A stretch of DNA of 64,000 nucleotides from an uncultured Tateyamaria sp. (GTDB taxonomy: Bacteria; Pseudomonadota; Alphaproteobacteria; Rhodobacterales; Rhodobacteraceae), in NCBI RefSeq assembly GCF_947487805.1, contig NZ_CANKXW010000007.1, forward strand, positions 62,001 to 126,000, written 5' to 3'. This document shows, piece after piece, positions 1 to 64,000 of this stretch; position 1 is the first letter of the stretch, and each line of letters begins with the position of its first letter. Below the pieces are notes generated by a model. That model had not been told where the DNA came from, did no database searches, and saw only the letters and a list, made by a program, of their open reading frames with translations. The position numbers were made by a program, and so were the translations under genes.

Positions 1-1769
1 ACACCATCAATGGCGGTGCGGGCGACGACACCATCCTCGGCGGTGCCGACGATGACGTCATCAACGGCGGCGACGGATCGGACAGCATCGAAGGCGGCGA
101 CGGCAATGACCTGATCACCTCCAGCGACCCCGACAACGATCTGAAGATCGACAAGGGTTACCCCGGTCTGTTCACCGGTGAAGAGGGTACGCCCGAGGCC
201 GAGAACGAGCGCGACTTTGTCGACGGTGGTGCGGGCAACGACACGATCAGCACGGGCGACGACCGCGACACCATCATCGGTGGCACCGGCGACGACGTGA
301 TCGATGGCGGCATTGACGACGACGAGATCACAGGCGACGACGGTGCGGACCGTATCGTGGGCGGCGAAGGCGAGGACACCATCCTCGGCGGGATCGGCAA
401 CGACACGATCTATGCCGGCAACGATCCTGTGCTTGGTCTGGACCAGCTGAACATCGAGGACGACGGGTCCAACCCGTTTGGCCCGGATCTGCGCCCCGAC
501 AACGGCCGCGATTTCGTGGACGGTGGTGAAGGCGACGACCTGATCTTTGGTGCGGACGACGATGACACGCTGATCGGCGGCATCGGCAACGACACCATCG
601 ACGGCGAGATCGACGACGACTCCATCGACGGTGGCATCGGCAACGACAGCCTGCTGGGTGGTCAGGGCAACGACACCATCGACGGTGGCGAGGGCAATGA
701 CTTTATCGATGCGGGCCGCAATGCGGACACGGTCTTTGGCGGTGACGGCAGCGATACCATCCTGGGCGGCAACGGCGCGGACGTGCTGAACGGCGGCGAG
801 GGCAATGATGTCATCGACGGCGGCACCGGCGACGACACGCTGAACGGTGACGGTGGCGACGACTTTATCACTGGCGCCACGGGCGACGACGTGATCGACG
901 GCGGTGCGGGCAACGACACCATCGACGGCGGCAATGGCGGCAACGACATCATGTCGGGCGGCGATGACCGTGACACGTTTGTCAACGTCAACGCTGGCGA
1001 AGAGGTCGACGGCAACGAAGGCGGCGACGACTTTGACACGCTGGATCTGCGCGGCTCGGCCCCCGGTGGCGGTTCGCTGAACGTGGTCTATGACCCGCTC
1101 AACCCTGAAAACGGTGTGGTCAACTACTTTGACACCAATGGTGATCCGGCAGGTACGCTGACATTCCAGAACATCGAGAATGTCATCCCCTGCTTTACCC
1201 CCGGTACGCTGATCGCGACACCGCAGGGCGAGCGCCGTGTCGAAGAGCTGACTGTTGGCGACCGGGTCATCACCCGCGACAACGGGATCCAGGAGATCCG
1301 CTGGGTGGGTCAACGCGCCATGTCGGGCGAGGAACTGGCCCAGGCAGAGCACCTGCGTCCGGTCCTGATCCAGAAGGGCGCCTTGGGCAACAACCTGCCG
1401 GAGCGTGACATGCTGGTATCGCCGCAGCACCGTGTGCTGATGTCGAGCGACAAGACAGCGCTGTACTTTGACGAGAACGAAGTGCTGGTCGCGGCCAAGC
1501 ACCTGACGGGCATGGACGGCATCGACGTCGTGGAGGTGTCGGAGACGACCTATATCCACGTGATGTTCGACCAGCACGAGGTGATCCTGTCCGACGGCGC
1601 ATGGACCGAAAGCTTCCAGCCTGGTGATCAGACGCTGGCGTCCATGGGCGATGCGCAACGGGCCGAGATCCTCGAACTGTTCCCTGAACTGGAAACAGCC
1701 GAAGGCATCGAAGGCTATACCGCGGCGCGCCGCAGCCTGAAAAAGCACGAAGCGCAACTGCTCACCTAA
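1..1769 (+). CDS. RTX repeat protein with C-terminal Hint_2 domain (5' partial)
   Basis: The frame is open from base 3, so the true start lies upstream; 588 residues are visible. Roughly the first 330 are Gly/Asp-rich nonapeptide repeats (GGxGxDxIx), the calcium-binding beta-roll of secreted RTX proteins, broken by two longer spacers near visible residues 40–65 and 140–175. A linker leads to Cys397 (codon 1191–1193), which opens a Hint_2 (hedgehog/intein-like) domain: CFTPGT, then GDRVITRDNG, then VSPQHR, which matches the block-B T/SxxH motif. Cysteine plus His suggests a self-cleaving domain. RTX proteins normally leave by type I secretion; no HlyB/HlyD/TolC gene is in the window. A paralogue follows 320 bp downstream. 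The family call is firm; the biological role is unknown. Confidence 0.9.
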   Translation, partial: TINGGAGDDTILGGADDDVINGGDGSDSIEGGDGNDLITSSDPDNDLKIDKGYPGLFTGEEGTPEAENERDFVDGGAGNDTISTGDDRDTIIGGTGDDVIDGGIDDDEITGDDGADRIVGGEGEDTILGGIGNDTIYAGNDPVLGLDQLNIEDDGSNPFGPDLRPDNGRDFVDGGEGDDLIFGADDDDTLIGGIGNDTIDGEIDDDSIDGGIGNDSLLGGQGNDTIDGGEGNDFIDAGRNADTVFGGDGSDTILGGNGADVLNGGEGNDVIDGGTGDDTLNGDGGDDFITGATGDDVIDGGAGNDTIDGGNGGNDIMSGGDDRDTFVNVNAGEEVDGNEGGDDFDTLDLRGSAPGGGSLNVVYDPLNPENGVVNYFDTNGDPAGTLTFQNIENVIPCFTPGTLIATPQGERRVEELTVGDRVITRDNGIQEIRWVGQRAMSGEELAQAEHLRPVLIQKGALGNNLPERDMLVSPQHRVLMSSDKTALYFDENEVLVAAKHLTGMDGIDVVEVSETTYIHVMFDQHEVILSDGAWTESFQPGDQTLASMGDAQRAEILELFPELETAEGIEGYTAARRSLKKHEAQLLT

Positions 1770-1809
1770 GAGCAGCGCGCTTCGCGCAAGCAACAACTTG
1801 TGCAGCTTT

Positions 1810-1828
1810 CCCCGCGTGATTCGCGGGG
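1810..1828 (+). terminator. Possible terminator hairpin after first RTX gene
   Basis: A perfect 7-bp stem (CCCCGCG, loop TGATT, CGCGGGG) begins 41 bases after the stop codon. There is no T-run behind it, so intrinsic termination is uncertain; it may only stabilise the mRNA 3' end. Confidence 0.35.
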
Positions 1829-1864
1829 AACGCGGGAAACGGGGCAGGGGGCTGCACCCGTTTT

Positions 1865-2089
1865 CCGTGTTCAATGCGCGCGAATTTGCAGCATTGTTTT
1901 CAGACCGGAACCGTATGGTGCTGCAATGCAGCATCATATCGCCATATTTGGGGCGATGTTTACCAAAGCCCGGTTTTTCCCCCTGAAATGCAGCGACATT
2001 TGAATTAATTCATAAGCAGACGTGTTGGTTCGTTGGGGGACGGCATGGTGCGCGTCTCTATTTAAGTTTTGAGTGTGAGGTCTGCTGCC
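1865..2089 (+). promoter_or_regulatory. AT-richer upstream region of second RTX gene
   Basis: The 320-bp gap between the RTX genes holds no gene I can support. Its second half is clearly richer in A/T than the flanks. It carries three copies of a TGCAGC core (near 1887, 1926 and 1988); the middle one forms the perfect dyad GCTGCA-A-TGCAGC at 1920–1932. The stretch probably contains the promoter of the downstream gene, but no confident -35/-10 pair is visible. Confidence 0.4.
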
Positions 2090-3955
2090 ATGGCTGTGAT
2101 TAACGGAACGTCCAATAACGATACCCTTCAGGGTGGGAACGACAACGACACGATCACTGCTTTCAACGGGCAAGACCTTGTCTCTGGCGAGGGCGGCGAC
2201 GACAGTATTCTGGGCGGCGGCGGTGATGACACCCTGTTCGGGGATGTCGGCGAGGGCACAGCCCCCGGCAATGACGCGACCCCGCTGGTGATCGACATCG
2301 CCAACCTGGTGACGCCGCAAGACAGCAACAACCAGCCCGATGATTTCGCCGTCTACAAGAATGTCGCACAGCTGGATGACGGCACGCAGGTGTCGGCCCG
2401 CATTGTACTGGTGTCGAAATCCGATCCCAACATGACCGTGGACCTGTCGGGCGGCGACGGCTTTGAGATCCTGATGAACGGGAGCGGCACTGGCGATACG
2501 GCCGAGTTCCGCATGGAATTCTTTATCCCCGATTCCGTGAACGCGACAACAGGGACGCCGGTTGCGCTGAATTCGACCGCGACGATCAATGACCTTGACC
2601 GCAACAGCGTGACCGACCGCGAGGCGGTGACGATTGATGCCAACAGCTTTACCGCCTTTGCCACGTCGTCGGACACGTCGCTGAACGTCACGCAATCAGG
2701 CGGGACCGTGACCGCGGCGGGGGGCGAGCAGAATTCGCCCGACGATCAGGACGCATGGTTCAGCGCGTCCTTTGAAAACCGTGAGTTCATCGAGTTCACG
2801 CTGGAATCGCGTGACACGAATTCCGGGTTCTCGTTCTCGGGCGATCTGATTGACGACAGTGTCGTGACACCGATCGAAGCGGGCAACGACACGATTGAGG
2901 GCGGCGGCGGCCAGGACGTCATTTTCGGGCAAGGCGGCAATGACAGCCTGCTGGGCGATGGTGGCGATGACACGATTGACGGCGGCGAGGGCAATGACAC
3001 GCTGGACGGTGGCGTGGGCCAGGACCGTCTTGACGGGGGTGCCGGCGCCGATTTCCTGACCGGTGGTCAGGGCGACGACACGCTTTTGGGCGGTGACGGC
3101 GAGGACCTGATCGAAGTGGGCCCCGACAATGACCGCGCCGAAGGCGGGCAGGGGTCCGACCGGTTCATCTTTGACGGGTTCGGCAATCACACCATCATCG
3201 GTGGTGAGGATGCGGACGGGACCGATATCGACGTGCTCGACCTGACGGGCGTTCGGGCCAATGTGATCCAGAGCGGGCCGGAATCCGGCACCGTCGAGTT
3301 GCTGGATGACAACGGCAATGTGGCGCGCCGCGTGACCTATTCCGAGATCGAGCAGATCATCATCTGTTTTACCCCCGGCACGCGCATTGCCACCCAAAAA
3401 GGCGAGGTCGCGGTGGAGCGGTTGCAGGCCGGTGACAAGGTGTTTACCCGCGACAACGGCGCCCAGCCGCTGCGTTGGGTGGGCCGTCGCGATCTGACGC
3501 CGCAGGAGATGTCGGCGCATCCCGAGTTCCAGCCGGTGTTGATCCGCAAGGGTGCGTTGGGCAAGGGCCTGCCGGAGCGCGACATGCTGGTCAGCCCGCA
3601 GCACCGGATGCTGATCACGTCGGAACTGGCCGAGGTCATGTTCGAAGAGCGTGAGGTTCTGATCGCTGCCAAGCATCTGACCGGTCTGGACGGTGTGGAT
3701 CAGGTCACCACCGGCTCTGTCAGCTATTTGCACCTGATGTTCGACCAGCACGAGGTTGTTCTGGCCGATGGGGCGTGGTCCGAAAGCTTCCAGCCGGGCG
3801 ATCATTCGCTGCGCGGGATCGGGCAGGACCAGCGGTCTGAGGTGTTGACCCTGTTCCCCGAGCTGGAGACGCTGGCCGGGCTTGAAAGCTATGGCGCGGC
3901 GCGGCTGTCGCTCAAGCGGCACGAGGCCGAGATCATTGTGGATCGGCTCAAGTAA
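2090..3955 (+). CDS. RTX repeat protein with C-terminal Hint_2 domain
   Basis: A 621-residue paralogue of the preceding protein. ATG 2090 is preferred to the in-frame TTG at 2069 because GTGAGG sits at ribosome-binding distance and translation then begins MAVINGTSNNDTL, typical of RTX proteins. Residues 1–60 are RTX repeats, about 65–265 a beta-rich non-repeat insert of unknown function, about 267–360 further RTX repeats, then a linker and the Hint_2 domain starting at Cys426 (codon 3365–3367, CFTPGT) with the conserved SPQHR motif. There is no N-terminal signal peptide, as expected of type I secretion substrates. The last 8 bp overlap the convergent nucleotidyltransferase gene. Likely secreted and possibly self-processed; target and role unknown. 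Confidence 0.9.
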   Translation: MAVINGTSNNDTLQGGNDNDTITAFNGQDLVSGEGGDDSILGGGGDDTLFGDVGEGTAPGNDATPLVIDIANLVTPQDSNNQPDDFAVYKNVAQLDDGTQVSARIVLVSKSDPNMTVDLSGGDGFEILMNGSGTGDTAEFRMEFFIPDSVNATTGTPVALNSTATINDLDRNSVTDREAVTIDANSFTAFATSSDTSLNVTQSGGTVTAAGGEQNSPDDQDAWFSASFENREFIEFTLESRDTNSGFSFSGDLIDDSVVTPIEAGNDTIEGGGGQDVIFGQGGNDSLLGDGGDDTIDGGEGNDTLDGGVGQDRLDGGAGADFLTGGQGDDTLLGGDGEDLIEVGPDNDRAEGGQGSDRFIFDGFGNHTIIGGEDADGTDIDVLDLTGVRANVIQSGPESGTVELLDDNGNVARRVTYSEIEQIIICFTPGTRIATQKGEVAVERLQAGDKVFTRDNGAQPLRWVGRRDLTPQEMSAHPEFQPVLIRKGALGKGLPERDMLVSPQHRMLITSELAEVMFEEREVLIAAKHLTGLDGVDQVTTGSVSYLHLMFDQHEVVLADGAWSESFQPGDHSLRGIGQDQRSEVLTLFPELETLAGLESYGAARLSLKRHEAEIIVDRLK

Positions 3956-4556
3956 GGCGTTTCGCGCGCGCCGCATGCCATGCGGCCCAGTCTTCGGGCG
4001 TGTCCAGGTCATGGCGCGCCCGATTGTCGTCAAAGGGGACGTGATGCACGCGCGGGCCTGCGTCACGCACGACAGAGGCGCCGCCCGCATCGCCGCAAAG
4101 TCTTGATATTGCAGGGAAAAGCTGGGCATCGAAGATCATGGGGTGGCCGCCTTGACCCGACGGTGTGGCACCGCGCCAGATCAGCGCGTCGGGCGCGTCC
4201 TGCATGGCGCAGCACACCTTGATCAGATCCTGCGCCGTCAGGTCGGGCAGGTCACAGAGCACCAGCATCGCGCGTTTTACGTCTGGCTCCAGTGTGGCAA
4301 AGACGGTGCGCAGGCTGGCGCCCATGCCATGGGCCGCGTCCGCGACCTCGACCCGGCGCAGGGGCAGGTCGGCCAGGATGTCGTATCGCGCGTGCGGGCG
4401 TGGCGGCAGGGCGACGCGCACGTCCGCAGACACGTCGAGCGCCATGCGCGCCTGCCGCAGCAAGAGCGGTGCGCCGTCGATCTCTTGCAGCAGCTTGTCC
4501 GCGCCGCGCATCCGCGCAGACTGGCCAGCGGCAAGAAGGAGGATGGGCAAGGTCAC
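3948..4556 (-). CDS. MobA/MocA-like nucleotidyltransferase
   Basis: A 202-residue protein of the NTP_transf_3 (MobA-like) family. The N-terminal nucleotide-binding signature is LLAAGQSARMRGADKLL, and LCDLPDL in the middle is the metal/NTP-binding aspartate motif. The LAAGxS form is closer to MocA, the molybdopterin cytidylyltransferase, than to MobA (LAGGxS), but other sugar- or cofactor-nucleotidyltransferases share it. The start is GTG 4556 with a weak ribosome binding site. It lies 66 bp behind a flavoprotein dehydrogenase gene on the same strand and may be cotranscribed. No molybdoenzyme is in the window, so the substrate is open. Confidence 0.75.
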   Translation of the reverse strand: MTLPILLLAAGQSARMRGADKLLQEIDGAPLLLRQARMALDVSADVRVALPPRPHARYDILADLPLRRVEVADAAHGMGASLRTVFATLEPDVKRAMLVLCDLPDLTAQDLIKVCCAMQDAPDALIWRGATPSGQGGHPMIFDAQLFPAISRLCGDAGGASVVRDAGPRVHHVPFDDNRARHDLDTPEDWAAWHAARAKRLT

Positions 4557-4622
4557 GGAACGGCACCGGCGCGTGGTTTCGGATGCGGCAGCCTAGACCG
4601 CCGCAGGGCCGGGTGAAAGCGC

Positions 4623-7031
4623 TTAGCCGCGCATGCGGGTGCCGTCGGGGTCGAACAGCGGGGTGGTGAGACGGCGGGCGGGGCGCATCTGGCCGAGGAT
4701 TTCGATCTCCACCGTATCGGTGGTGTCGATCCGCTCGGTGGGCAAAAACCCAAGCGCCACAGAGGTTTGCGCATGGTGGGAATAGCCGCCCGATGTGCAG
4801 AACCCCACGACCGCGCCGTCGAGCCAGATCGGTTCGTACCCCTGCACATCGGCGTCATCCGCGTCCACTGCGAAGGCGCAGAGCTGGCGGGCGGGGCCTT
4901 GGGCGCGCTCTGCTTCGGCGGCGGCGCGGCCGATGAAGTCGGTGTTTTTTTTCCACGCGATGAAACGGTCCATCCCGGTTTCGGCGGCGGTGTAGTCGGG
5001 CGAGAACTCCGACAGCCACGAGCCAAAGAACTTGTCGAGCCGCAGCGACATCATCGCGCGCATGCCAAAGGGTGTGACGGCGTGGGGTTGGCCCGCCTCC
5101 CATAGGGTCCACCATAGTTGGCGTTGGGCCATCGGATCGCAGTAGATTTCAAAACCCAGATCGCCGGTATAGCTGACCCGCTGCACGATGCAGTCGGTCA
5201 TGCCCACGGTCAGCGGGCGCACGTCGAGGAACGCCATGTCGGCGACATCCGTGCGGGTGCAGGCCTGGAGCACATCGCGGGCGCGCGGCCCGGCCAGTTG
5301 GAAGCCGTTGCGTTTATCGCTGATATTCTCGATGGTTACGCCGGGTTCTTCATGTTGCTGAAAGTGGCGCATATGTACCGCTTGCGCGCCATAGCTGGCG
5401 GTGAGTTGAAAGCGCTGCGCATCGAGGCAGGACACGGTGAAGTCGCCGATCAGCTTGCCTGCAGGGCTGAGCATCGGGGTCAGCGACACGCGCCCCGGCT
5501 GCGGGATGCGGCCCGCCATGATCCGGTCGAGCCATGCGCGGGCGTGCGGGCCGGTGATGCTGTATTTGCCGAAATTGTGCACTTCGTTGATGCCCACGCC
5601 GCTGCGGACCGCGGCGACCTCGCGGGCGGTGGCGGCAAAGGCGTCGGAGCGGCGGAAGCTGGGTGTTTCGAACGTGGGCTCGTCACTTTTGGCGAAATAG
5701 TTGGCGACCTCCAGCCCGTATTGCTGGCCCCAGACGGCGCCCATATCGGTAAAGATGTCGTACATCGGTGTGGTGCGGTTGGGACGTGCGGCGGGCAGTT
5801 CTTCGTTCGGGTAGGCGACGGAGAACCGTTTTTGATAGTTCTCGATCACCTTGGGCCGGGTGTAGCCGGGGCTGATCCAGTCCCCGAAGCGGGCGACGTC
5901 CATGGCGGTCACGTCACGTTCGCATTCGCCGAGGGTCATCCATTGCGCCAGCATCAGGCCCACGCCGCCGCCCTGAGAGAACCCGGCCATGACACCGCAG
6001 GCGGACCAGTAGTTGCGCAAGCCGGGCACTGGCCCCACCAGAGGGTTGCCGTCGGGGGCAAAGGTGAAGGGGCCGTGGATCACCGATTTGATGCCTGCGG
6101 TTTCCAGCACGGGAAAGCGTTTGTAGGCAAAGGCGATGCTGTCCTCGATCTTGTCGAAGTCGTCGGGCAGGAGTTCGTGGCCAAAGCTCCACGGTGTGCC
6201 GTCGACGGCCCAGGGGCGGCAGGGCTGTTCGTAGAACCCGATGCAGAGGCCGCGCCCCTCTTGCCGGAGATAGCTTTCTCCCGCGGGGTCCATGACGTGG
6301 GGGTGTTCGGCGTCGCGGGTGTAGATGTCGGCGATGTCGTCGGTGACGATGTATTGGTGTTCCATCGGGTGCAGCGGCAGGTAGACGCCCGCCATCGCCC
6401 CCACCTCGCGCGCCCAGAGGCCGCCCGCGTTGACCACGTGTTCGGCGTGGATCGTGCCCTTGTCGGTCACCACGTCCCAGGTGCCGTCCGCCCGCTGGTT
6501 GGTTTCGTGGACCATGGTATGGGTGTGGATCGTGGCGCCGCCCATGCGCGCGGCCTTTGCGTAGGCATGGGTGGTGCCGGAGGGGTCGAGGTGGCCGTCG
6601 AGCGGGTCATAGAGCGCGCCGATGATGCCGTCGGTGTTGGTGATGGGCGCGATTTTCGCGATCTCTTCGGGGGTGACGATTTCGGTTTCCAGCCCCATGA
6701 AGCGGTGCTTGGCCCGTTCGGCGAGCAGCATGTCGAAGCGGTCCTGATTGTCCGCCAGCGTCACGCCGCCCACGTGGTGCAGGCCGCAGGACATGCCGGT
6801 GATCTCTTCCAACTCTTTGTAAAGCTTGATCGTATAGCCCTGGAGGGCGGCCATGTTGGTGTCGCCGTTGAGCGTGTGGAAGCCGCCCGCGGCGTGCCAG
6901 GTGGAGCCGGAGGTCAGCTCGGACCGTTCGAGCAGCATGACGTCCGCCCAGCCCAGTTTCGTCAGGTGGTAGAGGACGGATGCGCCGACGACACCGCCGC
7001 CAATCACCGCTACGCGTGTGGTCAAATTCAT
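4623..7031 (-). CDS. FAD-dependent dimethylglycine/sarcosine dehydrogenase-like protein with GcvT domain
   Basis: An 802-residue protein in the arrangement of dimethylglycine and sarcosine dehydrogenases. An N-terminal FAD-binding DAO domain (VIGGGVVGAS at 9–18; the STWHAAG signature with His46, the position flavinylated covalently in dimethylglycine dehydrogenase) is followed by a central FAO_M-type region and C-terminal GCV_T folate-binding domains. Such enzymes oxidise N-methyl groups of glycine derivatives and pass the one-carbon unit to tetrahydrofolate. ATG 7031 is preferred over an upstream in-frame start at 7145 because MNLTTRVAVIGGG places the FAD motif at the usual position. It is divergent from the DUF2254 gene. 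The exact substrate cannot be read from sequence. Confidence 0.88.
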   Translation of the reverse strand: MNLTTRVAVIGGGVVGASVLYHLTKLGWADVMLLERSELTSGSTWHAAGGFHTLNGDTNMAALQGYTIKLYKELEEITGMSCGLHHVGGVTLADNQDRFDMLLAERAKHRFMGLETEIVTPEEIAKIAPITNTDGIIGALYDPLDGHLDPSGTTHAYAKAARMGGATIHTHTMVHETNQRADGTWDVVTDKGTIHAEHVVNAGGLWAREVGAMAGVYLPLHPMEHQYIVTDDIADIYTRDAEHPHVMDPAGESYLRQEGRGLCIGFYEQPCRPWAVDGTPWSFGHELLPDDFDKIEDSIAFAYKRFPVLETAGIKSVIHGPFTFAPDGNPLVGPVPGLRNYWSACGVMAGFSQGGGVGLMLAQWMTLGECERDVTAMDVARFGDWISPGYTRPKVIENYQKRFSVAYPNEELPAARPNRTTPMYDIFTDMGAVWGQQYGLEVANYFAKSDEPTFETPSFRRSDAFAATAREVAAVRSGVGINEVHNFGKYSITGPHARAWLDRIMAGRIPQPGRVSLTPMLSPAGKLIGDFTVSCLDAQRFQLTASYGAQAVHMRHFQQHEEPGVTIENISDKRNGFQLAGPRARDVLQACTRTDVADMAFLDVRPLTVGMTDCIVQRVSYTGDLGFEIYCDPMAQRQLWWTLWEAGQPHAVTPFGMRAMMSLRLDKFFGSWLSEFSPDYTAAETGMDRFIAWKKNTDFIGRAAAEAERAQGPARQLCAFAVDADDADVQGYEPIWLDGAVVGFCTSGGYSHHAQTSVALGFLPTERIDTTDTVEIEILGQMRPARRLTTPLFDPDGTRMRG

Positions 7032-7100
7032 GGTGGCCCCCAGGGAAAGGTTGGTTTTGTCCGTTCTATTGTGCGAGGGCAGTGGACGGAAAGGCCGGGC

Positions 7101-7117
7101 GCGACATGTTATGTCGC
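7101..7117. promoter_or_regulatory. Perfect dyad GCGACAT-GTT-ATGTCGC between divergent genes
   Basis: A 7-bp inverted repeat with a 3-base spacer lies 70 bp upstream of the flavoprotein start and 27 bp before the DUF2254 start. Its symmetry and location suit an operator serving one or both genes. GCGACAT alone is common in the window; the perfect dyad is not. Confidence 0.4.
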
Positions 7118-7143
7118 GAATGGCGGCAAACGGGAAAACGCGC

Positions 7144-8433
7144 ATGAAACGTCGGATTGACTGGGAGGTTCTGGCACGGCTGCCGCGGACGGCGTTGCAG
7201 ACCTTGCGCTATTTGCTGCGCAAGCTGTGGGTGCGGGTGGTCCTGATGGGGGCGATGTCGCTGGTGGCGCTGGCCGGCACGCAGGTGGTGGAGCCGTTTG
7301 TGCCCGAGCAGATGGCCAAGAGCCTGCCGGGCAGTGCCGCGGACCGCCTGTTGAACATCATTGCCAATGCGATGCTGGCGGTCACGACCTTTTCGCTGAC
7401 GGTCATGGTGTCGGTCTATCGATCCAGCGCGTCGCAGTGGACGCCGCGGGTGCATCAGTTGATAATGCGGGACAAGGTGACCCAGAACACGCTTGCGGCC
7501 TTTGTCGGGGCCTATGTCTATGCGCTGGTGGCGATCGTGATGCGCGAGACCGGCATTTACGTGGACGACCGGGCGTGGGTCCTGTTCTGGCTGACTGTGC
7601 TGGTGCTGGTTTTTGTCGTCTGGTCGCTGATCCGCTGGGTGCTGCACTTGCAGACGCTGGGCAGTCTGGTCGACACCACCCGGCAGGTCGAGGGCATCAC
7701 CCGCGCGCAATTCGAAGAGCGTCTGTCGACGCCCTGCTTGGGCGCGTGTCCCTGGGACGGGACCTTGCCCGAGGATGCGCAGCAGTTGCGCGCCGACCAG
7801 ACCGGATATGTGCAGCATATCTATCCCGACGCGTTGCAGGATCTGGCCGAAAAACATGACGTGGCGCTGTATCTGACGCGCAATGTCGGCAGTTTCGTCT
7901 TTCTGAACGAACCACTTCTTTGGGTGCGCGGAGACGTGGAGGACATGGACGAACTGGCGGAGGCAGTGCAGCAGTTGGTGGTGCTGGGCGATGTGCGGAC
8001 CTATGATCAGGACCCGCGGTTCGGCCTGTTGGTCATGTCCGAGATCGGGTCCAAGGCGCTGTCGCCGGGGGTGAATGATCCGGGCACCGCGATTGACGTG
8101 CTGAACCGGTCGGCGCGGATCCTGTCGCTGTATAAAGACGAATCGACCGGGGACGATCCCCTGCACAGGAACCTGCACGCGCGCCCCTTGGATGCGCGCG
8201 ACCTGATCATGGACGCGTTTTCCGGCATCGCGCGGGACGGGGCGGATGATCTGATCGTGCAGCAGCGGTTGCAACGCTGTCTTTCGGCGCTGATGGACCA
8301 TCCGGATAGTGAGTTGAGCGCGGTGTCGCGCGATTTTGCGCGGGATTGTCTGAACCGCGCGCTGGAGGCGATGGACTGGCCGGCGGACCGCGATGCGCTG
8401 CGTGACACGGCGGACAAACGGGTTCTCGACTAA
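7144..8433 (+). CDS. DUF2254 family membrane protein
   Basis: A 429-residue predicted inner-membrane protein. Four hydrophobic segments lie near residues 28–46, 68–92, 114–134 and 145–168, followed by a long soluble C-terminal half containing SKALSPGVNDPGTA, the hallmark of DUF2254. The biochemical role of the family is not established. ATG 7144 is chosen because it starts at the basic MKRRIDW segment with GGGA upstream; ATG 7111 in the same frame would add 11 residues. It sits between two paralogous flavoprotein dehydrogenases, transcribed away from one and towards the other, and shares a dyad-containing upstream region with the first. Confidence 0.82.
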   Translation: MKRRIDWEVLARLPRTALQTLRYLLRKLWVRVVLMGAMSLVALAGTQVVEPFVPEQMAKSLPGSAADRLLNIIANAMLAVTTFSLTVMVSVYRSSASQWTPRVHQLIMRDKVTQNTLAAFVGAYVYALVAIVMRETGIYVDDRAWVLFWLTVLVLVFVVWSLIRWVLHLQTLGSLVDTTRQVEGITRAQFEERLSTPCLGACPWDGTLPEDAQQLRADQTGYVQHIYPDALQDLAEKHDVALYLTRNVGSFVFLNEPLLWVRGDVEDMDELAEAVQQLVVLGDVRTYDQDPRFGLLVMSEIGSKALSPGVNDPGTAIDVLNRSARILSLYKDESTGDDPLHRNLHARPLDARDLIMDAFSGIARDGADDLIVQQRLQRCLSALMDHPDSELSAVSRDFARDCLNRALEAMDWPADRDALRDTADKRVLD

Positions 8434-8540
8434 TCCGCGCGATGGCCATTGAGCGACGCAAGATGTCGCGGAAGGGCAATCCTTGTTGTCGGACTGCGCG
8501 CAGTTTGGTCGCCAGCAAAGCATAGCAAGGGCGAATTCAA

Positions 8541-10961
8541 ATGCGCACCCACGCACAGGCCGTCGTGATCGGCGGCGGCGTTATCGGCTGTTCCATCCTG
8601 TACCATCTGACCAAACTGGGCTGGACCGACGTGGTCCTGCTGGAACGGGATGAGCTGACCTCGGGCTCTACCTGGCACGCGGCGGCCAATATCCACGGGC
8701 TGCATGACAGCACCAATATCAGCCGGATCCAGCACTATACGATGGGCCTGTACAAGGAGCTGGAGCAGGAGACGGGGCAGGGCTGCGGCGTGTTCCAGCC
8801 CGGATCGCTCTATCTGGCGCAGACCGAGGCGCGCGAACACCAGCTGCGTCTGCAGGCGGCCAAGGCGAAGCTTTATGGCATGAATTTCCATGAGGTCGAC
8901 CGGGCCGAGGCGGAGCGACTGCACCCGCTGGTCGATTACGACGGCATCCGCTGCATCATGTGGGAGCCCGAGGGCGGCAATGTGGACCCGTCGGGCGTGA
9001 CCAACGCCTATGCCACCGGCGCGCGCAACAATGGGGCCGAGATCATCCGGTTCTGCCCTGTGACGGGCACCGAACAGCAGCCCGATGGCACGTGGATCGT
9101 GCGCACGGAAAAGGGCGATATTGCAACGCCTTGGGTGGTGAATGCCGCGGGCCTTTGGGGGCGCGAGGTGGCGGCGCTGGCGGGCATCGAGCTGCCACTG
9201 CAACCCACCGAACACCAGTATTTCGTGACCGAGACCATCGCCGAAATCGCGGGCATGGACCGCCGCCTGCCGTCGGTCGCGGACCGGGACGGCGAATATT
9301 ACCTGCGCCAGGAAGGTCAGGGCCTGCTGGTCGGCGCCTACGAGAAGGATTACCGCCTGTGGGCCGAGGAGGGCACGCCGCAGGGGTTTGGCCACGAGCT
9401 GTTCGCCGATGATCTGGAGCGGATCGAGGACAACATGATGCGTGCCATCGACCGGGTGCCCGTGGTGGGCACGGCGGGGATCAAGCGGGTGATCAACGGG
9501 CCGATGATCTGGTCACCGGATTCCAATGTCCTGTTTGGGCCGGTGCCGGAGCTTACGGGCTATTTCTGCTGCAACGGGATCATTCCGGGGTTCAGCCAGT
9601 CGGGCGGCATGGGGCTGCTTGCGGCGCAGTGGATGATCGAGGGCGAGATGAAATACGACATGTTCCCCTGGGACATGGCGCGGTTTGGCGCGTGGGCGGG
9701 CAAGGCGTTCACCAAGGCCCGCGTGGGCGATCAATATGCCAACCGGTTCAAGATCCATTTCCCCAACGAAGAACGCAGCGCGGGCCGTCCGGTGCGCACG
9801 CGCCCCGCCTACGAGATGCAGCGCGAGATGGGCGCGGTGATGGGCCTGAACTATGGCTGGGAACATCCGCTGTGGTTCGCGGACACGTCCGGTGCCAAGG
9901 ACACGGACGGGTTCACCCGTCAGAACTGGTGGGGGCCGGTGGGTGCGGAATGCAAGATGCTGCGCGCCCGGGGCGGGATCATCGATATCTCGAACTTTGC
10001 CAAATATGTCTGTTCCGGTCCGGGGGCGGAGGATTGGCTGAACGCCGTTTTTGCCAACCGGATGCCGCGCAGCGTGGGGCGGTCGTGCCTGACGCCGCTG
10101 ATCGGGAAACGGGGCGGCATTGCGGGGGATTTCACGGTCACGCGTCTGGCTGAGGACGAGTTCTGGATCATCGGGTCGGGCATGGCGGAACGCTATCACC
10201 AGCGGTTTTTCAAGCAGGTGCCGCTGCCGGATGGCACGGTGTTCGAAAGCCGGACCGAGGCGATGTGCGGGTTCAACGTGGCGGGCCCTGATGCGCGCGC
10301 GATGTTGCAACGTATGACCAATGCGTCGCTGGCCAATGCCGATTGGCCGTTCATGCGGTCGGGCCGGATCGAGTTGGCGGGCATCGACGTGCTGGCGTTG
10401 CGGGTGTCGTTCACCGGCGATCTGGGCTGGGAGCTGCATTGTGCCGAGGCGGATCAGGCGCGGCTCTACGCCGCGCTGATCGATGCGGGGCGTGACATGG
10501 GCATCGGGCCGGTGGGCAGCCGGGCGCTGATGAGCCTGCGGATCGAAAAGGGCTATGGCTCGTGGAGCCGGGAGTACAGCCCCGAATATTGGCCGCAGGA
10601 GGTGGCGCTGGACCGGCTGGTCAAGCTGGACAAGCCGTTTCTGAACCGGGATGCGGCGGCCGAGGTCATGGCGCAACCCGCACGCGAATCGCTGGTGCTG
10701 TTGCATCTGGACGAGGCCGATACGGCGGCGTCTGGCGCGGATGCCACTGGCGGTGAACCAATTTTTCGTGATGGCGCCGGCATCGGGCGGGTCACATCAG
10801 GGGCGTATGGATACTCTGTCGGGATGAGTTTGGCGCTGGGATATGTCACGGGCGCAGGCCCCGGTGACAGGGTGGATGTGATGGTGCTGGGACAGCCGCA
10901 CAAGGCAACAATTCTTGACGTTCCGCCCTTTGATCCGACGGGTGAAAGGCTGCGCGGATAG
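8541..10961 (+). CDS. FAD-dependent dimethylglycine/sarcosine dehydrogenase-like protein with GcvT domain (second copy)
   Basis: An 806-residue paralogue of the 4623–7031 product. It has VIGGGVIGCS at residues 9–18, STWHAAA with His46, a central FAO_M-type region and C-terminal GcvT domains (FTGDLGWELH and LRIEKGYGSW near the end are typical). The pair keeps the same domain order but diverges around the substrate side, so two different N-methylated substrates are plausible; this is inference. AGGG precedes ATG 8541 at suitable spacing. The 107-bp upstream gap contains GCGAC and ATGTCGC half-sites (8453–8469) resembling the dyad before the first copy. Confidence 0.88.
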   Translation: MRTHAQAVVIGGGVIGCSILYHLTKLGWTDVVLLERDELTSGSTWHAAANIHGLHDSTNISRIQHYTMGLYKELEQETGQGCGVFQPGSLYLAQTEAREHQLRLQAAKAKLYGMNFHEVDRAEAERLHPLVDYDGIRCIMWEPEGGNVDPSGVTNAYATGARNNGAEIIRFCPVTGTEQQPDGTWIVRTEKGDIATPWVVNAAGLWGREVAALAGIELPLQPTEHQYFVTETIAEIAGMDRRLPSVADRDGEYYLRQEGQGLLVGAYEKDYRLWAEEGTPQGFGHELFADDLERIEDNMMRAIDRVPVVGTAGIKRVINGPMIWSPDSNVLFGPVPELTGYFCCNGIIPGFSQSGGMGLLAAQWMIEGEMKYDMFPWDMARFGAWAGKAFTKARVGDQYANRFKIHFPNEERSAGRPVRTRPAYEMQREMGAVMGLNYGWEHPLWFADTSGAKDTDGFTRQNWWGPVGAECKMLRARGGIIDISNFAKYVCSGPGAEDWLNAVFANRMPRSVGRSCLTPLIGKRGGIAGDFTVTRLAEDEFWIIGSGMAERYHQRFFKQVPLPDGTVFESRTEAMCGFNVAGPDARAMLQRMTNASLANADWPFMRSGRIELAGIDVLALRVSFTGDLGWELHCAEADQARLYAALIDAGRDMGIGPVGSRALMSLRIEKGYGSWSREYSPEYWPQEVALDRLVKLDKPFLNRDAAAEVMAQPARESLVLLHLDEADTAASGADATGGEPIFRDGAGIGRVTSGAYGYSVGMSLALGYVTGAGPGDRVDVMVLGQPHKATILDVPPFDPTGERLRG

Positions 10962-11104
10962 GGGGGGCGATCGGGGTGCAGTTTGGGAGACGCACTGATT
11001 GAGGCAGGCCTGTTAACTGGCACCCAACATGTCGTCAAACCGCACCCCTGACAGGCCGATGTGCGACATTTACTCTAGTTAGCGTCACGTGATAAACAGC
11101 AATC

Positions 11105-11941
11105 ATGTTGGGCCGTCTTCAATCGCGTGAAGTGCACGTTTATGTCTCGAATGGCAGCGTTGCACATTTCACGTTACGTGAAATGCATCTGCTGTATCGT
11201 ACATGGCAGTTGTGGGTCCTTGTTGCCGCCGGGTTTTTTATCATGGCGACGGGTCACCCGGTCACCTTGCCGCAATTCGACAGCTTTGAATTGCGTTTGG
11301 CCTTCTGGATTGTGGGGCTTGGCTTTTATCTGGCCGCGTCGGAATTCCATTCCTTTGTCCTCTACAGCCTGTGGCGTCCGATCTTCAAACGGCCCATTCC
11401 CCTGATCCTGCTGTCTGCGCCGCTCGTGCTCTTTTCTACTTACCTGGCTGGGGCCGTGCTGACCCTTTTGTCGGGCACCGACCGACCGCCGTTCGGGATC
11501 ATGACGTGGCAGATGAATGTGCGGAACATCGTCGTTGCCCATATCTTTGAAACGGTTGCGCTTTTGTGGTTGCTGCCCGCTCAGCGCGCCCGCAGCGGTG
11601 CGGCGGCGCAGACCCGCAATGTCATGCTGGCCGGGCGCCGGTTTGTCCTGTGCGGTATCCAGCGGGTCAAGGCGGCAGAGCATTACCTTGAGGTGCATAC
11701 GGACGCGGGCATGGAAACCGTGCGCGAGCGCATGCTGACCTTTCTTGAACAGGTGGAGCCGGGCGACGGCATTCAGACCCACAGGTCCCATTGGGTGTCC
11801 GCGGCGAGCGCGCGGGATCTGAAGGGCGCGCATTTGCAGCTGACCTGCGGGGAGAAGGTGCCCGTGGCGCGCGGGCGACTGAACGATGTGCGCGACTGGT
11901 TGCAGGACAAGGGTGTGGATGCGCAGGGCGAAACCGCCTGA
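11105..11941 (+). CDS. Membrane-anchored LytTR family DNA-binding regulator
   Basis: A 278-residue protein with four predicted membrane spans (about 34–50, 64–82, 98–122, 140–158) followed by a LytTR DNA-binding domain (about 175–268; VKAAEHYLEVHTD and IQTHRSHWVS are characteristic). Membrane-tethered LytTR proteins without a receiver domain occur in alphaproteobacteria as presumed sensors that bind promoters directly. No histidine kinase or obvious target gene is adjacent. The start is uncertain: ATG 11105 is the longest option, and ATG 11183 (MHLLYRTW) directly before the first span is equally reasonable. It is convergent with the CorC-like gene, with a 3-bp gap. Confidence 0.85.
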   Translation: MLGRLQSREVHVYVSNGSVAHFTLREMHLLYRTWQLWVLVAAGFFIMATGHPVTLPQFDSFELRLAFWIVGLGFYLAASEFHSFVLYSLWRPIFKRPIPLILLSAPLVLFSTYLAGAVLTLLSGTDRPPFGIMTWQMNVRNIVVAHIFETVALLWLLPAQRARSGAAAQTRNVMLAGRRFVLCGIQRVKAAEHYLEVHTDAGMETVRERMLTFLEQVEPGDGIQTHRSHWVSAASARDLKGAHLQLTCGEKVPVARGRLNDVRDWLQDKGVDAQGETA

Positions 11942-11944
11942 GCG

Positions 11945-13255
11945 CTATTCCAGCGCCTTGATCCGCAGGGCGGTGATGCGGTTGCCATCCCGTTCGATCA
12001 CCTCGAAGCGGAAGCCGTGAAAGCTGAACACCTGGCCCGTGGTCGGGATCATCTGCGCCTCGTGGATCACGAGACCCGCGATGGTGTTGGCCTCTTCGTC
12101 GGGCAGGTTCCAGTCGGTGGCCCGGTTCAGGTCGCGGATCGTCATGGCCCCGTCGACCATATAGTGCCCGTCCTCGCCCCGGTTGACCTGATGATCGCCG
12201 TCGGGGTCGAATTCGTCGGTGATCTCGCCCACGATCTCTTCGAGGATGTCTTCGAGCGTGATCAGCCCCTGAAGCGAGCCATATTCGTCCACGACCAGCG
12301 CAAAATGGGTGCGCATCCGCAGGAACTGGCGCATCTGGTCATCGAGGGTCGTCGTCTCGGGCACGAAATAGGGCGGCATCGCCACGTCGCCGATGTCAAA
12401 GGTCTTGAGGGCCGCGGCTTCGCCTTCGGGGCCGCCGATCACGCGGTACATCGCGCGCAAGAGGTCCTTGGCGTGGATGACGCCGGTGATGTTCTCCTGC
12501 TCGCCGCGATAGACGGGCAGGCGGGTGTGGTTGGATTTCAGGCACTGTTCCAGGATCGCCTGCGGGTCGTCGTCGGCGTTGATCATCTCGATGCCGGAGC
12601 GGTGGAGCATGATCTCTTCGACCGTGCGGTCGCCCAGGTCGAGCGCGCCAAGGATGCGGTCGCGGTCTTCCTTTTCGACCACGCCTTCGGAATGGCCCAG
12701 TTGCAGCGCACCGGCGATTTCCTCGCGCACGGCCATGATGTGGCTGTCGGGGTCGATCTGCACGCCAAAGAGGCGCAGCACGCCGCGCACCAGCAACCGT
12801 ACGGCGGAGACGATCGGGGAAAAGACGGTGACGACCAGCGAAATGGGCCGCGACACCAGCGAGGCGGCGGTTTCCGAATTGGTGATGGCATAGGTCTTGG
12901 GCAGCACTTCGGCAAAGATCAGCACCAGCAGCGTCATCACCAGCGTCGCAAGGGCCACACCGCTTTCGCCGAAGGCGCGGGTAAAGATCGCGGTGGCGAG
13001 CGACGTGGCAAGGATGTTCACGAGGTTGTTGCCCAGAAGGACCGACCCGATCAGCCGTTCGTTGTCTTCGGTGATCTGCAACGCCCGTTCCGCGCCGCGC
13101 GAGCCCTTGTCGGCCTGCGCGCGCAGCTTGCCCCGCGAGGCCGCCGTCAGCGCGGTTTCAGAGCCGGAAAAGAACCCCGACATCACCAGCAGGAACAGGA
13201 TGACGCCCGCCGTCATCCAGAACGCGGCATCGAGGGTCGAAGTGGGATCTTCCAT
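11945..13255 (-). CDS. CorC/HlyC family membrane protein (DUF21–CBS–CorC)
   Basis: A 436-residue protein with a DUF21/CNNM membrane domain (about 8–200), two CBS domains (about 212–270 and 292–345) and a C-terminal CorC_HlyC domain (about 355–430). This layout is shared with CNNM magnesium/cobalt transporters and so-called hemolysin C proteins; divalent-cation export is the likeliest role. ATG 13255 has the ribosome binding site AAAGGAT at good spacing and begins MEDPTSTLDAAFWM just before the first membrane span; a longer in-frame start at 13324 lacks this support. It is divergent from the metallophosphoesterase gene. Confidence 0.88.
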   Translation of the reverse strand: MEDPTSTLDAAFWMTAGVILFLLVMSGFFSGSETALTAASRGKLRAQADKGSRGAERALQITEDNERLIGSVLLGNNLVNILATSLATAIFTRAFGESGVALATLVMTLLVLIFAEVLPKTYAITNSETAASLVSRPISLVVTVFSPIVSAVRLLVRGVLRLFGVQIDPDSHIMAVREEIAGALQLGHSEGVVEKEDRDRILGALDLGDRTVEEIMLHRSGIEMINADDDPQAILEQCLKSNHTRLPVYRGEQENITGVIHAKDLLRAMYRVIGGPEGEAAALKTFDIGDVAMPPYFVPETTTLDDQMRQFLRMRTHFALVVDEYGSLQGLITLEDILEEIVGEITDEFDPDGDHQVNRGEDGHYMVDGAMTIRDLNRATDWNLPDEEANTIAGLVIHEAQMIPTTGQVFSFHGFRFEVIERDGNRITALRIKALE

Positions 13256-13286
13256 TCGTGATTTATCCTTTGTTCTGTTCTGGGTT

Positions 13287-14132
13287 ATGGGGGTGCAACG
13301 CGTTGCATTCAAGGGAAGAGCCACGTTGCGCCATCTGGATCTGGGACAATTGGACGGGCCTGTGCTGCTGTTTGGCGGGCCCTATTCCAATGTGCAGGCG
13401 ACGCGGGCGGTGCTGGGTCAGGCACAGGCGCGCGGCGCGACGCCTGTATGCACGGGCGATGTCGTGGCCTATTGCGCGCGCCCGGCCGAGACGGTGGCGG
13501 CCATCCGTGCCAGCGGATGTGCCGTGCTTGCGGGCAATTGCGAAATCCAGCTGGCCAGCGGCGCGCCCGATTGCGGATGCGGGTTCGAGGACGGGTCGGC
13601 CTGTGATCTGCTGTCGGTGGGATGGTACGGGTTTGCCTCTGCGCGGATCGGGGCAGAGGCGCGGGCGTGGATGGCGGGCCTGCCGGATGTGCTGACTTTC
13701 AGCCATTGCGGCACGCGCTATGGGGTCGTGCACGGGGCCGTGTCGGATGTGGCGCGGTTCTTGTGGTCCACTTCACCGGAGGCAGAGCTGGAGCGGGAAT
13801 GGGACATGCTGGAGCGTGCGATTGGCCCTGTGGGCGGGATCGTGGCCGGGCACAGCGGGATAGCGTTTATGCGCCCCTTGCGGCGCGGGCGCTGGATCAA
13901 CGCGGGCGTGGTGGGCATGCCGCCGCATGACGGGCAGGCGCGCACCCGCTTTGCCATGCTGGAAGACGGTGCGGTGACGCTGCATGCGCTGGACTATGAC
14001 ATGGCGGGGGCCGTGGCGGATATGGCGGCGGCGGGCCTGACCCAAGGCTATGACCGCGCGTTGCAGACGGGTTATTGGCCGTCCGAAGATGTCTTGCCAC
14101 CAGATTTGCGGCTGTCCTGCGCCAGCGGGTGA
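13287..14132 (+). CDS. Calcineurin-like metallophosphoesterase family protein
   Basis: About 281 residues. The motifs FGGPYSN, TGDVVAYC (Asp of the GD motif), LAGNCE (Asn of the GNxE motif) and a late GHSG follow the order of the calcineurin-like phosphoesterase fold, so a metal-dependent phosphatase or phosphodiesterase is expected, with unknown substrate. A TTG at 13326, preceded by AAGGGAAGAG, would start the protein MRHLDLGQL and may be the true start, leaving 70 bp for two divergent promoters instead of 31. The 3' end overlaps the convergent xerD gene by 61 bp. Confidence 0.7.
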   Translation: MGVQRVAFKGRATLRHLDLGQLDGPVLLFGGPYSNVQATRAVLGQAQARGATPVCTGDVVAYCARPAETVAAIRASGCAVLAGNCEIQLASGAPDCGCGFEDGSACDLLSVGWYGFASARIGAEARAWMAGLPDVLTFSHCGTRYGVVHGAVSDVARFLWSTSPEAELEREWDMLERAIGPVGGIVAGHSGIAFMRPLRRGRWINAGVVGMPPHDGQARTRFAMLEDGAVTLHALDYDMAGAVADMAAAGLTQGYDRALQTGYWPSEDVLPPDLRLSCASG

Positions 14133-15034
14133 TGATCCAGCACCAGCTGGGTCAGGCGTTCGTCAACCACGTGGGTATAGATCTCGGTCGTGGCCACATC
14201 CGCATGGCCCAGCATCGTCTGGATCGCGCGCAGATCGGCGCCACCGGCCAGAAGGTGCGTTGCAAAGGCGTGGCGCAACGTGTGGGGGGTCACCTTGTCC
14301 GGGGCCACGCCGCCGAACACGGCCAGCGATTTGATCCGCGCATAGAACCAGTGGCGGGTCAGGTGCCCGGAGGCCCCGCGCGAGGGAAAGAGAAAGCGCG
14401 ACGGCGGCAGCCCCTTGGCCTCGGCCTGTGCCTGCACCGTGTCGCGTTCCTTGATCCACGCGGCGAGGGCCGCGCGCGCGGGCGGTGACAGGGGCACCAT
14501 GCGTTCCTTGCCCCCCTTGCCGAGGATCAACAGCATCTCGGGGTTGCCGCGGGCCGAGGACACAGGCAGGCCGACAAGTTCGCTGACCCGCATGCCGGTG
14601 GCATAGAGCAATTGCAGCAGGCAGGTGTCGCGCAGCCGGTCATGCGGATTGCGCCCATGGTGCAGGCCCGCGTCCAGCAGGCGGTCCACCTCTGCTTCGT
14701 CCAGCGTTTTGGGCAGGCGTTTGTCCTGTCCGGGGCTGGCGATCTGGATGGCGGGGTTGTCGCCGCGCCAGCCTTCTTCGAAGGCAAAGCGGTAGATCTG
14801 CTTGATCGCGGACAGCCGCCGCGCGCGGGTCGCCTTGGCCAGTCCCTGGGCGTCGCAATGGATCAGGTAGGATTCGATGGCCCCCTGATCGGCTTGGGCG
14901 AAATCGGTGCCTTGGGTGATCAGCCATGCCTGCACATCCTTGAGGTCTCGCCCATAGGCCAGCAGCGTGTTGCGCGCGGCCCCGAGTTCCGCCGCTTGCG
15001 CGTCCAGAAAGGTCGATATCCAATGCGTGCTCAT
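14072..15034 (-). CDS. xerD: Tyrosine recombinase XerD
   Basis: A 320-residue site-specific recombinase that resolves chromosome dimers together with XerC. An N-terminal SAM-like core-binding domain (1–95) precedes the catalytic domain with the full active set: Arg149 (TGMRVSEL), Lys173 (GKGGKER), His251 and Arg254 (HTLRHAFATHLL), His277 (LGHADV) and Tyr286 (EIYTHV). Length and motif spacing match cellular XerD rather than a phage integrase, and no attachment sites or mobile genes surround it. It overlaps the upstream exported-protein gene by 4 bp, suggesting translational coupling, and the convergent phosphoesterase gene by 61 bp. Confidence 0.92.
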   Translation of the reverse strand: MSTHWISTFLDAQAAELGAARNTLLAYGRDLKDVQAWLITQGTDFAQADQGAIESYLIHCDAQGLAKATRARRLSAIKQIYRFAFEEGWRGDNPAIQIASPGQDKRLPKTLDEAEVDRLLDAGLHHGRNPHDRLRDTCLLQLLYATGMRVSELVGLPVSSARGNPEMLLILGKGGKERMVPLSPPARAALAAWIKERDTVQAQAEAKGLPPSRFLFPSRGASGHLTRHWFYARIKSLAVFGGVAPDKVTPHTLRHAFATHLLAGGADLRAIQTMLGHADVATTEIYTHVVDERLTQLVLDHHPLAQDSRKSGGKTSSDGQ

Positions 15035-16572
15035 CCCGCGACCCCGCCGAGGATTTGCAGCGCCGTGCGACGGGCCGTGTCCTCGAGCCCCAGGGCGCGC
15101 AAGGTGGCGAGCCCGGTGGTCAGCTGGGCCACATCGCCCGCGCTGCCGTTCTGGGTGATCATCAGCGCGTCGAGCAGTGCCGCCCCGAGGGCGCCATCCT
15201 GTGCGCGCGCGATCAGCGCCGCATCCGGCGTGGCCCCGTCGGAAAAGGCGGCATGGATGGCGCGGGCCATGTCACCGCCGGGCGGTGGCCCGGTGGGGGC
15301 AGTCCCGGAGGCCACGGCGGTGGCCAGCGGGTTGTGCAAGGCGCGCGCGGGGAACTGGGTTGCGGCCTCTTCGTAACGGGCGGACACCAGCAGCATGTCA
15401 TAGGCGATGTCGGCGGTGCGTCCGCTCAGCACCACATCGGTGAGCGCATCGGCAAAGAGCGAGGCGAACGGCACGGCAAGGCGCGCACGGCGCATCTGGT
15501 CCCAGGCCTGCGGCAGGGTCTTGGAGATGGCGGCGGGGCTTGCCGTGCCAAGTGCGGTTTCAAACCGCTGCACGGCGGCGACGCGGTCCCAGACGCCGCC
15601 CGATGCGGCGGGCCGTCGGTCCGACAGGATGCCCAGCAGACGGTTTTCCGGCAGCGCACCCTGTTGCGCCAGACGCTCGGCGGCCTCGATACGGGCCTTC
15701 CATCCGGCGGTGTCGGACAGGTCGGCATTGGCATAGATCACCGGCCAGATCCGCGTGGGGATCGGCATGCCCGCCCCCTGATAGAGCCGAAAGAGCAGCG
15801 GGTCGGGGCGCGCAGGTACCGCCATGGGCGGCTCGCCTTCGAAGAGTTCGGGATCGAGGAACCGCTCCATCGCCTGCGCCGTGTCGGGGTCGATCAGGCC
15901 AAGGGCGCGGCCGGTGCCCAGTTGCAGCACGGCGGTGCCCCAGTCCCCGGACCGGGCGGCGCAATAGACATCATGCGCCTTGTCCGGCGACAGGGTCGGC
16001 ATCGCGCGCAGCACCGCACAGGCGCGCGCATCCGTGCCCGCCAGCAGCGACAGATCCATGTAGCGCGCGAGATGCGCCGCGCTGCTGTCCGGCCCGGCCT
16101 GTTCGATCAGCGCCATGGCCGGGTCAAGCGCCCCCAGCGCCGTGAGCGCGTCAATGCGGGCCAGATCAAAGGCGGCGGCCTCATCGGACGGGGGCAGGCC
16201 TTCGGCCAGAAGCAGGGTGTAGAAGAGCGATTGCAGCGCAGGCACGCGCAGGTCGGGCATCTGGTCCAACTGCCGCGCCAGATCCGCGCCATCCGACGCC
16301 GCCCACAATGTGTCGGGCAGGCCGGTGACAGTGGAGGGGGCGAGGCCCACGCGCTTGGGCGCATCGCCATCGAGCGGGGCCACCTGTACCTCCGGCACCG
16401 TGGCCGAGGACGTCACCGCAGGCTCGCGCAGCGCAGGCAGGGCGGCGGGCGTCACGGGCTGCGTGTCCAGCCAGTCGATCACGTTCAGGGGGGCGGCATC
16501 GGGCGTCTGGGCCGCGGCCGGTGTCGCCAGCATCAGGCCCATCATCAGGACCAGTGCAGGATTATTCCGCAT
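15031..16572 (-). CDS. Exported protein of unknown function
   Basis: A 513-residue protein I do not recognise as a named family. Residues 1–22 are a clear signal peptide ending ATPAAAQ, so the product is probably periplasmic. The rest is rich in Ala, Leu, Asp and Pro without membrane spans or catalytic motifs; the alanine/leucine-rich helical appearance suggests a repeat (solenoid) fold, which is inference. The gene starts inside the end of a 49-residue membrane-peptide gene (11-bp overlap) and its stop overlaps the xerD start, so the three form one transcription unit opposite aroK–aroB. Confidence 0.75.
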   Translation of the reverse strand: MRNNPALVLMMGLMLATPAAAQTPDAAPLNVIDWLDTQPVTPAALPALREPAVTSSATVPEVQVAPLDGDAPKRVGLAPSTVTGLPDTLWAASDGADLARQLDQMPDLRVPALQSLFYTLLLAEGLPPSDEAAAFDLARIDALTALGALDPAMALIEQAGPDSSAAHLARYMDLSLLAGTDARACAVLRAMPTLSPDKAHDVYCAARSGDWGTAVLQLGTGRALGLIDPDTAQAMERFLDPELFEGEPPMAVPARPDPLLFRLYQGAGMPIPTRIWPVIYANADLSDTAGWKARIEAAERLAQQGALPENRLLGILSDRRPAASGGVWDRVAAVQRFETALGTASPAAISKTLPQAWDQMRRARLAVPFASLFADALTDVVLSGRTADIAYDMLLVSARYEEAATQFPARALHNPLATAVASGTAPTGPPPGGDMARAIHAAFSDGATPDAALIARAQDGALGAALLDALMITQNGSAGDVAQLTTGLATLRALGLEDTARRTALQILGGVAG

Positions 16573-16711
16573 CGAGGGTCACGGGCATACGGGTTTCCGT
16601 TTGCGGCGGCGAGAAGTTCGCGCCAAAATATTCGCCCACATAGGCATAGGCCACCAGCCCGATGAACCCGATGATCATGAGAAAGATCAACAGCTTGAAT
16701 AGTCGGCCCAT
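16562..16711 (-). CDS. Small single-span membrane peptide (49 residues)
   Basis: A 49-codon gene with GAGGCAG eight bases before ATG 16711. It begins MGRLFKLLIFLMIIGF: a hydrophobic stretch of about 20 residues followed by a short hydrophilic tail, so one transmembrane helix is predicted. The stop overlaps the start of the exported-protein gene by 11 bp, a typical coupled arrangement. The upstream region is shared divergently with aroK and is AT-rich. Function unknown; short proteins of this type are easily missed in annotation. Confidence 0.65.
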   Translation of the reverse strand: MGRLFKLLIFLMIIGFIGLVAYAYVGEYFGANFSPPQTETRMPVTLDAE

Positions 16712-16804
16712 GGATGTAACTGCCTCGTCGTGGTGCCAATGAATTTCTTGTTTTGCCCAAAGCATATATGGCCTTTTTGATAAAATCACGTCATTGACAG
16801 CGCA

Positions 16805-17392
16805 ATGAGCGAAAATCAGCAATATCAGGTCCAGACGGCCACATATCGACTGAAAAAGACGGTTGTGATGGTGGGGATGATGGGCGCGGGCAAGACGGCC
16901 GTGGGCCGCGCGCTGGCGCAGCGGCTGGACGTGCCGTTCCTTGACAGCGATGCGGAAATCGAAAGCGCGGCCAACATGACCGTGCCGGAAATCTTTGAAC
17001 GCGACGGAGAGTCGTTCTTTCGCGCGAAGGAGACGCAGGTGATCTCGCGGTTGCTGGATGAGGCGCGCGGCATCCTGTCGACGGGGGGCGGTGCGTTTCT
17101 GGCGCAGGAGAACCGTGAGAACATCACGGCGCGGGGGGTGTCCGTGTGGCTGAATGCGGATCTGGACCTTTTGTGGCAGCGTGTGCGCCACAAGGACACG
17201 CGTCCTTTGCTGCGCACGGCCGATCCGCGCGCGACCTTGCAGGAGATCTATGCCGCCCGTGTGCCGCTTTATGCGATGGCGGATGTTGAAGTCGCCTCAG
17301 AACCGAACCTGAGCATTGAACAGATGGTGGACCGGGTCATCGCGACGCTGTTGCGGGACCGTGCGGATGTATTGGAGATGCGGGATGCGTGA
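16805..17392 (+). CDS. aroK: Shikimate kinase
   Basis: A 195-residue shikimate kinase, which phosphorylates shikimate at the 3-hydroxyl in the chorismate pathway. Walker A is GMMGAGKT (24–31), the shikimate-binding aspartate motif is DSDAEIE (47–53), and LSTGGGAFL (91–99) is the glycine triplet that contacts shikimate; the lid arginine lies in RPLLRTADP. A short non-conserved N-terminal extension (about 18 residues) precedes the first strand, so an internal start is possible. It overlaps aroB by 8 bp, the usual aroKB operon. Confidence 0.95.
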   Translation: MSENQQYQVQTATYRLKKTVVMVGMMGAGKTAVGRALAQRLDVPFLDSDAEIESAANMTVPEIFERDGESFFRAKETQVISRLLDEARGILSTGGGAFLAQENRENITARGVSVWLNADLDLLWQRVRHKDTRPLLRTADPRATLQEIYAARVPLYAMADVEVASEPNLSIEQMVDRVIATLLRDRADVLEMRDA

Positions 17393-18491
17393 GACGGTGC
17401 ATGTGCCACTGGGCGACCGGGCCTATGACGTGCTGATCGGACCGGGCCTGTTGGCCGAGGCCGGTGCGCTGGTGTCGCCGCTGCTGCCGCGCCCGCGTGT
17501 GGCTGTGGTCACCGAAACCCGCGTGGCGGCGCTGCATCTGGCGGCGTTGCAGGACGGGCTGGGGCAGGCGGGGATCGACACGGTTGTGCTGGAACTGCCG
17601 CCCGGAGAGGCCACCAAGAGCTGGGCGCATCTGGGGCAGGTGACCGAGTGGTTGCTGGAGCAGAAGGTCGAACGCCGCGACGTGGTGGTGGCCCTTGGCG
17701 GCGGCGTGATCGGCGATCTGGTGGGCTTTGCCTGCGCGATCATGCGGCGCGGCGTGCGTTTTGTGCAGGTGCCCACGTCGCTGCTCGCGCAGGTCGACAG
17801 TTCGGTGGGCGGCAAGACCGGGATCAACACAGGCCAGGGCAAGAACCTGGCCGGTGCGTTCCATCAGCCCAGCCTCGTTCTGGCCGACACGGATGTGCTG
17901 GCGTCGCTGTCCGAGCGGGATTTCCTCGCAGGCTATGGCGAGGTGATGAAATACGGGCTGTTGGGTGATGCGGCGTTCTTTGGCTGGCTGGAAACCAATG
18001 CGCCTGCGATGGCCGCGGGCGACATGGGCCTGCGGGTGGCTGCGGTGCGGCGGTCGGTCGAGATGAAGGCCGAGATCGTGACCCGCGACGAGACAGAGCA
18101 GGGCGACCGCGCGCTGCTCAATCTGGGCCACACGTTCTGTCACGCGCTTGAGGCGGCGACGGGCTATTCCGACCGGCTGCTGCATGGCGAGGGCGTGGCG
18201 ATCGGCTGCGGGCTGGCCTTTGAGCTGTCCGCGCGTCTGGGCCTGTGCAGTCAGGAAGACCCCAGCCGCGTGCGCGCGCATCTCAAGGCGATGGGGATGA
18301 AGACGGATGTGTCGGACATTCCCGGCGACCTGCCGGATGCCAGCGCCATGCTGGATCTGATGGGGCAGGACAAGAAGGTGATCGCGGGCACGCTGAACTT
18401 CGTCCTTGCGCGCGGGATTGGCGATGCCTTTGTCACTTCGGACGTGCCGCGCGACGTGGTGCTGTCGGTGCTTGGGGATGCGCTGGCCTGA
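17385..18491 (+). CDS. aroB: 3-dehydroquinate synthase
   Basis: A 368-residue enzyme converting DAHP to 3-dehydroquinate in aromatic amino acid synthesis. NAD-binding and active-site motifs are present: GEATKSW, ALGGGVIGDLVGFAC, PTSLLAQVDSSVGGKTGIN and LNLGHTFCHALE (metal-binding His). ATG 17385 lies inside the end of aroK, giving translational coupling; a longer in-frame start at 17316 has no support. The gene ends 4 bp before the convergent GNAT gene. Confidence 0.95.
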   Translation: MRETVHVPLGDRAYDVLIGPGLLAEAGALVSPLLPRPRVAVVTETRVAALHLAALQDGLGQAGIDTVVLELPPGEATKSWAHLGQVTEWLLEQKVERRDVVVALGGGVIGDLVGFACAIMRRGVRFVQVPTSLLAQVDSSVGGKTGINTGQGKNLAGAFHQPSLVLADTDVLASLSERDFLAGYGEVMKYGLLGDAAFFGWLETNAPAMAAGDMGLRVAAVRRSVEMKAEIVTRDETEQGDRALLNLGHTFCHALEAATGYSDRLLHGEGVAIGCGLAFELSARLGLCSQEDPSRVRAHLKAMGMKTDVSDIPGDLPDASAMLDLMGQDKKVIAGTLNFVLARGIGDAFVTSDVPRDVVLSVLGDALA

Positions 18492-18495
18492 CCCT

Positions 18496-18930
18496 TCAGG
18501 GGTGGCGGATCACCATGGCGTGCTTGTCCTCGGACGAAAAGCCCACGCTTTCATAGAACCCTTTGGCGCCGCGTCTGGTGCCGGTCATCAGCATGACCTT
18601 GTAGGCGTTCTGCGCCCAAGCGGCATGGACCGCGTGGGTCAGCACGGCCCTGCCCAGACCGCGCCCCTGCCACGGGCCTTGGGTCACCACATTTTCGATC
18701 AGCCCATAGGGCCGCGCGCCCCAGGTGACGTTGGGCATCAGATGCAGGGTGACCATGGCGCGCACATCCCCGCAGGCCAGCGCGCCAAAGACGGTCGTGC
18801 CCGGATGCGACAGCACGGCCGCAAAGGCCGCGCCGTCCTGTGTGGTCGGCCCGAAGGTCAGTTCGTTGTAAAGCGCCAGCGCCGTGTCCGTATCGTCCAC
18901 GGTCAGGGGACGGACGGGCACGTCCGGCAT
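18496..18930 (-). CDS. GNAT family N-acetyltransferase
   Basis: A 144-residue protein with the acetyl-CoA pyrophosphate-binding motif QGRGLGRAVL and the C-terminal GNAT motif GFYESVGF. Substrate unknown. Its ATG shares one base with the stop codon of ssb, so it is translated from the ssb transcript. Confidence 0.85.
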   Translation of the reverse strand: MPDVPVRPLTVDDTDTALALYNELTFGPTTQDGAAFAAVLSHPGTTVFGALACGDVRAMVTLHLMPNVTWGARPYGLIENVVTQGPWQGRGLGRAVLTHAVHAAWAQNAYKVMLMTGTRRGAKGFYESVGFSSEDKHAMVIRHP

Positions 18931-19442
18931 CAGAACGGGATTTCGTCGTCCAGATCGCGCGAGGGGGCCGGGCTGGGTTGCCCACCGCCGCCGCCGCCAC
19001 CGCCATAGCCGCCGTCGCGGTCGTCATAACCCATCTGGTTGCCGCCGCCGCCGCCGCCAAAGCTGCCGCCACCGCCGCCGCCGCCTTCGCCACGGCCATC
19101 CAGCATGGTCAGGGTCGAGGAGTAGGGACGCAGCACGACCTCGGTCGAATAGCGGTCCTGGCCCGACTGGTCCTGCCATTTGCGTGTTTCAAGCTGGCCC
19201 TCGATATAGACCTTGGAGCCCTTGCGCAGATATTGCTCTGCCACGCGCGCGAGCGGTTCGGAGAAGATCGCCACCGAATGCCATTCGGTGCGTTCCTTGC
19301 GTTCGCCCGTGTTGCGGTCTTTCCACGTCTCGGAGGTCGCGATGCGCAGGTTGCACACCTTGCCGCCGTTCTGGAACGTCCGCACTTCGGGGTCGCGCCC
19401 CAGATTGCCGATCAAAATGACCTTGTTCACCGACCCTGCCAT
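18930..19442 (-). CDS. ssb: Single-stranded DNA-binding protein
   Basis: A 170-residue SSB for replication, repair and recombination. The OB-fold occupies residues 1 to about 112 (starting [19 protein letters not shown]), followed by a glycine-rich flexible linker (about 120–155) and the acidic tip DLDDEIPF, which recruits partner proteins. AGGGGAATGCT precedes the ATG. A CtrA-type box (19509–19523) lies 67 bp upstream. Confidence 0.97.
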
Positions 19443-19508
19443 AGCATTCCCCTGTTTGGTGCCCGCGATTCCACGGGTGAAATTTGCGTTTCCCTAGCCT
19501 ACACGTGG

Positions 19509-19523
19509 TTAACGCGGGCTTAA
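19509..19523. promoter_or_regulatory. CtrA-type box TTAA-N7-TTAA
   Basis: TTAA, seven bases (CGCGGGC), TTAA is an exact match to the consensus bound by the alphaproteobacterial cell-cycle regulator CtrA. It lies between divergent ssb (67 bp) and the lytic transglycosylase gene (62 bp). Binding and direction of control are inferred only. Confidence 0.5.
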
Positions 19524-19584
19524 ACCTAGAGACTGGCGCGCGCGCGAAAAAACCGTATATTGTGCGCCAACGGCCCGCGGGGTC

Positions 19585-20193
19585 ATGAACTGGGGTGTGG
19601 TACAAATGCGGGCAATCTGGGCGGGGGCCGTGATTCTTGCACTGGTGGCAGAGGCCGGATGGGCGCAAAGCGTGTCCAGCCGCAACCGGTCCAACCTTTT
19701 CAAATCACAGACCAAAATCCTCGATACGCGGGCATCGAAACAGTATTCCAGTTCCGTGCGCCTGCAGCCCCCCAAGGTGGTGACACCGACCAAGTGGGAC
19801 ACCCAAAGCCCCAAGTTCAAAGGCAAGTACAAAGGGCCATATCTGGCGCTGGCGCGTGATGCGGCGCGCAAGCACGGCGTGCCCGAGGATCTGTTCCTGC
19901 GGCTGGTGCAACAGGAAAGCGGGTGGAACGCCAAGGCGCGGTCGCACAAGGGCGCCTATGGTCTGGCGCAGCTGATGCCCGCCACGGCGCGGTCGCTGGG
20001 TGTGGACCGCAAGGATCCGGCCGAGAACCTCGATGGTGGCGCCAAGTACCTCAAGCAGCAATACCGCACCTTTGGCAGCTGGCGTCTGGCGCTGGCCGCG
20101 TACAATGCGGGCCCCGGCGCGGTCAAGAAATACAACGGCGTGCCGCCGTTCAAGGAAACGCGCAACTACGTCAAGATCATCTGGGGCAGCTAA
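19585..20193 (+). CDS. Periplasmic lytic transglycosylase (SLT domain)
   Basis: A 202-residue exported protein. The signal peptide ends at VAEAGWAQ (about residue 28), a variable region follows, and the SLT/goose-lysozyme-like domain spans about 83–202 with catalytic Glu111 in LVQQESGWN, the [10 protein letters not shown] motif and AYNAGPGAV. It should cleave peptidoglycan glycan strands to 1,6-anhydromuropeptides. ATG 19606 (MRAIWAG) is an alternative start with a more standard signal peptide length. anmK, for recycling the anhydro sugar, occurs later in the window. Confidence 0.88.
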
Positions 20194-20307
20194 GCCGGCC
20201 TTGACCCCGCCTTAGAACTTTCGCCCCGTCATCGCACATATTTCGCCATAAACGTGCCATCTCTTTCCCGCATGTCGTGTCCCGGTACTGCGCGAAAGGG
20301 GCACATC

Positions 20308-20829
20308 ATGAAACCGGGTCAATCCACATTCGAAGAGCGCCTGTCGCGCATCAACAGCGGCGCGCCGCGCAATGCCGAAGACGTGGCGATCCCGCAAAAA
20401 ACCGCAAAACTGATCCAGAGCGACCCCAAGCGCCGCCGGTTCCACCTTGATATGCTGGCCGCAGGCGGCATTGCCGGTGCGGTGGCGGGCACGTTGTTTG
20501 CCCAGAACATCGGGCTCTTGTTCCTGATGACGCTCGACTGGTCGATGATCTACGGGCTGGCGCTGGCCGATTATGAACTGGCCGCCTATATGGCCGCCTG
20601 CGCGATTGCGCCCTTCGGTTTCCTATGGAGCGTGATCATGAGCCGCGCGACCAAGCGCGCGGTTCAGTTCTGGGCCGCCTACGGCATCGGCGTGCTGGCC
20701 GCCAACCATGTGGACGGCCGCTATGTGATCGAATTCATCGCGATCCCGGCCTTTTGGGACTATGTCGGCACCTATACGTCGGCCAAGGATGTGGTGAACG
20801 GCGCGGTCGCTACTCAGCCGCAATTTTGA
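20308..20829 (+). CDS. Small membrane protein of unknown function
   Basis: A 173-residue protein with a hydrophilic N-terminal 50 residues and two to three predicted spans (about 55–75, 90–115, 122–140). No recognised motif. ATG 20308 has GAAAGGGG at ideal distance; an upstream in-frame start at 20254 lacks this. The 3' end overlaps the convergent ABC ATPase gene by 20 bp. Confidence 0.65.
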   Translation: MKPGQSTFEERLSRINSGAPRNAEDVAIPQKTAKLIQSDPKRRRFHLDMLAAGGIAGAVAGTLFAQNIGLLFLMTLDWSMIYGLALADYELAAYMAACAIAPFGFLWSVIMSRATKRAVQFWAAYGIGVLAANHVDGRYVIEFIAIPAFWDYVGTYTSAKDVVNGAVATQPQF

Positions 20830-22897
20830 TCACAGGCTCCATCCGCGCAAGAATGTCATCGGCCAGGTGGCATTTGACCTGATGGCCCTCGGCCAAGTGG
20901 CGCACGGGCGGCACTTCCTTTTCACATAGACCACCCGGCACCTCCGATTTCCAGCGGCAGCGCGTCTGGAACGGACAGCCGGGCGGCGGGTTCATCGCCG
21001 ACGGGATGTCGCCTTCGAGCACGATGTGCTGCTTTTCGACCGAGGTATCGGCGATGGGCACCGCACTCAGCAACGCCTCGGTATAGGGGTGGTAGGGCGG
21101 CGAGAACACCTGGTCGGTGGTGCCCAGTTCGACCACATGGCCCAGATACATCACCATCACCCGGTCGCTCAGATAGCGCACGATGCTGAGGTCATGGCTG
21201 ATGAACAAAAGCGTCGTCTTGTGCTCGCGCTGGATCTCCATCAACAGATCCGTGACCGCCGCCTGCACCGACACGTCCAGCGCCGAGACGGGTTCGTCCG
21301 CCACAACGATCTTTGCATCGCCCGCAAAGGCGCGGGCGATGCCCACACGCTGTTTCTGTCCGCCCGACAGCTGTCGCGGCATCCGGTCGGCAAAGGCGCG
21401 GGGCAGTTTCACGAGATCCAGCAGTTCCAGCATCCGCTGGTGCCGCTCGCCCTCGTTCTTGCCCACCTTGAAGATTTCCAGCGCCCGGATGATCTGACGC
21501 CCCACCGTCATCGACGGGTTCAGCGTGTCGAACGGGTTCTGGAACACCATCTGCACATCCGCCACGGTCTGGGTGTCGCGCTCTTCGATGGGGATGTCCT
21601 GAATGGCCTTGTTGCCCAGCGTGATCGTCCCCTCGGTCGCTGTCTCCAGCCCCATGAGGACCTTGGCAAAGGTCGACTTGCCGCAACCGGATTCGCCCAC
21701 GATGGCCAGTGTCTCGCTCTCGCGCGCCTCGAAACTCAATGTCTCGTTGGCCTTCACGACCTTCTTTTCACCGGAGGAGAACAGCGCGGACGCCGCCACC
21801 TCGTAGTACTTCTTGAGGTTGTCCATCTTCAGAACAACATCGCCGATCTCGCCCTTCTGCTTGACCTCGGCCAGTTCCAGCGGCGCGTCCCAGTCAATCT
21901 CCTTGAACTTCAGACAGCGCGTTTCGTGGCTGGCATCTTCATTGGCCGGGAACATCGGGATCGCCTTGTTCTCGTTGCACAGACCCTCTTCGAAATAGTC
22001 GCAGCGCGGCCCGAAATTACAGCCGGGCGGGCGTTCATGGGGCAGGGGAAAGTTGCCCGGAATGGCCACGAGGGGGCGCGAGTTCTTGTCGGCACCGGGC
22101 AGGGGGATCGACCGGAAAAGCGCCTGCGTATAGGGGTGCTGCATCTCGTCAAACACCTGTTCGATGCTGCCGCGTTCCACGGCCTCGCCGGAATACATCA
22201 CGCAGATACGGTCGCAGGTCTCGAGAACCAGCCCGAGGTTGTGGCTGATGAACAGCATGGAGGTGCCGTATTTCTTGCCCAGATCCTTGACCAGTTCGAC
22301 CACTGCCGCCTCGACCGTCACATCCAGCGCCGTGGTCGGCTCGTCCAGGATCAACAGGGACGGCTCAGACATCAGCGCCATGGCGATGACGATCCGCTGT
22401 TGCTGCCCACCAGAGAGCTGGTGCGGGAACGAATTCAGCATCCGCTTGGGATCGGGCAGCTTCACATCCGTCACCACCTGCAAAGCGCGGTCATAAGCGT
22501 CCTTCTCGCTCATGCCCTGGTGGATCATCGGCACTTCCATCAACTGCTTGCCGATCTTCATCGCCGGGTTCAGGGATGCCATCGGCTCCTGATAGATCAT
22601 GGCGATCTCGGATCCGCGGATGTCGCGCAGCTCTTCGGCGCTCATCTCCTGCAAATCCCGGCCCTTGAACTTGATCGATCCGCCTACGATGCGGCCGTTC
22701 TTGCCCAGATCCTGCATGACGCCGAGGGCCACCGTTGACTTGCCGCACCCCGATTCCCCAACCAGCCCGACAGCCTCTCCTGGTTGCACCGTGACCGAAA
22801 AATCCATCACCGCAGGGATTTCCCGCAACCGCGTAAAGAACGAAATGCTCAGCTTGTCGATCTCGAGGATCGGACCGTCATAATCCAGTTTCGCCAT
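20810..22897 (-). CDS. Fused double ATPase of a peptide-type ABC importer
   Basis: A 695-residue protein joining two ABC ATPases of the DppD/DppF (Opp) type. Domain 1 has Walker A GESGCGKST (47–55), signature LSGGQ (161–165) and Walker B LLILDEP (181–187), followed by a Cys-containing oligopeptide-transporter C-terminal region (near 289–328). Domain 2 has Walker A at 401–409, LSGGQ at 510–514 and Walker B ending in DEP near 534, and ends with a second Cys-rich region. It would drive uptake through the two permeases encoded upstream on the same strand. GGAGAGG precedes ATG 22897. A terminator-like repeat separates it from the permease genes. The substrate class (peptides or similar) is inferred from family. 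Confidence 0.92.
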   Translation of the reverse strand: MAKLDYDGPILEIDKLSISFFTRLREIPAVMDFSVTVQPGEAVGLVGESGCGKSTVALGVMQDLGKNGRIVGGSIKFKGRDLQEMSAEELRDIRGSEIAMIYQEPMASLNPAMKIGKQLMEVPMIHQGMSEKDAYDRALQVVTDVKLPDPKRMLNSFPHQLSGGQQQRIVIAMALMSEPSLLILDEPTTALDVTVEAAVVELVKDLGKKYGTSMLFISHNLGLVLETCDRICVMYSGEAVERGSIEQVFDEMQHPYTQALFRSIPLPGADKNSRPLVAIPGNFPLPHERPPGCNFGPRCDYFEEGLCNENKAIPMFPANEDASHETRCLKFKEIDWDAPLELAEVKQKGEIGDVVLKMDNLKKYYEVAASALFSSGEKKVVKANETLSFEARESETLAIVGESGCGKSTFAKVLMGLETATEGTITLGNKAIQDIPIEERDTQTVADVQMVFQNPFDTLNPSMTVGRQIIRALEIFKVGKNEGERHQRMLELLDLVKLPRAFADRMPRQLSGGQKQRVGIARAFAGDAKIVVADEPVSALDVSVQAAVTDLLMEIQREHKTTLLFISHDLSIVRYLSDRVMVMYLGHVVELGTTDQVFSPPYHPYTEALLSAVPIADTSVEKQHIVLEGDIPSAMNPPPGCPFQTRCRWKSEVPGGLCEKEVPPVRHLAEGHQVKCHLADDILARMEPVIKIAAE

Positions 22898-22930
22898 GTT
22901 TTCCTCTCCCCGCCAAGGGGGCATGTGCTG

Positions 22931-22979
22931 CATGCTTCTCTTGGCTAAAAATATCCCGGGGTCTGGGGCAGAGCCCCAG
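22931..22979 (-). terminator. Intercistronic hairpin with T-run
   Basis: Read on the minus strand, CTGGGGC-TCT-GCCCCAG (22963–22979) is followed by ACCCCGGGATATTTTTAGCC. From memory, hairpins of this sequence recur downstream of many Roseobacter genes. Here it lies inside the ABC operon, after the second permease, and may lower expression of the ATPase relative to the permeases. Confidence 0.55.
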
Positions 22980-22994
22980 TCCCTCGGTTTCAAC

Positions 22995-24446
22995 TCAATC
23001 CTTAAGGCTCTCTTCACGCAGACCATCGGCCAGCAGGTTCAGACCCAGCACCAGCGTCAGCAGCGACAGCGCCGGCGCAATGGCCGCGTGCGGATAGACC
23101 GACAACAGGCGCCGTCCGGCATTGATGGTGGTGCCCCAATCCGGGCTCTCGCTTTCCAGACCCAGGCCAAAGAAGCCCAGCGTGCCCAAAAGGATCGTGG
23201 TATAGCCGATGCGCAGACAGAAATCGACGATCAGCGGGCCACGCGCGTTGGGCAGGATCTCCCACAGCATGATGTACCACGGACCCTCGCCACGCGTCTG
23301 AGCGGCGGCCACATAGTCCCGCGTCTTGATATCCAGCGCGAGGCCCCGGACAATCCGGAACACGGTGGGCGCGTTCACGAAGACAACCGACACGAACACC
23401 ACGAGGATGCCGGGATCGATGTCAAAGAGGTCGAGGAACTCGGGCAGCACAGCCACCTTGCTCCCGCCATCCGAGATCAGCGACAGGTAGATCCACCCAA
23501 GCACCCCCAGCACCACAATCAACAGCGGCGTCCGGAACGACGGCTGTGTGTAATAGCGAGAGTTCAGCAGCACCGCGACAAAGATCAACGGAAAGATGAA
23601 CAGGACCGTCGCCATGTAGTTCGGAATGCCCGTCGCCACGATCTCGGGCGTGACCAGCAGGTAGAACAGCAGGATCACCGGGAAGGCGAGGATGAGGTTG
23701 GCCAGAAAGGACAGCACCGTGTCCAGACGTCCGCCGTAATAGCCCGCGGGCAGGCCAAGCGTGATGCCCACCATAAAGGCAAAGAGCGTCGCAAGTGGTG
23801 CGATCTGCACCACGACCCAGGCGCCCTTGAACAGACGGCTGAACACGTCGCGCGCCAGGTTGTCGCCGCCCAGCAGGTACCAGGCGTATTCGCCCTCCTC
23901 GGCGCCGCGCAGGGGCGTGCCGGGCACCTTGTTCTTCATGCCGGACACCTGGCTCAGGCTTTCATGGGTGGTGATCCAGTCAAACAGACCCGCCATGACA
24001 CCGGCATAGACCCAGAACATCACCAGCGCGAAACCGATCATGCCCACGGTGGAGTCAAAGAGCTTGCCGTAGAGGCCCAGCTTGCGCTTGTAGCGGATCG
24101 ACAGGACGTAGGTGAGCACAAGGGCCACCCAGACCGGGATCAGCTGCTGGCTCATGCCGCCGATGATGCCCGCCATGCCCGGCCCGCCGAACACGCCCGC
24201 GAGGATATAAAGCAGGACAACCCCCACCAGCCCCACGCCGACCCAGCGGGTCGCGGTCGCGGCCAGATCATAGGGTCCGCCCGCCGAACTCAGCGTGCCG
24301 TCGGGATTGGTGGTCACCCGTGCGCCGCCCGTGGCCACGCCCAGCACGATCTGCGCCACCAGCGCCACCGCAAAGATCGCCGCCAGCACATAGAGGACGG
24401 GGTCGAGAAATTGCCCGATAGGGCCGGTCCATGTCAAAGGTTCCAT
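22995..24446 (-). CDS. ABC importer permease, DppC type, enlarged
   Basis: A 483-residue inner-membrane permease, much longer than the roughly 300 residues usual for DppC. The family motif GGDNLARDVFSRLFKGA lies at 193–209, and the EAA loop that contacts the ATPase at about 379–402 (AAAQTRGEGPWYIMLWEILP). The first 190 residues carry about four hydrophobic segments instead of one, and a second insert with further hydrophobic stretches spans about 275–345. It follows the other permease by 12 bp. Family assignment is firm; the meaning of the extra segments is unknown. Confidence 0.9.
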   Translation of the reverse strand: MEPLTWTGPIGQFLDPVLYVLAAIFAVALVAQIVLGVATGGARVTTNPDGTLSSAGGPYDLAATATRWVGVGLVGVVLLYILAGVFGGPGMAGIIGGMSQQLIPVWVALVLTYVLSIRYKRKLGLYGKLFDSTVGMIGFALVMFWVYAGVMAGLFDWITTHESLSQVSGMKNKVPGTPLRGAEEGEYAWYLLGGDNLARDVFSRLFKGAWVVVQIAPLATLFAFMVGITLGLPAGYYGGRLDTVLSFLANLILAFPVILLFYLLVTPEIVATGIPNYMATVLFIFPLIFVAVLLNSRYYTQPSFRTPLLIVVLGVLGWIYLSLISDGGSKVAVLPEFLDLFDIDPGILVVFVSVVFVNAPTVFRIVRGLALDIKTRDYVAAAQTRGEGPWYIMLWEILPNARGPLIVDFCLRIGYTTILLGTLGFFGLGLESESPDWGTTINAGRRLLSVYPHAAIAPALSLLTLVLGLNLLADGLREESLKD

Positions 24447-24458
24447 GATCAGCCCTCC

Positions 24459-25505
24459 TTATGAAATGCGGATGCGCGGGTTGAGGAAAACATAGCCGAT
24501 GTCCGAGATCAGCTGCGTGATGAGAACCACCACAACCGACACCACGGACACGGCCAGCAAGAGTTCGATGTCGTTGTTGCCCGCCGCCTGCACCAGCAGC
24601 CAGCCAAAGCCCTTGTAGTTAAAGAGCGTCTCGACAATCACGACCCCGTTCAGCAACCACGGGATCTGCAACATGATCACGGTAAAGGGCGCGATCAGCG
24701 CGTTGCGCAGAGCGTGTTTCAACACGATATTGCCGAAACTCACCCCCTTGAGCCGCGCGGTACGGATATACTGCGCCGTCATCACCTCGGTCATCGAGGC
24801 CCGCGTCATGCGCGCGATATAGCCCATGCCGTAAAGGGCGATGGTGATGACCGGCAGGGTGAAGTTCTCAAAAGTCGCGTTTTCGATGGCCTGCGTGGCC
24901 GATCCCTTGAACCATTTGAGCCCAAAGGCCGATGACGCAAACACCGCGATGAAGATCACGCCCGACACATATTCCGGCGTCGCCGTCGTGGCGATCGAAA
25001 AGGTCGAGAGCGACCGGTCAAGCCCGGACCCCTCGCGCATGCCCGCAAGCACCCCGACAAGCAGCGACATGGGCACCATCACCAACAGCACGAACCCCAT
25101 CAGCTTGCCCGTCGCCGCAAGCCGCGTGGCGACAAGGCTGCCCACCTCGTCCTTGAACACCAGCGAAAAGCCCCAGTCGCCCTGAATGACACCGCAGAAT
25201 GTCGGGCGCTCCTCGACCGGCATGTCTTCGTCGAAACACTGCCCCGTCACGGTGCCGTCTTCCTTTTCGGTGACCCAACCCGGCGCCACGCCCAGCCAGC
25301 GGCCATATTTGACAAAGGTGTTGTCGATATAGCCGCGATCCCCCAGCCAGCTTGCCACGGCCTCGTCCGACATGCGGAAGTTGCCCTGGGTCTTGGCCAG
25401 TTTTTCGAGGTTCGGATAAAGATTGGTCAGAAAGAACACGATAAACGTCAGGCACAGCGCCGTCAGCAGCATCACGCCCAGTCGTCTGAGGATGAAAAGT
25501 CCCAT
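24459..25505 (-). CDS. ABC importer permease, DppB type
   Basis: A 348-residue permease. After a first span (about 9–31) there is a periplasmic segment of about 80 residues with two cysteines, then five spans with the EAA motif in YIRTARLKGVSFGNIVLKHA. ATG 25505 has AGGGGCGAC upstream; longer in-frame starts are unsupported. It is the first gene of the transporter operon. No substrate-binding protein gene precedes it; the next gene upstream is an AraC-type regulator 364 bp away. Confidence 0.9.
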   Translation of the reverse strand: MGLFILRRLGVMLLTALCLTFIVFFLTNLYPNLEKLAKTQGNFRMSDEAVASWLGDRGYIDNTFVKYGRWLGVAPGWVTEKEDGTVTGQCFDEDMPVEERPTFCGVIQGDWGFSLVFKDEVGSLVATRLAATGKLMGFVLLVMVPMSLLVGVLAGMREGSGLDRSLSTFSIATTATPEYVSGVIFIAVFASSAFGLKWFKGSATQAIENATFENFTLPVITIALYGMGYIARMTRASMTEVMTAQYIRTARLKGVSFGNIVLKHALRNALIAPFTVIMLQIPWLLNGVVIVETLFNYKGFGWLLVQAAGNNDIELLLAVSVVSVVVVLITQLISDIGYVFLNPRIRIS

Positions 25506-25869
25506 ATGTCGCCCCTGTTGGGTGGCTTGAGGCAGTCCAGGCTGCCGGTGATTTTTGACGCGGGCGTCGTTGATCGCGCCTCGCAAGCGGTCCGGTGCCC
25601 GGACGTGGTAAGTATGTGGTCAGTGTGGCGCGTGCACGTTTGCTCCCCGGTGTGCGCATCTGTCCGCTGTGACCTGGACTGCGGCCATGGTTGCCCCATG
25701 CGCGGTTCGGTCTGCGGTATTTTTGTTCCCTGCATCCATGAGGCAACAGATCATGTGCCACGTCAACGGGGCGCGTCGGGAAATCGGGGTCCGTTTGCGA
25801 CATATGGCTATTTCATTTGCGACATGTGTCGTTGCGACCGGAGAATCCCCGTTGCCGCGCCCCGATGCG
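25506..25869. promoter_or_regulatory. 364-bp gap with tandem TTTGCGACAT repeats
   Basis: No gene is supported here. The sequence TTTGCGACAT occurs at 25794–25803 and 25816–25825, exactly 22 bp apart (two helical turns), with a third TTGCGAC at 25832–25838. The second copy is also half of the dyad CGACA-TG-TGTCG (25820–25831). Same-face direct repeats suit an AraC-family activator, and an araC-type gene lies just beside it. The repeats are 290–310 bp from the permease start, far for a simple activator site, so a long leader or control of another gene is possible. Confidence 0.4.
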
Positions 25870-26661
25870 TCAGCTGCGCGCGCGTTTGCGCAAGGTCGTG
25901 GGAGTCTGGGCGGTGTGTTGCTGCATGAACCGCGTGAAATAAGCGGCGGAACCAAAGCCCAGGTGGCGTGCAATGTCCTGTATTGCGACATCTGTTTCGG
26001 TCAGGGCAATGCGCGCGGCATAAAGGATCCGTTCGGTCAGCAGATCAGCCGCCGTGCGGCCCGTCGCGGATTTGACGGCCCGGGTCAGGTGGGTGGGTGT
26101 CACGCCCAAGGCTTCGGCATGGTCTGCCATCGTCAGGCTTTGCGCATGATGATCGACCACACGTTGGCAAAACGCGGCACTCAGCCGTGCGGCTGCGTTC
26201 ATCGGCACGGGCAGGTTGTCCGTCTCCGCGATCTGGCGGCGCAGCCAGACCGACATCAGCATCACATGCGCGTCGAGCGCATCCTGTGCCAGCGCGCGGT
26301 CGCTTGTCGCCTCGCGTTGCGCGGTTTCCAAGAGGCCGGTGAGTTCCGTAATTGCCGTCACGTCCCGCATCCGCAGCTGGCGCGGCGCATCGGGCAGGCG
26401 CACGTCCGTGCCATCCGGGATCACCGCCACGAGCCCCATGCTCTGCCGTCCCAATTCGAGCGAGAACAGCGTGCGCGGCGGGATCGACAGCGCGTTGTGC
26501 GTACCCACGCCGCGCCGCGTCCCATTGAGCAACATCCGCCCCTGTCCCCGCGTGACCCAGATCAGCAGATGTTCAGGGCGATCATGGGCAAGGGCAAGGC
26601 GCCAGTCCTGCCCGCCGGTCAGTTGGGCGATGGTCTGGATCAGGACGGGGGGCAAAGCCAT
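25870..26661 (-). CDS. AraC family transcriptional regulator
   Basis: A 263-residue regulator. The N-terminal 150 residues form a cupin-like sensor region (HLLIWVTRGQGRMLLNG, ALSIPPRTLF), and the C-terminal 100 residues carry two helix-turn-helix motifs of the AraC type (MADHAEALGVTPTHLTRAVK and the signature IQDIARHLGFGSAAYFTRFM). It precedes the ABC importer on the same strand and probably controls it; the ligand is unknown. A TTGGCA-N10-TGCCAA dyad sits 43–64 bp before its start. Confidence 0.9.
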   Translation of the reverse strand: MALPPVLIQTIAQLTGGQDWRLALAHDRPEHLLIWVTRGQGRMLLNGTRRGVGTHNALSIPPRTLFSLELGRQSMGLVAVIPDGTDVRLPDAPRQLRMRDVTAITELTGLLETAQREATSDRALAQDALDAHVMLMSVWLRRQIAETDNLPVPMNAAARLSAAFCQRVVDHHAQSLTMADHAEALGVTPTHLTRAVKSATGRTAADLLTERILYAARIALTETDVAIQDIARHLGFGSAAYFTRFMQQHTAQTPTTLRKRARS

Positions 26662-26703
26662 GGTGAAACGCGATTTGTTCGAAACTGTAAATTTTGCGCA
26701 TCA

Positions 26704-26725
26704 TTGGCATATAAATCCGTGCCAA
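26704..26725. promoter_or_regulatory. Dyad TTGGCA-N10-TGCCAA upstream of araC-type gene
   Basis: A perfect 6-bp inverted repeat with an A/T-rich 10-bp spacer lies between miaA and the AraC-type gene. It could be an operator for autoregulation or a weak terminator after miaA; there is no T-run directly behind it. Confidence 0.35.
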
Positions 26726-26739
26726 AGAAGCAAAAAATG

Positions 26740-27621
26740 TCAACCGCTCGCCAGGTCCTGTGACGCGATGCGGCGCCAGTCGGGCATGCGGGCGCGGAAC
26801 CAGGTGCGCTGGCGCTTGGCATATTGGCGGGTGGCGATGGTTGCGGATGCGACGGCGTCGTCATGGCTCAGCGTGCCGGACAGCACGCCCATGGCCTCGG
26901 TCACTCCAATGGCACGGCACGCGGGCAGGACGGGATCAAAACGGTCCTGCATGGCGCGCGCCTCGTCCAGCGCCCCGCCGCGCAGCATCAGGTCGAACCT
27001 GTGTTCGATCCGTGGGGTCAGCCACTCCTTGGGGCTGTCGAGCACGATGCCGGTAAAGCTGCCGGGGGCCAGGATCGGGGGCGCGGTGTCGTCCTGCCAA
27101 TGGGCCAGGGGTCTGCCGGTTGCACGCTGCACCTCCCAGGCGCGCTGCACGCGCGCCCGGTTCGCCAGATCGATTCGCTGCGCTGTCGCGTCGTCCAGAT
27201 CCCCACGCATCTGCGTCAGCGACAGGGCGTCCGCCTCCGCCCGGACCTCGGGCGGTGTGGCAGGTATATCCGCCAGCCCTTGCGTCAGCGCCGAGAAATA
27301 GAGGCCCGTTCCCCCCACGATGATCGGGCGTGGACCGGACAGGAGCGGCGTCACCTCGCGCAGCCAATGGCCCGTTGAATAGGGCGCGTCATAAGGCAGA
27401 TGGCCGTATAATGCGTGCTTTGCCTGCGCTTCTTCCTCTGCCGAGGGGCGCGCGGTCAGCACGCGCCAGCAGTCATAGACCTGGCTGGCATCCGCATTCA
27501 CGATCTGCCCACCTTGCGCTTGCGCCAATGCGAGGGCCAGCGCGGATTTACCCGACGCGGTCGGCCCCGCGATCAACACGGGCAAGTCGGCTGGCACCCT
27601 CTTTATCAGGTCGCGCATCAT
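26740..27621 (-). CDS. miaA: tRNA dimethylallyltransferase
   Basis: A 293-residue enzyme adding a dimethylallyl group to N6 of adenosine 37 in tRNAs that read codons starting with U. The P-loop is GPTASGKS (19–26); NADASQVY and the substrate-binding [10 protein letters not shown] are intact, and [14 protein letters not shown] near the C-terminus is the conserved tRNA-contacting motif. It starts ATG 27621 or the next codon 27618. Divergent from pyrH. Confidence 0.95.
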
Positions 27622-27693
27622 GTGCTGTGATCCATTGAAAACCGTCCGCTTTTAGGACAGGTTGCGCGCAAATTCAAAGAGCGGGGACACGCC

Positions 27694-28425
27694 ATGACCG
27701 AGAGCGACACAAAAACCACCTTCAAACGGGTGATGTTGAAAATCTCGGGAGAGGCGCTGATGGGCGATCAGGGGTACGGGTTGCATCCGCCAACGGTGGA
27801 ACGGATCGCGGGCGAAGTGAAGGCGGTGCACGATCTGGGCGTCGAAATCTGCATGGTGATCGGGGGCGGCAATGTGTTCCGCGGCCTGCAAGGGTCAGCC
27901 CAGGGGATGGAGCGGACCACCGCCGACTATATGGGCATGCTTGCCACGGTGATGAATGCGCTGGCCATGCAATCGGCACTTGAGGGGCTGGGCGTGTTCA
28001 CGCGGGTGATCAGCGCGATCACCATGAACGAAGTGGCCGAGCCCTATATCCGCCGCCGCGCCGTGCGCCACCTCGAGAAAAAGCGGGTCTGCATCTTTGC
28101 CGCCGGGACGGGCAATCCGTATTTCACGACCGACACCGCCGCCACGCTGCGCGCCAACGAGATGTCCTGCGAGGCGATCTTCATGGGCAAGAACGGTGTC
28201 GACGGGGTCTATGACAAGGATCCGGCCAAGCATGTGGACGCCAAACGCTATGACGTGGTGACCTATGACGAGGTGCTGGCCAAGCGGTTGGGGGTCATGG
28301 ACGCCTCTGCCATCGCGCTGGCGCGTGACAACAACCTGCCGCTGATCGTCTTTCCGCTGGACACGCCAGGCGGGTTCAAGGCGATCCTCGATGGGCAGGG
28401 CACGTTCACGCGGGTTCAGGGCTAG
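27694..28425 (+). CDS. pyrH: Uridylate kinase
   Basis: A 243-residue bacterial UMP kinase (amino acid kinase fold), making UDP from UMP. The start [14 protein letters not shown], the glycine loop [10 protein letters not shown], the [10 protein letters not shown] substrate loop and [12 protein letters not shown] are all present. It leads the conserved pyrH–frr–uppS–cdsA–dxr–rseP–bamA order. Confidence 0.97.
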
Positions 28426-28516
28426 GTGCACAACTGATGCTGGCCATCTGCACATGGCTTGATCTATATCCATTGTAAGCGCCCATAGGGCCAAAAGAAA
28501 AACACGGGGGAATGCG

Positions 28517-29080
28517 ATGTCTGACGACTTCATGCTCGACACTGATGACCTTGAGCGCCGGATGGACGGTGCCATGGCCAACCTCAAAACAGAATTTGCC
28601 TCGCTGCGCACGGGCCGGGCCTCGGCCTCCATGCTGGAGCCGGTGATGGTCGATGCCTATGGCTCCATGACGCCGATCAACCAGGTGGGCACGGTGAACG
28701 TGCCAGAGCCGCGGATGGTGACGGTGAATGTCTGGGACAAGGGACTTGTGAACAAGGTCGAAAAGGCGATCCGCGAAAGTGGTCTGGGGATCAATCCGCA
28801 GCTTAACGGCACGATCATCATGCTGCCGATCCCCGAGCTGAACGAGGAACGCCGCCGCGAGCTGGGCAAGGTCGCGGGCAGCTATGCCGAGAACGCCCGC
28901 GTCAGCATCCGCAACCTGCGCCGCGACGGCATGGACCAGATCAAGAAGGCCAAGGCCGACGGCATGTCCGAAGACGACGAAAAGCTGTGGCAGGAAGAGG
29001 TGCAGGAGATGACGGACAAGTACATCAAGGCCGTGGACGCCGCACTTGAGACCAAGCAGGCAGAGATCATGCAGGTTTGA
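28517..29080 (+). CDS. frr: Ribosome recycling factor
   Basis: A 187-residue factor that splits post-termination ribosomes with EF-G. The usual landmarks are present: [45 protein letters not shown] and [22 protein letters not shown] precedes ATG 28517. A strong hairpin follows 13 bases after the stop. Confidence 0.97.
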
Positions 29081-29093
29081 AGGGCCATCTTTG

Positions 29094-29114
29094 AAAAGGT
29101 CCGGGGGACCTTTT
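29094..29114 (+). terminator. Hairpin terminator after frr
   Basis: A perfect 9-bp stem, AAAAGGTCC / GGACCTTTT, with a GGG loop. The final TTTT belongs to the stem, so the structure resembles an A-flanked intrinsic terminator and could act in both directions. It would separate frr from uppS. Confidence 0.6.
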
Positions 29115-29122
29115 CGGCCCTT

Positions 29123-29294
29123 CAAAGGGCGGAGCCCCGGATGGACCAAAGGGCCGGAGCCCCGGATGGACCAAAGGGCCGGAGCCCTGAACGGACCAAA
29201 GGGCGGAGCCCCGGATGGACCAAAGGGCCGGAGCCCCGGATGGACCAAAGGGCAGAGCCCAGGACGGATTAAAGGGCCGGAGCTCCGAACAGAT
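29123..29294 (+). repeat. Tandem array of seven 24/25-bp repeats
   Basis: Seven head-to-tail copies of CAAAGGGC(C)GGAGCCCCGGATGGAC: 29123–29146, 29147–29171, 29172–29196, 29197–29220, 29221–29245, 29246–29269 and 29270–29294. Copies 1–5 differ at few positions; 6 and 7 are degraded, so decay runs towards uppS. Each unit can fold as a small GGGC-N3/4-GCCC stem. Unit length alternates between 24 and 25 bp, so there is no single conserved reading frame and the array is unlikely to be coding. Confidence 0.85.
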
Positions 29295-29351
29295 TACTGA
29301 CGCCTAGACCCGCATGGCGGCACACACCAAGACGCATCCAAGGAACACAAC

Positions 29352-30071
29352 ATCTCAGACCCCGCACATACAGGCCCGCGCCACGTTGCCATCATCATGG
29401 ATGGGAATGGCCGCTGGGCCACGCAACGGGGCCGCCCGCGCCTGTTTGGCCACCATGCCGGTGCTCGCCGCGTGCGCGAGATTGTTGAAACCTGCCCGGA
29501 TATCGGGGTCGAATATCTGACGATCTTTGCCTTCTCGACCGAGAACTGGAAACGCACACAGGTCGAGGTTGCAGGGCTCATGAGCCTGTTTCGCCGCTAC
29601 ATTTCCAAGGAAACGCGCGCCTTGAACGAATTCGGCGCGCGGGTGCGGTTCATCGGCGACCGGGTGCGGCTCGATGCCAAGCTGATTGCGCTGATGGACG
29701 AGCTGGAAGTGCTGACATCGCAAAACACCTCTGTGAACCTGACCATCGCGCTGAACTATGGGGGGCGCGACGAGGTGGCGCGCGCCACCAAACGGCTTGC
29801 GCAAGACGTGGCGGATGGCAAACTGCATCCCGATGATGTGGATGAAGAAACGCTGCCAAAGTATTTGGACACTTATGTTTTACCTGATCCTGACCTCGTG
29901 ATCCGCACCAGCGGAGAGGCGCGGATTTCCAATTTCCTGCTGTGGCAATCGGCCTATGCGGAATACGAATTCATCGACACGCTCTGGCCTGATTTCAGCC
30001 GCGAGGAATTCACCGGGCTTTGCGCCGGCTACGGCGGACGCGACCGCAGGTTCGGCGGGGTCAAGACATGA
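29352..30071 (+). CDS. uppS: Undecaprenyl diphosphate synthase
   Basis: The cis-prenyltransferase that makes the undecaprenyl carrier for cell-wall synthesis. The signature HVAIIMDGNGRWA with the catalytic Asp, GHHAGARRVRE, TIFAFSTENWKR and IRTSGEARISNFLLWQ are intact. The start is unusual. The only standard start codon in frame before the catalytic Asp is ATG 29397 within the motif itself, which would remove the first beta-strand. The frame is open back to a TGA at 29298, and AAGGAA (29340–29345) stands six bases before an ATC at 29352, giving SDPAHTGPRHVAII and a normal 239-residue protein. I place the start at that ATC; a sequencing error (ATG to ATC) or use of ATG 29397 are the alternatives. 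Confidence 0.88.
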   Translation: MSDPAHTGPRHVAIIMDGNGRWATQRGRPRLFGHHAGARRVREIVETCPDIGVEYLTIFAFSTENWKRTQVEVAGLMSLFRRYISKETRALNEFGARVRFIGDRVRLDAKLIALMDELEVLTSQNTSVNLTIALNYGGRDEVARATKRLAQDVADGKLHPDDVDEETLPKYLDTYVLPDPDLVIRTSGEARISNFLLWQSAYAEYEFIDTLWPDFSREEFTGLCAGYGGRDRRFGGVKT

Positions 30072-30853
30072 CGGAAAAGTGGTCGGATCTGGCAACGCGC
30101 ATGGGCTCGGGCCTGTTGATGGTGCTGGTGGGCGTCTGGGGTATCTGGATGGGCGGCGACGTGTTTCATGTGCTGGTGGCGGCCATCTGCGGGCTGATGG
30201 TCTGGGAACTGGTGCGTATGGTGTCGCCAACGCAACCCAGCCTCGCGCTGCAACTGGGGGCGGTGTCCGGTGCCGCGGTGCTGTTGGCGATCTACCTGCC
30301 CATCGGGTTTGCCCTGCCGATCCTGCTGGCGCCCTGCATGGTCGGATTGGGGCAGCTGCGCCAGAACCGGTCGACCTACATGATCTTTACCGTGCTGGTC
30401 CTGATGGCCGGGTTCGGCATGATGCAGGTGCGCGACGATCTGGGCTTTGGCTGGATGGTCTGGCTGGTGATGGTGGTCGTGGTAACCGATGTGGTCGGCT
30501 ATTTCGCGGGGCGCGCCATCGGGGGGCCGAAATTCTGGCCACGGGTCAGCCCCAAGAAGACATGGTCCGGCACCGTTGCAGGCTGGATCGGGGCAGGGGT
30601 CGTAGGTGCGGTCTTTGCCATCAACACCGAGGCGACGCTGCAACTCATTGGCGTGTCGGTCGCCCTGTCCATGGCCAGCCAGATGGGCGATATCGGCGAA
30701 AGCGCCATGAAACGCCGCATGGGGGTCAAGGACAGCTCGTCCCTGATCCCCGGCCATGGCGGCGTGCTGGACCGGTTTGACGGCATGCTGGGCGCGTCCG
30801 TGTTCCTGCTGATGCTGGGGCAGGTCGCAGGTTTTCCCGGAGGTGTGCTGTGA
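30068..30853 (+). CDS. cdsA: Phosphatidate cytidylyltransferase
   Basis: A 261-residue integral membrane enzyme making CDP-diacylglycerol, the precursor of membrane phospholipids. Eight or so hydrophobic segments end in the family signature SAMKRRMGVKDSSSLIPGHG followed by GVLDRFDG. ATG 30068 overlaps the uppS stop by 4 bp (ATGA); the next gene overlaps its end by 4 bp, so the three are translationally coupled. Confidence 0.95.
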   Translation: MTEKWSDLATRMGSGLLMVLVGVWGIWMGGDVFHVLVAAICGLMVWELVRMVSPTQPSLALQLGAVSGAAVLLAIYLPIGFALPILLAPCMVGLGQLRQNRSTYMIFTVLVLMAGFGMMQVRDDLGFGWMVWLVMVVVVTDVVGYFAGRAIGGPKFWPRVSPKKTWSGTVAGWIGAGVVGAVFAINTEATLQLIGVSVALSMASQMGDIGESAMKRRMGVKDSSSLIPGHGGVLDRFDGMLGASVFLLMLGQVAGFPGGVL

Positions 30854-32010
30854 CACGCCGCGTGTCGATCTTTGGGGCGACGGGGTCGATTGGGCAGAAC
30901 ACCATCGACCTGATTGCGCGCGACCCGGATGCCTATGACGTGGTTGCCCTGACGGGGGCCGCGAATATCGCACAGCTCGCGGCGGATGCGATCCGCCTGC
31001 GCGCCGACGTGGCCGTCACCGCCGATGAAACCCGGCTGGACGCCCTCCGCGACGCGCTGGCGGGTAGCGGGGTCGCGGCCGCAGCAGGGCAAACCGCCCT
31101 GACCGAGGCCGGGTGCCGCCCGGCGGATTGGGTCATGTCGGCGATCGTGGGTGCGGCGGGCCTCGCCCCCGGCCTTTGTGCGCTGGAACAGGGCGCGACA
31201 CTTGCGCTTGCCAACAAGGAATCGCTGGTCTGCGCCGGGCAGTTGATCCTGTCGACCGCGCAAGCGCACAACGCGCGTCTCTTGCCGGTGGACAGCGAAC
31301 ATTCCGCCGTATTCCAGGCGCTCGTGGGCGAAGATATGGACGCCGTCGAACGGATTGTCATCACCGCCAGCGGCGGGGCTTTCCGCGACTGGCCGCTGGA
31401 AAAACTGGCGCAGGCCACGCTGGATCAGGCGTCGTCGCACCCGAACTGGGACATGGGCCAACGCATCACGATCGACAGCGCGTCCATGTTCAACAAGGCA
31501 CTGGAACTGATTGAAACGCGGGAATATTTCGGCGTTCGGCCCGATCAGATCGAAGTGTTGGTGCACCCCGAATCCATGATCCACGCGCTGGTGGGGTTTC
31601 GCGACGGGGCCTTGATGGCCCATGTGGGCCCGCCGGACATGCGCCACGCCATCGGCTATGCGCTGCACTGGCCCGACCGTCGCGCGTTGCCTGTCGAACG
31701 GCTGGATCTGGCGCAAATCGGCGCGCTGACTTTTCGCGCCCCGGACGAGGTGCGCTGGCCCGCCCTGCGTCTGGCCCGCGAGGTGATGGAGCGGCGCGGA
31801 CTGGCGGGTGCCGTGTTCAACGCGGCCAAGGAAACGGCGCTGGACGGGTTCATCGCCGGCCAGATCGGATTTCTCCGCATGGCGGAAATCGTCGAAGAGG
31901 TGCTCGATTCCATCGATCCCAGCCATATTGATGCCCCAATGACACTTGATAACGTCGCCCATGCGGACCAAATGGCACGACAAGCCGCACGCCGCGTGAT
32001 CGAGCAATAA
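30850..32010 (+). CDS. dxr: 1-deoxy-D-xylulose 5-phosphate reductoisomerase
   Basis: A 386-residue enzyme of the MEP isoprenoid pathway, converting DXP to MEP with NADPH. The NADPH-binding GATGSIGQ lies at 9–16; LANKESLVCAG, PVDSEHSAVFQ (metal site), ITASGGAFRDW and VHPESMIHALV are all conserved. It starts with GTG 30850, overlapping the cdsA stop (GTGA). It supplies precursors that feed UppS in the same cluster. Confidence 0.96.
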   Translation: MTRRVSIFGATGSIGQNTIDLIARDPDAYDVVALTGAANIAQLAADAIRLRADVAVTADETRLDALRDALAGSGVAAAAGQTALTEAGCRPADWVMSAIVGAAGLAPGLCALEQGATLALANKESLVCAGQLILSTAQAHNARLLPVDSEHSAVFQALVGEDMDAVERIVITASGGAFRDWPLEKLAQATLDQASSHPNWDMGQRITIDSASMFNKALELIETREYFGVRPDQIEVLVHPESMIHALVGFRDGALMAHVGPPDMRHAIGYALHWPDRRALPVERLDLAQIGALTFRAPDEVRWPALRLAREVMERRGLAGAVFNAAKETALDGFIAGQIGFLRMAEIVEEVLDSIDPSHIDAPMTLDNVAHADQMARQAARRVIEQ

Positions 32011-32023
32011 CAGGATAGACCCC

Positions 32024-33373
32024 TTGGATATTTCGGCCCTGATCCCCGCCTTTGGCGGCTTTGCCTGGACCATCTTTTTCTTTGTCGTGGCGCTCAGCAT
32101 CATCGTCGCGATCCATGAATACGGCCACTATATCGTGGGCCGCTGGTCGGGCATTCAGGCGGATGTGTTCTCTATCGGGTTTGGCCCGGTGATCTGGAGC
32201 CGGATGGACAAGCGGGGCACCCGTTGGCAGATCGCGGCCCTGCCTTTCGGCGGCTATGTGAAGTTTGCCGGTGACGCCAATGCCGCCTCGGGCAAGGACG
32301 AGGACGCGATGGCCGAAGCCGCCGCCGATCCCGTCGCCCTGCGCGCCACGATGCACGGAGCGCCGCTTTGGGCGCGCGCGGCCACGGTGCTGGCGGGGCC
32401 GGTGTTCAACTTTGCCCTGTCGATCATCGTGTTTGGCATCGTGGGCTATGCCAATGGCGTGATCCGCGACCCGCTCACCGTGGGCGAGTTGCGCCCGCTG
32501 CCCGCAGAGGTGCAGGAATTGCAAACCGGCGACGTGGTGCTGGAAATCAACGGCGCGCCGGTGCCCAGCATCAATGACGCGGCCTATGCGACCTTTATGA
32601 ACACGCTGCCCAAGCAGCCGACGCTTGATTACACGATCGAGCGGGACGGAGAGCGGGCAGTGGTGCAGGGGCCCTATCTGCGGCCCGCGCTGGTCAACGG
32701 CGTCAGCCCGCAAAGCGCTGCTGTCGCCGCCGATCTGGAACGTGGCGACGTGATCGTCGCCATCGACGGCGCGCCGATCTTCTCCTTTGGCCAGATCAAG
32801 GACGCCGTCGAAGGCTCCGATGGCCGCAGCCTCGCGCTGACCGTATGGCGCGATGGTGCCTTGAGCGAAAAAGTGCTCACGCCGAAACGGGTGGACGAAC
32901 CGCAGCCCGACGGCGGTTTTGCCACCCAGTGGCGCATCGGGATCGCCAGCGGCAACGCGTTCGAGCCCGCAACCGAAGCACCCGGCGTCGGCGCGGCCAT
33001 CTCGGGCGGTGTGGCGCAGACCTGGCGCATCATCTCGGGATCGATCTCGGGCCTGGGCCATATGATCACGGGCGCCATCAGCACCTGTAACCTGTCCGGA
33101 CCCATTGGCATCGCGCAAGTATCGGGCACGATGGCCAGCCAGGGCGTGCAGAGCTTTATCTGGTTCATCGCCGTACTGTCGACCGCCGTGGGCCTCCTGA
33201 ACCTGTTTCCGATCCCCGCGCTGGATGGTGGGCACCTTGTTTTCTATGCCTACGAGGCCGTTGCCGGCAAACCGCCCAGCGACGGGGCGCTGCGCATCCT
33301 GATGGCCGTGGGGCTGGCGCTGGTGCTGTCGCTCATGGTCTTTGCGCTCGGCAACGATATCTTCTGCCCCTAA
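32024..33373 (+). CDS. rseP: RIP metalloprotease RseP (site-2 protease)
   Basis: A 449-residue intramembrane zinc protease. Zinc ligands are in HEYGH (31–35) inside the first span and the Asp of PALDGGHLVF near the C-terminus; two PDZ domains lie between (about 150–210 and 230–310). In proteobacteria it cleaves membrane-bound anti-sigma factors and signal-peptide remnants. The start is TTG 32024, supported by AGGA seven bases upstream and by the usual spacing to the HExxH motif. Confidence 0.94.
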   Translation: MDISALIPAFGGFAWTIFFFVVALSIIVAIHEYGHYIVGRWSGIQADVFSIGFGPVIWSRMDKRGTRWQIAALPFGGYVKFAGDANAASGKDEDAMAEAAADPVALRATMHGAPLWARAATVLAGPVFNFALSIIVFGIVGYANGVIRDPLTVGELRPLPAEVQELQTGDVVLEINGAPVPSINDAAYATFMNTLPKQPTLDYTIERDGERAVVQGPYLRPALVNGVSPQSAAVAADLERGDVIVAIDGAPIFSFGQIKDAVEGSDGRSLALTVWRDGALSEKVLTPKRVDEPQPDGGFATQWRIGIASGNAFEPATEAPGVGAAISGGVAQTWRIISGSISGLGHMITGAISTCNLSGPIGIAQVSGTMASQGVQSFIWFIAVLSTAVGLLNLFPIPALDGGHLVFYAYEAVAGKPPSDGALRILMAVGLALVLSLMVFALGNDIFCP

Positions 33374-33472
33374 AAGCGCCCAAATCGCCATCTGCCTCGA
33401 ATTTGCCACAATTGGCCCCAGTTCACGCCCAATTTGCCTCGTATCCGATATCCCAACACAAAGGATGGAACG

Positions 33473-33598
33473 ATGCAGACGATCCAAAGCGGATACCGGG
33501 GCCTGAGCCTGCTGATGATGTTGAATTGGGACCGCGTGTTGCACGCGGGCATGATTGCGACCGCCTTGGCGGCGGGTGCTTGGATCGGCAGCCTCTAG
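33473..33598 (+). CDS. Small ORF of 41 residues between rseP and bamA
   Basis: ATG 33473 follows AAGGATGG and opens a 41-codon frame ending at TAG 33596. The peptide begins MQTIQSGYRGLSLLMMLNWD and continues with a hydrophobic helix (about 24–41, GMIATALAAGAWIGSL), so it is probably a membrane peptide. A textbook terminator follows at once. I believe similar short ORFs exist in related Rhodobacteraceae, but this is from memory. Function unknown. Confidence 0.6.
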   Translation: MQTIQSGYRGLSLLMMLNWDRVLHAGMIATALAAGAWIGSL

Positions 33599-33628
33599 AT
33601 CGCAAACACCCTTCGGGACGGCCATGAC

Positions 33629-33662
33629 GGCCCGCGGCTTTCGCGGGCCTTTCTTGCTTTTG
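33629..33662 (+). terminator. Rho-independent terminator
   Basis: The stem GGCCCGCG / CGCGGGCC (8 bp, loop GCTTT, 33629–33649) is followed by TTTCTTGCTTTT. This is the clearest intrinsic terminator in the window. It closes the rseP/41-residue ORF unit and separates it from bamA. Confidence 0.85.
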
Positions 33663-33688
33663 ACAACCCCTCCCAATCCCGTTACTCA
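33660..33688 (+). promoter_or_regulatory. Candidate bamA promoter
   Basis: TTGACA at 33660–33665, a 17-bp spacer and TACTCA at 33683–33688, 37 bp before the bamA start and directly behind the terminator. The -35 is perfect; the -10 matches poorly, so this is tentative. Confidence 0.35.
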
Positions 33689-33725
33689 CATCTGTACTGG
33701 ATGTCTGAACACGTGGGGCAAAACC

Positions 33726-36077
33726 ATGGGACTGGGGAAATCGGGCGCTTGCGCGCTGGCACTGTCATGCCAGCGGGGCGCTCTTCGAGCATTAATTATT
33801 GTGGCACTGATTTCAGTGGCTTGGGTGGGCCAGACGGCCCCGTCTTGGGCGCAGAATTTTCAATTCAGCCGCATTGTCGTGGATGGCAACACCCGTGTCG
33901 GTGACGCAGCCATCCTGACGCGGGCAGGAATCGCCCCCGGTCAGACGGTGACAGCCGGACAGGTCAACGACGCGTTGCAAAACCTGCAAACAAGTGGGCT
34001 GTTCGAAACGGTATCGGTTGAACCGCAGGGCAGCACGCTGCGCATCACCGTTGTTGAGTTTCCGACCATCAACCGCGTGTCTTTCGAGGGCAACCGCCGG
34101 ATTGATGATGAAGCGCTTGCCGCCGTGATCCAGAGTCAGGAACGCCGCGTGTTCAACCCGGCGACGGCTGAACGCGACGCCAGCAACATCGCCGAATCCT
34201 ATACCAATGCGGGCCGGATCGCCGCCCGTGTGACACCGCGCATCATCCGTCGGTCTGACAACCGTGTGGACCTGGTGTTCGAAATCTTCGAAGGGGACGT
34301 GGTCGAGATCGAGCGGATCAGCTTTGTCGGCAACCGCGTCTATTCCGACCGCAGGCTGCGCCGGGTCCTGGAAACCAAGCAGGCGGGTCTGTTCCGTGCC
34401 GTGATCAAAAAGGACACGCTGATCGAAGACCGCATTGCCTTTGACCGGCAGGTGCTGTCGGATTTCTACAGCTCGCGCGGCTATATCGACTTCCGTACCC
34501 TGTCCAGCAATGCCGAACTGACCGAAGAGCGTGACGGGTTCTTTCTTGTCTTCAACGTGCAAGAGGGCCAGCAGTTCAAATTCGGTGATATCACTGTCGT
34601 CAGCGAAATGACCGAGGTGGACGCGGACGTTTATCAAGCCCTCGTCAAGGTCCGGCCCGGTGTCGTCTATTCGCCCACACTGGTGGAATCGGAAATCGCC
34701 CGGATGGAGGCACAGGCCGTGCGCGACGGTGTTGATTTCCTGCGGGTCGAACCGCGGGTGATCCGCAACGACCGCGACCTGACATTGGATGTTGAACTGG
34801 TGCTCAGCCGAGGACCACGGGTGTTTGTCGAACGCATCGATATCGAGGGCAACACAACCACGCTCGACCGCGTCATTCGCCGTCAGTTCGGGATCGCCGA
34901 GGGCGACCCGTTCAATCCGCGCGAGATCCGCAATTCTGCCGAACGCATCCGGGCGCTGAACTTCTTTGGCACGGCCGAAGTGAACGCGCGCGAAGGGTCG
35001 CGGCCCGACCAGGTCATCGTTGACGTCGATGTCGAGGAAAAGCCGACAGGCGCCCTCAATTTCGGTGGTTCGTTCTCGGCTGAGGATGGTTTCGGCCTCG
35101 CCATCAGCTTTACCGAGCGCAACTTCCTCGGGCGGGGGCAGACCCTGGGCTTCAGCTTCTCTTCGGCGGAAGAAGCCGAGCAATACGGCATCAACTTTAT
35201 CGAGCCGGGTTTCCTCGGCCGTGATGTCGCCTTTGGGCTCAACCTGCTTTATTCTGAAAGTGACTCGAGTTTTACCAACTACGACACGGAGTCGCTGCGC
35301 TTTCAGCCCAGCCTCACCTTCCCGGTCAGTGAAAACGGTCGGTTGGCCCTGCGCTATACCTATCTGGAAAACCAGATGCTTGCGCGCGATCCAATCGTGC
35401 ACGGCAACGTGGTTCAGAACGAGATCAATGCAGGCGAACTGGTGTCGTCCTCCATCGGCTATACCTATTCCTACGATTCGCGCACCACGGGTCTGAACCC
35501 CAATGCAGGCTATCTTCTGGAATTTGGACAGGATTTTGGCGGCATCGGCGGCGATCAGGAATTCATCCGCACCACCGGCAAAATCGTGGCACAGCGCTTG
35601 GCCTTCAACGAAGAGGTCACGCTGCGCGCGTCCCTCGAGGGCGGTATTCTGGCATTCACAGGCGGGACAAGCCGGTCGGTCGACCGCTTTACCGTTGGCC
35701 CCCGCATCCTGCGCGGCTTTGATCCGGGCGGGATTGGCCCCCGCGACCTGTCCGCCAGCGGCGAGTCCGACCCCTTGGGCGGTAACCTCTACCTTGCGGC
35801 ACGGTTCGAGGCGGAATTCCCGCTGGGCCTGCCAGAGGAATTGGGGATTCGCGGCGGCGTTTTCTATGACGTTGGCAACCTGTGGGATCTGGATGACGTG
35901 AACCTCGCTGGCGGCTCCGTCGTGGGCGAGGGCGGGTCTTTCCGCCACGTGATCGGGTTCTCGATCTTCTGGGACACGATCGTGGGTCCGCTGCGTCTGA
36001 ACTTCAGCAACGCGCTGAAGAAAGAGGACTTTGACCAAGAGCAGAAGTTCGACCTCACGATTTCCACGACGTTCTGA
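33726..36077 (+). CDS. bamA: Outer membrane protein assembly factor BamA
   Basis: A 783-residue Omp85 protein that inserts beta-barrel proteins into the outer membrane. A long signal peptide (about 1–43, ending APSWAQ) precedes five POTRA domains (about 44–440), then the C-terminal barrel. LRGFDPGG near residue 660 corresponds to the conserved VRGF loop-6 motif, and the protein ends in Phe as outer-membrane proteins do (TISTTF). ATG 33726 is chosen because it starts the signal peptide; an upstream in-frame start at 33555 would run back into the 41-codon ORF and across the terminator. It leads the bamA–ompH–fabZ–lpxA–lpxI–lpxB operon. Confidence 0.96.
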   Translation: MGLGKSGACALALSCQRGALRALIIVALISVAWVGQTAPSWAQNFQFSRIVVDGNTRVGDAAILTRAGIAPGQTVTAGQVNDALQNLQTSGLFETVSVEPQGSTLRITVVEFPTINRVSFEGNRRIDDEALAAVIQSQERRVFNPATAERDASNIAESYTNAGRIAARVTPRIIRRSDNRVDLVFEIFEGDVVEIERISFVGNRVYSDRRLRRVLETKQAGLFRAVIKKDTLIEDRIAFDRQVLSDFYSSRGYIDFRTLSSNAELTEERDGFFLVFNVQEGQQFKFGDITVVSEMTEVDADVYQALVKVRPGVVYSPTLVESEIARMEAQAVRDGVDFLRVEPRVIRNDRDLTLDVELVLSRGPRVFVERIDIEGNTTTLDRVIRRQFGIAEGDPFNPREIRNSAERIRALNFFGTAEVNAREGSRPDQVIVDVDVEEKPTGALNFGGSFSAEDGFGLAISFTERNFLGRGQTLGFSFSSAEEAEQYGINFIEPGFLGRDVAFGLNLLYSESDSSFTNYDTESLRFQPSLTFPVSENGRLALRYTYLENQMLARDPIVHGNVVQNEINAGELVSSSIGYTYSYDSRTTGLNPNAGYLLEFGQDFGGIGGDQEFIRTTGKIVAQRLAFNEEVTLRASLEGGILAFTGGTSRSVDRFTVGPRILRGFDPGGIGPRDLSASGESDPLGGNLYLAARFEAEFPLGLPEELGIRGGVFYDVGNLWDLDDVNLAGGSVVGEGGSFRHVIGFSIFWDTIVGPLRLNFSNALKKEDFDQEQKFDLTISTTF

Positions 36078-36081
36078 GGCC

Positions 36082-36621
36082 ATGGTCGGGGTGCTGCGCC
36101 TTGCCTGTGTCGCGCTGGGTCTGCTGCTGGCAGGCTTGGCCATGGCACAGGATCTGCGCAGCCCCATTCTGACCATCGACAGCGAACGCCTCTATCGCGG
36201 CAGCGCATTTGGCGAACGCGTGGTGCGCGAGATCGAGGCGCAGACCTCGGCGCTGGCAGACGAAAACCGCCGGATCGAAGAAACGCTCGAAGCCGAGGAG
36301 CTGGAGTTGACTGCGCAGCGCGCCGACCTGCCGCCCGAGGATTTCCGCGCGCTTGCCGATGCGTTTGACGCGCGCGTGCAGTCGATCCGGCAGGAGCGTG
36401 ACGCCAAGAGCCGCGCCATCGCAGACCAGCTGGAGGACAATCGGGACCGCTTTCTGATCGGTGCCGAACCTGTTCTCGAGGCCATCATGCGCGAAGCGGG
36501 GGCCGCCGTGATCCTCGAGCGGCGCAGCGTCTTTGTCAGCGCCAACGTGATCGACATCACCGACGCCGCCATTGCGCGGATCGACGCGCTCTTGGGCGAC
36601 GGGACGACCGCCCCGGACTAG
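36082..36621 (+). CDS. OmpH/Skp family periplasmic chaperone
   Basis: A 179-residue exported protein with a signal peptide (cleavage after GLAMAQ, about residue 23) and a central coiled coil of charged heptads (about 45–130), the plan of Skp/OmpH, which holds unfolded outer-membrane proteins on their way to BamA. It starts 5 bp after bamA. Confidence 0.88.
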   Translation: MVGVLRLACVALGLLLAGLAMAQDLRSPILTIDSERLYRGSAFGERVVREIEAQTSALADENRRIEETLEAEELELTAQRADLPPEDFRALADAFDARVQSIRQERDAKSRAIADQLEDNRDRFLIGAEPVLEAIMREAGAAVILERRSVFVSANVIDITDAAIARIDALLGDGTTAPD

Positions 36622-36690
36622 CGCCGCTTGCGGGGCGCTGCCGGTCTTGGTAGGCACGAAGACAACACGCACGAACCAAAGGCCCGATCC

Positions 36691-37155
36691 ATGTCCAATG
36701 ACCTCCTGACCGCCGATATCGGGTTGATCCAACGCATCCTGCCGCACCGCTACCCGTTCCTGCTTGTGGACAAGGTGATTGATATCGACGGCTATTCGTC
36801 GGCCACGGGCATCAAGAACGTGACCATGAACGAGCCGCATTTTCAGGGCCATTTTCCATCCAAGCCGATCATGCCGGGCGTCACCATCGTCGAGGCGATG
36901 GCCCAGACGGCGGCTGTCATGGTCGGCACCGCGCTGGACATGGCGGACAAGGAAATGCTGGTCTATTTCATGGCCATCGAGAAATGCAAATTCCGCCGCA
37001 TGGTCGTGCCGGGCGATGTGTTGATGCTTAAACTGACCACCACACGTGGCAAACCCGGTGCCAAGGTCTGGAAATTCAACGGCGTCGCCGAAGTCGAAGG
37101 CGAAATGGCCTGCGAAGTGGACTTTACCGCAATGATGGATTTGCCAGCAGCATGA
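36691..37155 (+). CDS. fabZ: 3-hydroxyacyl-[ACP] dehydratase FabZ
   Basis: A 154-residue hot-dog-fold dehydratase of fatty acid elongation, which also tunes the 3-hydroxyacyl-ACP pool used for lipid A. Catalytic His54 lies in [12 protein letters not shown] and Glu68 in IVEAMAQ. ATG 36691 follows AAAGGCC. Its stop overlaps lpxA by 4 bp. Confidence 0.96.
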
Positions 37156-37940
37156 GCGCAGACCTGATACACCCCTCTGCCGTTATCGAATCCGGCGCAC
37201 AGATCGATCCCAGCGCGCGGATCGGTCCGTTCTGCGTGATCGGCGCAGACGTAAAGATCGGCCCGGATGTGGAACTCAAAAGCCACGTGGTCGTGACCGG
37301 AGACACGCAGGTGGGCGCGGGCACGGTCATCTTTTCCTTTGCCGTGATCGGCGAGGTGCCGCAGGACCTCAAGTTCAAGGGCGAGACCAGCGCGCTGGTC
37401 ATCGGCAAGCGTAACCGCATTCGCGAACATGTCACCATGAACGGCGGAACCGAAGGCGGCGGCGGCGTGACGCGGATAGGCGACGACGGACTGTTCATGG
37501 CCGGTTGCCATATCGCCCATGACGCGCATATCGGCGACAGGGTGATCGTTGTGAACTCTGCGGCCATCGCGGGGCATTGCGTACTCGAGGATGACGTGAT
37601 CGTTGGCGGCCTGTCCGGCATTCACCAATTTGTGCGGATCGGGCGCGGCGCGATCATTGGCGCGGTCACCATGGTGACCAACGACGTGATCCCCTACGGC
37701 CTCGTGCAGGCGCCGCGCGGCGAACTGGACGGGCTGAACCTTGTCGGGCTGAAACGGCGCGGGGTTGCTCGGTCGGACATCACTGCGCTGCGCGCTGCGT
37801 TCCAGATGCTGGCGCAGGGCGACGGCACGTTCCACGACCGGGCCGAACGTCTGGGCAACGAAACGGAAAGCGCCTATGTTCGCGAGATCGTGGCCTTTGT
37901 GCTGGGCGACAGTGACCGGTCGTTCCTGACGCCGCGGTGA
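37152..37940 (+). CDS. lpxA: Acyl-[ACP]–UDP-N-acetylglucosamine O-acyltransferase
   Basis: A 262-residue left-handed beta-helix acyltransferase that starts lipid A synthesis. Hexapeptide repeats (for example [20 protein letters not shown]) fill the first 190 residues; the catalytic His is in [16 protein letters not shown] overlap with fabZ upstream and a one-base overlap with lpxI downstream. Confidence 0.96.
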
Positions 37941-38839
37941 TGCTGGCGCTGATTGCAGGGCGCGGTGCTTTGCCTGCCGCTGTTGCGGCAGCGCAAGCGC
38001 GCGCGCCCCTGGTCTGTACATTGCTGGGCAATGCGCCTGCGCACCTGCCCGTAGACGTCACCTTTCGGATCGAACATCTGGGCACGTTTATTGATACGCT
38101 GCTGTCGCGCGGGGTGACGGATGTGTGTTTCTGCGGCGCCGTGGATCGGCCGCAGGTGGACCCAGGGATGATCGACGCGCGCACCATGCCCTTGGTGCCC
38201 GCATTGGCGGGCGTCGGCGGCGCGGGCGAGGACAGCGTTCTGCGCGCCATCATCGCAGTTTTCGAAGGGGCCGGGCTGACCGTGCGCGGCGCGCATGAAC
38301 TGGCCCCGGATCTTTTGCCGCCAGCGGGCCATCTGACCGCCGCCACCGCGCCGTCCGATCTGGATCTCGGCGCGGCAGAGCGGGTGTCGGAAGAGCAGGC
38401 GGCGCAGGATCTGGGTCAGGCCTGCGTCCTGCGCGACGGCGTCGTCATCGCGCGCGAGGATGCGCGCGGCACCGACGCCATGCTTGCCGATCTGATTGCG
38501 GCTCAGCCGGGCTATTCCGCACCGACACTCGGTGGTGGCGACCCCCTTGGCGCTGCCATGGATGCCATGGGCGATGCGCTGGATGCTGCCGCCAACTGGC
38601 TGTCCGGTCCGGGGGCCGAGGCGCGCGCCAACCGCAGCGGCGGAGTGCTGTTCAAAGCGCCCAAACCGGATCAGGACCGCCGCGTCGACCTGCCCACCAT
38701 CGGGCCACGCACCGCCATGCAGGCGGCCGAGGCGGGCCTTGACGGCATTGTCATCGCCGCGGGCGGTGTGATCGTGCTGGACCAGCCGCAGGTGCGCCAG
38801 ATCCTCGACACCATGGGCATGTTTCTTTGGGTGCGTTGA
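37940..38839 (+). CDS. lpxI: UDP-2,3-diacylglucosamine pyrophosphatase LpxI
   Basis: A 299-residue LpxI (DUF1009), which hydrolyses UDP-2,3-diacylglucosamine to lipid X and replaces LpxH in alphaproteobacteria. [12 protein letters not shown] opens the N-terminal domain; GTDAML and GGVLFKAPKPDQDRRVDLP mark the catalytic C-terminal domain. Between these two motifs (about 191–232) is an Ala/Met/Asp-rich insert longer than I would expect. ATG 37940 shares its A with the lpxA stop; GTG 37937 is also possible. Confidence 0.92.
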   Translation: MLALIAGRGALPAAVAAAQARAPLVCTLLGNAPAHLPVDVTFRIEHLGTFIDTLLSRGVTDVCFCGAVDRPQVDPGMIDARTMPLVPALAGVGGAGEDSVLRAIIAVFEGAGLTVRGAHELAPDLLPPAGHLTAATAPSDLDLGAAERVSEEQAAQDLGQACVLRDGVVIAREDARGTDAMLADLIAAQPGYSAPTLGGGDPLGAAMDAMGDALDAAANWLSGPGAEARANRSGGVLFKAPKPDQDRRVDLPTIGPRTAMQAAEAGLDGIVIAAGGVIVLDQPQVRQILDTMGMFLWVR

Positions 38840-39990
38840 AGGTCTTCATCGTCGCAGGCGAGCCATCCGGCGATGCGCTGGGTGGCGCGCTGATGCGCGG
38901 GCTGAACCAGATTGCACCCGGGGTCGGGTATGACGGGATCGGCGGGCCGCTGATGCAGGCGCAGGGGCTGACCAGCCGGTTCGACATGTCCGAACTGTCC
39001 GTGATGGGTATTGCCGAGGTTCTGCCGAAATACCGCCACCTCAAACGGCGCATCCGCGAAACGGCCCAAGCCGTGATCGACACGCGGCCCGATGTCCTGA
39101 TCACCATCGATAGCCCGGATTTCAGCCTGCGTGTGGCCAAGCTGGTCAAGGCCGCAAGCGACGTCCGCACCGTGCATTACGTGGCGCCCACCGTCTGGGC
39201 GTGGCGGCCGGGGCGCGCGGCCAAGATGGCAAAGATGATCGACCACGTGCTGGCGCTGTTCCCGTTCGAGCCACCCTATATGGAGGCCGCGGGCATCGCC
39301 TGCGATTTCGTTGGCCACCCGGCGGCCAACGCGCCCCGCGCCAGTGCGCAGGAGATCGCGGATTTTCGCGCCCGCCACGGGCTGGACGATGCCAAACCCC
39401 TCGTGCTGGTCCTGCCCGGATCGCGGCGCGGCGAGGTGGCGCGCATGGGCCCCGTCTTTGGCGCGGCCCTGGGCCGGATTGCGGCGACGCGTCCCGCGAT
39501 GCGCATGGTCTTGCCCGTGGCGCCCTCTGTCGCGGATGCGGTCCGTGCACAGGTGGCGACCTGGCCTGTCGCACCGCTGCTGCTTGATCAGGCGGACATG
39601 GGCACGGAACAGGGGCAGGCGCGAAAACGCGCCGCCTTTGCGGCGGCTGACATTGCCCTTGCCACATCCGGCACCGTGTCGCTGGAGCTGGCGGCGGCGG
39701 GCACCCCGATGGTCAGCGCCTATGATTTCCACTGGCTCAGCCGGATGATCATCAAACGCATGGCCGTGACCGACACGGGCAGCCTGATCAATCACGTGAC
39801 GGATACGCGCGTCGTGCCCGAAGTGCTGGCCGAGGATTTCACCGCCGACAACGTCGTGGCCGCAGTCGAGACCCTGCTGGCTGACCCGTCACAGCAGGCC
39901 GAGGCGATGGAGCTGACGATGAACCAGTTGGGCCGGGGGGGCGAGGATCCGGGCCTGCGCGCCGCGCGTGCCGTGCTGGCCCGGCTGTAG
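38836..39990 (+). CDS. lpxB: Lipid-A-disaccharide synthase
   Basis: A 384-residue glycosyltransferase (GT-B fold) joining lipid X and UDP-2,3-diacylglucosamine. It begins KVFIVAGEPSGDALG and contains PTVWAWRPGRA, LPGSRRGEV and ATSGTVSLELA, all conserved. The start is TTG 38836, overlapping the lpxI stop (TTGA) and placing the first strand at residue 2; TTG 38827 would add three residues. Last gene of the envelope operon, 3 bp from convergent tyrS. Confidence 0.95.
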   Translation: MKVFIVAGEPSGDALGGALMRGLNQIAPGVGYDGIGGPLMQAQGLTSRFDMSELSVMGIAEVLPKYRHLKRRIRETAQAVIDTRPDVLITIDSPDFSLRVAKLVKAASDVRTVHYVAPTVWAWRPGRAAKMAKMIDHVLALFPFEPPYMEAAGIACDFVGHPAANAPRASAQEIADFRARHGLDDAKPLVLVLPGSRRGEVARMGPVFGAALGRIAATRPAMRMVLPVAPSVADAVRAQVATWPVAPLLLDQADMGTEQGQARKRAAFAAADIALATSGTVSLELAAAGTPMVSAYDFHWLSRMIIKRMAVTDTGSLINHVTDTRVVPEVLAEDFTADNVVAAVETLLADPSQQAEAMELTMNQLGRGGEDPGLRAARAVLARL

Positions 39991-39993
39991 ACT

Positions 39994-41235
39994 TTACCCC
40001 AGCTGTACCAGCGCGTGCCGCTTCTTGCCCGCCGACAGCTTTATCGGCTGGCCCAGCATCGACGCATCGACCATCGTGCCCGCTTCGGTCAAAGGCGCGT
40101 CGTTCAAGCGCGCACCGCCTTCGGCGATCAGGCGCTTGGCCTCCTTGCCGGACCCGGCCAGCCCCGATTTCACGATCAGCTGCACGATGGACATACCGTC
40201 GCCAATCTCGTCCGCGGTCAGCGTCAGTGTCGGCAGGTCATCGCCCACGCCGCCCTTTTCGAACACATCGCGCGCGGTCTGCGCCGCAGCCGCTGCCGCC
40301 GCCGCACCGTGCAACAGCGTTGTGACCTCCGTGGCCAGCCGTGCTTTGGCTTCGTTGATCTCGGACCCTTCCAGCGCACCAAGGCGGTCACACTCGTCCA
40401 GCGGCAGTTCGGTATAAAGCTTCAGGAACCGACCCACATCCGCATCCGTCGTGTTGCGCCAAAACTGCCAGAACTCGTAAGGGCTCAGCATTTCGGCATT
40501 CAGCCACACCGCACCCGACTGCGACTTGCCCATCTTCTTGCCATCCGACGTGGTCAGCAACGGTGAGGTCAGCCCGTAAACCTCGCCCTCGATCACCCGG
40601 CGGGTCAGGTCGATGCCGTTGACGATATTGCCCCACTGGTCCGATCCACCCATCTGGAGGATGCACCCATAGCGACGATGAAGCTCCATGAAATCATAGG
40701 CTTGCAGGATCATATAGTTGAACTCGAGGAATGACAGCGACTGCTCGCGGTCGAGCCGCGACTTCACACTTTCAAAGCTGAGCATCCGGTTGATCGAGAA
40801 ATGCCGCCCGATGTCGCGCAAAAAGTCGAGGTAGTTCAACCCATCCAGCCACTCCGCATTGTTGAGCATCTGCGCGCCCGCATCATAGTCGATATAGGCC
40901 GAAAACACCTGGCGGATGCCCGCGATATTCGCATCAATCGCCGCCGCATCCAGCAGCGGGCGTTCATCGGCACGAAACGACGGATCGCCGACCTTGGTCG
41001 TGCCCCCGCCCATCAGCGTGATGGGGGTGTGCCCGGTCTTCTGGAACCAGCGCAGCATCATGATCTGGATCAGCGATCCCACATGCAGCGACTTGGCCGT
41101 TGCATCAAACCCGATATAGGCCGACTGGCCCGGCGTCAGCAGGGTCTCGTCCAGCGACTGCATGTCAGTGCAATCGGCAAGAAACCCGCGGCTCTGCATT
41201 ACGTGCAGGAAATCGGATCGGGGCGTGTACGTCAT
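39994..41235 (-). CDS. tyrS: Tyrosyl-tRNA synthetase
   Basis: A 413-residue class I synthetase. The HIGH equivalent is HVGS (51–54), the KMSKS equivalent KMGKS (234–238), the tyrosine-binding region includes GGSDQWGNI, and an S4-like RNA-binding domain ends the protein. ATG 41235 follows AAGGACAAG; a longer frame to 41394 has no support. Divergent from anmK. Confidence 0.96.
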
Positions 41236-41299
41236 TTGGCTTGTCCTTGGCGCGAGCGTCGCGCAGTCTATACGGCGGGTTGGGGCAAAGGAAAAGGCC

Positions 41300-42442
41300 A
41301 TGGATAAGGTCCGCGAAAAAGGCCGTGTCGTCCGGGCATTGGGTGCGATGTCGGGCACATCGCTGGATGGGGTTGATGCGGCCGTGATCGACACCGATGG
41401 CGTGACGATCCACGGCTTTGGCCCGGCGGGCTATCTGGCCTATGACGCGGGCGCGCAATCGGTCCTGCGCGCGGCACTGGGCCAGTGGTCCGGTCCGACG
41501 CTGCCCGCGGCGGCAGAGGTGGTGATGCAGGCGCATCTCGACCTCCTGGCCGATTTCAAGGATGTCGATCTGGTCGGCTTTCACGGCCAGACGGTCGCCC
41601 ACGCACCGCGCATGCACGGCACCTTGCAACTGGGCGACGGTGCGGCGCTGGCGGACAGGCTGGGAGTGCCCGTCGTTTGGGATTTCCGCAGCGCCGATGT
41701 CCAGCTGGGCGGCGAGGGCGCGCCGCTTGCGCCGTTCTTTCACTTTGCCTGCGCCAAGTGGATTGGTGCCGACGCGCCGCTTGCGTTCCTGAATCTCGGC
41801 GGCGTCGGCAACCTGACATGGGTCGACCCCGGCCTTGATGCACCGCAGGATCCCGGCGCGCTCTTGGCCTTTGATACGGGACCCGCAAACGCGCCGGTCA
41901 ATGATCTGATGCAGGAACGGCTGGGCATCCCCTTTGACCGAGACGGTATCATCGCCGCCAGGGGACAGGTTGAAACCGGCGCGCTCGAGCTGTTCCTGGC
42001 CGAGCCATTTTTCTCAAGAATGCCGCCCAAGTCGCTGGACCGAAACGATTTTGCCGAAATGGTGGCGCTTGTCCGCGAATTGGGGGATGCCGATGCCGCG
42101 GCCACCCTGACAGCCATGTGTGCCGCCGGTGTGGCGCAGGCGATGCAGCATTGCCCGACGCCGCCCACCCGGGTTCTGGTCACGGGCGGCGGGCGTCACA
42201 ATCCGGTGCTGATGCAGATGCTGGCCGTGTCGCTCGATTGCCCCGTCGCCCCGGTCGAGGCGGTGGGCCTTGATGGTGACATGCTCGAGGCGCAGGCCTT
42301 TGCCTATCTCGCGGTGCGCGTGGCGCGCGGTTTGCCCACCTCGTGCCCCGGCACAACAGGCGTGCGGGCGGCGGTGGGCGGTGGCACGGTCAGTGCGCCC
42401 AGCCTCAATACGGTATCTCGAACCCCGGCGGGGCCAGCGTAA
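41300..42442 (+). CDS. anmK: Anhydro-N-acetylmuramic acid kinase
   Basis: A 380-residue kinase that opens and phosphorylates 1,6-anhydro-MurNAc, recycling cell-wall sugars released by lytic transglycosylases. [14 protein letters not shown] (15–28) is the family signature; [12 protein letters not shown] and [13 protein letters not shown] are also conserved. AAAGGAAAAGG precedes ATG 41300. Its 3' end overlaps the convergent cupin gene by 38 bp. Confidence 0.95.
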
Positions 42443-42821
42443 ACCCGTCAAAGGAAAATCCCGGCGACACGGTGCAACTGACCAGCGTCCAGTCGCCGGT
42501 GCTGCGTGCCGCCTGCCAATGCCCTTCGGGCACGATCAACTGTGGCGCACCGACATCCAGATCCGGGGTCAGCAGGTGATCCTGTGCCGGGCCTGTTTCC
42601 GTGGTGGCCATCGACAGGACCAGCGGCGCACCTGCGTGAAACAACCAGATCTCCGTTGCATCCACCTTGTGCCAGTGGCTACGTTCTCCGGCGGCCAGCA
42701 GGAAATAGATGCAGGTCCCAGTTGGCCGCCCGGCATTCTCGGCGATCCAGGTCTGGCGAAAATGCCCGCCTTCTGGGTGCGGCGCCAGATCCAGCCGCGC
42801 GATGATCTCTTGTGCGTCCAT
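42405..42821 (-). CDS. Cupin_5 (DUF985) domain protein
   Basis: A 138-residue single-domain cupin. [32 protein letters not shown] and [11 protein letters not shown] are typical of the DUF985 family, whose role is not settled. ATG 42821 is preferred to TTG 42827. Its start faces the divergent FAD oxidoreductase gene 39 bp away. Confidence 0.85.
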
Positions 42822-42860
42822 GGTCAAAGCGTAAGGTCACCCCGCAGGGAGGGCAAGCGC

Positions 42861-43907
42861 ATGAAGGTTGTGATCATTGGCGGCGGCATCATCGGTGCGG
42901 CTCTCGCCCACCGGCTGATCAGGGACGGCGCCGATGTGACCGTTCTGGATGCGGGGCTCGGTGCCACGGCGGCGTCCTTTGGCTGGATCAACGCCAGCTT
43001 TTTCCTCGATGACGACCATTTTCGCCTGCGCGCCGAAGGAATTGCGGCTTGGCGCCGTCTGGGTGTCGAGATTGCATGGTCAGGCTGTCTGTGTTGGGAG
43101 GAGAGCGGCGACGCCTTCGACGCACAGGCGGCGGCACTGCGCGCCCTGGGCTATCCGGTCAAAGAGGTTGATGCGGACTGGATCCGCCGGGCCGAACCGC
43201 ATCTGCGCGCGCCGGACCGCGCCTTGCGGTTCGCGCAGGAGGGCGTGGCCGCGCCCTCCGCCGTCGCGTGCGACATGTTGTGCGGCGCGAAAGTGGTGCG
43301 CGGCCTCGCTGTGACCCACATCACCGAAACCTCCGGGCGCATCACCGGGGTCGCAACCCGCGCCGGTCACATCGCAGCCGACCGCGTCATCGTTGCCGCG
43401 GGCACAGCCAGCACCGGTCTGCTGGCCCCACTGGGTGTGCACCTGCCGATGCTGGAGCGCCCCGGTGCCATGATGCGCACCCGTGCGCTGCCGTCCATGC
43501 TGGCTCATGTCATGGCCGCACCGGGGCAAGAGCTGCGTCAGGACGCGCAAGGCCATGTCTGGGCGCCCATGGCCGCGCAGCATCAAGGCGATGCGCGCAC
43601 CTCCATCGACACTCCGCCGGATGTGCTGGCCCAGGAAACGCTGGCGCGGCTGCGCGCGCTGTTGCCCGGTGCCGCGCTGGAATGGGAGGAGGTTCTCTTT
43701 GCCCATCGGCCCGTGCCGCAGGACGGCCGCCCGGTGATTGGCCCCTGCGGGCCGTCAGGACTCTTTGCGGCGGTGATGCATTCCGGCGTGACGCTCGCCG
43801 CGATTACCGCAGAGACCCTCGTGCCGCAGGTGATGAACGGCGCGCTGAGCAATACGCAGGCGGCGCTGGTGGCGCCCTACGGCGCGGATCGGTTTCAGAG
43901 CGGGTGA
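42861..43907 (+). CDS. FAD-dependent oxidoreductase, D-amino acid oxidase family
   Basis: A 348-residue DAO-fold flavoprotein: FAD motif VIIGGGIIGAALAHRL at residues 4–19, DRVIVAAGTAS in the middle and the C-terminal HSGVTLAAITAE motif that closes the FAD site. Oxidation of an amino acid or methylated amine is likely; the substrate is not evident. AGGGAGGGC precedes ATG 42861. Its last 13 bp overlap the convergent GNAT gene. Confidence 0.85.
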   Translation: MKVVIIGGGIIGAALAHRLIRDGADVTVLDAGLGATAASFGWINASFFLDDDHFRLRAEGIAAWRRLGVEIAWSGCLCWEESGDAFDAQAAALRALGYPVKEVDADWIRRAEPHLRAPDRALRFAQEGVAAPSAVACDMLCGAKVVRGLAVTHITETSGRITGVATRAGHIAADRVIVAAGTASTGLLAPLGVHLPMLERPGAMMRTRALPSMLAHVMAAPGQELRQDAQGHVWAPMAAQHQGDARTSIDTPPDVLAQETLARLRALLPGAALEWEEVLFAHRPVPQDGRPVIGPCGPSGLFAAVMHSGVTLAAITAETLVPQVMNGALSNTQAALVAPYGADRFQSG

Positions 43908-44400
43908 TCGAAGAACCGCAGATGCGGCACAAACGCCGGGTCGGGTTCGTAGAATGGCGCACAGGGGGCAAAGCCCAGCCGGGTATAGAGCGCAATCGCC
44001 TCGGCCAGGGGCGCAATCGTGTCCAGCACCATGCGGTTGTACCCGTCATCGCGCGCACGGTTCATCGCAGTTTCCATCAGCGCGCGCCCCGCGCCGGTGC
44101 CGCGTGCGCTGTCGTCCACATAGACGCGCTTGATCTCGGTCACGCCGTCCTGGGCCAAGGGGTAGTACATTGCACAACCCACAGTGCGCCCGTTCAGCCG
44201 CGCCACAAGTATGTCCCCGCGGGGACGGGCATGGATGCGTGGCAGATCCGCGATCAGCGCGGTATAGCTTTCAACGCCGTAATAGGTGTCGACCATCGGC
44301 GGCAGCCCGGCGGAGCGCTCGACCAGCAGGTCACGGTAAGCCCAGCAGAGCCTTTCGAGGTCGGGCATATCCTTTGGCCCCGCGCTGTCGATCACCACGG

Positions 44401-44404
<4 letters not shown>
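43895..44404 (-). CDS. GNAT family N-acetyltransferase
   Basis: A 169-residue acetyltransferase with VTEIKRVYVDDSARGTGAGR (acetyl-CoA motif A) and EAIALYTRLGF (motif B). Substrate unknown. It overlaps the preceding exported-protein gene by 4 bp (ATGA) and is the last gene of an eno-led unit. Confidence 0.87.
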
Positions 44405-46043
<1,639 letters not shown>

Positions 46044-46053
46044 ACAAGAGGCG

Positions 46054-46929
46054 TCATGCCGCAGCGCCCCTTTTTACGATCTGTTCGCGCCACAGGGTGT
46101 AGAGGCCGGACAGGATGATGATGGCCGCCCCGATCAGGGTCAACAGGCCGGGCGTTTCCCCAAAGAACGTGACACCGATGATCAGGGCAAAGATCATGCG
46201 CGAATAGCGGAACGGGGTGACAAACCCGATCTCGCCGATGCGCATGGCATAGGTGATGCCGTAATAGCTGAGCGCGCCGATAAAGACGGCGGCGATGAGG
46301 TACATGGTTTGGGCGACGGTCGGGGTGATCGGCACGATGCCGCCCGCATAAAGCAGGATGGCCGAGGCGGGCACGAGCATTAGAAAGGCCATGAACGACA
46401 GTTGCAGCGAGCTGACCACCGGTTTGACGCGCCGCGTCGCCAGATCGCGGATGGCCAGGCCCACGACGCCCTGCACGGCAAAGAGCGAGAGCCAATCGAA
46501 CCCCTGCGTGCCGGGGCGGATGATCAACAGCACACCCACAAACCCGGTCAGGATCGCAGCCCAGCGGCGCCAGCCCACGTCCTCGCCCAGAAAGAGGGCC
46601 GCGCCCAGTGTCACCAGCAGTGGCGCGGCCTGAAGGATGGCCGAAGCCGTGGAGAGAGGGATCAGCGCGATGGCTGTCACAAAGCCGAGTGTGCCGATCA
46701 GTTCGGCCAGATTGCGCAGCAGGATCGGCGGCGCCAGAAAGGCGCGATCCCAGAGCGACTGGCCCTGCATCCGGCAGAGGATGGCAAAGACCGCCGCACC
46801 GCCCAGGCCCAGAAAGCCGATCACCTGGCCCAGGGGCATGGCCCCGGCCAACAGCTTGATCACCGCGTCTTCGACGGCGAAACCGAGCATGGCCAGCACC
46901 ATGATCGTGGCGCCGCGCAGGTTGTCCAT
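46054..46929 (-). CDS. EamA/DMT family transporter
   Basis: A 291-residue membrane protein with ten predicted spans in two EamA halves (conserved endings GEDVGWRRWAAILTGFVGVLL and GETPGLLTLIGAAIIILSG). Drug/metabolite transporter superfamily; direction and substrate unknown. Nine bases separate it from the upstream NYN gene. Confidence 0.88.
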   Translation of the reverse strand: MDNLRGATIMVLAMLGFAVEDAVIKLLAGAMPLGQVIGFLGLGGAAVFAILCRMQGQSLWDRAFLAPPILLRNLAELIGTLGFVTAIALIPLSTASAILQAAPLLVTLGAALFLGEDVGWRRWAAILTGFVGVLLIIRPGTQGFDWLSLFAVQGVVGLAIRDLATRRVKPVVSSLQLSFMAFLMLVPASAILLYAGGIVPITPTVAQTMYLIAAVFIGALSYYGITYAMRIGEIGFVTPFRYSRMIFALIIGVTFFGETPGLLTLIGAAIIILSGLYTLWREQIVKRGAAA

Positions 46930-46938
46930 GGAGTGTCC

Positions 46939-47631
46939 TTACCGCGACAGACGCATCATCAGCTGGTTGCCCTGCTTTTTGGTTTCGACCCCCTTGAGGG
47001 CCTGCACCAGTTCCGACAGTTTGCGGTGCCCGTAGGTGCGGGTGTCGAAGTCGGGGTGGGCGTTCTGGATGGCCTGCCCGATCTGGCCCAGCGCGTACCA
47101 GTCGTCGTCCTGTTCGATCTTGTCCATTGCGCCTTCGATGAGGGGCAGGGCGGATTTGGGGGCGGCGCGGCTTTTGCTGGTCTGGGTGTCGCCCACGAGG
47201 TTTTCGATCAGGATAAAGCGGTTGCAGACGTTGCGCAGCGCCTCTGGTGCCTTGGATTCGCCGATGCCGATGACGGTCAGCCCATCCTCGCGCAGGCGGT
47301 TGGCGAGGGCGGTAAAGTCGCTGTCGGAGGACACGATGACAAAACCGTCAAAGCGGCGGCCGTGCAGGATGTCCATGGCGTCGATCACGAGGCCGATGTC
47401 GCTGGCGTTCTTGCCGGTGGTGTTGGAGCTGTCCTGATGTGCCACCAGCCCCAGTTCGAGGATGCGGTCGGCCCAGGCCTTGAGCCGCCCCGACGACCAG
47501 TCGCCATAGACCCGGCGCAGGGCCGGTTCGCCGATCGAGGTGACCTCGCGCAGGATCGCGTCGGCGAATTTGGCGGGCACGTTGTCGGCGTCGATCAGGA
47601 CGGCGAGCAGGGGGCGGTCTCGGTTGGCCAA
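46939..47631 (-). CDS. NYN domain (PIN-like) protein with C-terminal OST-HTH/LOTUS domain
   Basis: A 230-residue protein. Residues 8–145 form an NYN (LabA-like) nuclease fold with the acidic positions retained: VLIDADN (Asp14, Asp16), KNASDIGLVIDAMD and SSDSDFTALANRL. Residues about 160–230 match the OST-HTH/LOTUS RNA-binding domain (LPLIEGAMDKIEQDDDW, RKLSELVQAL). An RNA-directed nuclease is expected. The start is TTG 47631 with AAGGAA eight bases upstream. Confidence 0.85.
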   Translation of the reverse strand: MANRDRPLLAVLIDADNVPAKFADAILREVTSIGEPALRRVYGDWSSGRLKAWADRILELGLVAHQDSSNTTGKNASDIGLVIDAMDILHGRRFDGFVIVSSDSDFTALANRLREDGLTVIGIGESKAPEALRNVCNRFILIENLVGDTQTSKSRAAPKSALPLIEGAMDKIEQDDDWYALGQIGQAIQNAHPDFDTRTYGHRKLSELVQALKGVETKKQGNQLMMRLSR

Positions 47632-47676
47632 GCGGGCGGTTCCTTATGGTGCGGGCCGCGGGGGCCCCGTGATGCG

Positions 47677-48096
47677 TCAGCGCTTGCGCGGGACGCCGTA
47701 TAGTTCGAGCCGGTGGCCGCGCAATTCATAGCCCAGTTTCTGGGCGATCTTTTCCTGGAGCGCCTCGATCTCGTCATCGACGAATTCGATGACCTCGCCC
47801 GAGTTCATGTCGATCAGGTGGTCGTGATGTTCGCGTTCCGCGTCCTCGTAGCGGGCGCGGCCGTCGCCGAATTCGAGCTTGTCGAGCAGCCCCGCCTCTT
47901 CGAAGAGTTTGACGGTGCGGTAGACTGTGGCGATGGAAATGCCGCTGTCGACGGCGCTGGCGCGGTTATAGAGCTCTTCGACATCGGGGTGGTCATCGCT
48001 GTCTTGCAGGACTTGGGCAATCACCCGGCGCGGGTGTGTCATGCGCAGGCCCTTGGCCTCGCTGCGGTCGATGAGTGTCGGGCGCTTTGCGGTCAT
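47677..48096 (-). CDS. Fur family metal-responsive regulator (Fur/Mur type)
   Basis: A 139-residue Fur-family repressor. Helix-turn-helix with recognition region ISIATVYRTVKLF (53–65); metal-binding REHHDHLI (88–95). Where E. coli Fur has CLDCG, this protein has DMNSG (96–100), so the structural zinc CxxC is absent, as in many alphaproteobacterial Fur/Mur proteins that sense manganese or iron. It is closer to Fur/Mur than to Irr. Divergent from the DEAD-box helicase gene. Confidence 0.88.
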   Translation of the reverse strand: MTAKRPTLIDRSEAKGLRMTHPRRVIAQVLQDSDDHPDVEELYNRASAVDSGISIATVYRTVKLFEEAGLLDKLEFGDGRARYEDAEREHHDHLIDMNSGEVIEFVDDEIEALQEKIAQKLGYELRGHRLELYGVPRKR

Positions 48097-48171
48097 GGGC
48101 CCCGTTTAGCGAAGCTTTGCCAGCGGGGCAATTGCGGTTGACGCTGGCAGCGCATGGGTTCACTGGGGGCC

Positions 48172-49437
48172 ATGAGCGATTTTGACATGATGAACCTTCC
48201 CGCGGCCGTATCGGCGCGCGTCGAAGAGATGGGGCTGACCCAACCGACACCGATTCAGGCGCAGGCGATTCCCCATGCGCTGAACGGGCGGGACGTGATG
48301 GGGCTGGCGCAGACCGGCACCGGCAAGACGGCGGCCTTTGGCATTCCGCTGATTTCCCGACTGATCGAAGAGGGGGGAAGTGCGGCCCCCAAGACGGCGC
48401 GGGGCCTTGTGCTGGCGCCGACGCGGGAGTTGGCGGGGCAGATTGCGCAGGTGCTGCGCGGGCTGACGGACATGAAGGTGCAGATCGTCGTGGGCGGTGT
48501 GTCGATCAACCCGCAGATCCAGCGTCTGTCAAAGGGGGTCGATATCCTTGTGGCCACGCCCGGACGGTTGCTGGACCTGGTGGACCGGCGCGCGGTGCGG
48601 CTGGACCAGACCGGGTTTCTGGTGCTGGATGAGGCGGACCAGATGCTGGATCTGGGTTTTGTCCACGATCTCCGCAAGATTGCCGCGCTGATGGGCGAGG
48701 ACCGCCAGACCATGCTGTTTTCGGCGACGATGCCCAAGCAGATGGCAGAGATCGCGGGGTCCTACCTGCGCAATCCGATCCGGATCGAGGTTTCGCCCCC
48801 CGGCAAGGCGGCGGACAAGGTCACACAGGCTGTGCACTTCATCGCCAAGGCGGAGAAGACGTCACTGTTGGTCGAGTTGATGGATGCGCACCGCGACGAA
48901 CGCGCGCTGGTGTTCACGCGCACCAAGCACGGCGCCGACCGGCTGGCGCGCAATCTGGACAAGGCAGGATACGCCGTGGCCGCGATCCACGGAGACAAGC
49001 GGCAGGGCCAGCGCGACCGCGCGCTCGCGTCGTTCAAGGCAAGCGAGATCAAGGTGCTGGTGGCGACGGATGTGGCGGCGCGGGGTCTGGATATTCCGGA
49101 CGTCAAACACGTCTACAACTTTGATCTGCCCAATGTGCCCGAGGCCTATGTGCACCGGATCGGACGGACCGCGCGGGCGGGCAAGGATGGCGCGGCCATC
49201 GCGTTTTGTGCGCCGGACGAGATGGACCAGTTGAAAGACATCCAAAAGGTGATGAAACTGTCGATCCCGGTGGCGTCGGGCCGCGCATGGGAACCGGTGG
49301 AAGATCCCACCGCGAAAAAGCCCGCGCGCGGGCGCGGGCGGCCGGGGCCAAAACCCGGCGGCCGGCCCGGCGCGCCGGGCGGGGCCAAGCCGTCGAACCG
49401 GCGGCGCAAGCCCAAGCCCAAGGGGCCGCGGACGTAA
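48172..49437 (+). CDS. DEAD-box ATP-dependent RNA helicase (RhlE-like)
   Basis: A 421-residue RNA helicase: Q motif PTPIQ (26–30), Walker A AQTGTGKT (46–53), PTRELAGQ, GGVSI, TPGRLLDL, LDEADQMLDLGF (DEAD), SATMP, then helicase-C motifs VATDVAARGLDIPDV and HRIGRTARAG. The last 50 residues are a basic Gly/Pro/Arg/Lys tail, typical of RhlE-type proteins that bind structured RNA. ATG 48172 is preferred over 48154 since MSDFDMMNLP is the usual start. Confidence 0.94.
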   Translation: MSDFDMMNLPAAVSARVEEMGLTQPTPIQAQAIPHALNGRDVMGLAQTGTGKTAAFGIPLISRLIEEGGSAAPKTARGLVLAPTRELAGQIAQVLRGLTDMKVQIVVGGVSINPQIQRLSKGVDILVATPGRLLDLVDRRAVRLDQTGFLVLDEADQMLDLGFVHDLRKIAALMGEDRQTMLFSATMPKQMAEIAGSYLRNPIRIEVSPPGKAADKVTQAVHFIAKAEKTSLLVELMDAHRDERALVFTRTKHGADRLARNLDKAGYAVAAIHGDKRQGQRDRALASFKASEIKVLVATDVAARGLDIPDVKHVYNFDLPNVPEAYVHRIGRTARAGKDGAAIAFCAPDEMDQLKDIQKVMKLSIPVASGRAWEPVEDPTAKKPARGRGRPGPKPGGRPGAPGGAKPSNRRRKPKPKGPRT

Positions 49438-49452
49438 CGGAGCGGCGGCAAA

Positions 49453-49473
49453 GGTGCGCAATAAATGCGCACC
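49453..49473. terminator. Bidirectional hairpin between convergent genes
   Basis: A perfect 8-bp stem GGTGCGCA / TGCGCACC with loop ATAAA, between the helicase stop (49437) and the TerB-like gene stop (49480). No clear T-run on either side, but position between tail-to-tail genes favours a terminator role. Confidence 0.5.
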
Positions 49474-49479
49474 CTACGG

Positions 49480-50295
49480 TCACTGGTAAAGCGACGGCAC
49501 GCCCAGTTGGGCGTGAATGTCGTTCACCGCCCCGGCGTCCATGCCGAGACCCTGCGCCAGTTTGTGCAGATATTGCGCCTCGGCCTGCGAATCGAGATCA
49601 ATGGCGATGACCGACATCGCATAGACCTGCGGACCCATGCCGCGCGGGACGTCCTGTACCAGACCGTCCACGTCGACGGGCCGGGCCATTTCGGATTTGA
49701 GAAAAGCGGCCTCTTGCGCGTCGATGTCGCCGCCCAGCTGGCCCATCAGCTTTTCCTGTTCGCCGTCGTCCAGCTTGCCGTCGGATTTCGCGGCTTGGAT
49801 CATGGCGCGCAGCATGAGGGCTGCGGCGGCTTCCTGATCGGCGGTGGGTTCGATCGGGTCCTCCGGCGTCTGGTCGAAGTTGGAATTCAGCACCTGGCCA
49901 AAGCTTGCGCCATTTGACGCGGGCCGCTGTGCCATCGCACCGCCAAGCGCGCCCAGCAGGCCGCCCGCACCGGCGCCGCCCGCCAGACCACCCAGCATGC
50001 CCTGCAACCCGCCGGACTGGCCGCCGCTGCCGCCCAGCCCTTCGAGCAGACCGCCAAGGCCGCCCATGCCACCGGCACCGCCCTGCGCGCCACCCATGAG
50101 GCCGCCCAGCATATCCTGCAACCCGGCACCGCCGCCGCCCGCAGGGGCACCACCGGCCAGACCGCCCAAGAGGCCACCAAGACCGCCCGCACCACCCGGT
50201 GCTGCGCGCGCGGTGCCCTTGTTCATCATCGCGCTCGCGCCTTTCGCGACGGCCACGCCGATCGCCACTTTGGCCAGTGTTTTCATCAAGCTCAT
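49480..50295 (-). CDS. DUF533/TerB-like protein with glycine-rich N-terminal region
   Basis: A 271-residue protein in two parts. About residues 30–125 are an extreme Gly/Ala-rich stretch built of GGLGGLLGGL-type motifs; about 145–271 form an all-helical TerB-like acidic domain (MLRAMIQAAKSDGKLDDGEQEKLMGQL). A short amphipathic N-terminal helix precedes. Likely membrane-associated; function unknown. ATG 50295 has GGAGGGC upstream; ATG 50310 falls within that binding site. Confidence 0.82.
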   Translation of the reverse strand: MSLMKTLAKVAIGVAVAKGASAMMNKGTARAAPGGAGGLGGLLGGLAGGAPAGGGGAGLQDMLGGLMGGAQGGAGGMGGLGGLLEGLGGSGGQSGGLQGMLGGLAGGAGAGGLLGALGGAMAQRPASNGASFGQVLNSNFDQTPEDPIEPTADQEAAAALMLRAMIQAAKSDGKLDDGEQEKLMGQLGGDIDAQEAAFLKSEMARPVDVDGLVQDVPRGMGPQVYAMSVIAIDLDSQAEAQYLHKLAQGLGMDAGAVNDIHAQLGVPSLYQ

Positions 50296-50418
50296 TGGGT
50301 TGCCCTCCATCTTCCCTTGGAATCAGTCCTGACGACCTTGGCACAAATCCCGGCGCGGAATGCGGGGAATGTTGGAACGCAATTGACATTGCCGCGCGCA
50401 GACGGGCCAAGTGCGGCC

Positions 50419-51294
50419 ATGGCACGGAAATCCCATGTTGATCTGATTGGCGCGGTGGCGCTGACTGCCTTTGCGCTGAACTTTGGCTTTAACCAGGTGG
50501 TGGTCAAGGTGTCGAATGGCGGGTTCCAGCCCGTATTCATGGCCGCATTGCGGTCCATTGGCGGTCTGGCCATTCTGGTGATCTGGATGCGGGCCAAGGG
50601 CATTTCGCTGCACCTGCCGCGCGCCAGCCGGGTGGGGGGCGTGTTGGCGGGAGTGCTTTTTGCCGCCGAGTTCATGCTGCTTTTCAATGCGCTGGATCTG
50701 ACCACGGTCGCGCGGTCGTCGATCCTGTTTTATTCCATGCCCATCTGGCTGGCGCTGGCGGCACATGTGCTGTTGCCAGGGGAGCGGCTGTCGCGGGTGC
50801 GGATGATCGGGCTGGTGCTGGCGATGGCGGGCGTGGCGCTGGCCGTGGCGGACCGCAGCGGCGGGCAGGGCAGTTTGCTGGGCGATCTGTTGTCGCTGAT
50901 GGCCGCGATGTGCTGGGCCGGGATCGCGCTGTGTGTGCGGGTCACGCCGCTGAGCGAGGTGCCAGCGGAGCAGCAATTGCTGTGGCAGCTGGTGATTTCC
51001 ACGCCCATCCTGCTTTTTGCCGCGTTTTTCTTTGGCCCGTTCATCCGCGATTTACAGCCGATCCACATGGTCGGCTTGGCCTATCAGGTGTTGGCGATTG
51101 CCAGCTTTGGCTTTCTGGCGTGGTTCTGGTTGATGAAGGTGTACCCGGCCTCGGGCGTGGCCTCTTTCAGCTTTCTTTCGCCGGTATTCGCGGTGCTTTT
51201 GGGGTGGCTGATCCTGGGCGAGGATATTGGTGTGCGGATCTGGCTGGCGCTTGGGCTGGTGGCGGCGGGTCTGATCCTGATCAACCGCCGCTAG
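50419..51294 (+). CDS. EamA/DMT family transporter
   Basis: A 291-residue transporter with ten predicted spans and two EamA repeats (ARSSILFYSMPIWLALAAHV in the first, ASFSFLSPVFAVLLGWLILG in the second). Substrate unknown. ATG 50419 begins just before the first span; longer frames are unsupported. Its stop overlaps the convergent selO by 4 bp. Confidence 0.88.
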   Translation: MARKSHVDLIGAVALTAFALNFGFNQVVVKVSNGGFQPVFMAALRSIGGLAILVIWMRAKGISLHLPRASRVGGVLAGVLFAAEFMLLFNALDLTTVARSSILFYSMPIWLALAAHVLLPGERLSRVRMIGLVLAMAGVALAVADRSGGQGSLLGDLLSLMAAMCWAGIALCVRVTPLSEVPAEQQLLWQLVISTPILLFAAFFFGPFIRDLQPIHMVGLAYQVLAIASFGFLAWFWLMKVYPASGVASFSFLSPVFAVLLGWLILGEDIGVRIWLALGLVAAGLILINRR

Positions 51295-52688
51295 GTGCCG
51301 CAGAAGGTCGCCGGGACGATTTCCTGCGCAGTGGGTGGGCGGCGCAGGTCGTCATGGTCTGGTGACGGCGCATAGGGGTCGGCCAGTGCCGTCATCATGC
51401 GTTCAAACGGGGCCATGTCGCCCGCGACGGCGGCGGTGATCATCGCCTCGATCCGGTGGGTGCGCGGGATGATCTGCGGATTGGTGCGTTGCATGATTTG
51501 GCCCGCGTCGGGGCCCGTTCGCTGTTCCCAGCGGGTGTGCCAGGCGTCAAAGGCCGCCCGGTCGGTGAACTGGTCGCGGGCCGTATCGGTGCCCAGGGCG
51601 GCAAAGCTATTGGTGAAATCCGCGCCGTCCTGCTGCATCAGCGCCAGCAGGTCTTCGATCAGGGGCTGGTCGTGGGCGGTGGCGTCGGGCAGGCCGATCT
51701 TGGCCCCGAAGCGGCGCAGCCACGCGGCCTGGAGTTGCGCGGGCATGGCGTGCACGATCTGGGTGGCCTCCTCGACCGCCTGTTCCTTGTCATCGAACAG
51801 CTGGATCAGAGCGGTGGCCAGTTGCGCCATGTTCCACACGGCGATGCGCGGCTGGTTGCCATAGGCATAGCGGCCCTGCTGGTCGATGGAGGAGAACACC
51901 CGCGCCTCGTGGTAGGCGTCCATGAAGGCGCAGGGGCCATAGTCGATGGTTTCGCCCGAGATGGTGCAGTTGTCGGTGTTCATAACCCCGTGGATGAAAC
52001 CCACCGACATCCACGCGGCCACCAGTTCGGCTTGCGCGGCACAAACGGCGCGCAGGAGGCCCATGGCGCCGTCGGCCTGTGGATAGTGGCGGGCGATGGC
52101 ATAGTCGGTGAGGGTGCGCAGCGCGTCGATCTCACCCCGGTGGGCAAAGATCTGGAACGTGCCGACGCGCAGGTGGCTGGCGGCCACGCGGGTCAGGACC
52201 GCGCCCGGCAGGGGGCCGTCCTCGCGCAGGACCGGCTCTCCGGTAGCGACTGCGGCCAGTGCGCGGGTGGTGGGGATGCCAAGCGCGTGCATCGCCTCGC
52301 TCACCACGTATTCGCGCAGGACCGGGCCCAGCCAGGCGCGCCCGTCGCCCATGCGGGAATAGGGCGTGCGGCCTGACCCCTTGAGCTGGATGTCGCGGCG
52401 GGTGCCATGGGTGTCGATGACCTCGCCCAGCAGGATGGCACGGCCGTCGCCCAGCTGCGGGTTGTAATTGCCGAACTGGTGACCGGCATAAAGCTGCGCC
52501 AGCGGCGCAGCCCCATCCGGCACGGCATTTCCGCCGAACACGTCCGCATTGGCGGGGCCAACGCCCAGCTCCTGCGCCAGAGCTTCATTCCAGGCCAGCA
52601 TCTGGGGCGCCTTGACGGGCGTGGGATCGAGCCTGGTGTAGAACGCGGCAGGCAGGGCGGCATAGGTGTTATCAAAGGGGATATTCAT
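51291..52688 (-). CDS. selO: Protein adenylyltransferase SelO (YdiU)
   Basis: A 465-residue pseudokinase-fold enzyme that transfers AMP to hydroxyl side chains of proteins and is linked to redox control. Conserved blocks: YAGHQFGNYNPQLGDGRAIL, LKGSGRTPYSRMGDGRA, GVMNTDNCTISGETIDYGPC and FMDAYHEARVFSSIDQQGRY. ATG 52688 gives the usual MNIPFDNTYAALPAAFY start. Some orthologues end with a selenocysteine or cysteine; here the final residues are ATFCGT, so a Cys occupies the third position from the end. Confidence 0.93.
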   Translation of the reverse strand: MNIPFDNTYAALPAAFYTRLDPTPVKAPQMLAWNEALAQELGVGPANADVFGGNAVPDGAAPLAQLYAGHQFGNYNPQLGDGRAILLGEVIDTHGTRRDIQLKGSGRTPYSRMGDGRAWLGPVLREYVVSEAMHALGIPTTRALAAVATGEPVLREDGPLPGAVLTRVAASHLRVGTFQIFAHRGEIDALRTLTDYAIARHYPQADGAMGLLRAVCAAQAELVAAWMSVGFIHGVMNTDNCTISGETIDYGPCAFMDAYHEARVFSSIDQQGRYAYGNQPRIAVWNMAQLATALIQLFDDKEQAVEEATQIVHAMPAQLQAAWLRRFGAKIGLPDATAHDQPLIEDLLALMQQDGADFTNSFAALGTDTARDQFTDRAAFDAWHTRWEQRTGPDAGQIMQRTNPQIIPRTHRIEAMITAAVAGDMAPFERMMTALADPYAPSPDHDDLRRPPTAQEIVPATFCGT

Positions 52689-52720
52689 GATCGACAGATA
52701 GGCGTCGCCGCCCCCAAAAG

Positions 52721-53170
52721 CTAGAACCGGCGCGTCATCAGGTGATAGCCGTCGCGCATCCGGAACCCGGCCTTGCCGTAAAGCCGTTGCGCTGTGGCGT
52801 TTCCGGCGCTGACCTCGAGGTGCAGCGCCTTGAGCCCGGCACCCGCCAAGGCGCGCGGCAGGGTCAGCAGGACCTCGGACGCGATGCCGCGCCCACGCAC
52901 ACCTGGCCGGACGTATAGTTCGTCGACAAACCCGTCCATGCCGCCGAATTCGACGGACCAACCAAAGGTCACCACGATATAGCCGATGGGTGCACGGGGT
53001 GGACCGATCAGATAGGCAGCCCCGTGGGGGATCCCCTCGAGCAGCGGCATGACCGCATCCGCGCGCGCGGCGTCGGATTGGTCAATGCCTTCTTCGGCGT
53101 GGAACGCGGCCACGAGTGGCAGCAGCTTGTCCGCATGCTCTGCGGTGGCGAGGGTCAGCGCCGCGCTCAC
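52721..53170 (-). CDS. GNAT family N-acetyltransferase
   Basis: A 149-residue acetyltransferase with DELYVRPGVRGRGIASEVL (acetyl-CoA motif) and TAQRLYGKAGF. Start GTG 53170 overlaps the nucleoside hydrolase stop by 4 bp, so the two are coupled. Substrate unknown. Confidence 0.87.
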   Translation of the reverse strand: MSAALTLATAEHADKLLPLVAAFHAEEGIDQSDAARADAVMPLLEGIPHGAAYLIGPPRAPIGYIVVTFGWSVEFGGMDGFVDELYVRPGVRGRGIASEVLLTLPRALAGAGLKALHLEVSAGNATAQRLYGKAGFRMRDGYHLMTRRF

Positions 53171-54108
53171 AATCGGGCCAGACGTTCGGTCAGCAGGTCA
53201 AAGAACCCGTCCGCATCCAGATCGCCGATAAAGAGCGCGTTGGCAGGCCGGTCGGTCACGCGCCACCAGTCGGCGACGGTCATGCCAAGCGTCAGGGTGG
53301 AGCCGGTTTCAATCTCGACATTGATGTGACGCCCGCTGAACAGCTCGGGCTTGATCAGGTAGGCGGTCACGCAAGGATCGTGCAGCGGCGCGCCGCTGGA
53401 GCCGTATTTCTCCTTGTCGAAACGTTCAAAGAAATCCGTCATCTGCGCCACTGCAATGCCTGCGGGCGTGCCGAGGTTGCGAAAGGCGTCATTGCGGGAC
53501 TGAGTTACCAATGCCTTGTGCGTGACGTCCAGCGGCATCACGACAATTTCGATGCCAGATTTAAACACGATATCAGCGGCTTCGGGGTCGACATAGATGT
53601 TGAACTCTGCGGCGGGCGTGATATTGCCCACCTCGAAATAGGCGCCGCCCATCAGGACGATCTGTTGCACCCGTTCGGCAATGTCCGGCGCGTTTTGCAG
53701 CGCGGTTGCGATGTTGGTGAGCGGCCCGAGCGGGCACAGCGTCACGGTCCCGGCGGGTTCGGACCGAAGGGTGTCGATGATGAAATCGACAGCGTGCCCG
53801 TCGGCCAGCGGCATTGTGGGATCAGGCAGGTCCGGGCCGTCCAACCCGGTTTTCCCGTGTACATGTTCCGCCGTCACCAGATCGCGGCCCAGAGGGCGGT
53901 CACAACCCGCATAAACCGGTACATCAACTTTGCCTGCCAACTCACAGATAATGCGCGCATTCTTGGCCGTCAGGTCAAGCGGCACGTTGCCTGCAACCGC
54001 TGTCAGGCCCAGCACCTCGACGTCTTCGGGGCTGGCAAGGGCCAGAAGGATGGCGACCGCGTCGTCCTGTCCGGGATCGGTGTCGATGATGATCTTTTGC
54101 GCTGGCAT
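53167..54108 (-). CDS. Inosine-uridine-preferring nucleoside hydrolase family protein
   Basis: A 313-residue N-ribohydrolase with the calcium-binding DTDPGQDDA (9–17), the AEFNIYVDPEAA region and the late PLHDPCVTAYLI motif. It should split ribonucleosides into base and ribose; base preference cannot be read. Start ATG 54108. Followed in operon by a GNAT gene; divergent from the sulfotransferase-like gene. Confidence 0.92.
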   Translation of the reverse strand: MPAQKIIIDTDPGQDDAVAILLALASPEDVEVLGLTAVAGNVPLDLTAKNARIICELAGKVDVPVYAGCDRPLGRDLVTAEHVHGKTGLDGPDLPDPTMPLADGHAVDFIIDTLRSEPAGTVTLCPLGPLTNIATALQNAPDIAERVQQIVLMGGAYFEVGNITPAAEFNIYVDPEAADIVFKSGIEIVVMPLDVTHKALVTQSRNDAFRNLGTPAGIAVAQMTDFFERFDKEKYGSSGAPLHDPCVTAYLIKPELFSGRHINVEIETGSTLTLGMTVADWWRVTDRPANALFIGDLDADGFFDLLTERLARL

Positions 54109-54225
54109 GGGGCCTCCGGTGGTTCGTGGGCGCACCGTGGCTGCTTTGGCACCCCTTGTCCAGAACCGGCGCGCGCCCGTGCGCAAAACCTTGCAAGGCC
54201 AGCGACGGCTGGCGTAAGGGCAGGC

Positions 54226-55095
54226 ATGACCACGGCTCAGATCTATATCCATGCGGGCGCGCACAGGACGGGAACATCGTCCTTTCAGATGTGCCTGCAC
54301 GAGAACCGCGCGGCGCTGGATCAGGCCGGTCTGGCGACGGCCTATCCCGGCAGGGACGGTATCCCGTCGGGGGATCTGGCGTTGCGGTTGCCGGGGACAA
54401 TCGGGGCGGAGCCTGCGGGCTTCGTGGACCGCGCGACCCGGACGCTGGCCGATCATGCGGGCGGGCGCCCTCTGATCCTGTCCGAGGAAAACATCCCCGG
54501 ACGCATGTTCCATTTCATGCGGGGGCAGTTTTATCCCATGGCCGGGCCGCGATGCGAGGTCTTGCGCGCGGCGTGGCCGGGCACGATCGCCCATGTCTTG
54601 CTGGTGGTGCGGCCCTATGACGAATTGTTCGTGTCGGGCTATCGCAAGCGGGCTGAAGACAATGCCGTGCCGTCCTTTGACGATTTGCGCCCCACCTATA
54701 TGGCGATGGATCGCGGCTGGCCGTCCATCGTCGAAGTGCTGCGCGACGTGCTGCGGCCTGACCTGCTGACCGTGATCCCCTATGCGCAGCGCGGATCGAG
54801 TACGGATTTGTTGCAAAGGCTGGTACCGGGCATTCCGGGCACCGCGTTGAAAGAGCCGGGACGGGTTGTGAACCTGAGTGCGACGGATGCGGCGCTGGAG
54901 GTATTGCAAGAGGCCTATCGGGGTGGGCAAAAACTGCCTCGGGCCAAGTGGAAGTCGGTGATCGGCGCCCATGCCGAGGACCGCGCGCCGCGCGGGTTTG
55001 CCGCATTCTCGGAAACGGAAGTAACCGAGTTGTCAGAACGTTACGCGTCGGACCTCAAGCAGATCGAGTGGATGGACGGCGTCAGCTTCGGCTAG
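54226..55095 (+). CDS. Sulfotransferase-like P-loop protein
   Basis: A 289-residue protein beginning MTTAQIYIHAGAHRTGTSSF, in which GAHRTGTSSF (11–20) resembles the 5'-phosphosulfate-binding loop of PAPS sulfotransferases; VVRPYDELFVSGYRKR in the middle is comparable to their 3'-phosphate-binding segment. The rest is not closely recognisable, so sulfation of a glycan or lipid is only suggested. GTAAGGGCAGG precedes ATG 54226. The 3' end overlaps convergent mazG by 14 bp. Confidence 0.7.
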   Translation: MTTAQIYIHAGAHRTGTSSFQMCLHENRAALDQAGLATAYPGRDGIPSGDLALRLPGTIGAEPAGFVDRATRTLADHAGGRPLILSEENIPGRMFHFMRGQFYPMAGPRCEVLRAAWPGTIAHVLLVVRPYDELFVSGYRKRAEDNAVPSFDDLRPTYMAMDRGWPSIVEVLRDVLRPDLLTVIPYAQRGSSTDLLQRLVPGIPGTALKEPGRVVNLSATDAALEVLQEAYRGGQKLPRAKWKSVIGAHAEDRAPRGFAAFSETEVTELSERYASDLKQIEWMDGVSFG

Positions 55096-55906
55096 CGCGT
55101 TCCTGCATTTTGGCGGCGTCCCAGAGGGCGTCCATTTCCTCCAGCGTGCTGTCTTGCGGGCGTTTGCCGCGTGTCGCAAGCGCGGCCTCGACTGCGCCAA
55201 AGCGGCGGGTGAACTTGGCATTGGTGCGCCGCAACGCTTCCTCGGGGTCGATGTCCAGATGGCGCGCGAGGTTCGCCACGACAAAGAGCAGATCGCCCAT
55301 CTCGTCCACCATGGCGTCGTGATCCAGATGGTCGCGTGCCTCGACCAGCTCGGCGGCCTCTTCCTTGATCTTGTCGATGACGTGGTGCGTGTCGGGCCAG
55401 TCAAAGCCCACGCGGGCCGCGCGTTTTTGCAGTTTGAGCGCGCGCAGGAGGGCGGGCAGGTTCAGTGCCACGCCGTCCAGCGTGCCCTGCTGCGCCTTGC
55501 CCGCGCGTTCGGCGGCCTTGATCGTTTCCCAGTCGCGGGTCTGTTGTTCTGCGGATTTGTCGCGGCTTTCGTCGCCGAACACATGCGGGTGGCGGGCGAC
55601 CATCTTGTCCGAGATATTGCGGACCACGGATTGAAAGGTGAAATGTCCGGCCTCTTCGCCGATGGCGGTATGGTAGACCGATTGCAGCAGCAGGTCACCC
55701 AACTCGCCCTCGAGCTCGGGCCAATCGCGGCGTTCGATGGCGTCGGCGACCTCGTAGGCCTCTTCGATCGTGTAGGGGGCGATGGTGTCGAAGGTCTGTT
55801 CGATGTCCCAGGGGCAGCCCGCGTCGGGGTCGCGCAGGCGGCGCATGATTTCGAGCAGACGTTCGATGCCTGCGCCTTGATCGTGGATCAGAGTGTCGTC
55901 GCCCAT
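55082..55906 (-). CDS. mazG: Nucleoside triphosphate pyrophosphohydrolase MazG
   Basis: A 274-residue protein with two MazG helical domains, as in the E. coli enzyme: the first with CPWDIEQTFDTIAPYTIEEA and ELEGELGDLLLQSVYH, the second with IKEEAAELVEA and VDEMGDLLFVVANLARH; the EExxE/ExxD metal sites are intact in both. It hydrolyses NTPs and dNTPs to monophosphates. ATG 55906 is used; ATG 55939 would add 11 residues. Confidence 0.93.
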   Translation of the reverse strand: MGDDTLIHDQGAGIERLLEIMRRLRDPDAGCPWDIEQTFDTIAPYTIEEAYEVADAIERRDWPELEGELGDLLLQSVYHTAIGEEAGHFTFQSVVRNISDKMVARHPHVFGDESRDKSAEQQTRDWETIKAAERAGKAQQGTLDGVALNLPALLRALKLQKRAARVGFDWPDTHHVIDKIKEEAAELVEARDHLDHDAMVDEMGDLLFVVANLARHLDIDPEEALRRTNAKFTRRFGAVEAALATRGKRPQDSTLEEMDALWDAAKMQERASRS

Positions 55907-55969
55907 TGCAGCCCCGTGCGGTTTGAGGTTTGGTGACATGTGACGCATCCCAACATCAGGAGTCCAGCC

Positions 55970-57133
55970 ATGGCGATCATCAACCGTATCGGAGACCTTG
56001 CGCCGGATATGGCGGCGTGGCGGCAGCATCTGCATTCGATCCCGGAGCTGTCGTTCGATTGCCCCAAGACGTCCGCATTCATCAAGGCGCGGTTGGAAGA
56101 GATCGGCGTGGATGCGGTGCATGACGGTATCGCGCAGACGGGCATCGTGGCGATCATCGAGGGGCAGGGTGCGGGGCCGACCATTGGCTTGCGCGCGGAT
56201 TTCGATGCGCTGCCCATCGAAGAGGAAACCGGGGTTGAGTATGCCTCGACCCATCCGGGCAAGATGCATGCCTGCGGCCATGACGGGCATACGGCGATGT
56301 TGCTGGGGGCTGCGAAATACCTGGCGGAGACGCGCAATTTTGCGGGCAAGGTTGCGTTGATCTTTCAGCCTGCCGAGGAGGCGGGCGGTGGTGGCGAGGT
56401 CATGGTGCAGGAGGGCATCATGGATCAGTTCGACATCGGCGAGGTCTATGCCATCCACAACGCGCCCGGCAAGGATTTCGGCAAGTTCCACACACGCGGC
56501 GGGCCGATCATGGCGGCGGCGGACACGTTTCACATCCACGTCACGGGCAAGGGCGGCCATGCCGCGCGGCCCTATGATTCCATCGATCCCGTGGTGGCGG
56601 CCTGTGCCGTGGTCACGGCCCTGCAAACCATCGTCAGCCGCAATCACCGGCCGCTGGAACAGTTGGTGATCTCGACCACGCAGATCCACACGGGCACGAC
56701 TGACAATGTCATCCCCGAGGACGCCTATATCAACGGCACCGTGCGTACGTTCAACAAAGACGTGCAGGCCATGGTTGTGGCGCGGATGGAGCAGATCGTG
56801 GCGGGCACAGCCGCCGCCTATGGCTGCGAGGCGCGGCTGGAGTTCGAGTTCGGCTATCCCCCCACCGTAAACGATGCGGGCAAGGCCGGGTTTGCAGCAC
56901 AGGTTGCCGCGGAAGTGGCGGGCGATGCGGGCGTGGATGCCGATGTGGAGCCGGTGATGGGCGCAGAGGATTTCTCTTATATGCTGGAAGCGCGACCCGG
57001 CGCCTATCTGATGCTGGGGCAGGGCGAGGGTGCGGGCGTGCACCATCCGAAATACAATTTCAACGACGAGATCGCGCCGATCGGGGCCTCGTTCTTTGCC
57101 CGGTTGGTCGAGACGGCGCAGCCCGTACGCTAG
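55970..57133 (+). CDS. M20 family amidohydrolase (hippurate hydrolase-like)
   Basis: A 387-residue metallopeptidase/amidohydrolase. Metal-binding HACGHDGHTAMLLGAA, the catalytic Glu pair in FQPAEEAGGGGEVM, and the C-terminal MGAEDFSYML are conserved. Related enzymes remove acyl groups from amino acids or auxins; the substrate here is unknown. CAGGAGTCC precedes ATG 55970. It lies 82 bp before two ureohydrolase genes on the same strand. Confidence 0.92.
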   Translation: MAIINRIGDLAPDMAAWRQHLHSIPELSFDCPKTSAFIKARLEEIGVDAVHDGIAQTGIVAIIEGQGAGPTIGLRADFDALPIEEETGVEYASTHPGKMHACGHDGHTAMLLGAAKYLAETRNFAGKVALIFQPAEEAGGGGEVMVQEGIMDQFDIGEVYAIHNAPGKDFGKFHTRGGPIMAAADTFHIHVTGKGGHAARPYDSIDPVVAACAVVTALQTIVSRNHRPLEQLVISTTQIHTGTTDNVIPEDAYINGTVRTFNKDVQAMVVARMEQIVAGTAAAYGCEARLEFEFGYPPTVNDAGKAGFAAQVAAEVAGDAGVDADVEPVMGAEDFSYMLEARPGAYLMLGQGEGAGVHHPKYNFNDEIAPIGASFFARLVETAQPVR

Positions 57134-57149
57134 GGCTGGCAGTATAAAG

Positions 57150-57162
57150 GGGGCTTTGCCCC
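57150..57162 (+). terminator. Small GC hairpin after the amidohydrolase gene
   Basis: GGGGC-TTT-GCCCC, followed closely by the palindrome GCGCATGCGC (57166–57175). There is no T-run; it may only partly terminate transcription before the ureohydrolase genes. Confidence 0.3.
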
Positions 57163-57215
57163 TCGGCGCATGCGCGCCTCAACTCGAAGTTTATCTGGCA
57201 AGATGAAGGATCAGA

Positions 57216-58184
57216 ATGGCGCTTGAAGATGCAAAGACACAGATGGATCACGCCTTTACCCGCGAGGATCCGCGCGGCCCGTCGTTCGAGTTGACCTTTG
57301 CCGGGGCGACGTCGTTCCTGCGCCGCCGCTATACCAAGGATCTGACCGGCGTGGATATTGCGGTGACCGGCATTCCCTTTGACCAGGCGGTGACGAACCG
57401 GCCCGGCACGCGGCTGGGGCCACGGGCGATCCGCGAGGCGTCGAGCCTGCAAGCGCCGGACGCGCCTTACGGGTGGCCCTTTGATGTGCTGAGCGAGCGG
57501 GTCATCGTGGACTATGGTGATGTGGCCTTTGACTATGCCAATATCGCGGCCTTTCCGGACACGGTGACCGCACATATGCGCGGTATTCTGAACGCAGGTG
57601 CGGCGAGCGTTGTTCTGGGGGGCGATCACTACATCTCGTTTCCGATCCTCAAGGCCTATGCCGAGGTCTATGGGCCGATGTCCCTGATCCAGATCGATGC
57701 GCATACCGATACATGGGCCGATGATGATATGGGGCGCGTGGATCACGGCACGATGTTTTACAAGGCAGTCAAGTCGGGGATTGTCGATCCGGCCACGTCC
57801 GTCCAGATCGGCATCCGCACCACGAACGAGGACACGCTGGGCGTCCATATCATCGACGCGCCGGAATTTCACCGGATCGGGCCGGAGGCCGCCGCGGCGC
57901 GTGCGCGCGAGATCGTGGGCGACCGGCCCTGTTACCTGAGCTTTGACATCGACGGGCTGGACCCGGCCTTTGCCCCCGGGACGGGCACGCCGGTCTGGGG
58001 GGGGCTGAGTTCGGCGCAGGCCGCGGCCCTGTTGCGCGCGCTGGCGGGCATCAACATTCGAGGCGGTGACATTGTCGAGGTATCGCCGCCCTTTGACACG
58101 ACCGGGGCCACGGCCATCGCGGGTGCCCATGTGGCGACCGAGATCTGCCAGTTGCTGGGGTGGAGGATGCGCAGTGGCGCCTAA
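57216..58184 (+). CDS. Ureohydrolase (agmatinase/arginase family), copy 1
   Basis: A 322-residue member of the arginase/agmatinase family with all six binuclear metal ligands: His138 (GGDHY), Asp161, His163 and Asp165 (DAHTDTW), Asp244 and Asp246 (SFDIDGLDP). It hydrolyses a guanidino compound to urea and an amine; agmatine, guanidinobutyrate or guanidine are all possible. It overlaps its paralogue downstream by 11 bp, so the two are cotranslated. Confidence 0.9.
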   Translation: MALEDAKTQMDHAFTREDPRGPSFELTFAGATSFLRRRYTKDLTGVDIAVTGIPFDQAVTNRPGTRLGPRAIREASSLQAPDAPYGWPFDVLSERVIVDYGDVAFDYANIAAFPDTVTAHMRGILNAGAASVVLGGDHYISFPILKAYAEVYGPMSLIQIDAHTDTWADDDMGRVDHGTMFYKAVKSGIVDPATSVQIGIRTTNEDTLGVHIIDAPEFHRIGPEAAAARAREIVGDRPCYLSFDIDGLDPAFAPGTGTPVWGGLSSAQAAALLRALAGINIRGGDIVEVSPPFDTTGATAIAGAHVATEICQLLGWRMRSGA

Positions 58185-59121
58185 AAACCAACCGATCAGC
58201 GGCAATGATCTGGCGCGGTTTTCCGGGCCGAACACGTTCATGCGGCTGCCCTTTACCAACGAGTTGCACAAGCTGGATGTGGCGATCCTGGGCGTGCCGA
58301 TGGACATTGGAACATCGTGGCGGTCGGGCACGCGGTTTGGCCCCAAACAGGTGCGCAGCGAAAGCGCGATGATCCGGCCCTATAACCTGCAGACGGGCGC
58401 GGCCCCCTTCGACAGCTTGCAGGCGGCGGACGTGGGCGATCTGGCGATCAACACGTTTTCGCTTGCCGACAGCATTCGGATCATCGAGGACAGCTATGAC
58501 GCGATCCTGAACTATGATGCGATCCCGGCGGCCATCGGGGGAGATCATTCCATCACGCTGCCCATCCTGCGCGCGATTGCAAAACGGCACGGGCCGGTGG
58601 CGCTTGTTCATGTGGATGCGCATGCAGACGTGAATGACGAGATGTTCGGCGAGCGGGAGACACACGGCACCGTGTTCCGCCGTGCCTATGAGGAAGGGCT
58701 GATCCAGCCGGCCAAGACCTATCAGATCGGGCTGCGCGGTACGGGATACAGTGCCGAGGATTTCACGGAGGCCGCCGGCTGGGGGTTCCAGCAGTTTCTG
58801 GCGCCCGAGTTGTGGGGCCGGGATCTGAGCACGCTTGGCGCGGAAATCCGCCGCGACATCGGCGATGCGCCGGTGTACGTGACCTATGATATCGACAGCC
58901 TCGATCCGGCCTATGCGCCGGGCACGGGCACGCCCGAGATTGGAGGACTGACCACGCCACAGGCGATGCAGTTGATCCGGGCCTTGCGCGGGTTGAACAT
59001 TGTGGGCTGTGATCTGGTTGAAGTCTCGCCGCCATACGATACATCCGGCAATACGGCGCTGACGGCGGCGAACATCCTTTACGAACTGCTGTGCGTGCTG
59101 CCGGGTGTTGCGTATCGGTGA
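58174..59121 (+). CDS. Ureohydrolase (agmatinase/arginase family), copy 2
   Basis: A 315-residue paralogue with the full ligand set: His125 (GGDHS), Asp148, His150 and Asp152 (VDAHADV), Asp239 and Asp241 (TYDIDSLDP). Start GTG 58174 is supported by GGAGGA seven bases upstream and lies inside the first copy's end. The two differ around the metal site (GGDHY/DAHTDTW versus GGDHS/DAHADV), so they may use different substrates or form a hetero-oligomer. Confidence 0.9.
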   Translation: MAPKNQPISGNDLARFSGPNTFMRLPFTNELHKLDVAILGVPMDIGTSWRSGTRFGPKQVRSESAMIRPYNLQTGAAPFDSLQAADVGDLAINTFSLADSIRIIEDSYDAILNYDAIPAAIGGDHSITLPILRAIAKRHGPVALVHVDAHADVNDEMFGERETHGTVFRRAYEEGLIQPAKTYQIGLRGTGYSAEDFTEAAGWGFQQFLAPELWGRDLSTLGAEIRRDIGDAPVYVTYDIDSLDPAYAPGTGTPEIGGLTTPQAMQLIRALRGLNIVGCDLVEVSPPYDTSGNTALTAANILYELLCVLPGVAYR

Positions 59122-59148
59122 GGGGATAAAGCTGGAGTGCTAAGGATC

Positions 59149-59553
59149 ATGACTACAGTTCTGATTGTCGTGTGCATTGTGGCCTTGGGCGCGGTGGCCT
59201 GGGTGCGGCTGGCACCTGTGGATGCCGCGCGCTGGCATCAGCCGATCAGCGCCACGGCCAGCAAGGATATGACGGGCGGTGCCATTCGGGTGACGGATGT
59301 GGGGCCCGAGGCCTTGGCGCGCGTTGATGCGGCCGCACGCGCGATGCCACGCACTCAGGTGGTGGCCGGATCGGTTGCCGAAGGGCAGATCACCTATGTG
59401 ACACGGTCCAGGTGGATTGGCTTTCCCGATTTCACGACGGTGGAGTATCGCGACGGGTTGCTGCGCATGTATGCGCGGCTGCGCTTTGGTCGGTCAGATT
59501 TTGGCGTCAATCGCGAACGATTGCAGCGGCTGCTTGTCGCCGCCAAAGGGTGA
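59149..59553 (+). CDS. DUF1499 family protein
   Basis: A 134-residue protein with one N-terminal hydrophobic segment (about 2–20, anchor or signal) and the DUF1499 features TYVTRSRWIGFPDFTTVEY and RFGRSDFGVNRERL. Function unknown. GTG 59137 is an alternative start. Its last 60 bp are antisense to the next gene's end. Confidence 0.78.
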   Translation: MTTVLIVVCIVALGAVAWVRLAPVDAARWHQPISATASKDMTGGAIRVTDVGPEALARVDAAARAMPRTQVVAGSVAEGQITYVTRSRWIGFPDFTTVEYRDGLLRMYARLRFGRSDFGVNRERLQRLLVAAKG

Positions 59554-59799
59554 GCCGAGCGAAGAGCTGAGGCAGCCTTCTTGCACCTCGCGCCACATGG
59601 GCGAATTCAACGACATCTGGCATTGCGCCATGAACATGCGGCCATCCACTTGCAAACAGATGGTTTCGCCGAGTTCGATGCGGCTGCCGGCGCGGTCGGT
59701 GCAGTAACATTCCACCGTTTTGCCGGATGGTGACGTAACATCGGCCATGGCCGGGCCGACACACAGAAGGGAGAGGACAAATGCGCGTATCATGGCCAT
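59494..59799 (-). CDS. Small cysteine-containing exported protein
   Basis: A 101-residue protein with a signal peptide (cleavage near VGPAMA) and mature cysteines at ECYC, TICLQ, AQCQM and EGCLS, so one or two disulfides are likely. I recall similar short proteins in other Rhodobacteraceae, without a known function. It overlaps the convergent DUF1499 gene by 60 bp; the cysteine core lies outside the overlap. Confidence 0.7.
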   Translation of the reverse strand: MAMIRAFVLSLLCVGPAMADVTSPSGKTVECYCTDRAGSRIELGETICLQVDGRMFMAQCQMSLNSPMWREVQEGCLSSSLGSPFGGDKQPLQSFAIDAKI

Positions 59800-59854
59800 A
59801 TCTTAGCACGTTCGGCCCCTTGACCAAAGCCCCTGCTTGGATCACACCTGCGTC

Positions 59855-60904
59855 ATGATCCCCCAGGACCGACTTTTGCAGATCACTCAGCGGTTTCAAT
59901 ATCTTGAAGCCGCCATGGCCGACGGCAGCGGCGATATTGCTGCGCTGGCCAAGGAGTATTCCGACCTCAAGCCAGTCGTGGATCAGATCGCGGCCTACCA
60001 GCGCATCGTCGAGGATATGGAGGAGGCCGAGGCCATGCTGGCCGATCCGGACATGGCGGAGCTCGCTCAAGAAGAGTTGCCGCGCCTCAAAGCCGCCTTG
60101 CCGGAGGCTGAGGCGGCGCTTCAGGTGGCGCTGTTGCCCAAGGATGCGGCGGATGCAAAGCCTGCGATGCTGGAGATCCGGCCCGGCACGGGCGGCGACG
60201 AGGCCGCCCTTTTTGCGGGCGATCTGTTGCGCATGTACACCCGCTATGCCGAGGCGCGGGGCTGGAAGCTCGATATCATCGAGGAACAGGCCACCGAGCT
60301 GGGTGGGATCAAGGAAGTCGTGGCGCATATCACGGGCGAGAACGTGTTTGCGCGGATGAAATTCGAATCCGGTGTGCACCGGGTGCAGCGGGTCCCCACC
60401 ACCGAAAGCGGTGGGCGCATCCACACCTCTGCGGCGACCGTGGCCGTGCTGCCCGAGGCCGAAGATGTCGATATCGACATCGCGCCGGGCGATATCCGTA
60501 TCGACACGATGCGGTCGTCGGGCGCCGGGGGCCAGCACGTGAACACCACCGACAGTGCGGTGCGCATCACCCATTTGCCCACGGGCATCGTGGTGACCAG
60601 TTCGGAAAAGTCACAACACCGCAACCGGGACAAGGCAATGCAGGTGCTGCGCGCACGCCTCTATGATCTGGAGCGCAGCCGGGTCGACAGCGAGCGCAGC
60701 GCGGACCGCGCGGCACAAGTGGGGTCGGGCGACCGGTCCGAGCGCATCCGCACCTACAATTTCCCGCAAGGGCGCATGACGGACCACCGCATCAACCTGA
60801 CGCTTTACCGGCTTGATCAGTTGATGCAGGGCGATCTGGACGAGGTCATTGACGCGCTCAGCGCCGATGCGCAGGCACGGATGATGGCCGAGATGGGCAC
60901 ATGA
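59855..60904 (+). CDS. prfA: Peptide chain release factor 1
   Basis: A 349-residue RF1 reading UAA and UAG. The peptidyl-tRNA hydrolysis motif GGQ lies at 225–227 ([10 protein letters not shown]). The codon-recognition tripeptide position (PxT) is PTT at 181–183. ATG 59855 gives the standard [10 protein letters not shown] start. ATGA overlap with prmC, which methylates the GGQ glutamine. Confidence 0.96.
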
Positions 60905-61734
60905 CCGCCGCCGAGGCACTGGTTGCGGCCACGGCACGGCTGCGCGCAGCGGGCGTACCGGATCCTGCGCGAGATGCACGTGTCTTGCTGGCCCATGCCG
61001 CACAGGTCGATGCGGCCCGCGTGACACTGATTGCCCCCGAAGACATCGCGCCCGACATCGCAGAGCGCTACGAGAACCTCGTCGCCCTCCGCGCCGTGCG
61101 CGTGCCGGTAAGCCACCTGATCGGTGAGCGGGAATTCTATGGCCGCCGGTTCAAGGTGTCGGCGGATGTGCTGGACCCGCGCCCCGAATCCGAGACGTTG
61201 ATCGAGGCGGCCTTGTCGCAGGATTTCGAGCGCGTTCTTGACCTTGGCACCGGGTCGGGTTGCTTGCTGGTGACGCTGTTGTCGGAACGTATGCGGGCCA
61301 CGGGCGTGGGCGTCGATCTGAGCGAAGAGGCCTGTTTGCAGGCCAGCGCCAATGCGGTTCTGAATCTCGTGGCCGACCGTGTGCGTATCGTGCAGGGCGA
61401 TTGGTTTGACCCGATAGAGGGGCGGTTTGACTTGATCGTCGCGAACCCACCCTACCTTGCGGCATTTGAAATGGACGATGTTGCGCCTGAGTTGCGCGAC
61501 CATGAACCACGCATGGCGTTGACGGACGAGGGCGACGGGTTGTCCGCCTATCGCGAGATTGCCGCACAGGCGGGCGGATACCTGACGGCGGAAGGCCGGG
61601 TCTTGTGTGAAATCGGCTGGATGCAGGCAGATGATGTGCGCGCCATCTTTGAAGCTGAGGGATGGGGCGATCTGCTTGTTTTGCCGGATCTCGATGGGCG
61701 AGATCGTGTCATTGTGGCGCGGAATCCCGCGTGA
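60901..61734 (+). CDS. prmC: Peptide chain release factor N5-glutamine methyltransferase
   Basis: A 277-residue SAM-dependent methyltransferase: [16 protein letters not shown] (SAM site) and IVANPPYL (NPPY catalytic motif), with an N-terminal helical domain that holds the release factor. Coupled to prfA by a 4-bp overlap. Confidence 0.95.
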
Positions 61735-61933
61735 ACCGTTCAAAAATGTTTAAAAAGTGCCATTACCTCTTGTCGTGGCGTCCTTGCCATGCTTATTCAT
61801 GCCCCAGATGCTGATGCGCGGCCCGGTCCCTGCGACAGCATTCATCCACAAGATCGCCGCGATACTGTGAACTGGTGCTGCCATGCACCGCGGCTGATCA
61901 GAAAAGACACGCCAAAGAGCGGAACAGATATTC

Positions 61934-62503
61934 ATGAAATCTTCGAGATCACGGTCCCGGTCCAAGAGCAGTCGTAACCGCAATTCCGGTGGCGGTGGCG
62001 GCAACGTCGTCAATCGCGTCTTTGACAGTTCCGGCCCCGAGGGCAAGGTCCGCGGCACGCCGCAACAGATCATCGACAAGTACAATCAGCTTGCGCGCGA
62101 TGCGCAGCTGTCGGGCGACCGTGTCGCAACCGAGAATTTTCAGCAGCACGCGGAACACTACCTGCGTATGCTGAGCGAGGCGCAGCGCGAGATCGACGCG
62201 CGCCGCGAAGAGCAGGAGCGGCAAAACCGCGAACGCCAGGCCGAGCGCGACCGCGAACGCGCCGCACGGCAGGAGCAGGACAGCCAGAACGTTGACCCGT
62301 CCACCGCGCCGCAACCCGATGTGGTGGCCGACGGCGACAGTGACAGCGGTCTGGTCGAAACACCCGAGAGCCAGCCCAAGCCCAAGTCAACGCGCAGCAG
62401 CAGCAGCCGGTCTCGCAAGCCCAAGCCAAAGCCCGCAACCGATGACGCGGCCGGGTCAGAGCCTGCGGCTGACAGCGGCTCGGCCCCCGAAGCGGCCGAA
62501 TAA
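61934..62503 (+). CDS. DUF4167 domain protein
   Basis: A 189-residue protein. A basic Ser/Arg-rich start (MKSSRSRSRSKSSRNRNSGG) and the DUF4167 core (about 25–80: VFDSSGPEGKVRGTPQQIID, LARDAQLSGDRVATENFQQH) are followed by a charged coiled-coil-like and low-complexity tail with Pro/Lys repeats. The composition suggests nucleic-acid binding; function is unknown. It follows prfA–prmC after 199 bp with no other gene. Confidence 0.85.
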   Translation: MKSSRSRSRSKSSRNRNSGGGGGNVVNRVFDSSGPEGKVRGTPQQIIDKYNQLARDAQLSGDRVATENFQQHAEHYLRMLSEAQREIDARREEQERQNRERQAERDRERAARQEQDSQNVDPSTAPQPDVVADGDSDSGLVETPESQPKPKSTRSSSSRSRKPKPKPATDDAAGSEPAADSGSAPEAAE

Positions 62504-62504
62504 C

Positions 62505-63347
62505 TCAGGCGTGCGCGACAGCGCGGGCCAGGGCGCAGAATTCCTCGACAGACACTTGTTCCGCCCGCGTGGTGGGGGAAATCCCTGCGGCGTGCAGGCG
62601 GTCCTCGATATCCGGTGTGAGCCCCTTCAGGGCTGCGCGCAGCATCTTGCGCCGCTGGTTGAAGGCCTTGGCCACCACGCGCGACAGCACATCGGCATCC
62701 GCATCAAAGCGCGGTGCAGGCAGCGCGGTCAGGTGCACCACGGCGCTGGACACTTTTGGCGGCGGGGTAAACGCCTCGGGCGGCAGGGACAGCGCGATGC
62801 GCACATCCGTGCGCCATTGGGACAGCACGGCGAGGCGGCCATAGGCCTTTGATCCCGGCTGTGCCACGATCCGTTCGGCCACTTCGCGTTGGAACATGAG
62901 CGTCAGCGACTGCCAGTAAGGCGGCCAGCTGGGCGGTGTCAGCCAGCGCACCAGAAGCTCTGTGCCGACATTATAGGGCAAGTTGGCCGCCACCCGGATA
63001 GGCGGCGTCAGATGCGCCAGCGGGTCGATCTGGAGCGCGTCACCTTCGATCACCTGAAGCTGACCGGGATAGCGGTCGGCAATCTGCGCCAGCGCGGGCA
63101 AACAACGCGCGTCCTTTTCGATGGCCAGCACCTTGCGCGCGCCTTCGGACAGCAGACCGCGGGTCAGACCACCGGGGCCGGGGCCGATTTCCAGCACATC
63201 CGTGCCCGTGAGGTCGCCCGCCTGACGCGCAATCTTGGCCGTCAGGTTCAGATCCAGCAGGAAATTCTGGCCCAGAGATTTGCGCGCGCTGAGGCCGTGG
63301 GTTGCAATCACCTGGCGCAGCGGAGGCAGGTCGTCGATCGTGCTCAT
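62505..63347 (-). CDS. rsmA: 16S rRNA dimethyladenosine transferase
   Basis: A 280-residue RsmA/KsgA, dimethylating two adjacent adenosines near the 16S rRNA 3' end. [22 protein letters not shown] (SAM site) and [11 protein letters not shown] (NLPY catalytic motif) are intact. ATGA overlap with pdxA upstream; ends one base after the convergent DUF4167 stop. Confidence 0.96.
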
Positions 63348-64000
63348 GCGCGGCCCGCCATCTCATGGGCCATGCGGATGGCTTCGATCATGCTGGTCGG
63401 GTTTGCGATGTTGCGGCCCGCGATGTCAAAGGCGGTGCCATGGTCGGGCGAGGTGCGGATGATGGGCAGCCCAAGCGTGACGTTCACGCCGCGGTCGAAA
63501 TCCAGCGTCTTGATCGGGATCAGGGCCTGATCGTGGTACATGCAGACCGCTGCGTCATAACGCGCGCGGGCGGCGGCGTGAAACAGCGTGTCACCCGGCC
63601 ACGGCCCGGTGACGTCAATGCCTGTGGCCGCGATCTCGGCCACGAGGGCGGCGATCCAATTGCCTTCCTGATGGCCCATGGCACCGCCTTCGCCCGCATG
63701 GGGGTTCAGGCCCGCAACAACGATCCGGGGTGATGCGATGCCGAACTGGTCGCGCAATCCGCGTGCCGTGATTTCGATCGTCGTGCGCAGCAAATCCGGC
63801 GTCAGCGTCTCGGGCACGTCCTCGAGGGCGATATGGATCGTCGCCGGCACCACGCGCAGCATGTCCGAGGCCAGCATCATCACCGCGCGTGGCGCGTCTG
63901 TCAGGGCCTCGAGGTATTCGGTATGGCCGGGATAGGCGAAACCGGCGCCGTCCATCAGCACCTTTTTGTGGATGGGTGCCGTGCACAGCGCCGACGCCGC
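63344..64000 (-). CDS. pdxA: 4-hydroxythreonine-4-phosphate dehydrogenase (5' partial)
   Basis: The C-terminal 218 residues of PdxA, of vitamin B6 synthesis; the frame is open to the window edge (reading [20 protein letters not shown]). Metal-binding His residues lie in [12 protein letters not shown] and [28 protein letters not shown] and [13 protein letters not shown] are also conserved. It precedes rsmA in operon. Confidence 0.95.

Follow-up and report, generated by a model that had tools for sequence, protein, structure and literature searches.

The sequence TTAACGCGGGCTTAA at positions 19509-19523, an exact TTAA-N7-TTAA lying between ssb and a divergent lytic transglycosylase (LTG) gene, is most likely a CtrA binding site that controls ssb, with CtrA acting as an activator (rough probability 0.6). 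The first-pass annotation had described it as an exact CtrA-type box between these two genes and had left open which of them it serves. The box is confirmed by the sequence, and the two genes by Pfam. Its assignment to the CtrA type is well supported, at the level of sequence, by the presence of ctrA, by the same motif at genes of the CtrA pathway, by conservation within the genus, and by geometry. As for the target, ssb is favoured by a constant promoter spacing across the 13 genomes of the genus that carry the box, whereas the spacing to the LTG gene varies. We infer CtrA binding, activation rather than repression, and the position of the transcription start from these features. The elements of the region are given below in coordinates of the window, that is, the whole 64-kb stretch of DNA that was analysed.

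18930-19442, minus strand: ssb, single-stranded DNA-binding protein, 170 aa, the proposed target (Pfam SSB, E=2.4e-38)
19467-19471, no strand assigned: GATTC in the leader of ssb, matching the CcrM methylation motif GANTC, read from the sequence
near 19484, minus strand: predicted ssb transcription start, placed by the rule from PMC6180460
19491-19496, minus strand: TAGGGA, candidate -10 element of the CtrA-activated ssb promoter, with T and A at 13 and 14 nt past the box, placed by the same rule
19498-19503, minus strand: TGTAGG (T[AG]TAG in relatives), putative alternative -10-like element of ssb, probably older, at a constant distance from the box in 13/13 genomes
19507-19512, minus strand: TTAACC, the ssb-proximal half-site, retained in place in loci L114 and L118, which lack the full box
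19509-19523, minus strand: the CtrA-type full box, reading TTAAGCCCGCGTTAA toward ssb, followed by CCAC, at an aligned place common to 13/20 genomes of the genus
19519-19524, minus strand: TTTAAG, putative -35-like hexamer of ssb that includes the distal half-site, placed by by-eye alignment with TTTAAC- and TTTCAA-like elements of other ssb promoters
19533-19538, plus strand: CTGGCG, putative -35-like element of the LTG gene, placed from conserved alignment columns
19556-19561, plus strand: TATATT, putative -10-like element of the LTG gene, placed from conserved alignment columns, at a variable distance from the box
19606-20193, plus strand: LTG gene with an SLT domain, 195 aa, the divergent neighbour (Pfam SLT, E=3.3e-29)

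The LTG start was set at the ATG at 19606, and a second in-frame ATG occurs at 19585. A simple promoter scan returned nothing on the ssb side or the LTG side, and the LTG TATATT was not listed either. Divergent pairing of ssb with an SLT transglycosylase gene is widely kept. Of the 80 best among 583 named ssb loci (L020-L099), 62 have a transglycosylase match, divergent in every case, and in 60 of these 62 it lies within about 460 bp of ssb, as judged by eye. On its other side, the transglycosylase gene adjoins a gene for a 172-aa predicted protein (20311-20826 of the window), for which a Pfam search gave no match.

In the proposed mechanism, CtrA would bind both TTAA half-sites across the -35 region and the spacer of the ssb promoter, and the bound protein would help RNA polymerase to initiate transcription some 25 nt past the box. 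SSB would then be made, or its production boosted, while the CckA-ChpT-CtrA relay is on. The divergent LTG gene, with its own promoter-like elements further off, is probably not the main target, and we dropped it in that role on account of its variable spacing to the box.

The box is the sole exact match in the window, and the pattern appeared in 0 of 100 shuffles of the window with dinucleotides preserved. The minus strand reads TTAA-N7-TTAACC there, which matches the consensus TTAA-N7-TTAAC, so that the orientation of the box points at ssb. Nevertheless, the whole genome (4.14 Mb) holds 21 TTAA-N7-TTAA sites against 14 for a reversed-pattern control, which places a lone match weakly beyond chance, and the motif count by itself was therefore dropped as proof of a CtrA site. 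What lifts the ssb-LTG box above chance is its recurrence at a fixed alignment position in 13 of the 20 genus genomes, together with the column-by-column constraint on it.

All 20 genomes of the genus sample have matches to both the LTG gene and ssb, and the intergenic region was aligned for all of them. The first-pass annotation had taken conservation of the box as a check on its proposal, and 13 of the 20 indeed keep the exact box, in alignment with that of the window. Two further loci, L114 and L118, keep the ssb-proximal half alone, which brings this half to 15/20 at its aligned place. On a four-gene tree of the genus, the eight TTAA columns average 1.4 parsimony steps, compared with 5.1 in the seven spacer columns and 3.9 in the 138 other intergenic columns. 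When the 4-7-4 pattern was placed along the alignment, 4 of 117 placements did as well as the box, counting the box itself, and the remaining three coincide with the conserved A-run and -10 region of the LTG gene; without the genomes G004, G006, G015, and G018, 7 of 117 placements were as good.

The full box is missing from 6 of the 19 genomes with a ctrA match, including the nearest sister G009 (L110), in which no TTAA is left. The ssb box is under weaker constraint than the boxes of cckA, divL, and sciP. Loci L126 and L127 have a single TTAACCATG upstream of ssb. In L123 (G018, with ctrA) we observe a TTAA-N6-TTAA upstream of ssb, elsewhere than at the position of the window's box; CtrA sites with 6-bp spacing can work in Rhodobacter sphaeroides (PMC6180460). 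Presence of the box changes at least six times on the four-gene tree; an old box in the genus followed by several losses would fit this tree, although the step count by itself cannot separate gain from loss. The 3.1-Mb genome of the genus member G006 (L128), also without the full box, yielded nothing for cckA, divL, or sciP at a threshold of E 0.001, nor for ctrA at 1e-40, and its CtrA pathway is apparently gone. It still has TTAACCAT at the -35-like element, plus other scattered TTAA, so a half-site at this element does not need CtrA. We considered G006 as a natural knock-out and set this aside as proving little, since G004, which has ctrA, shows a like layout with one half-site at the -35.

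CtrA (NF045991, 430 bits, cut-off 350) and SciP (NF051866, 115 bits, cut-off 100) are present according to NCBIfam; CckA is the best match for its protein, on a cut fragment and far under the NCBIfam cut-off, and the divL-like gene shows a PAS match under the cut-off only. The remaining 20 boxes of the genome, whose neighbours were read by eye, include those at sciP-ctrA, cckA, the divL-like PAS-protein gene, an osp-like gene, and a luxR-type gene, among others. The target of the osp-like box is a single-domain response regulator, and the luxR-type gene adjoins a luxI-type gene; the names divL-like, osp-like, luxR-type, and luxI-type rest on matches under the cut-off or on resemblance. CtrA sites have been predicted at ctrA, cckA, divL, and luxR2 in Dinoroseobacter shibae (PMC4046655), and a CtrA site upstream of osp has been described in R. 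sphaeroides (PMC9430884).

In R. sphaeroides promoters activated by CtrA, the site ends 23-24 nt before the transcription start and an invariant A occurs at -11 (PMC6180460), from which an A is expected 13-14 nt past the box. On the ssb side, T and A stand at 13 and 14 nt past the box in 13 of 13 box genomes, which fits the rule by which the start near 19484 is predicted. The distance from the box to the -10-like element of ssb is likewise identical in all 13. As a calibration, we looked at genomes of the genus with a match to each gene, where the full box precedes cckA in 19/19, divL in 19/19, and sciP in 17/19, and an A at 13 or 14 is found in 55 of these 55 boxes; in the own genome it is found in 12 of the 14 gene-facing boxes (14 of the 21 sites were examined). 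For the control gene xth, a box is present in 16 of the 20 genomes (L228-L247), and the A was seen by eye in 7 of these, indicating that it also arises without such order. The xth box, about 92-106 nt before xth, has a near-identical spacer TTAAGAAATAGTTAA in most of the 16 genomes and a flank unlike that of the other targets, and perhaps belongs to the divergent gene, whose product has FSSGSAP repeats.

We also scored the boxes with a flank model that incorporates the spacer and flank letters of the cckA, divL, and sciP boxes and leaves the TTAA letters unscored. In the ssb orientation, the own box reaches p=0.002 and 10 of the 13 ssb boxes fall below p=0.05, whereas the same DNA in the LTG orientation gives p=0.16 for the own box and 2 of 13 below 0.05. 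This is a loose model: when one gene was left out of it, p<0.05 was obtained for 2/19 cckA, 6/19 divL, and 3/17 sciP boxes, which is below the ssb rate. Two -10 candidates remain on the ssb side, and by eye the distance from GANTC to the -10 does not discriminate between them because this distance, measured to the older element, is much the same in members of the genus that lack the box; we therefore dropped it as a means of choosing.

The position of the box also bears on the sense of the regulation. The end of the proximal TTAA is 5 nt away from TGTAGG, the older -10-like element, and this type of element also occurs in relatives without the box, so that CtrA might bind in the spacer and block RNA polymerase, repressing ssb; indeed, CtrA half-sites placed over a -10 repress in Caulobacter (PMC4287350). 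Nevertheless, the 5' base of the box lies at -39 with the rule-predicted start, or at -32 with the older -10, both in the activating range of Caulobacter, where one full site of ctrA is taken to activate the promoter for which it lies at -39 and to repress the promoter for which it lies at -14 (PMC4287350). The T-A at 13-14 nt, comparable to the A at cckA, divL, and sciP, also speaks against repression, which we consider unlikely. That the box would serve the LTG gene, or both genes together, seems very unlikely. A single CtrA site can serve two divergent promoters, as in fliL2-fliF2 of R. sphaeroides (PMC6180460). For the LTG gene, the distance from the box to TATAT takes values of 31, 32, 33, 34, and 43 nt (31-34 in eleven box genomes, 43 in two), against the constant distance on the ssb side; in the 43-nt genomes, 11 extra nt move the LTG -35-like element away from the box by about one helical turn, so the phase might be kept and an effect on the LTG gene is conceivable. 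Beyond the spacing, the LTG side of the own sequence has no A at 13-14 nt, the flank model disfavours that orientation, and the LTG gene is preceded, on its side of the box, by a putative -35/-10-like pair of its own.

A further alternative dispenses with CtrA altogether: the distal TTAA would be part of a sigma-70 promoter of ssb (TTTAAG as its -35), and the second TTAA an inherited chance neighbour. The distal half does lie where other ssb promoters carry TTTCAA or TTTAAC, and its overlap with the -35-like element could explain its conservation without CtrA; G006, with no ctrA match, keeps TTTAACCAT at this element, and the genome-wide motif count is barely above its control. The proximal half is harder to explain in this manner, because it lies outside both the -35 and the -10 and yet is in place in 15 of the 20 genomes, and the spacer and flank letters resemble those of the cckA, divL, and sciP boxes beyond the TTAA itself. 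We regard this alternative as quite unlikely, and retain activation of ssb by CtrA as the preferred reading.

Outside the genus, the box appears rare and, in the sequences sampled, is mostly limited to the genus. The same best 80 of 583 named ssb loci, drawn largely from Rhodobacterales, include a few from other groups and at least one (L021) from this genus; among them, a full box within 300 bp of ssb occurs at one locus, at -130. A pattern combining the box, a gap of 48-78 nt, and the start codon was found in 6 of 394 genomes of the family, two of them from this genus; the denominator comprises all 394 genomes whether or not the ssb-start part matches, and boxes can escape the pattern. In loci of other genera (L046, L063, L073, L078), a by-eye comparison shows TTAAC 11 bp upstream of the ssb -35-like TTTCAACC, forming a near-CtrA TTAA-N7-TCAA.

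By the counts obtained here, conservation of the GANTC site in the ssb leader extends more widely than that of the putative CtrA box. It occurs within 75 nt of the ssb start in 20/20 genomes of the genus, and in the -60 to -1 block of ssb in 54 of the 80 loci L020-L099 (the best 80 of 583, mostly Rhodobacterales), compared with 9, 1, 9, 4, 4, 3, 22, and 8 of 80 in eight other upstream blocks of 60 nt and 21/242 at other long ORFs of the same loci. The genome has gcrA (Pfam GcrA, 161 bits, cut-off 26.9) and a ccrM-like gene whose best NCBIfam match is CcrM at 643 bits (E 7e-194), under the 830-bit cut-off of that Caulobacterales model, and which exceeds the cut-off of Pfam N6_N4_Mtase. In Caulobacter crescentus, ssb is down-regulated without ccrM and carries a relatively conserved GANTC (PMC3973325). 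The tie of ssb to the methylation cycle is thus already known in Caulobacter, and the CtrA box is the addition in this genus. The conserved GANTC in the ssb promoter region is shared with the CcrM-dependent ssb of C. crescentus, unlike which the site here lies in the leader, about 13 nt past the predicted start, and a CtrA-type full box accompanies it.

CtrA full-site promoters are reported or predicted at ctrA, cckA, divL, osp, luxR2, and flagellar genes in Caulobacter and Rhodobacterales (PMC4287350, PMC4046655, PMC9430884, PMC6180460). The ssb promoter resembles them in its exact motif over the -35 region, in the A where -11 is expected, in the presence of the regulator, and in conservation within the genus; it differs in that its target is ssb and that the box is mostly confined to this genus. 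The arrangement of one box between divergent genes is shared with fliL2-fliF2 of R. sphaeroides (PMC6180460), unlike which the spacing here is constant to just one of the two genes. The type of site is thus already well known, and ssb as its target is the new part. In the paper excerpts searched, we found no link between CtrA and ssb, though ssb may be listed in the 2020 R. sphaeroides CtrA regulon; the 'ssb' that stands beside CtrA in the excerpts of PMC11655674, PMC3692519, and PMC3907830 refers to the quorum-sensing genes ssbR/ssbI.

The retention of the box among related species points to a coupling of SSB production to CtrA in this genus. In Rhodobacterales, CtrA is best known for motility, quorum sensing, and gene transfer. 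We tentatively hypothesize, and regard as rather doubtful in its entirety, that the genus rewired an old ssb promoter, one already bearing a CcrM site, through the gain of a single TTAACC half-site 11 bp from a -35 in which TTAA was already present, together with a new -10 (TAG). SSB would thereby have joined a CtrA programme of motility, quorum sensing, DNA uptake, and gene transfer, with the effect that cells prepared to receive DNA would stock SSB, and several lineages would since have reverted. If the activation of ssb by CtrA is true, an essential housekeeping replication protein would be wired to CtrA, and the close species that have or lack the box, including one with no ctrA match, would form a natural series of a core gene entering and leaving a regulon.
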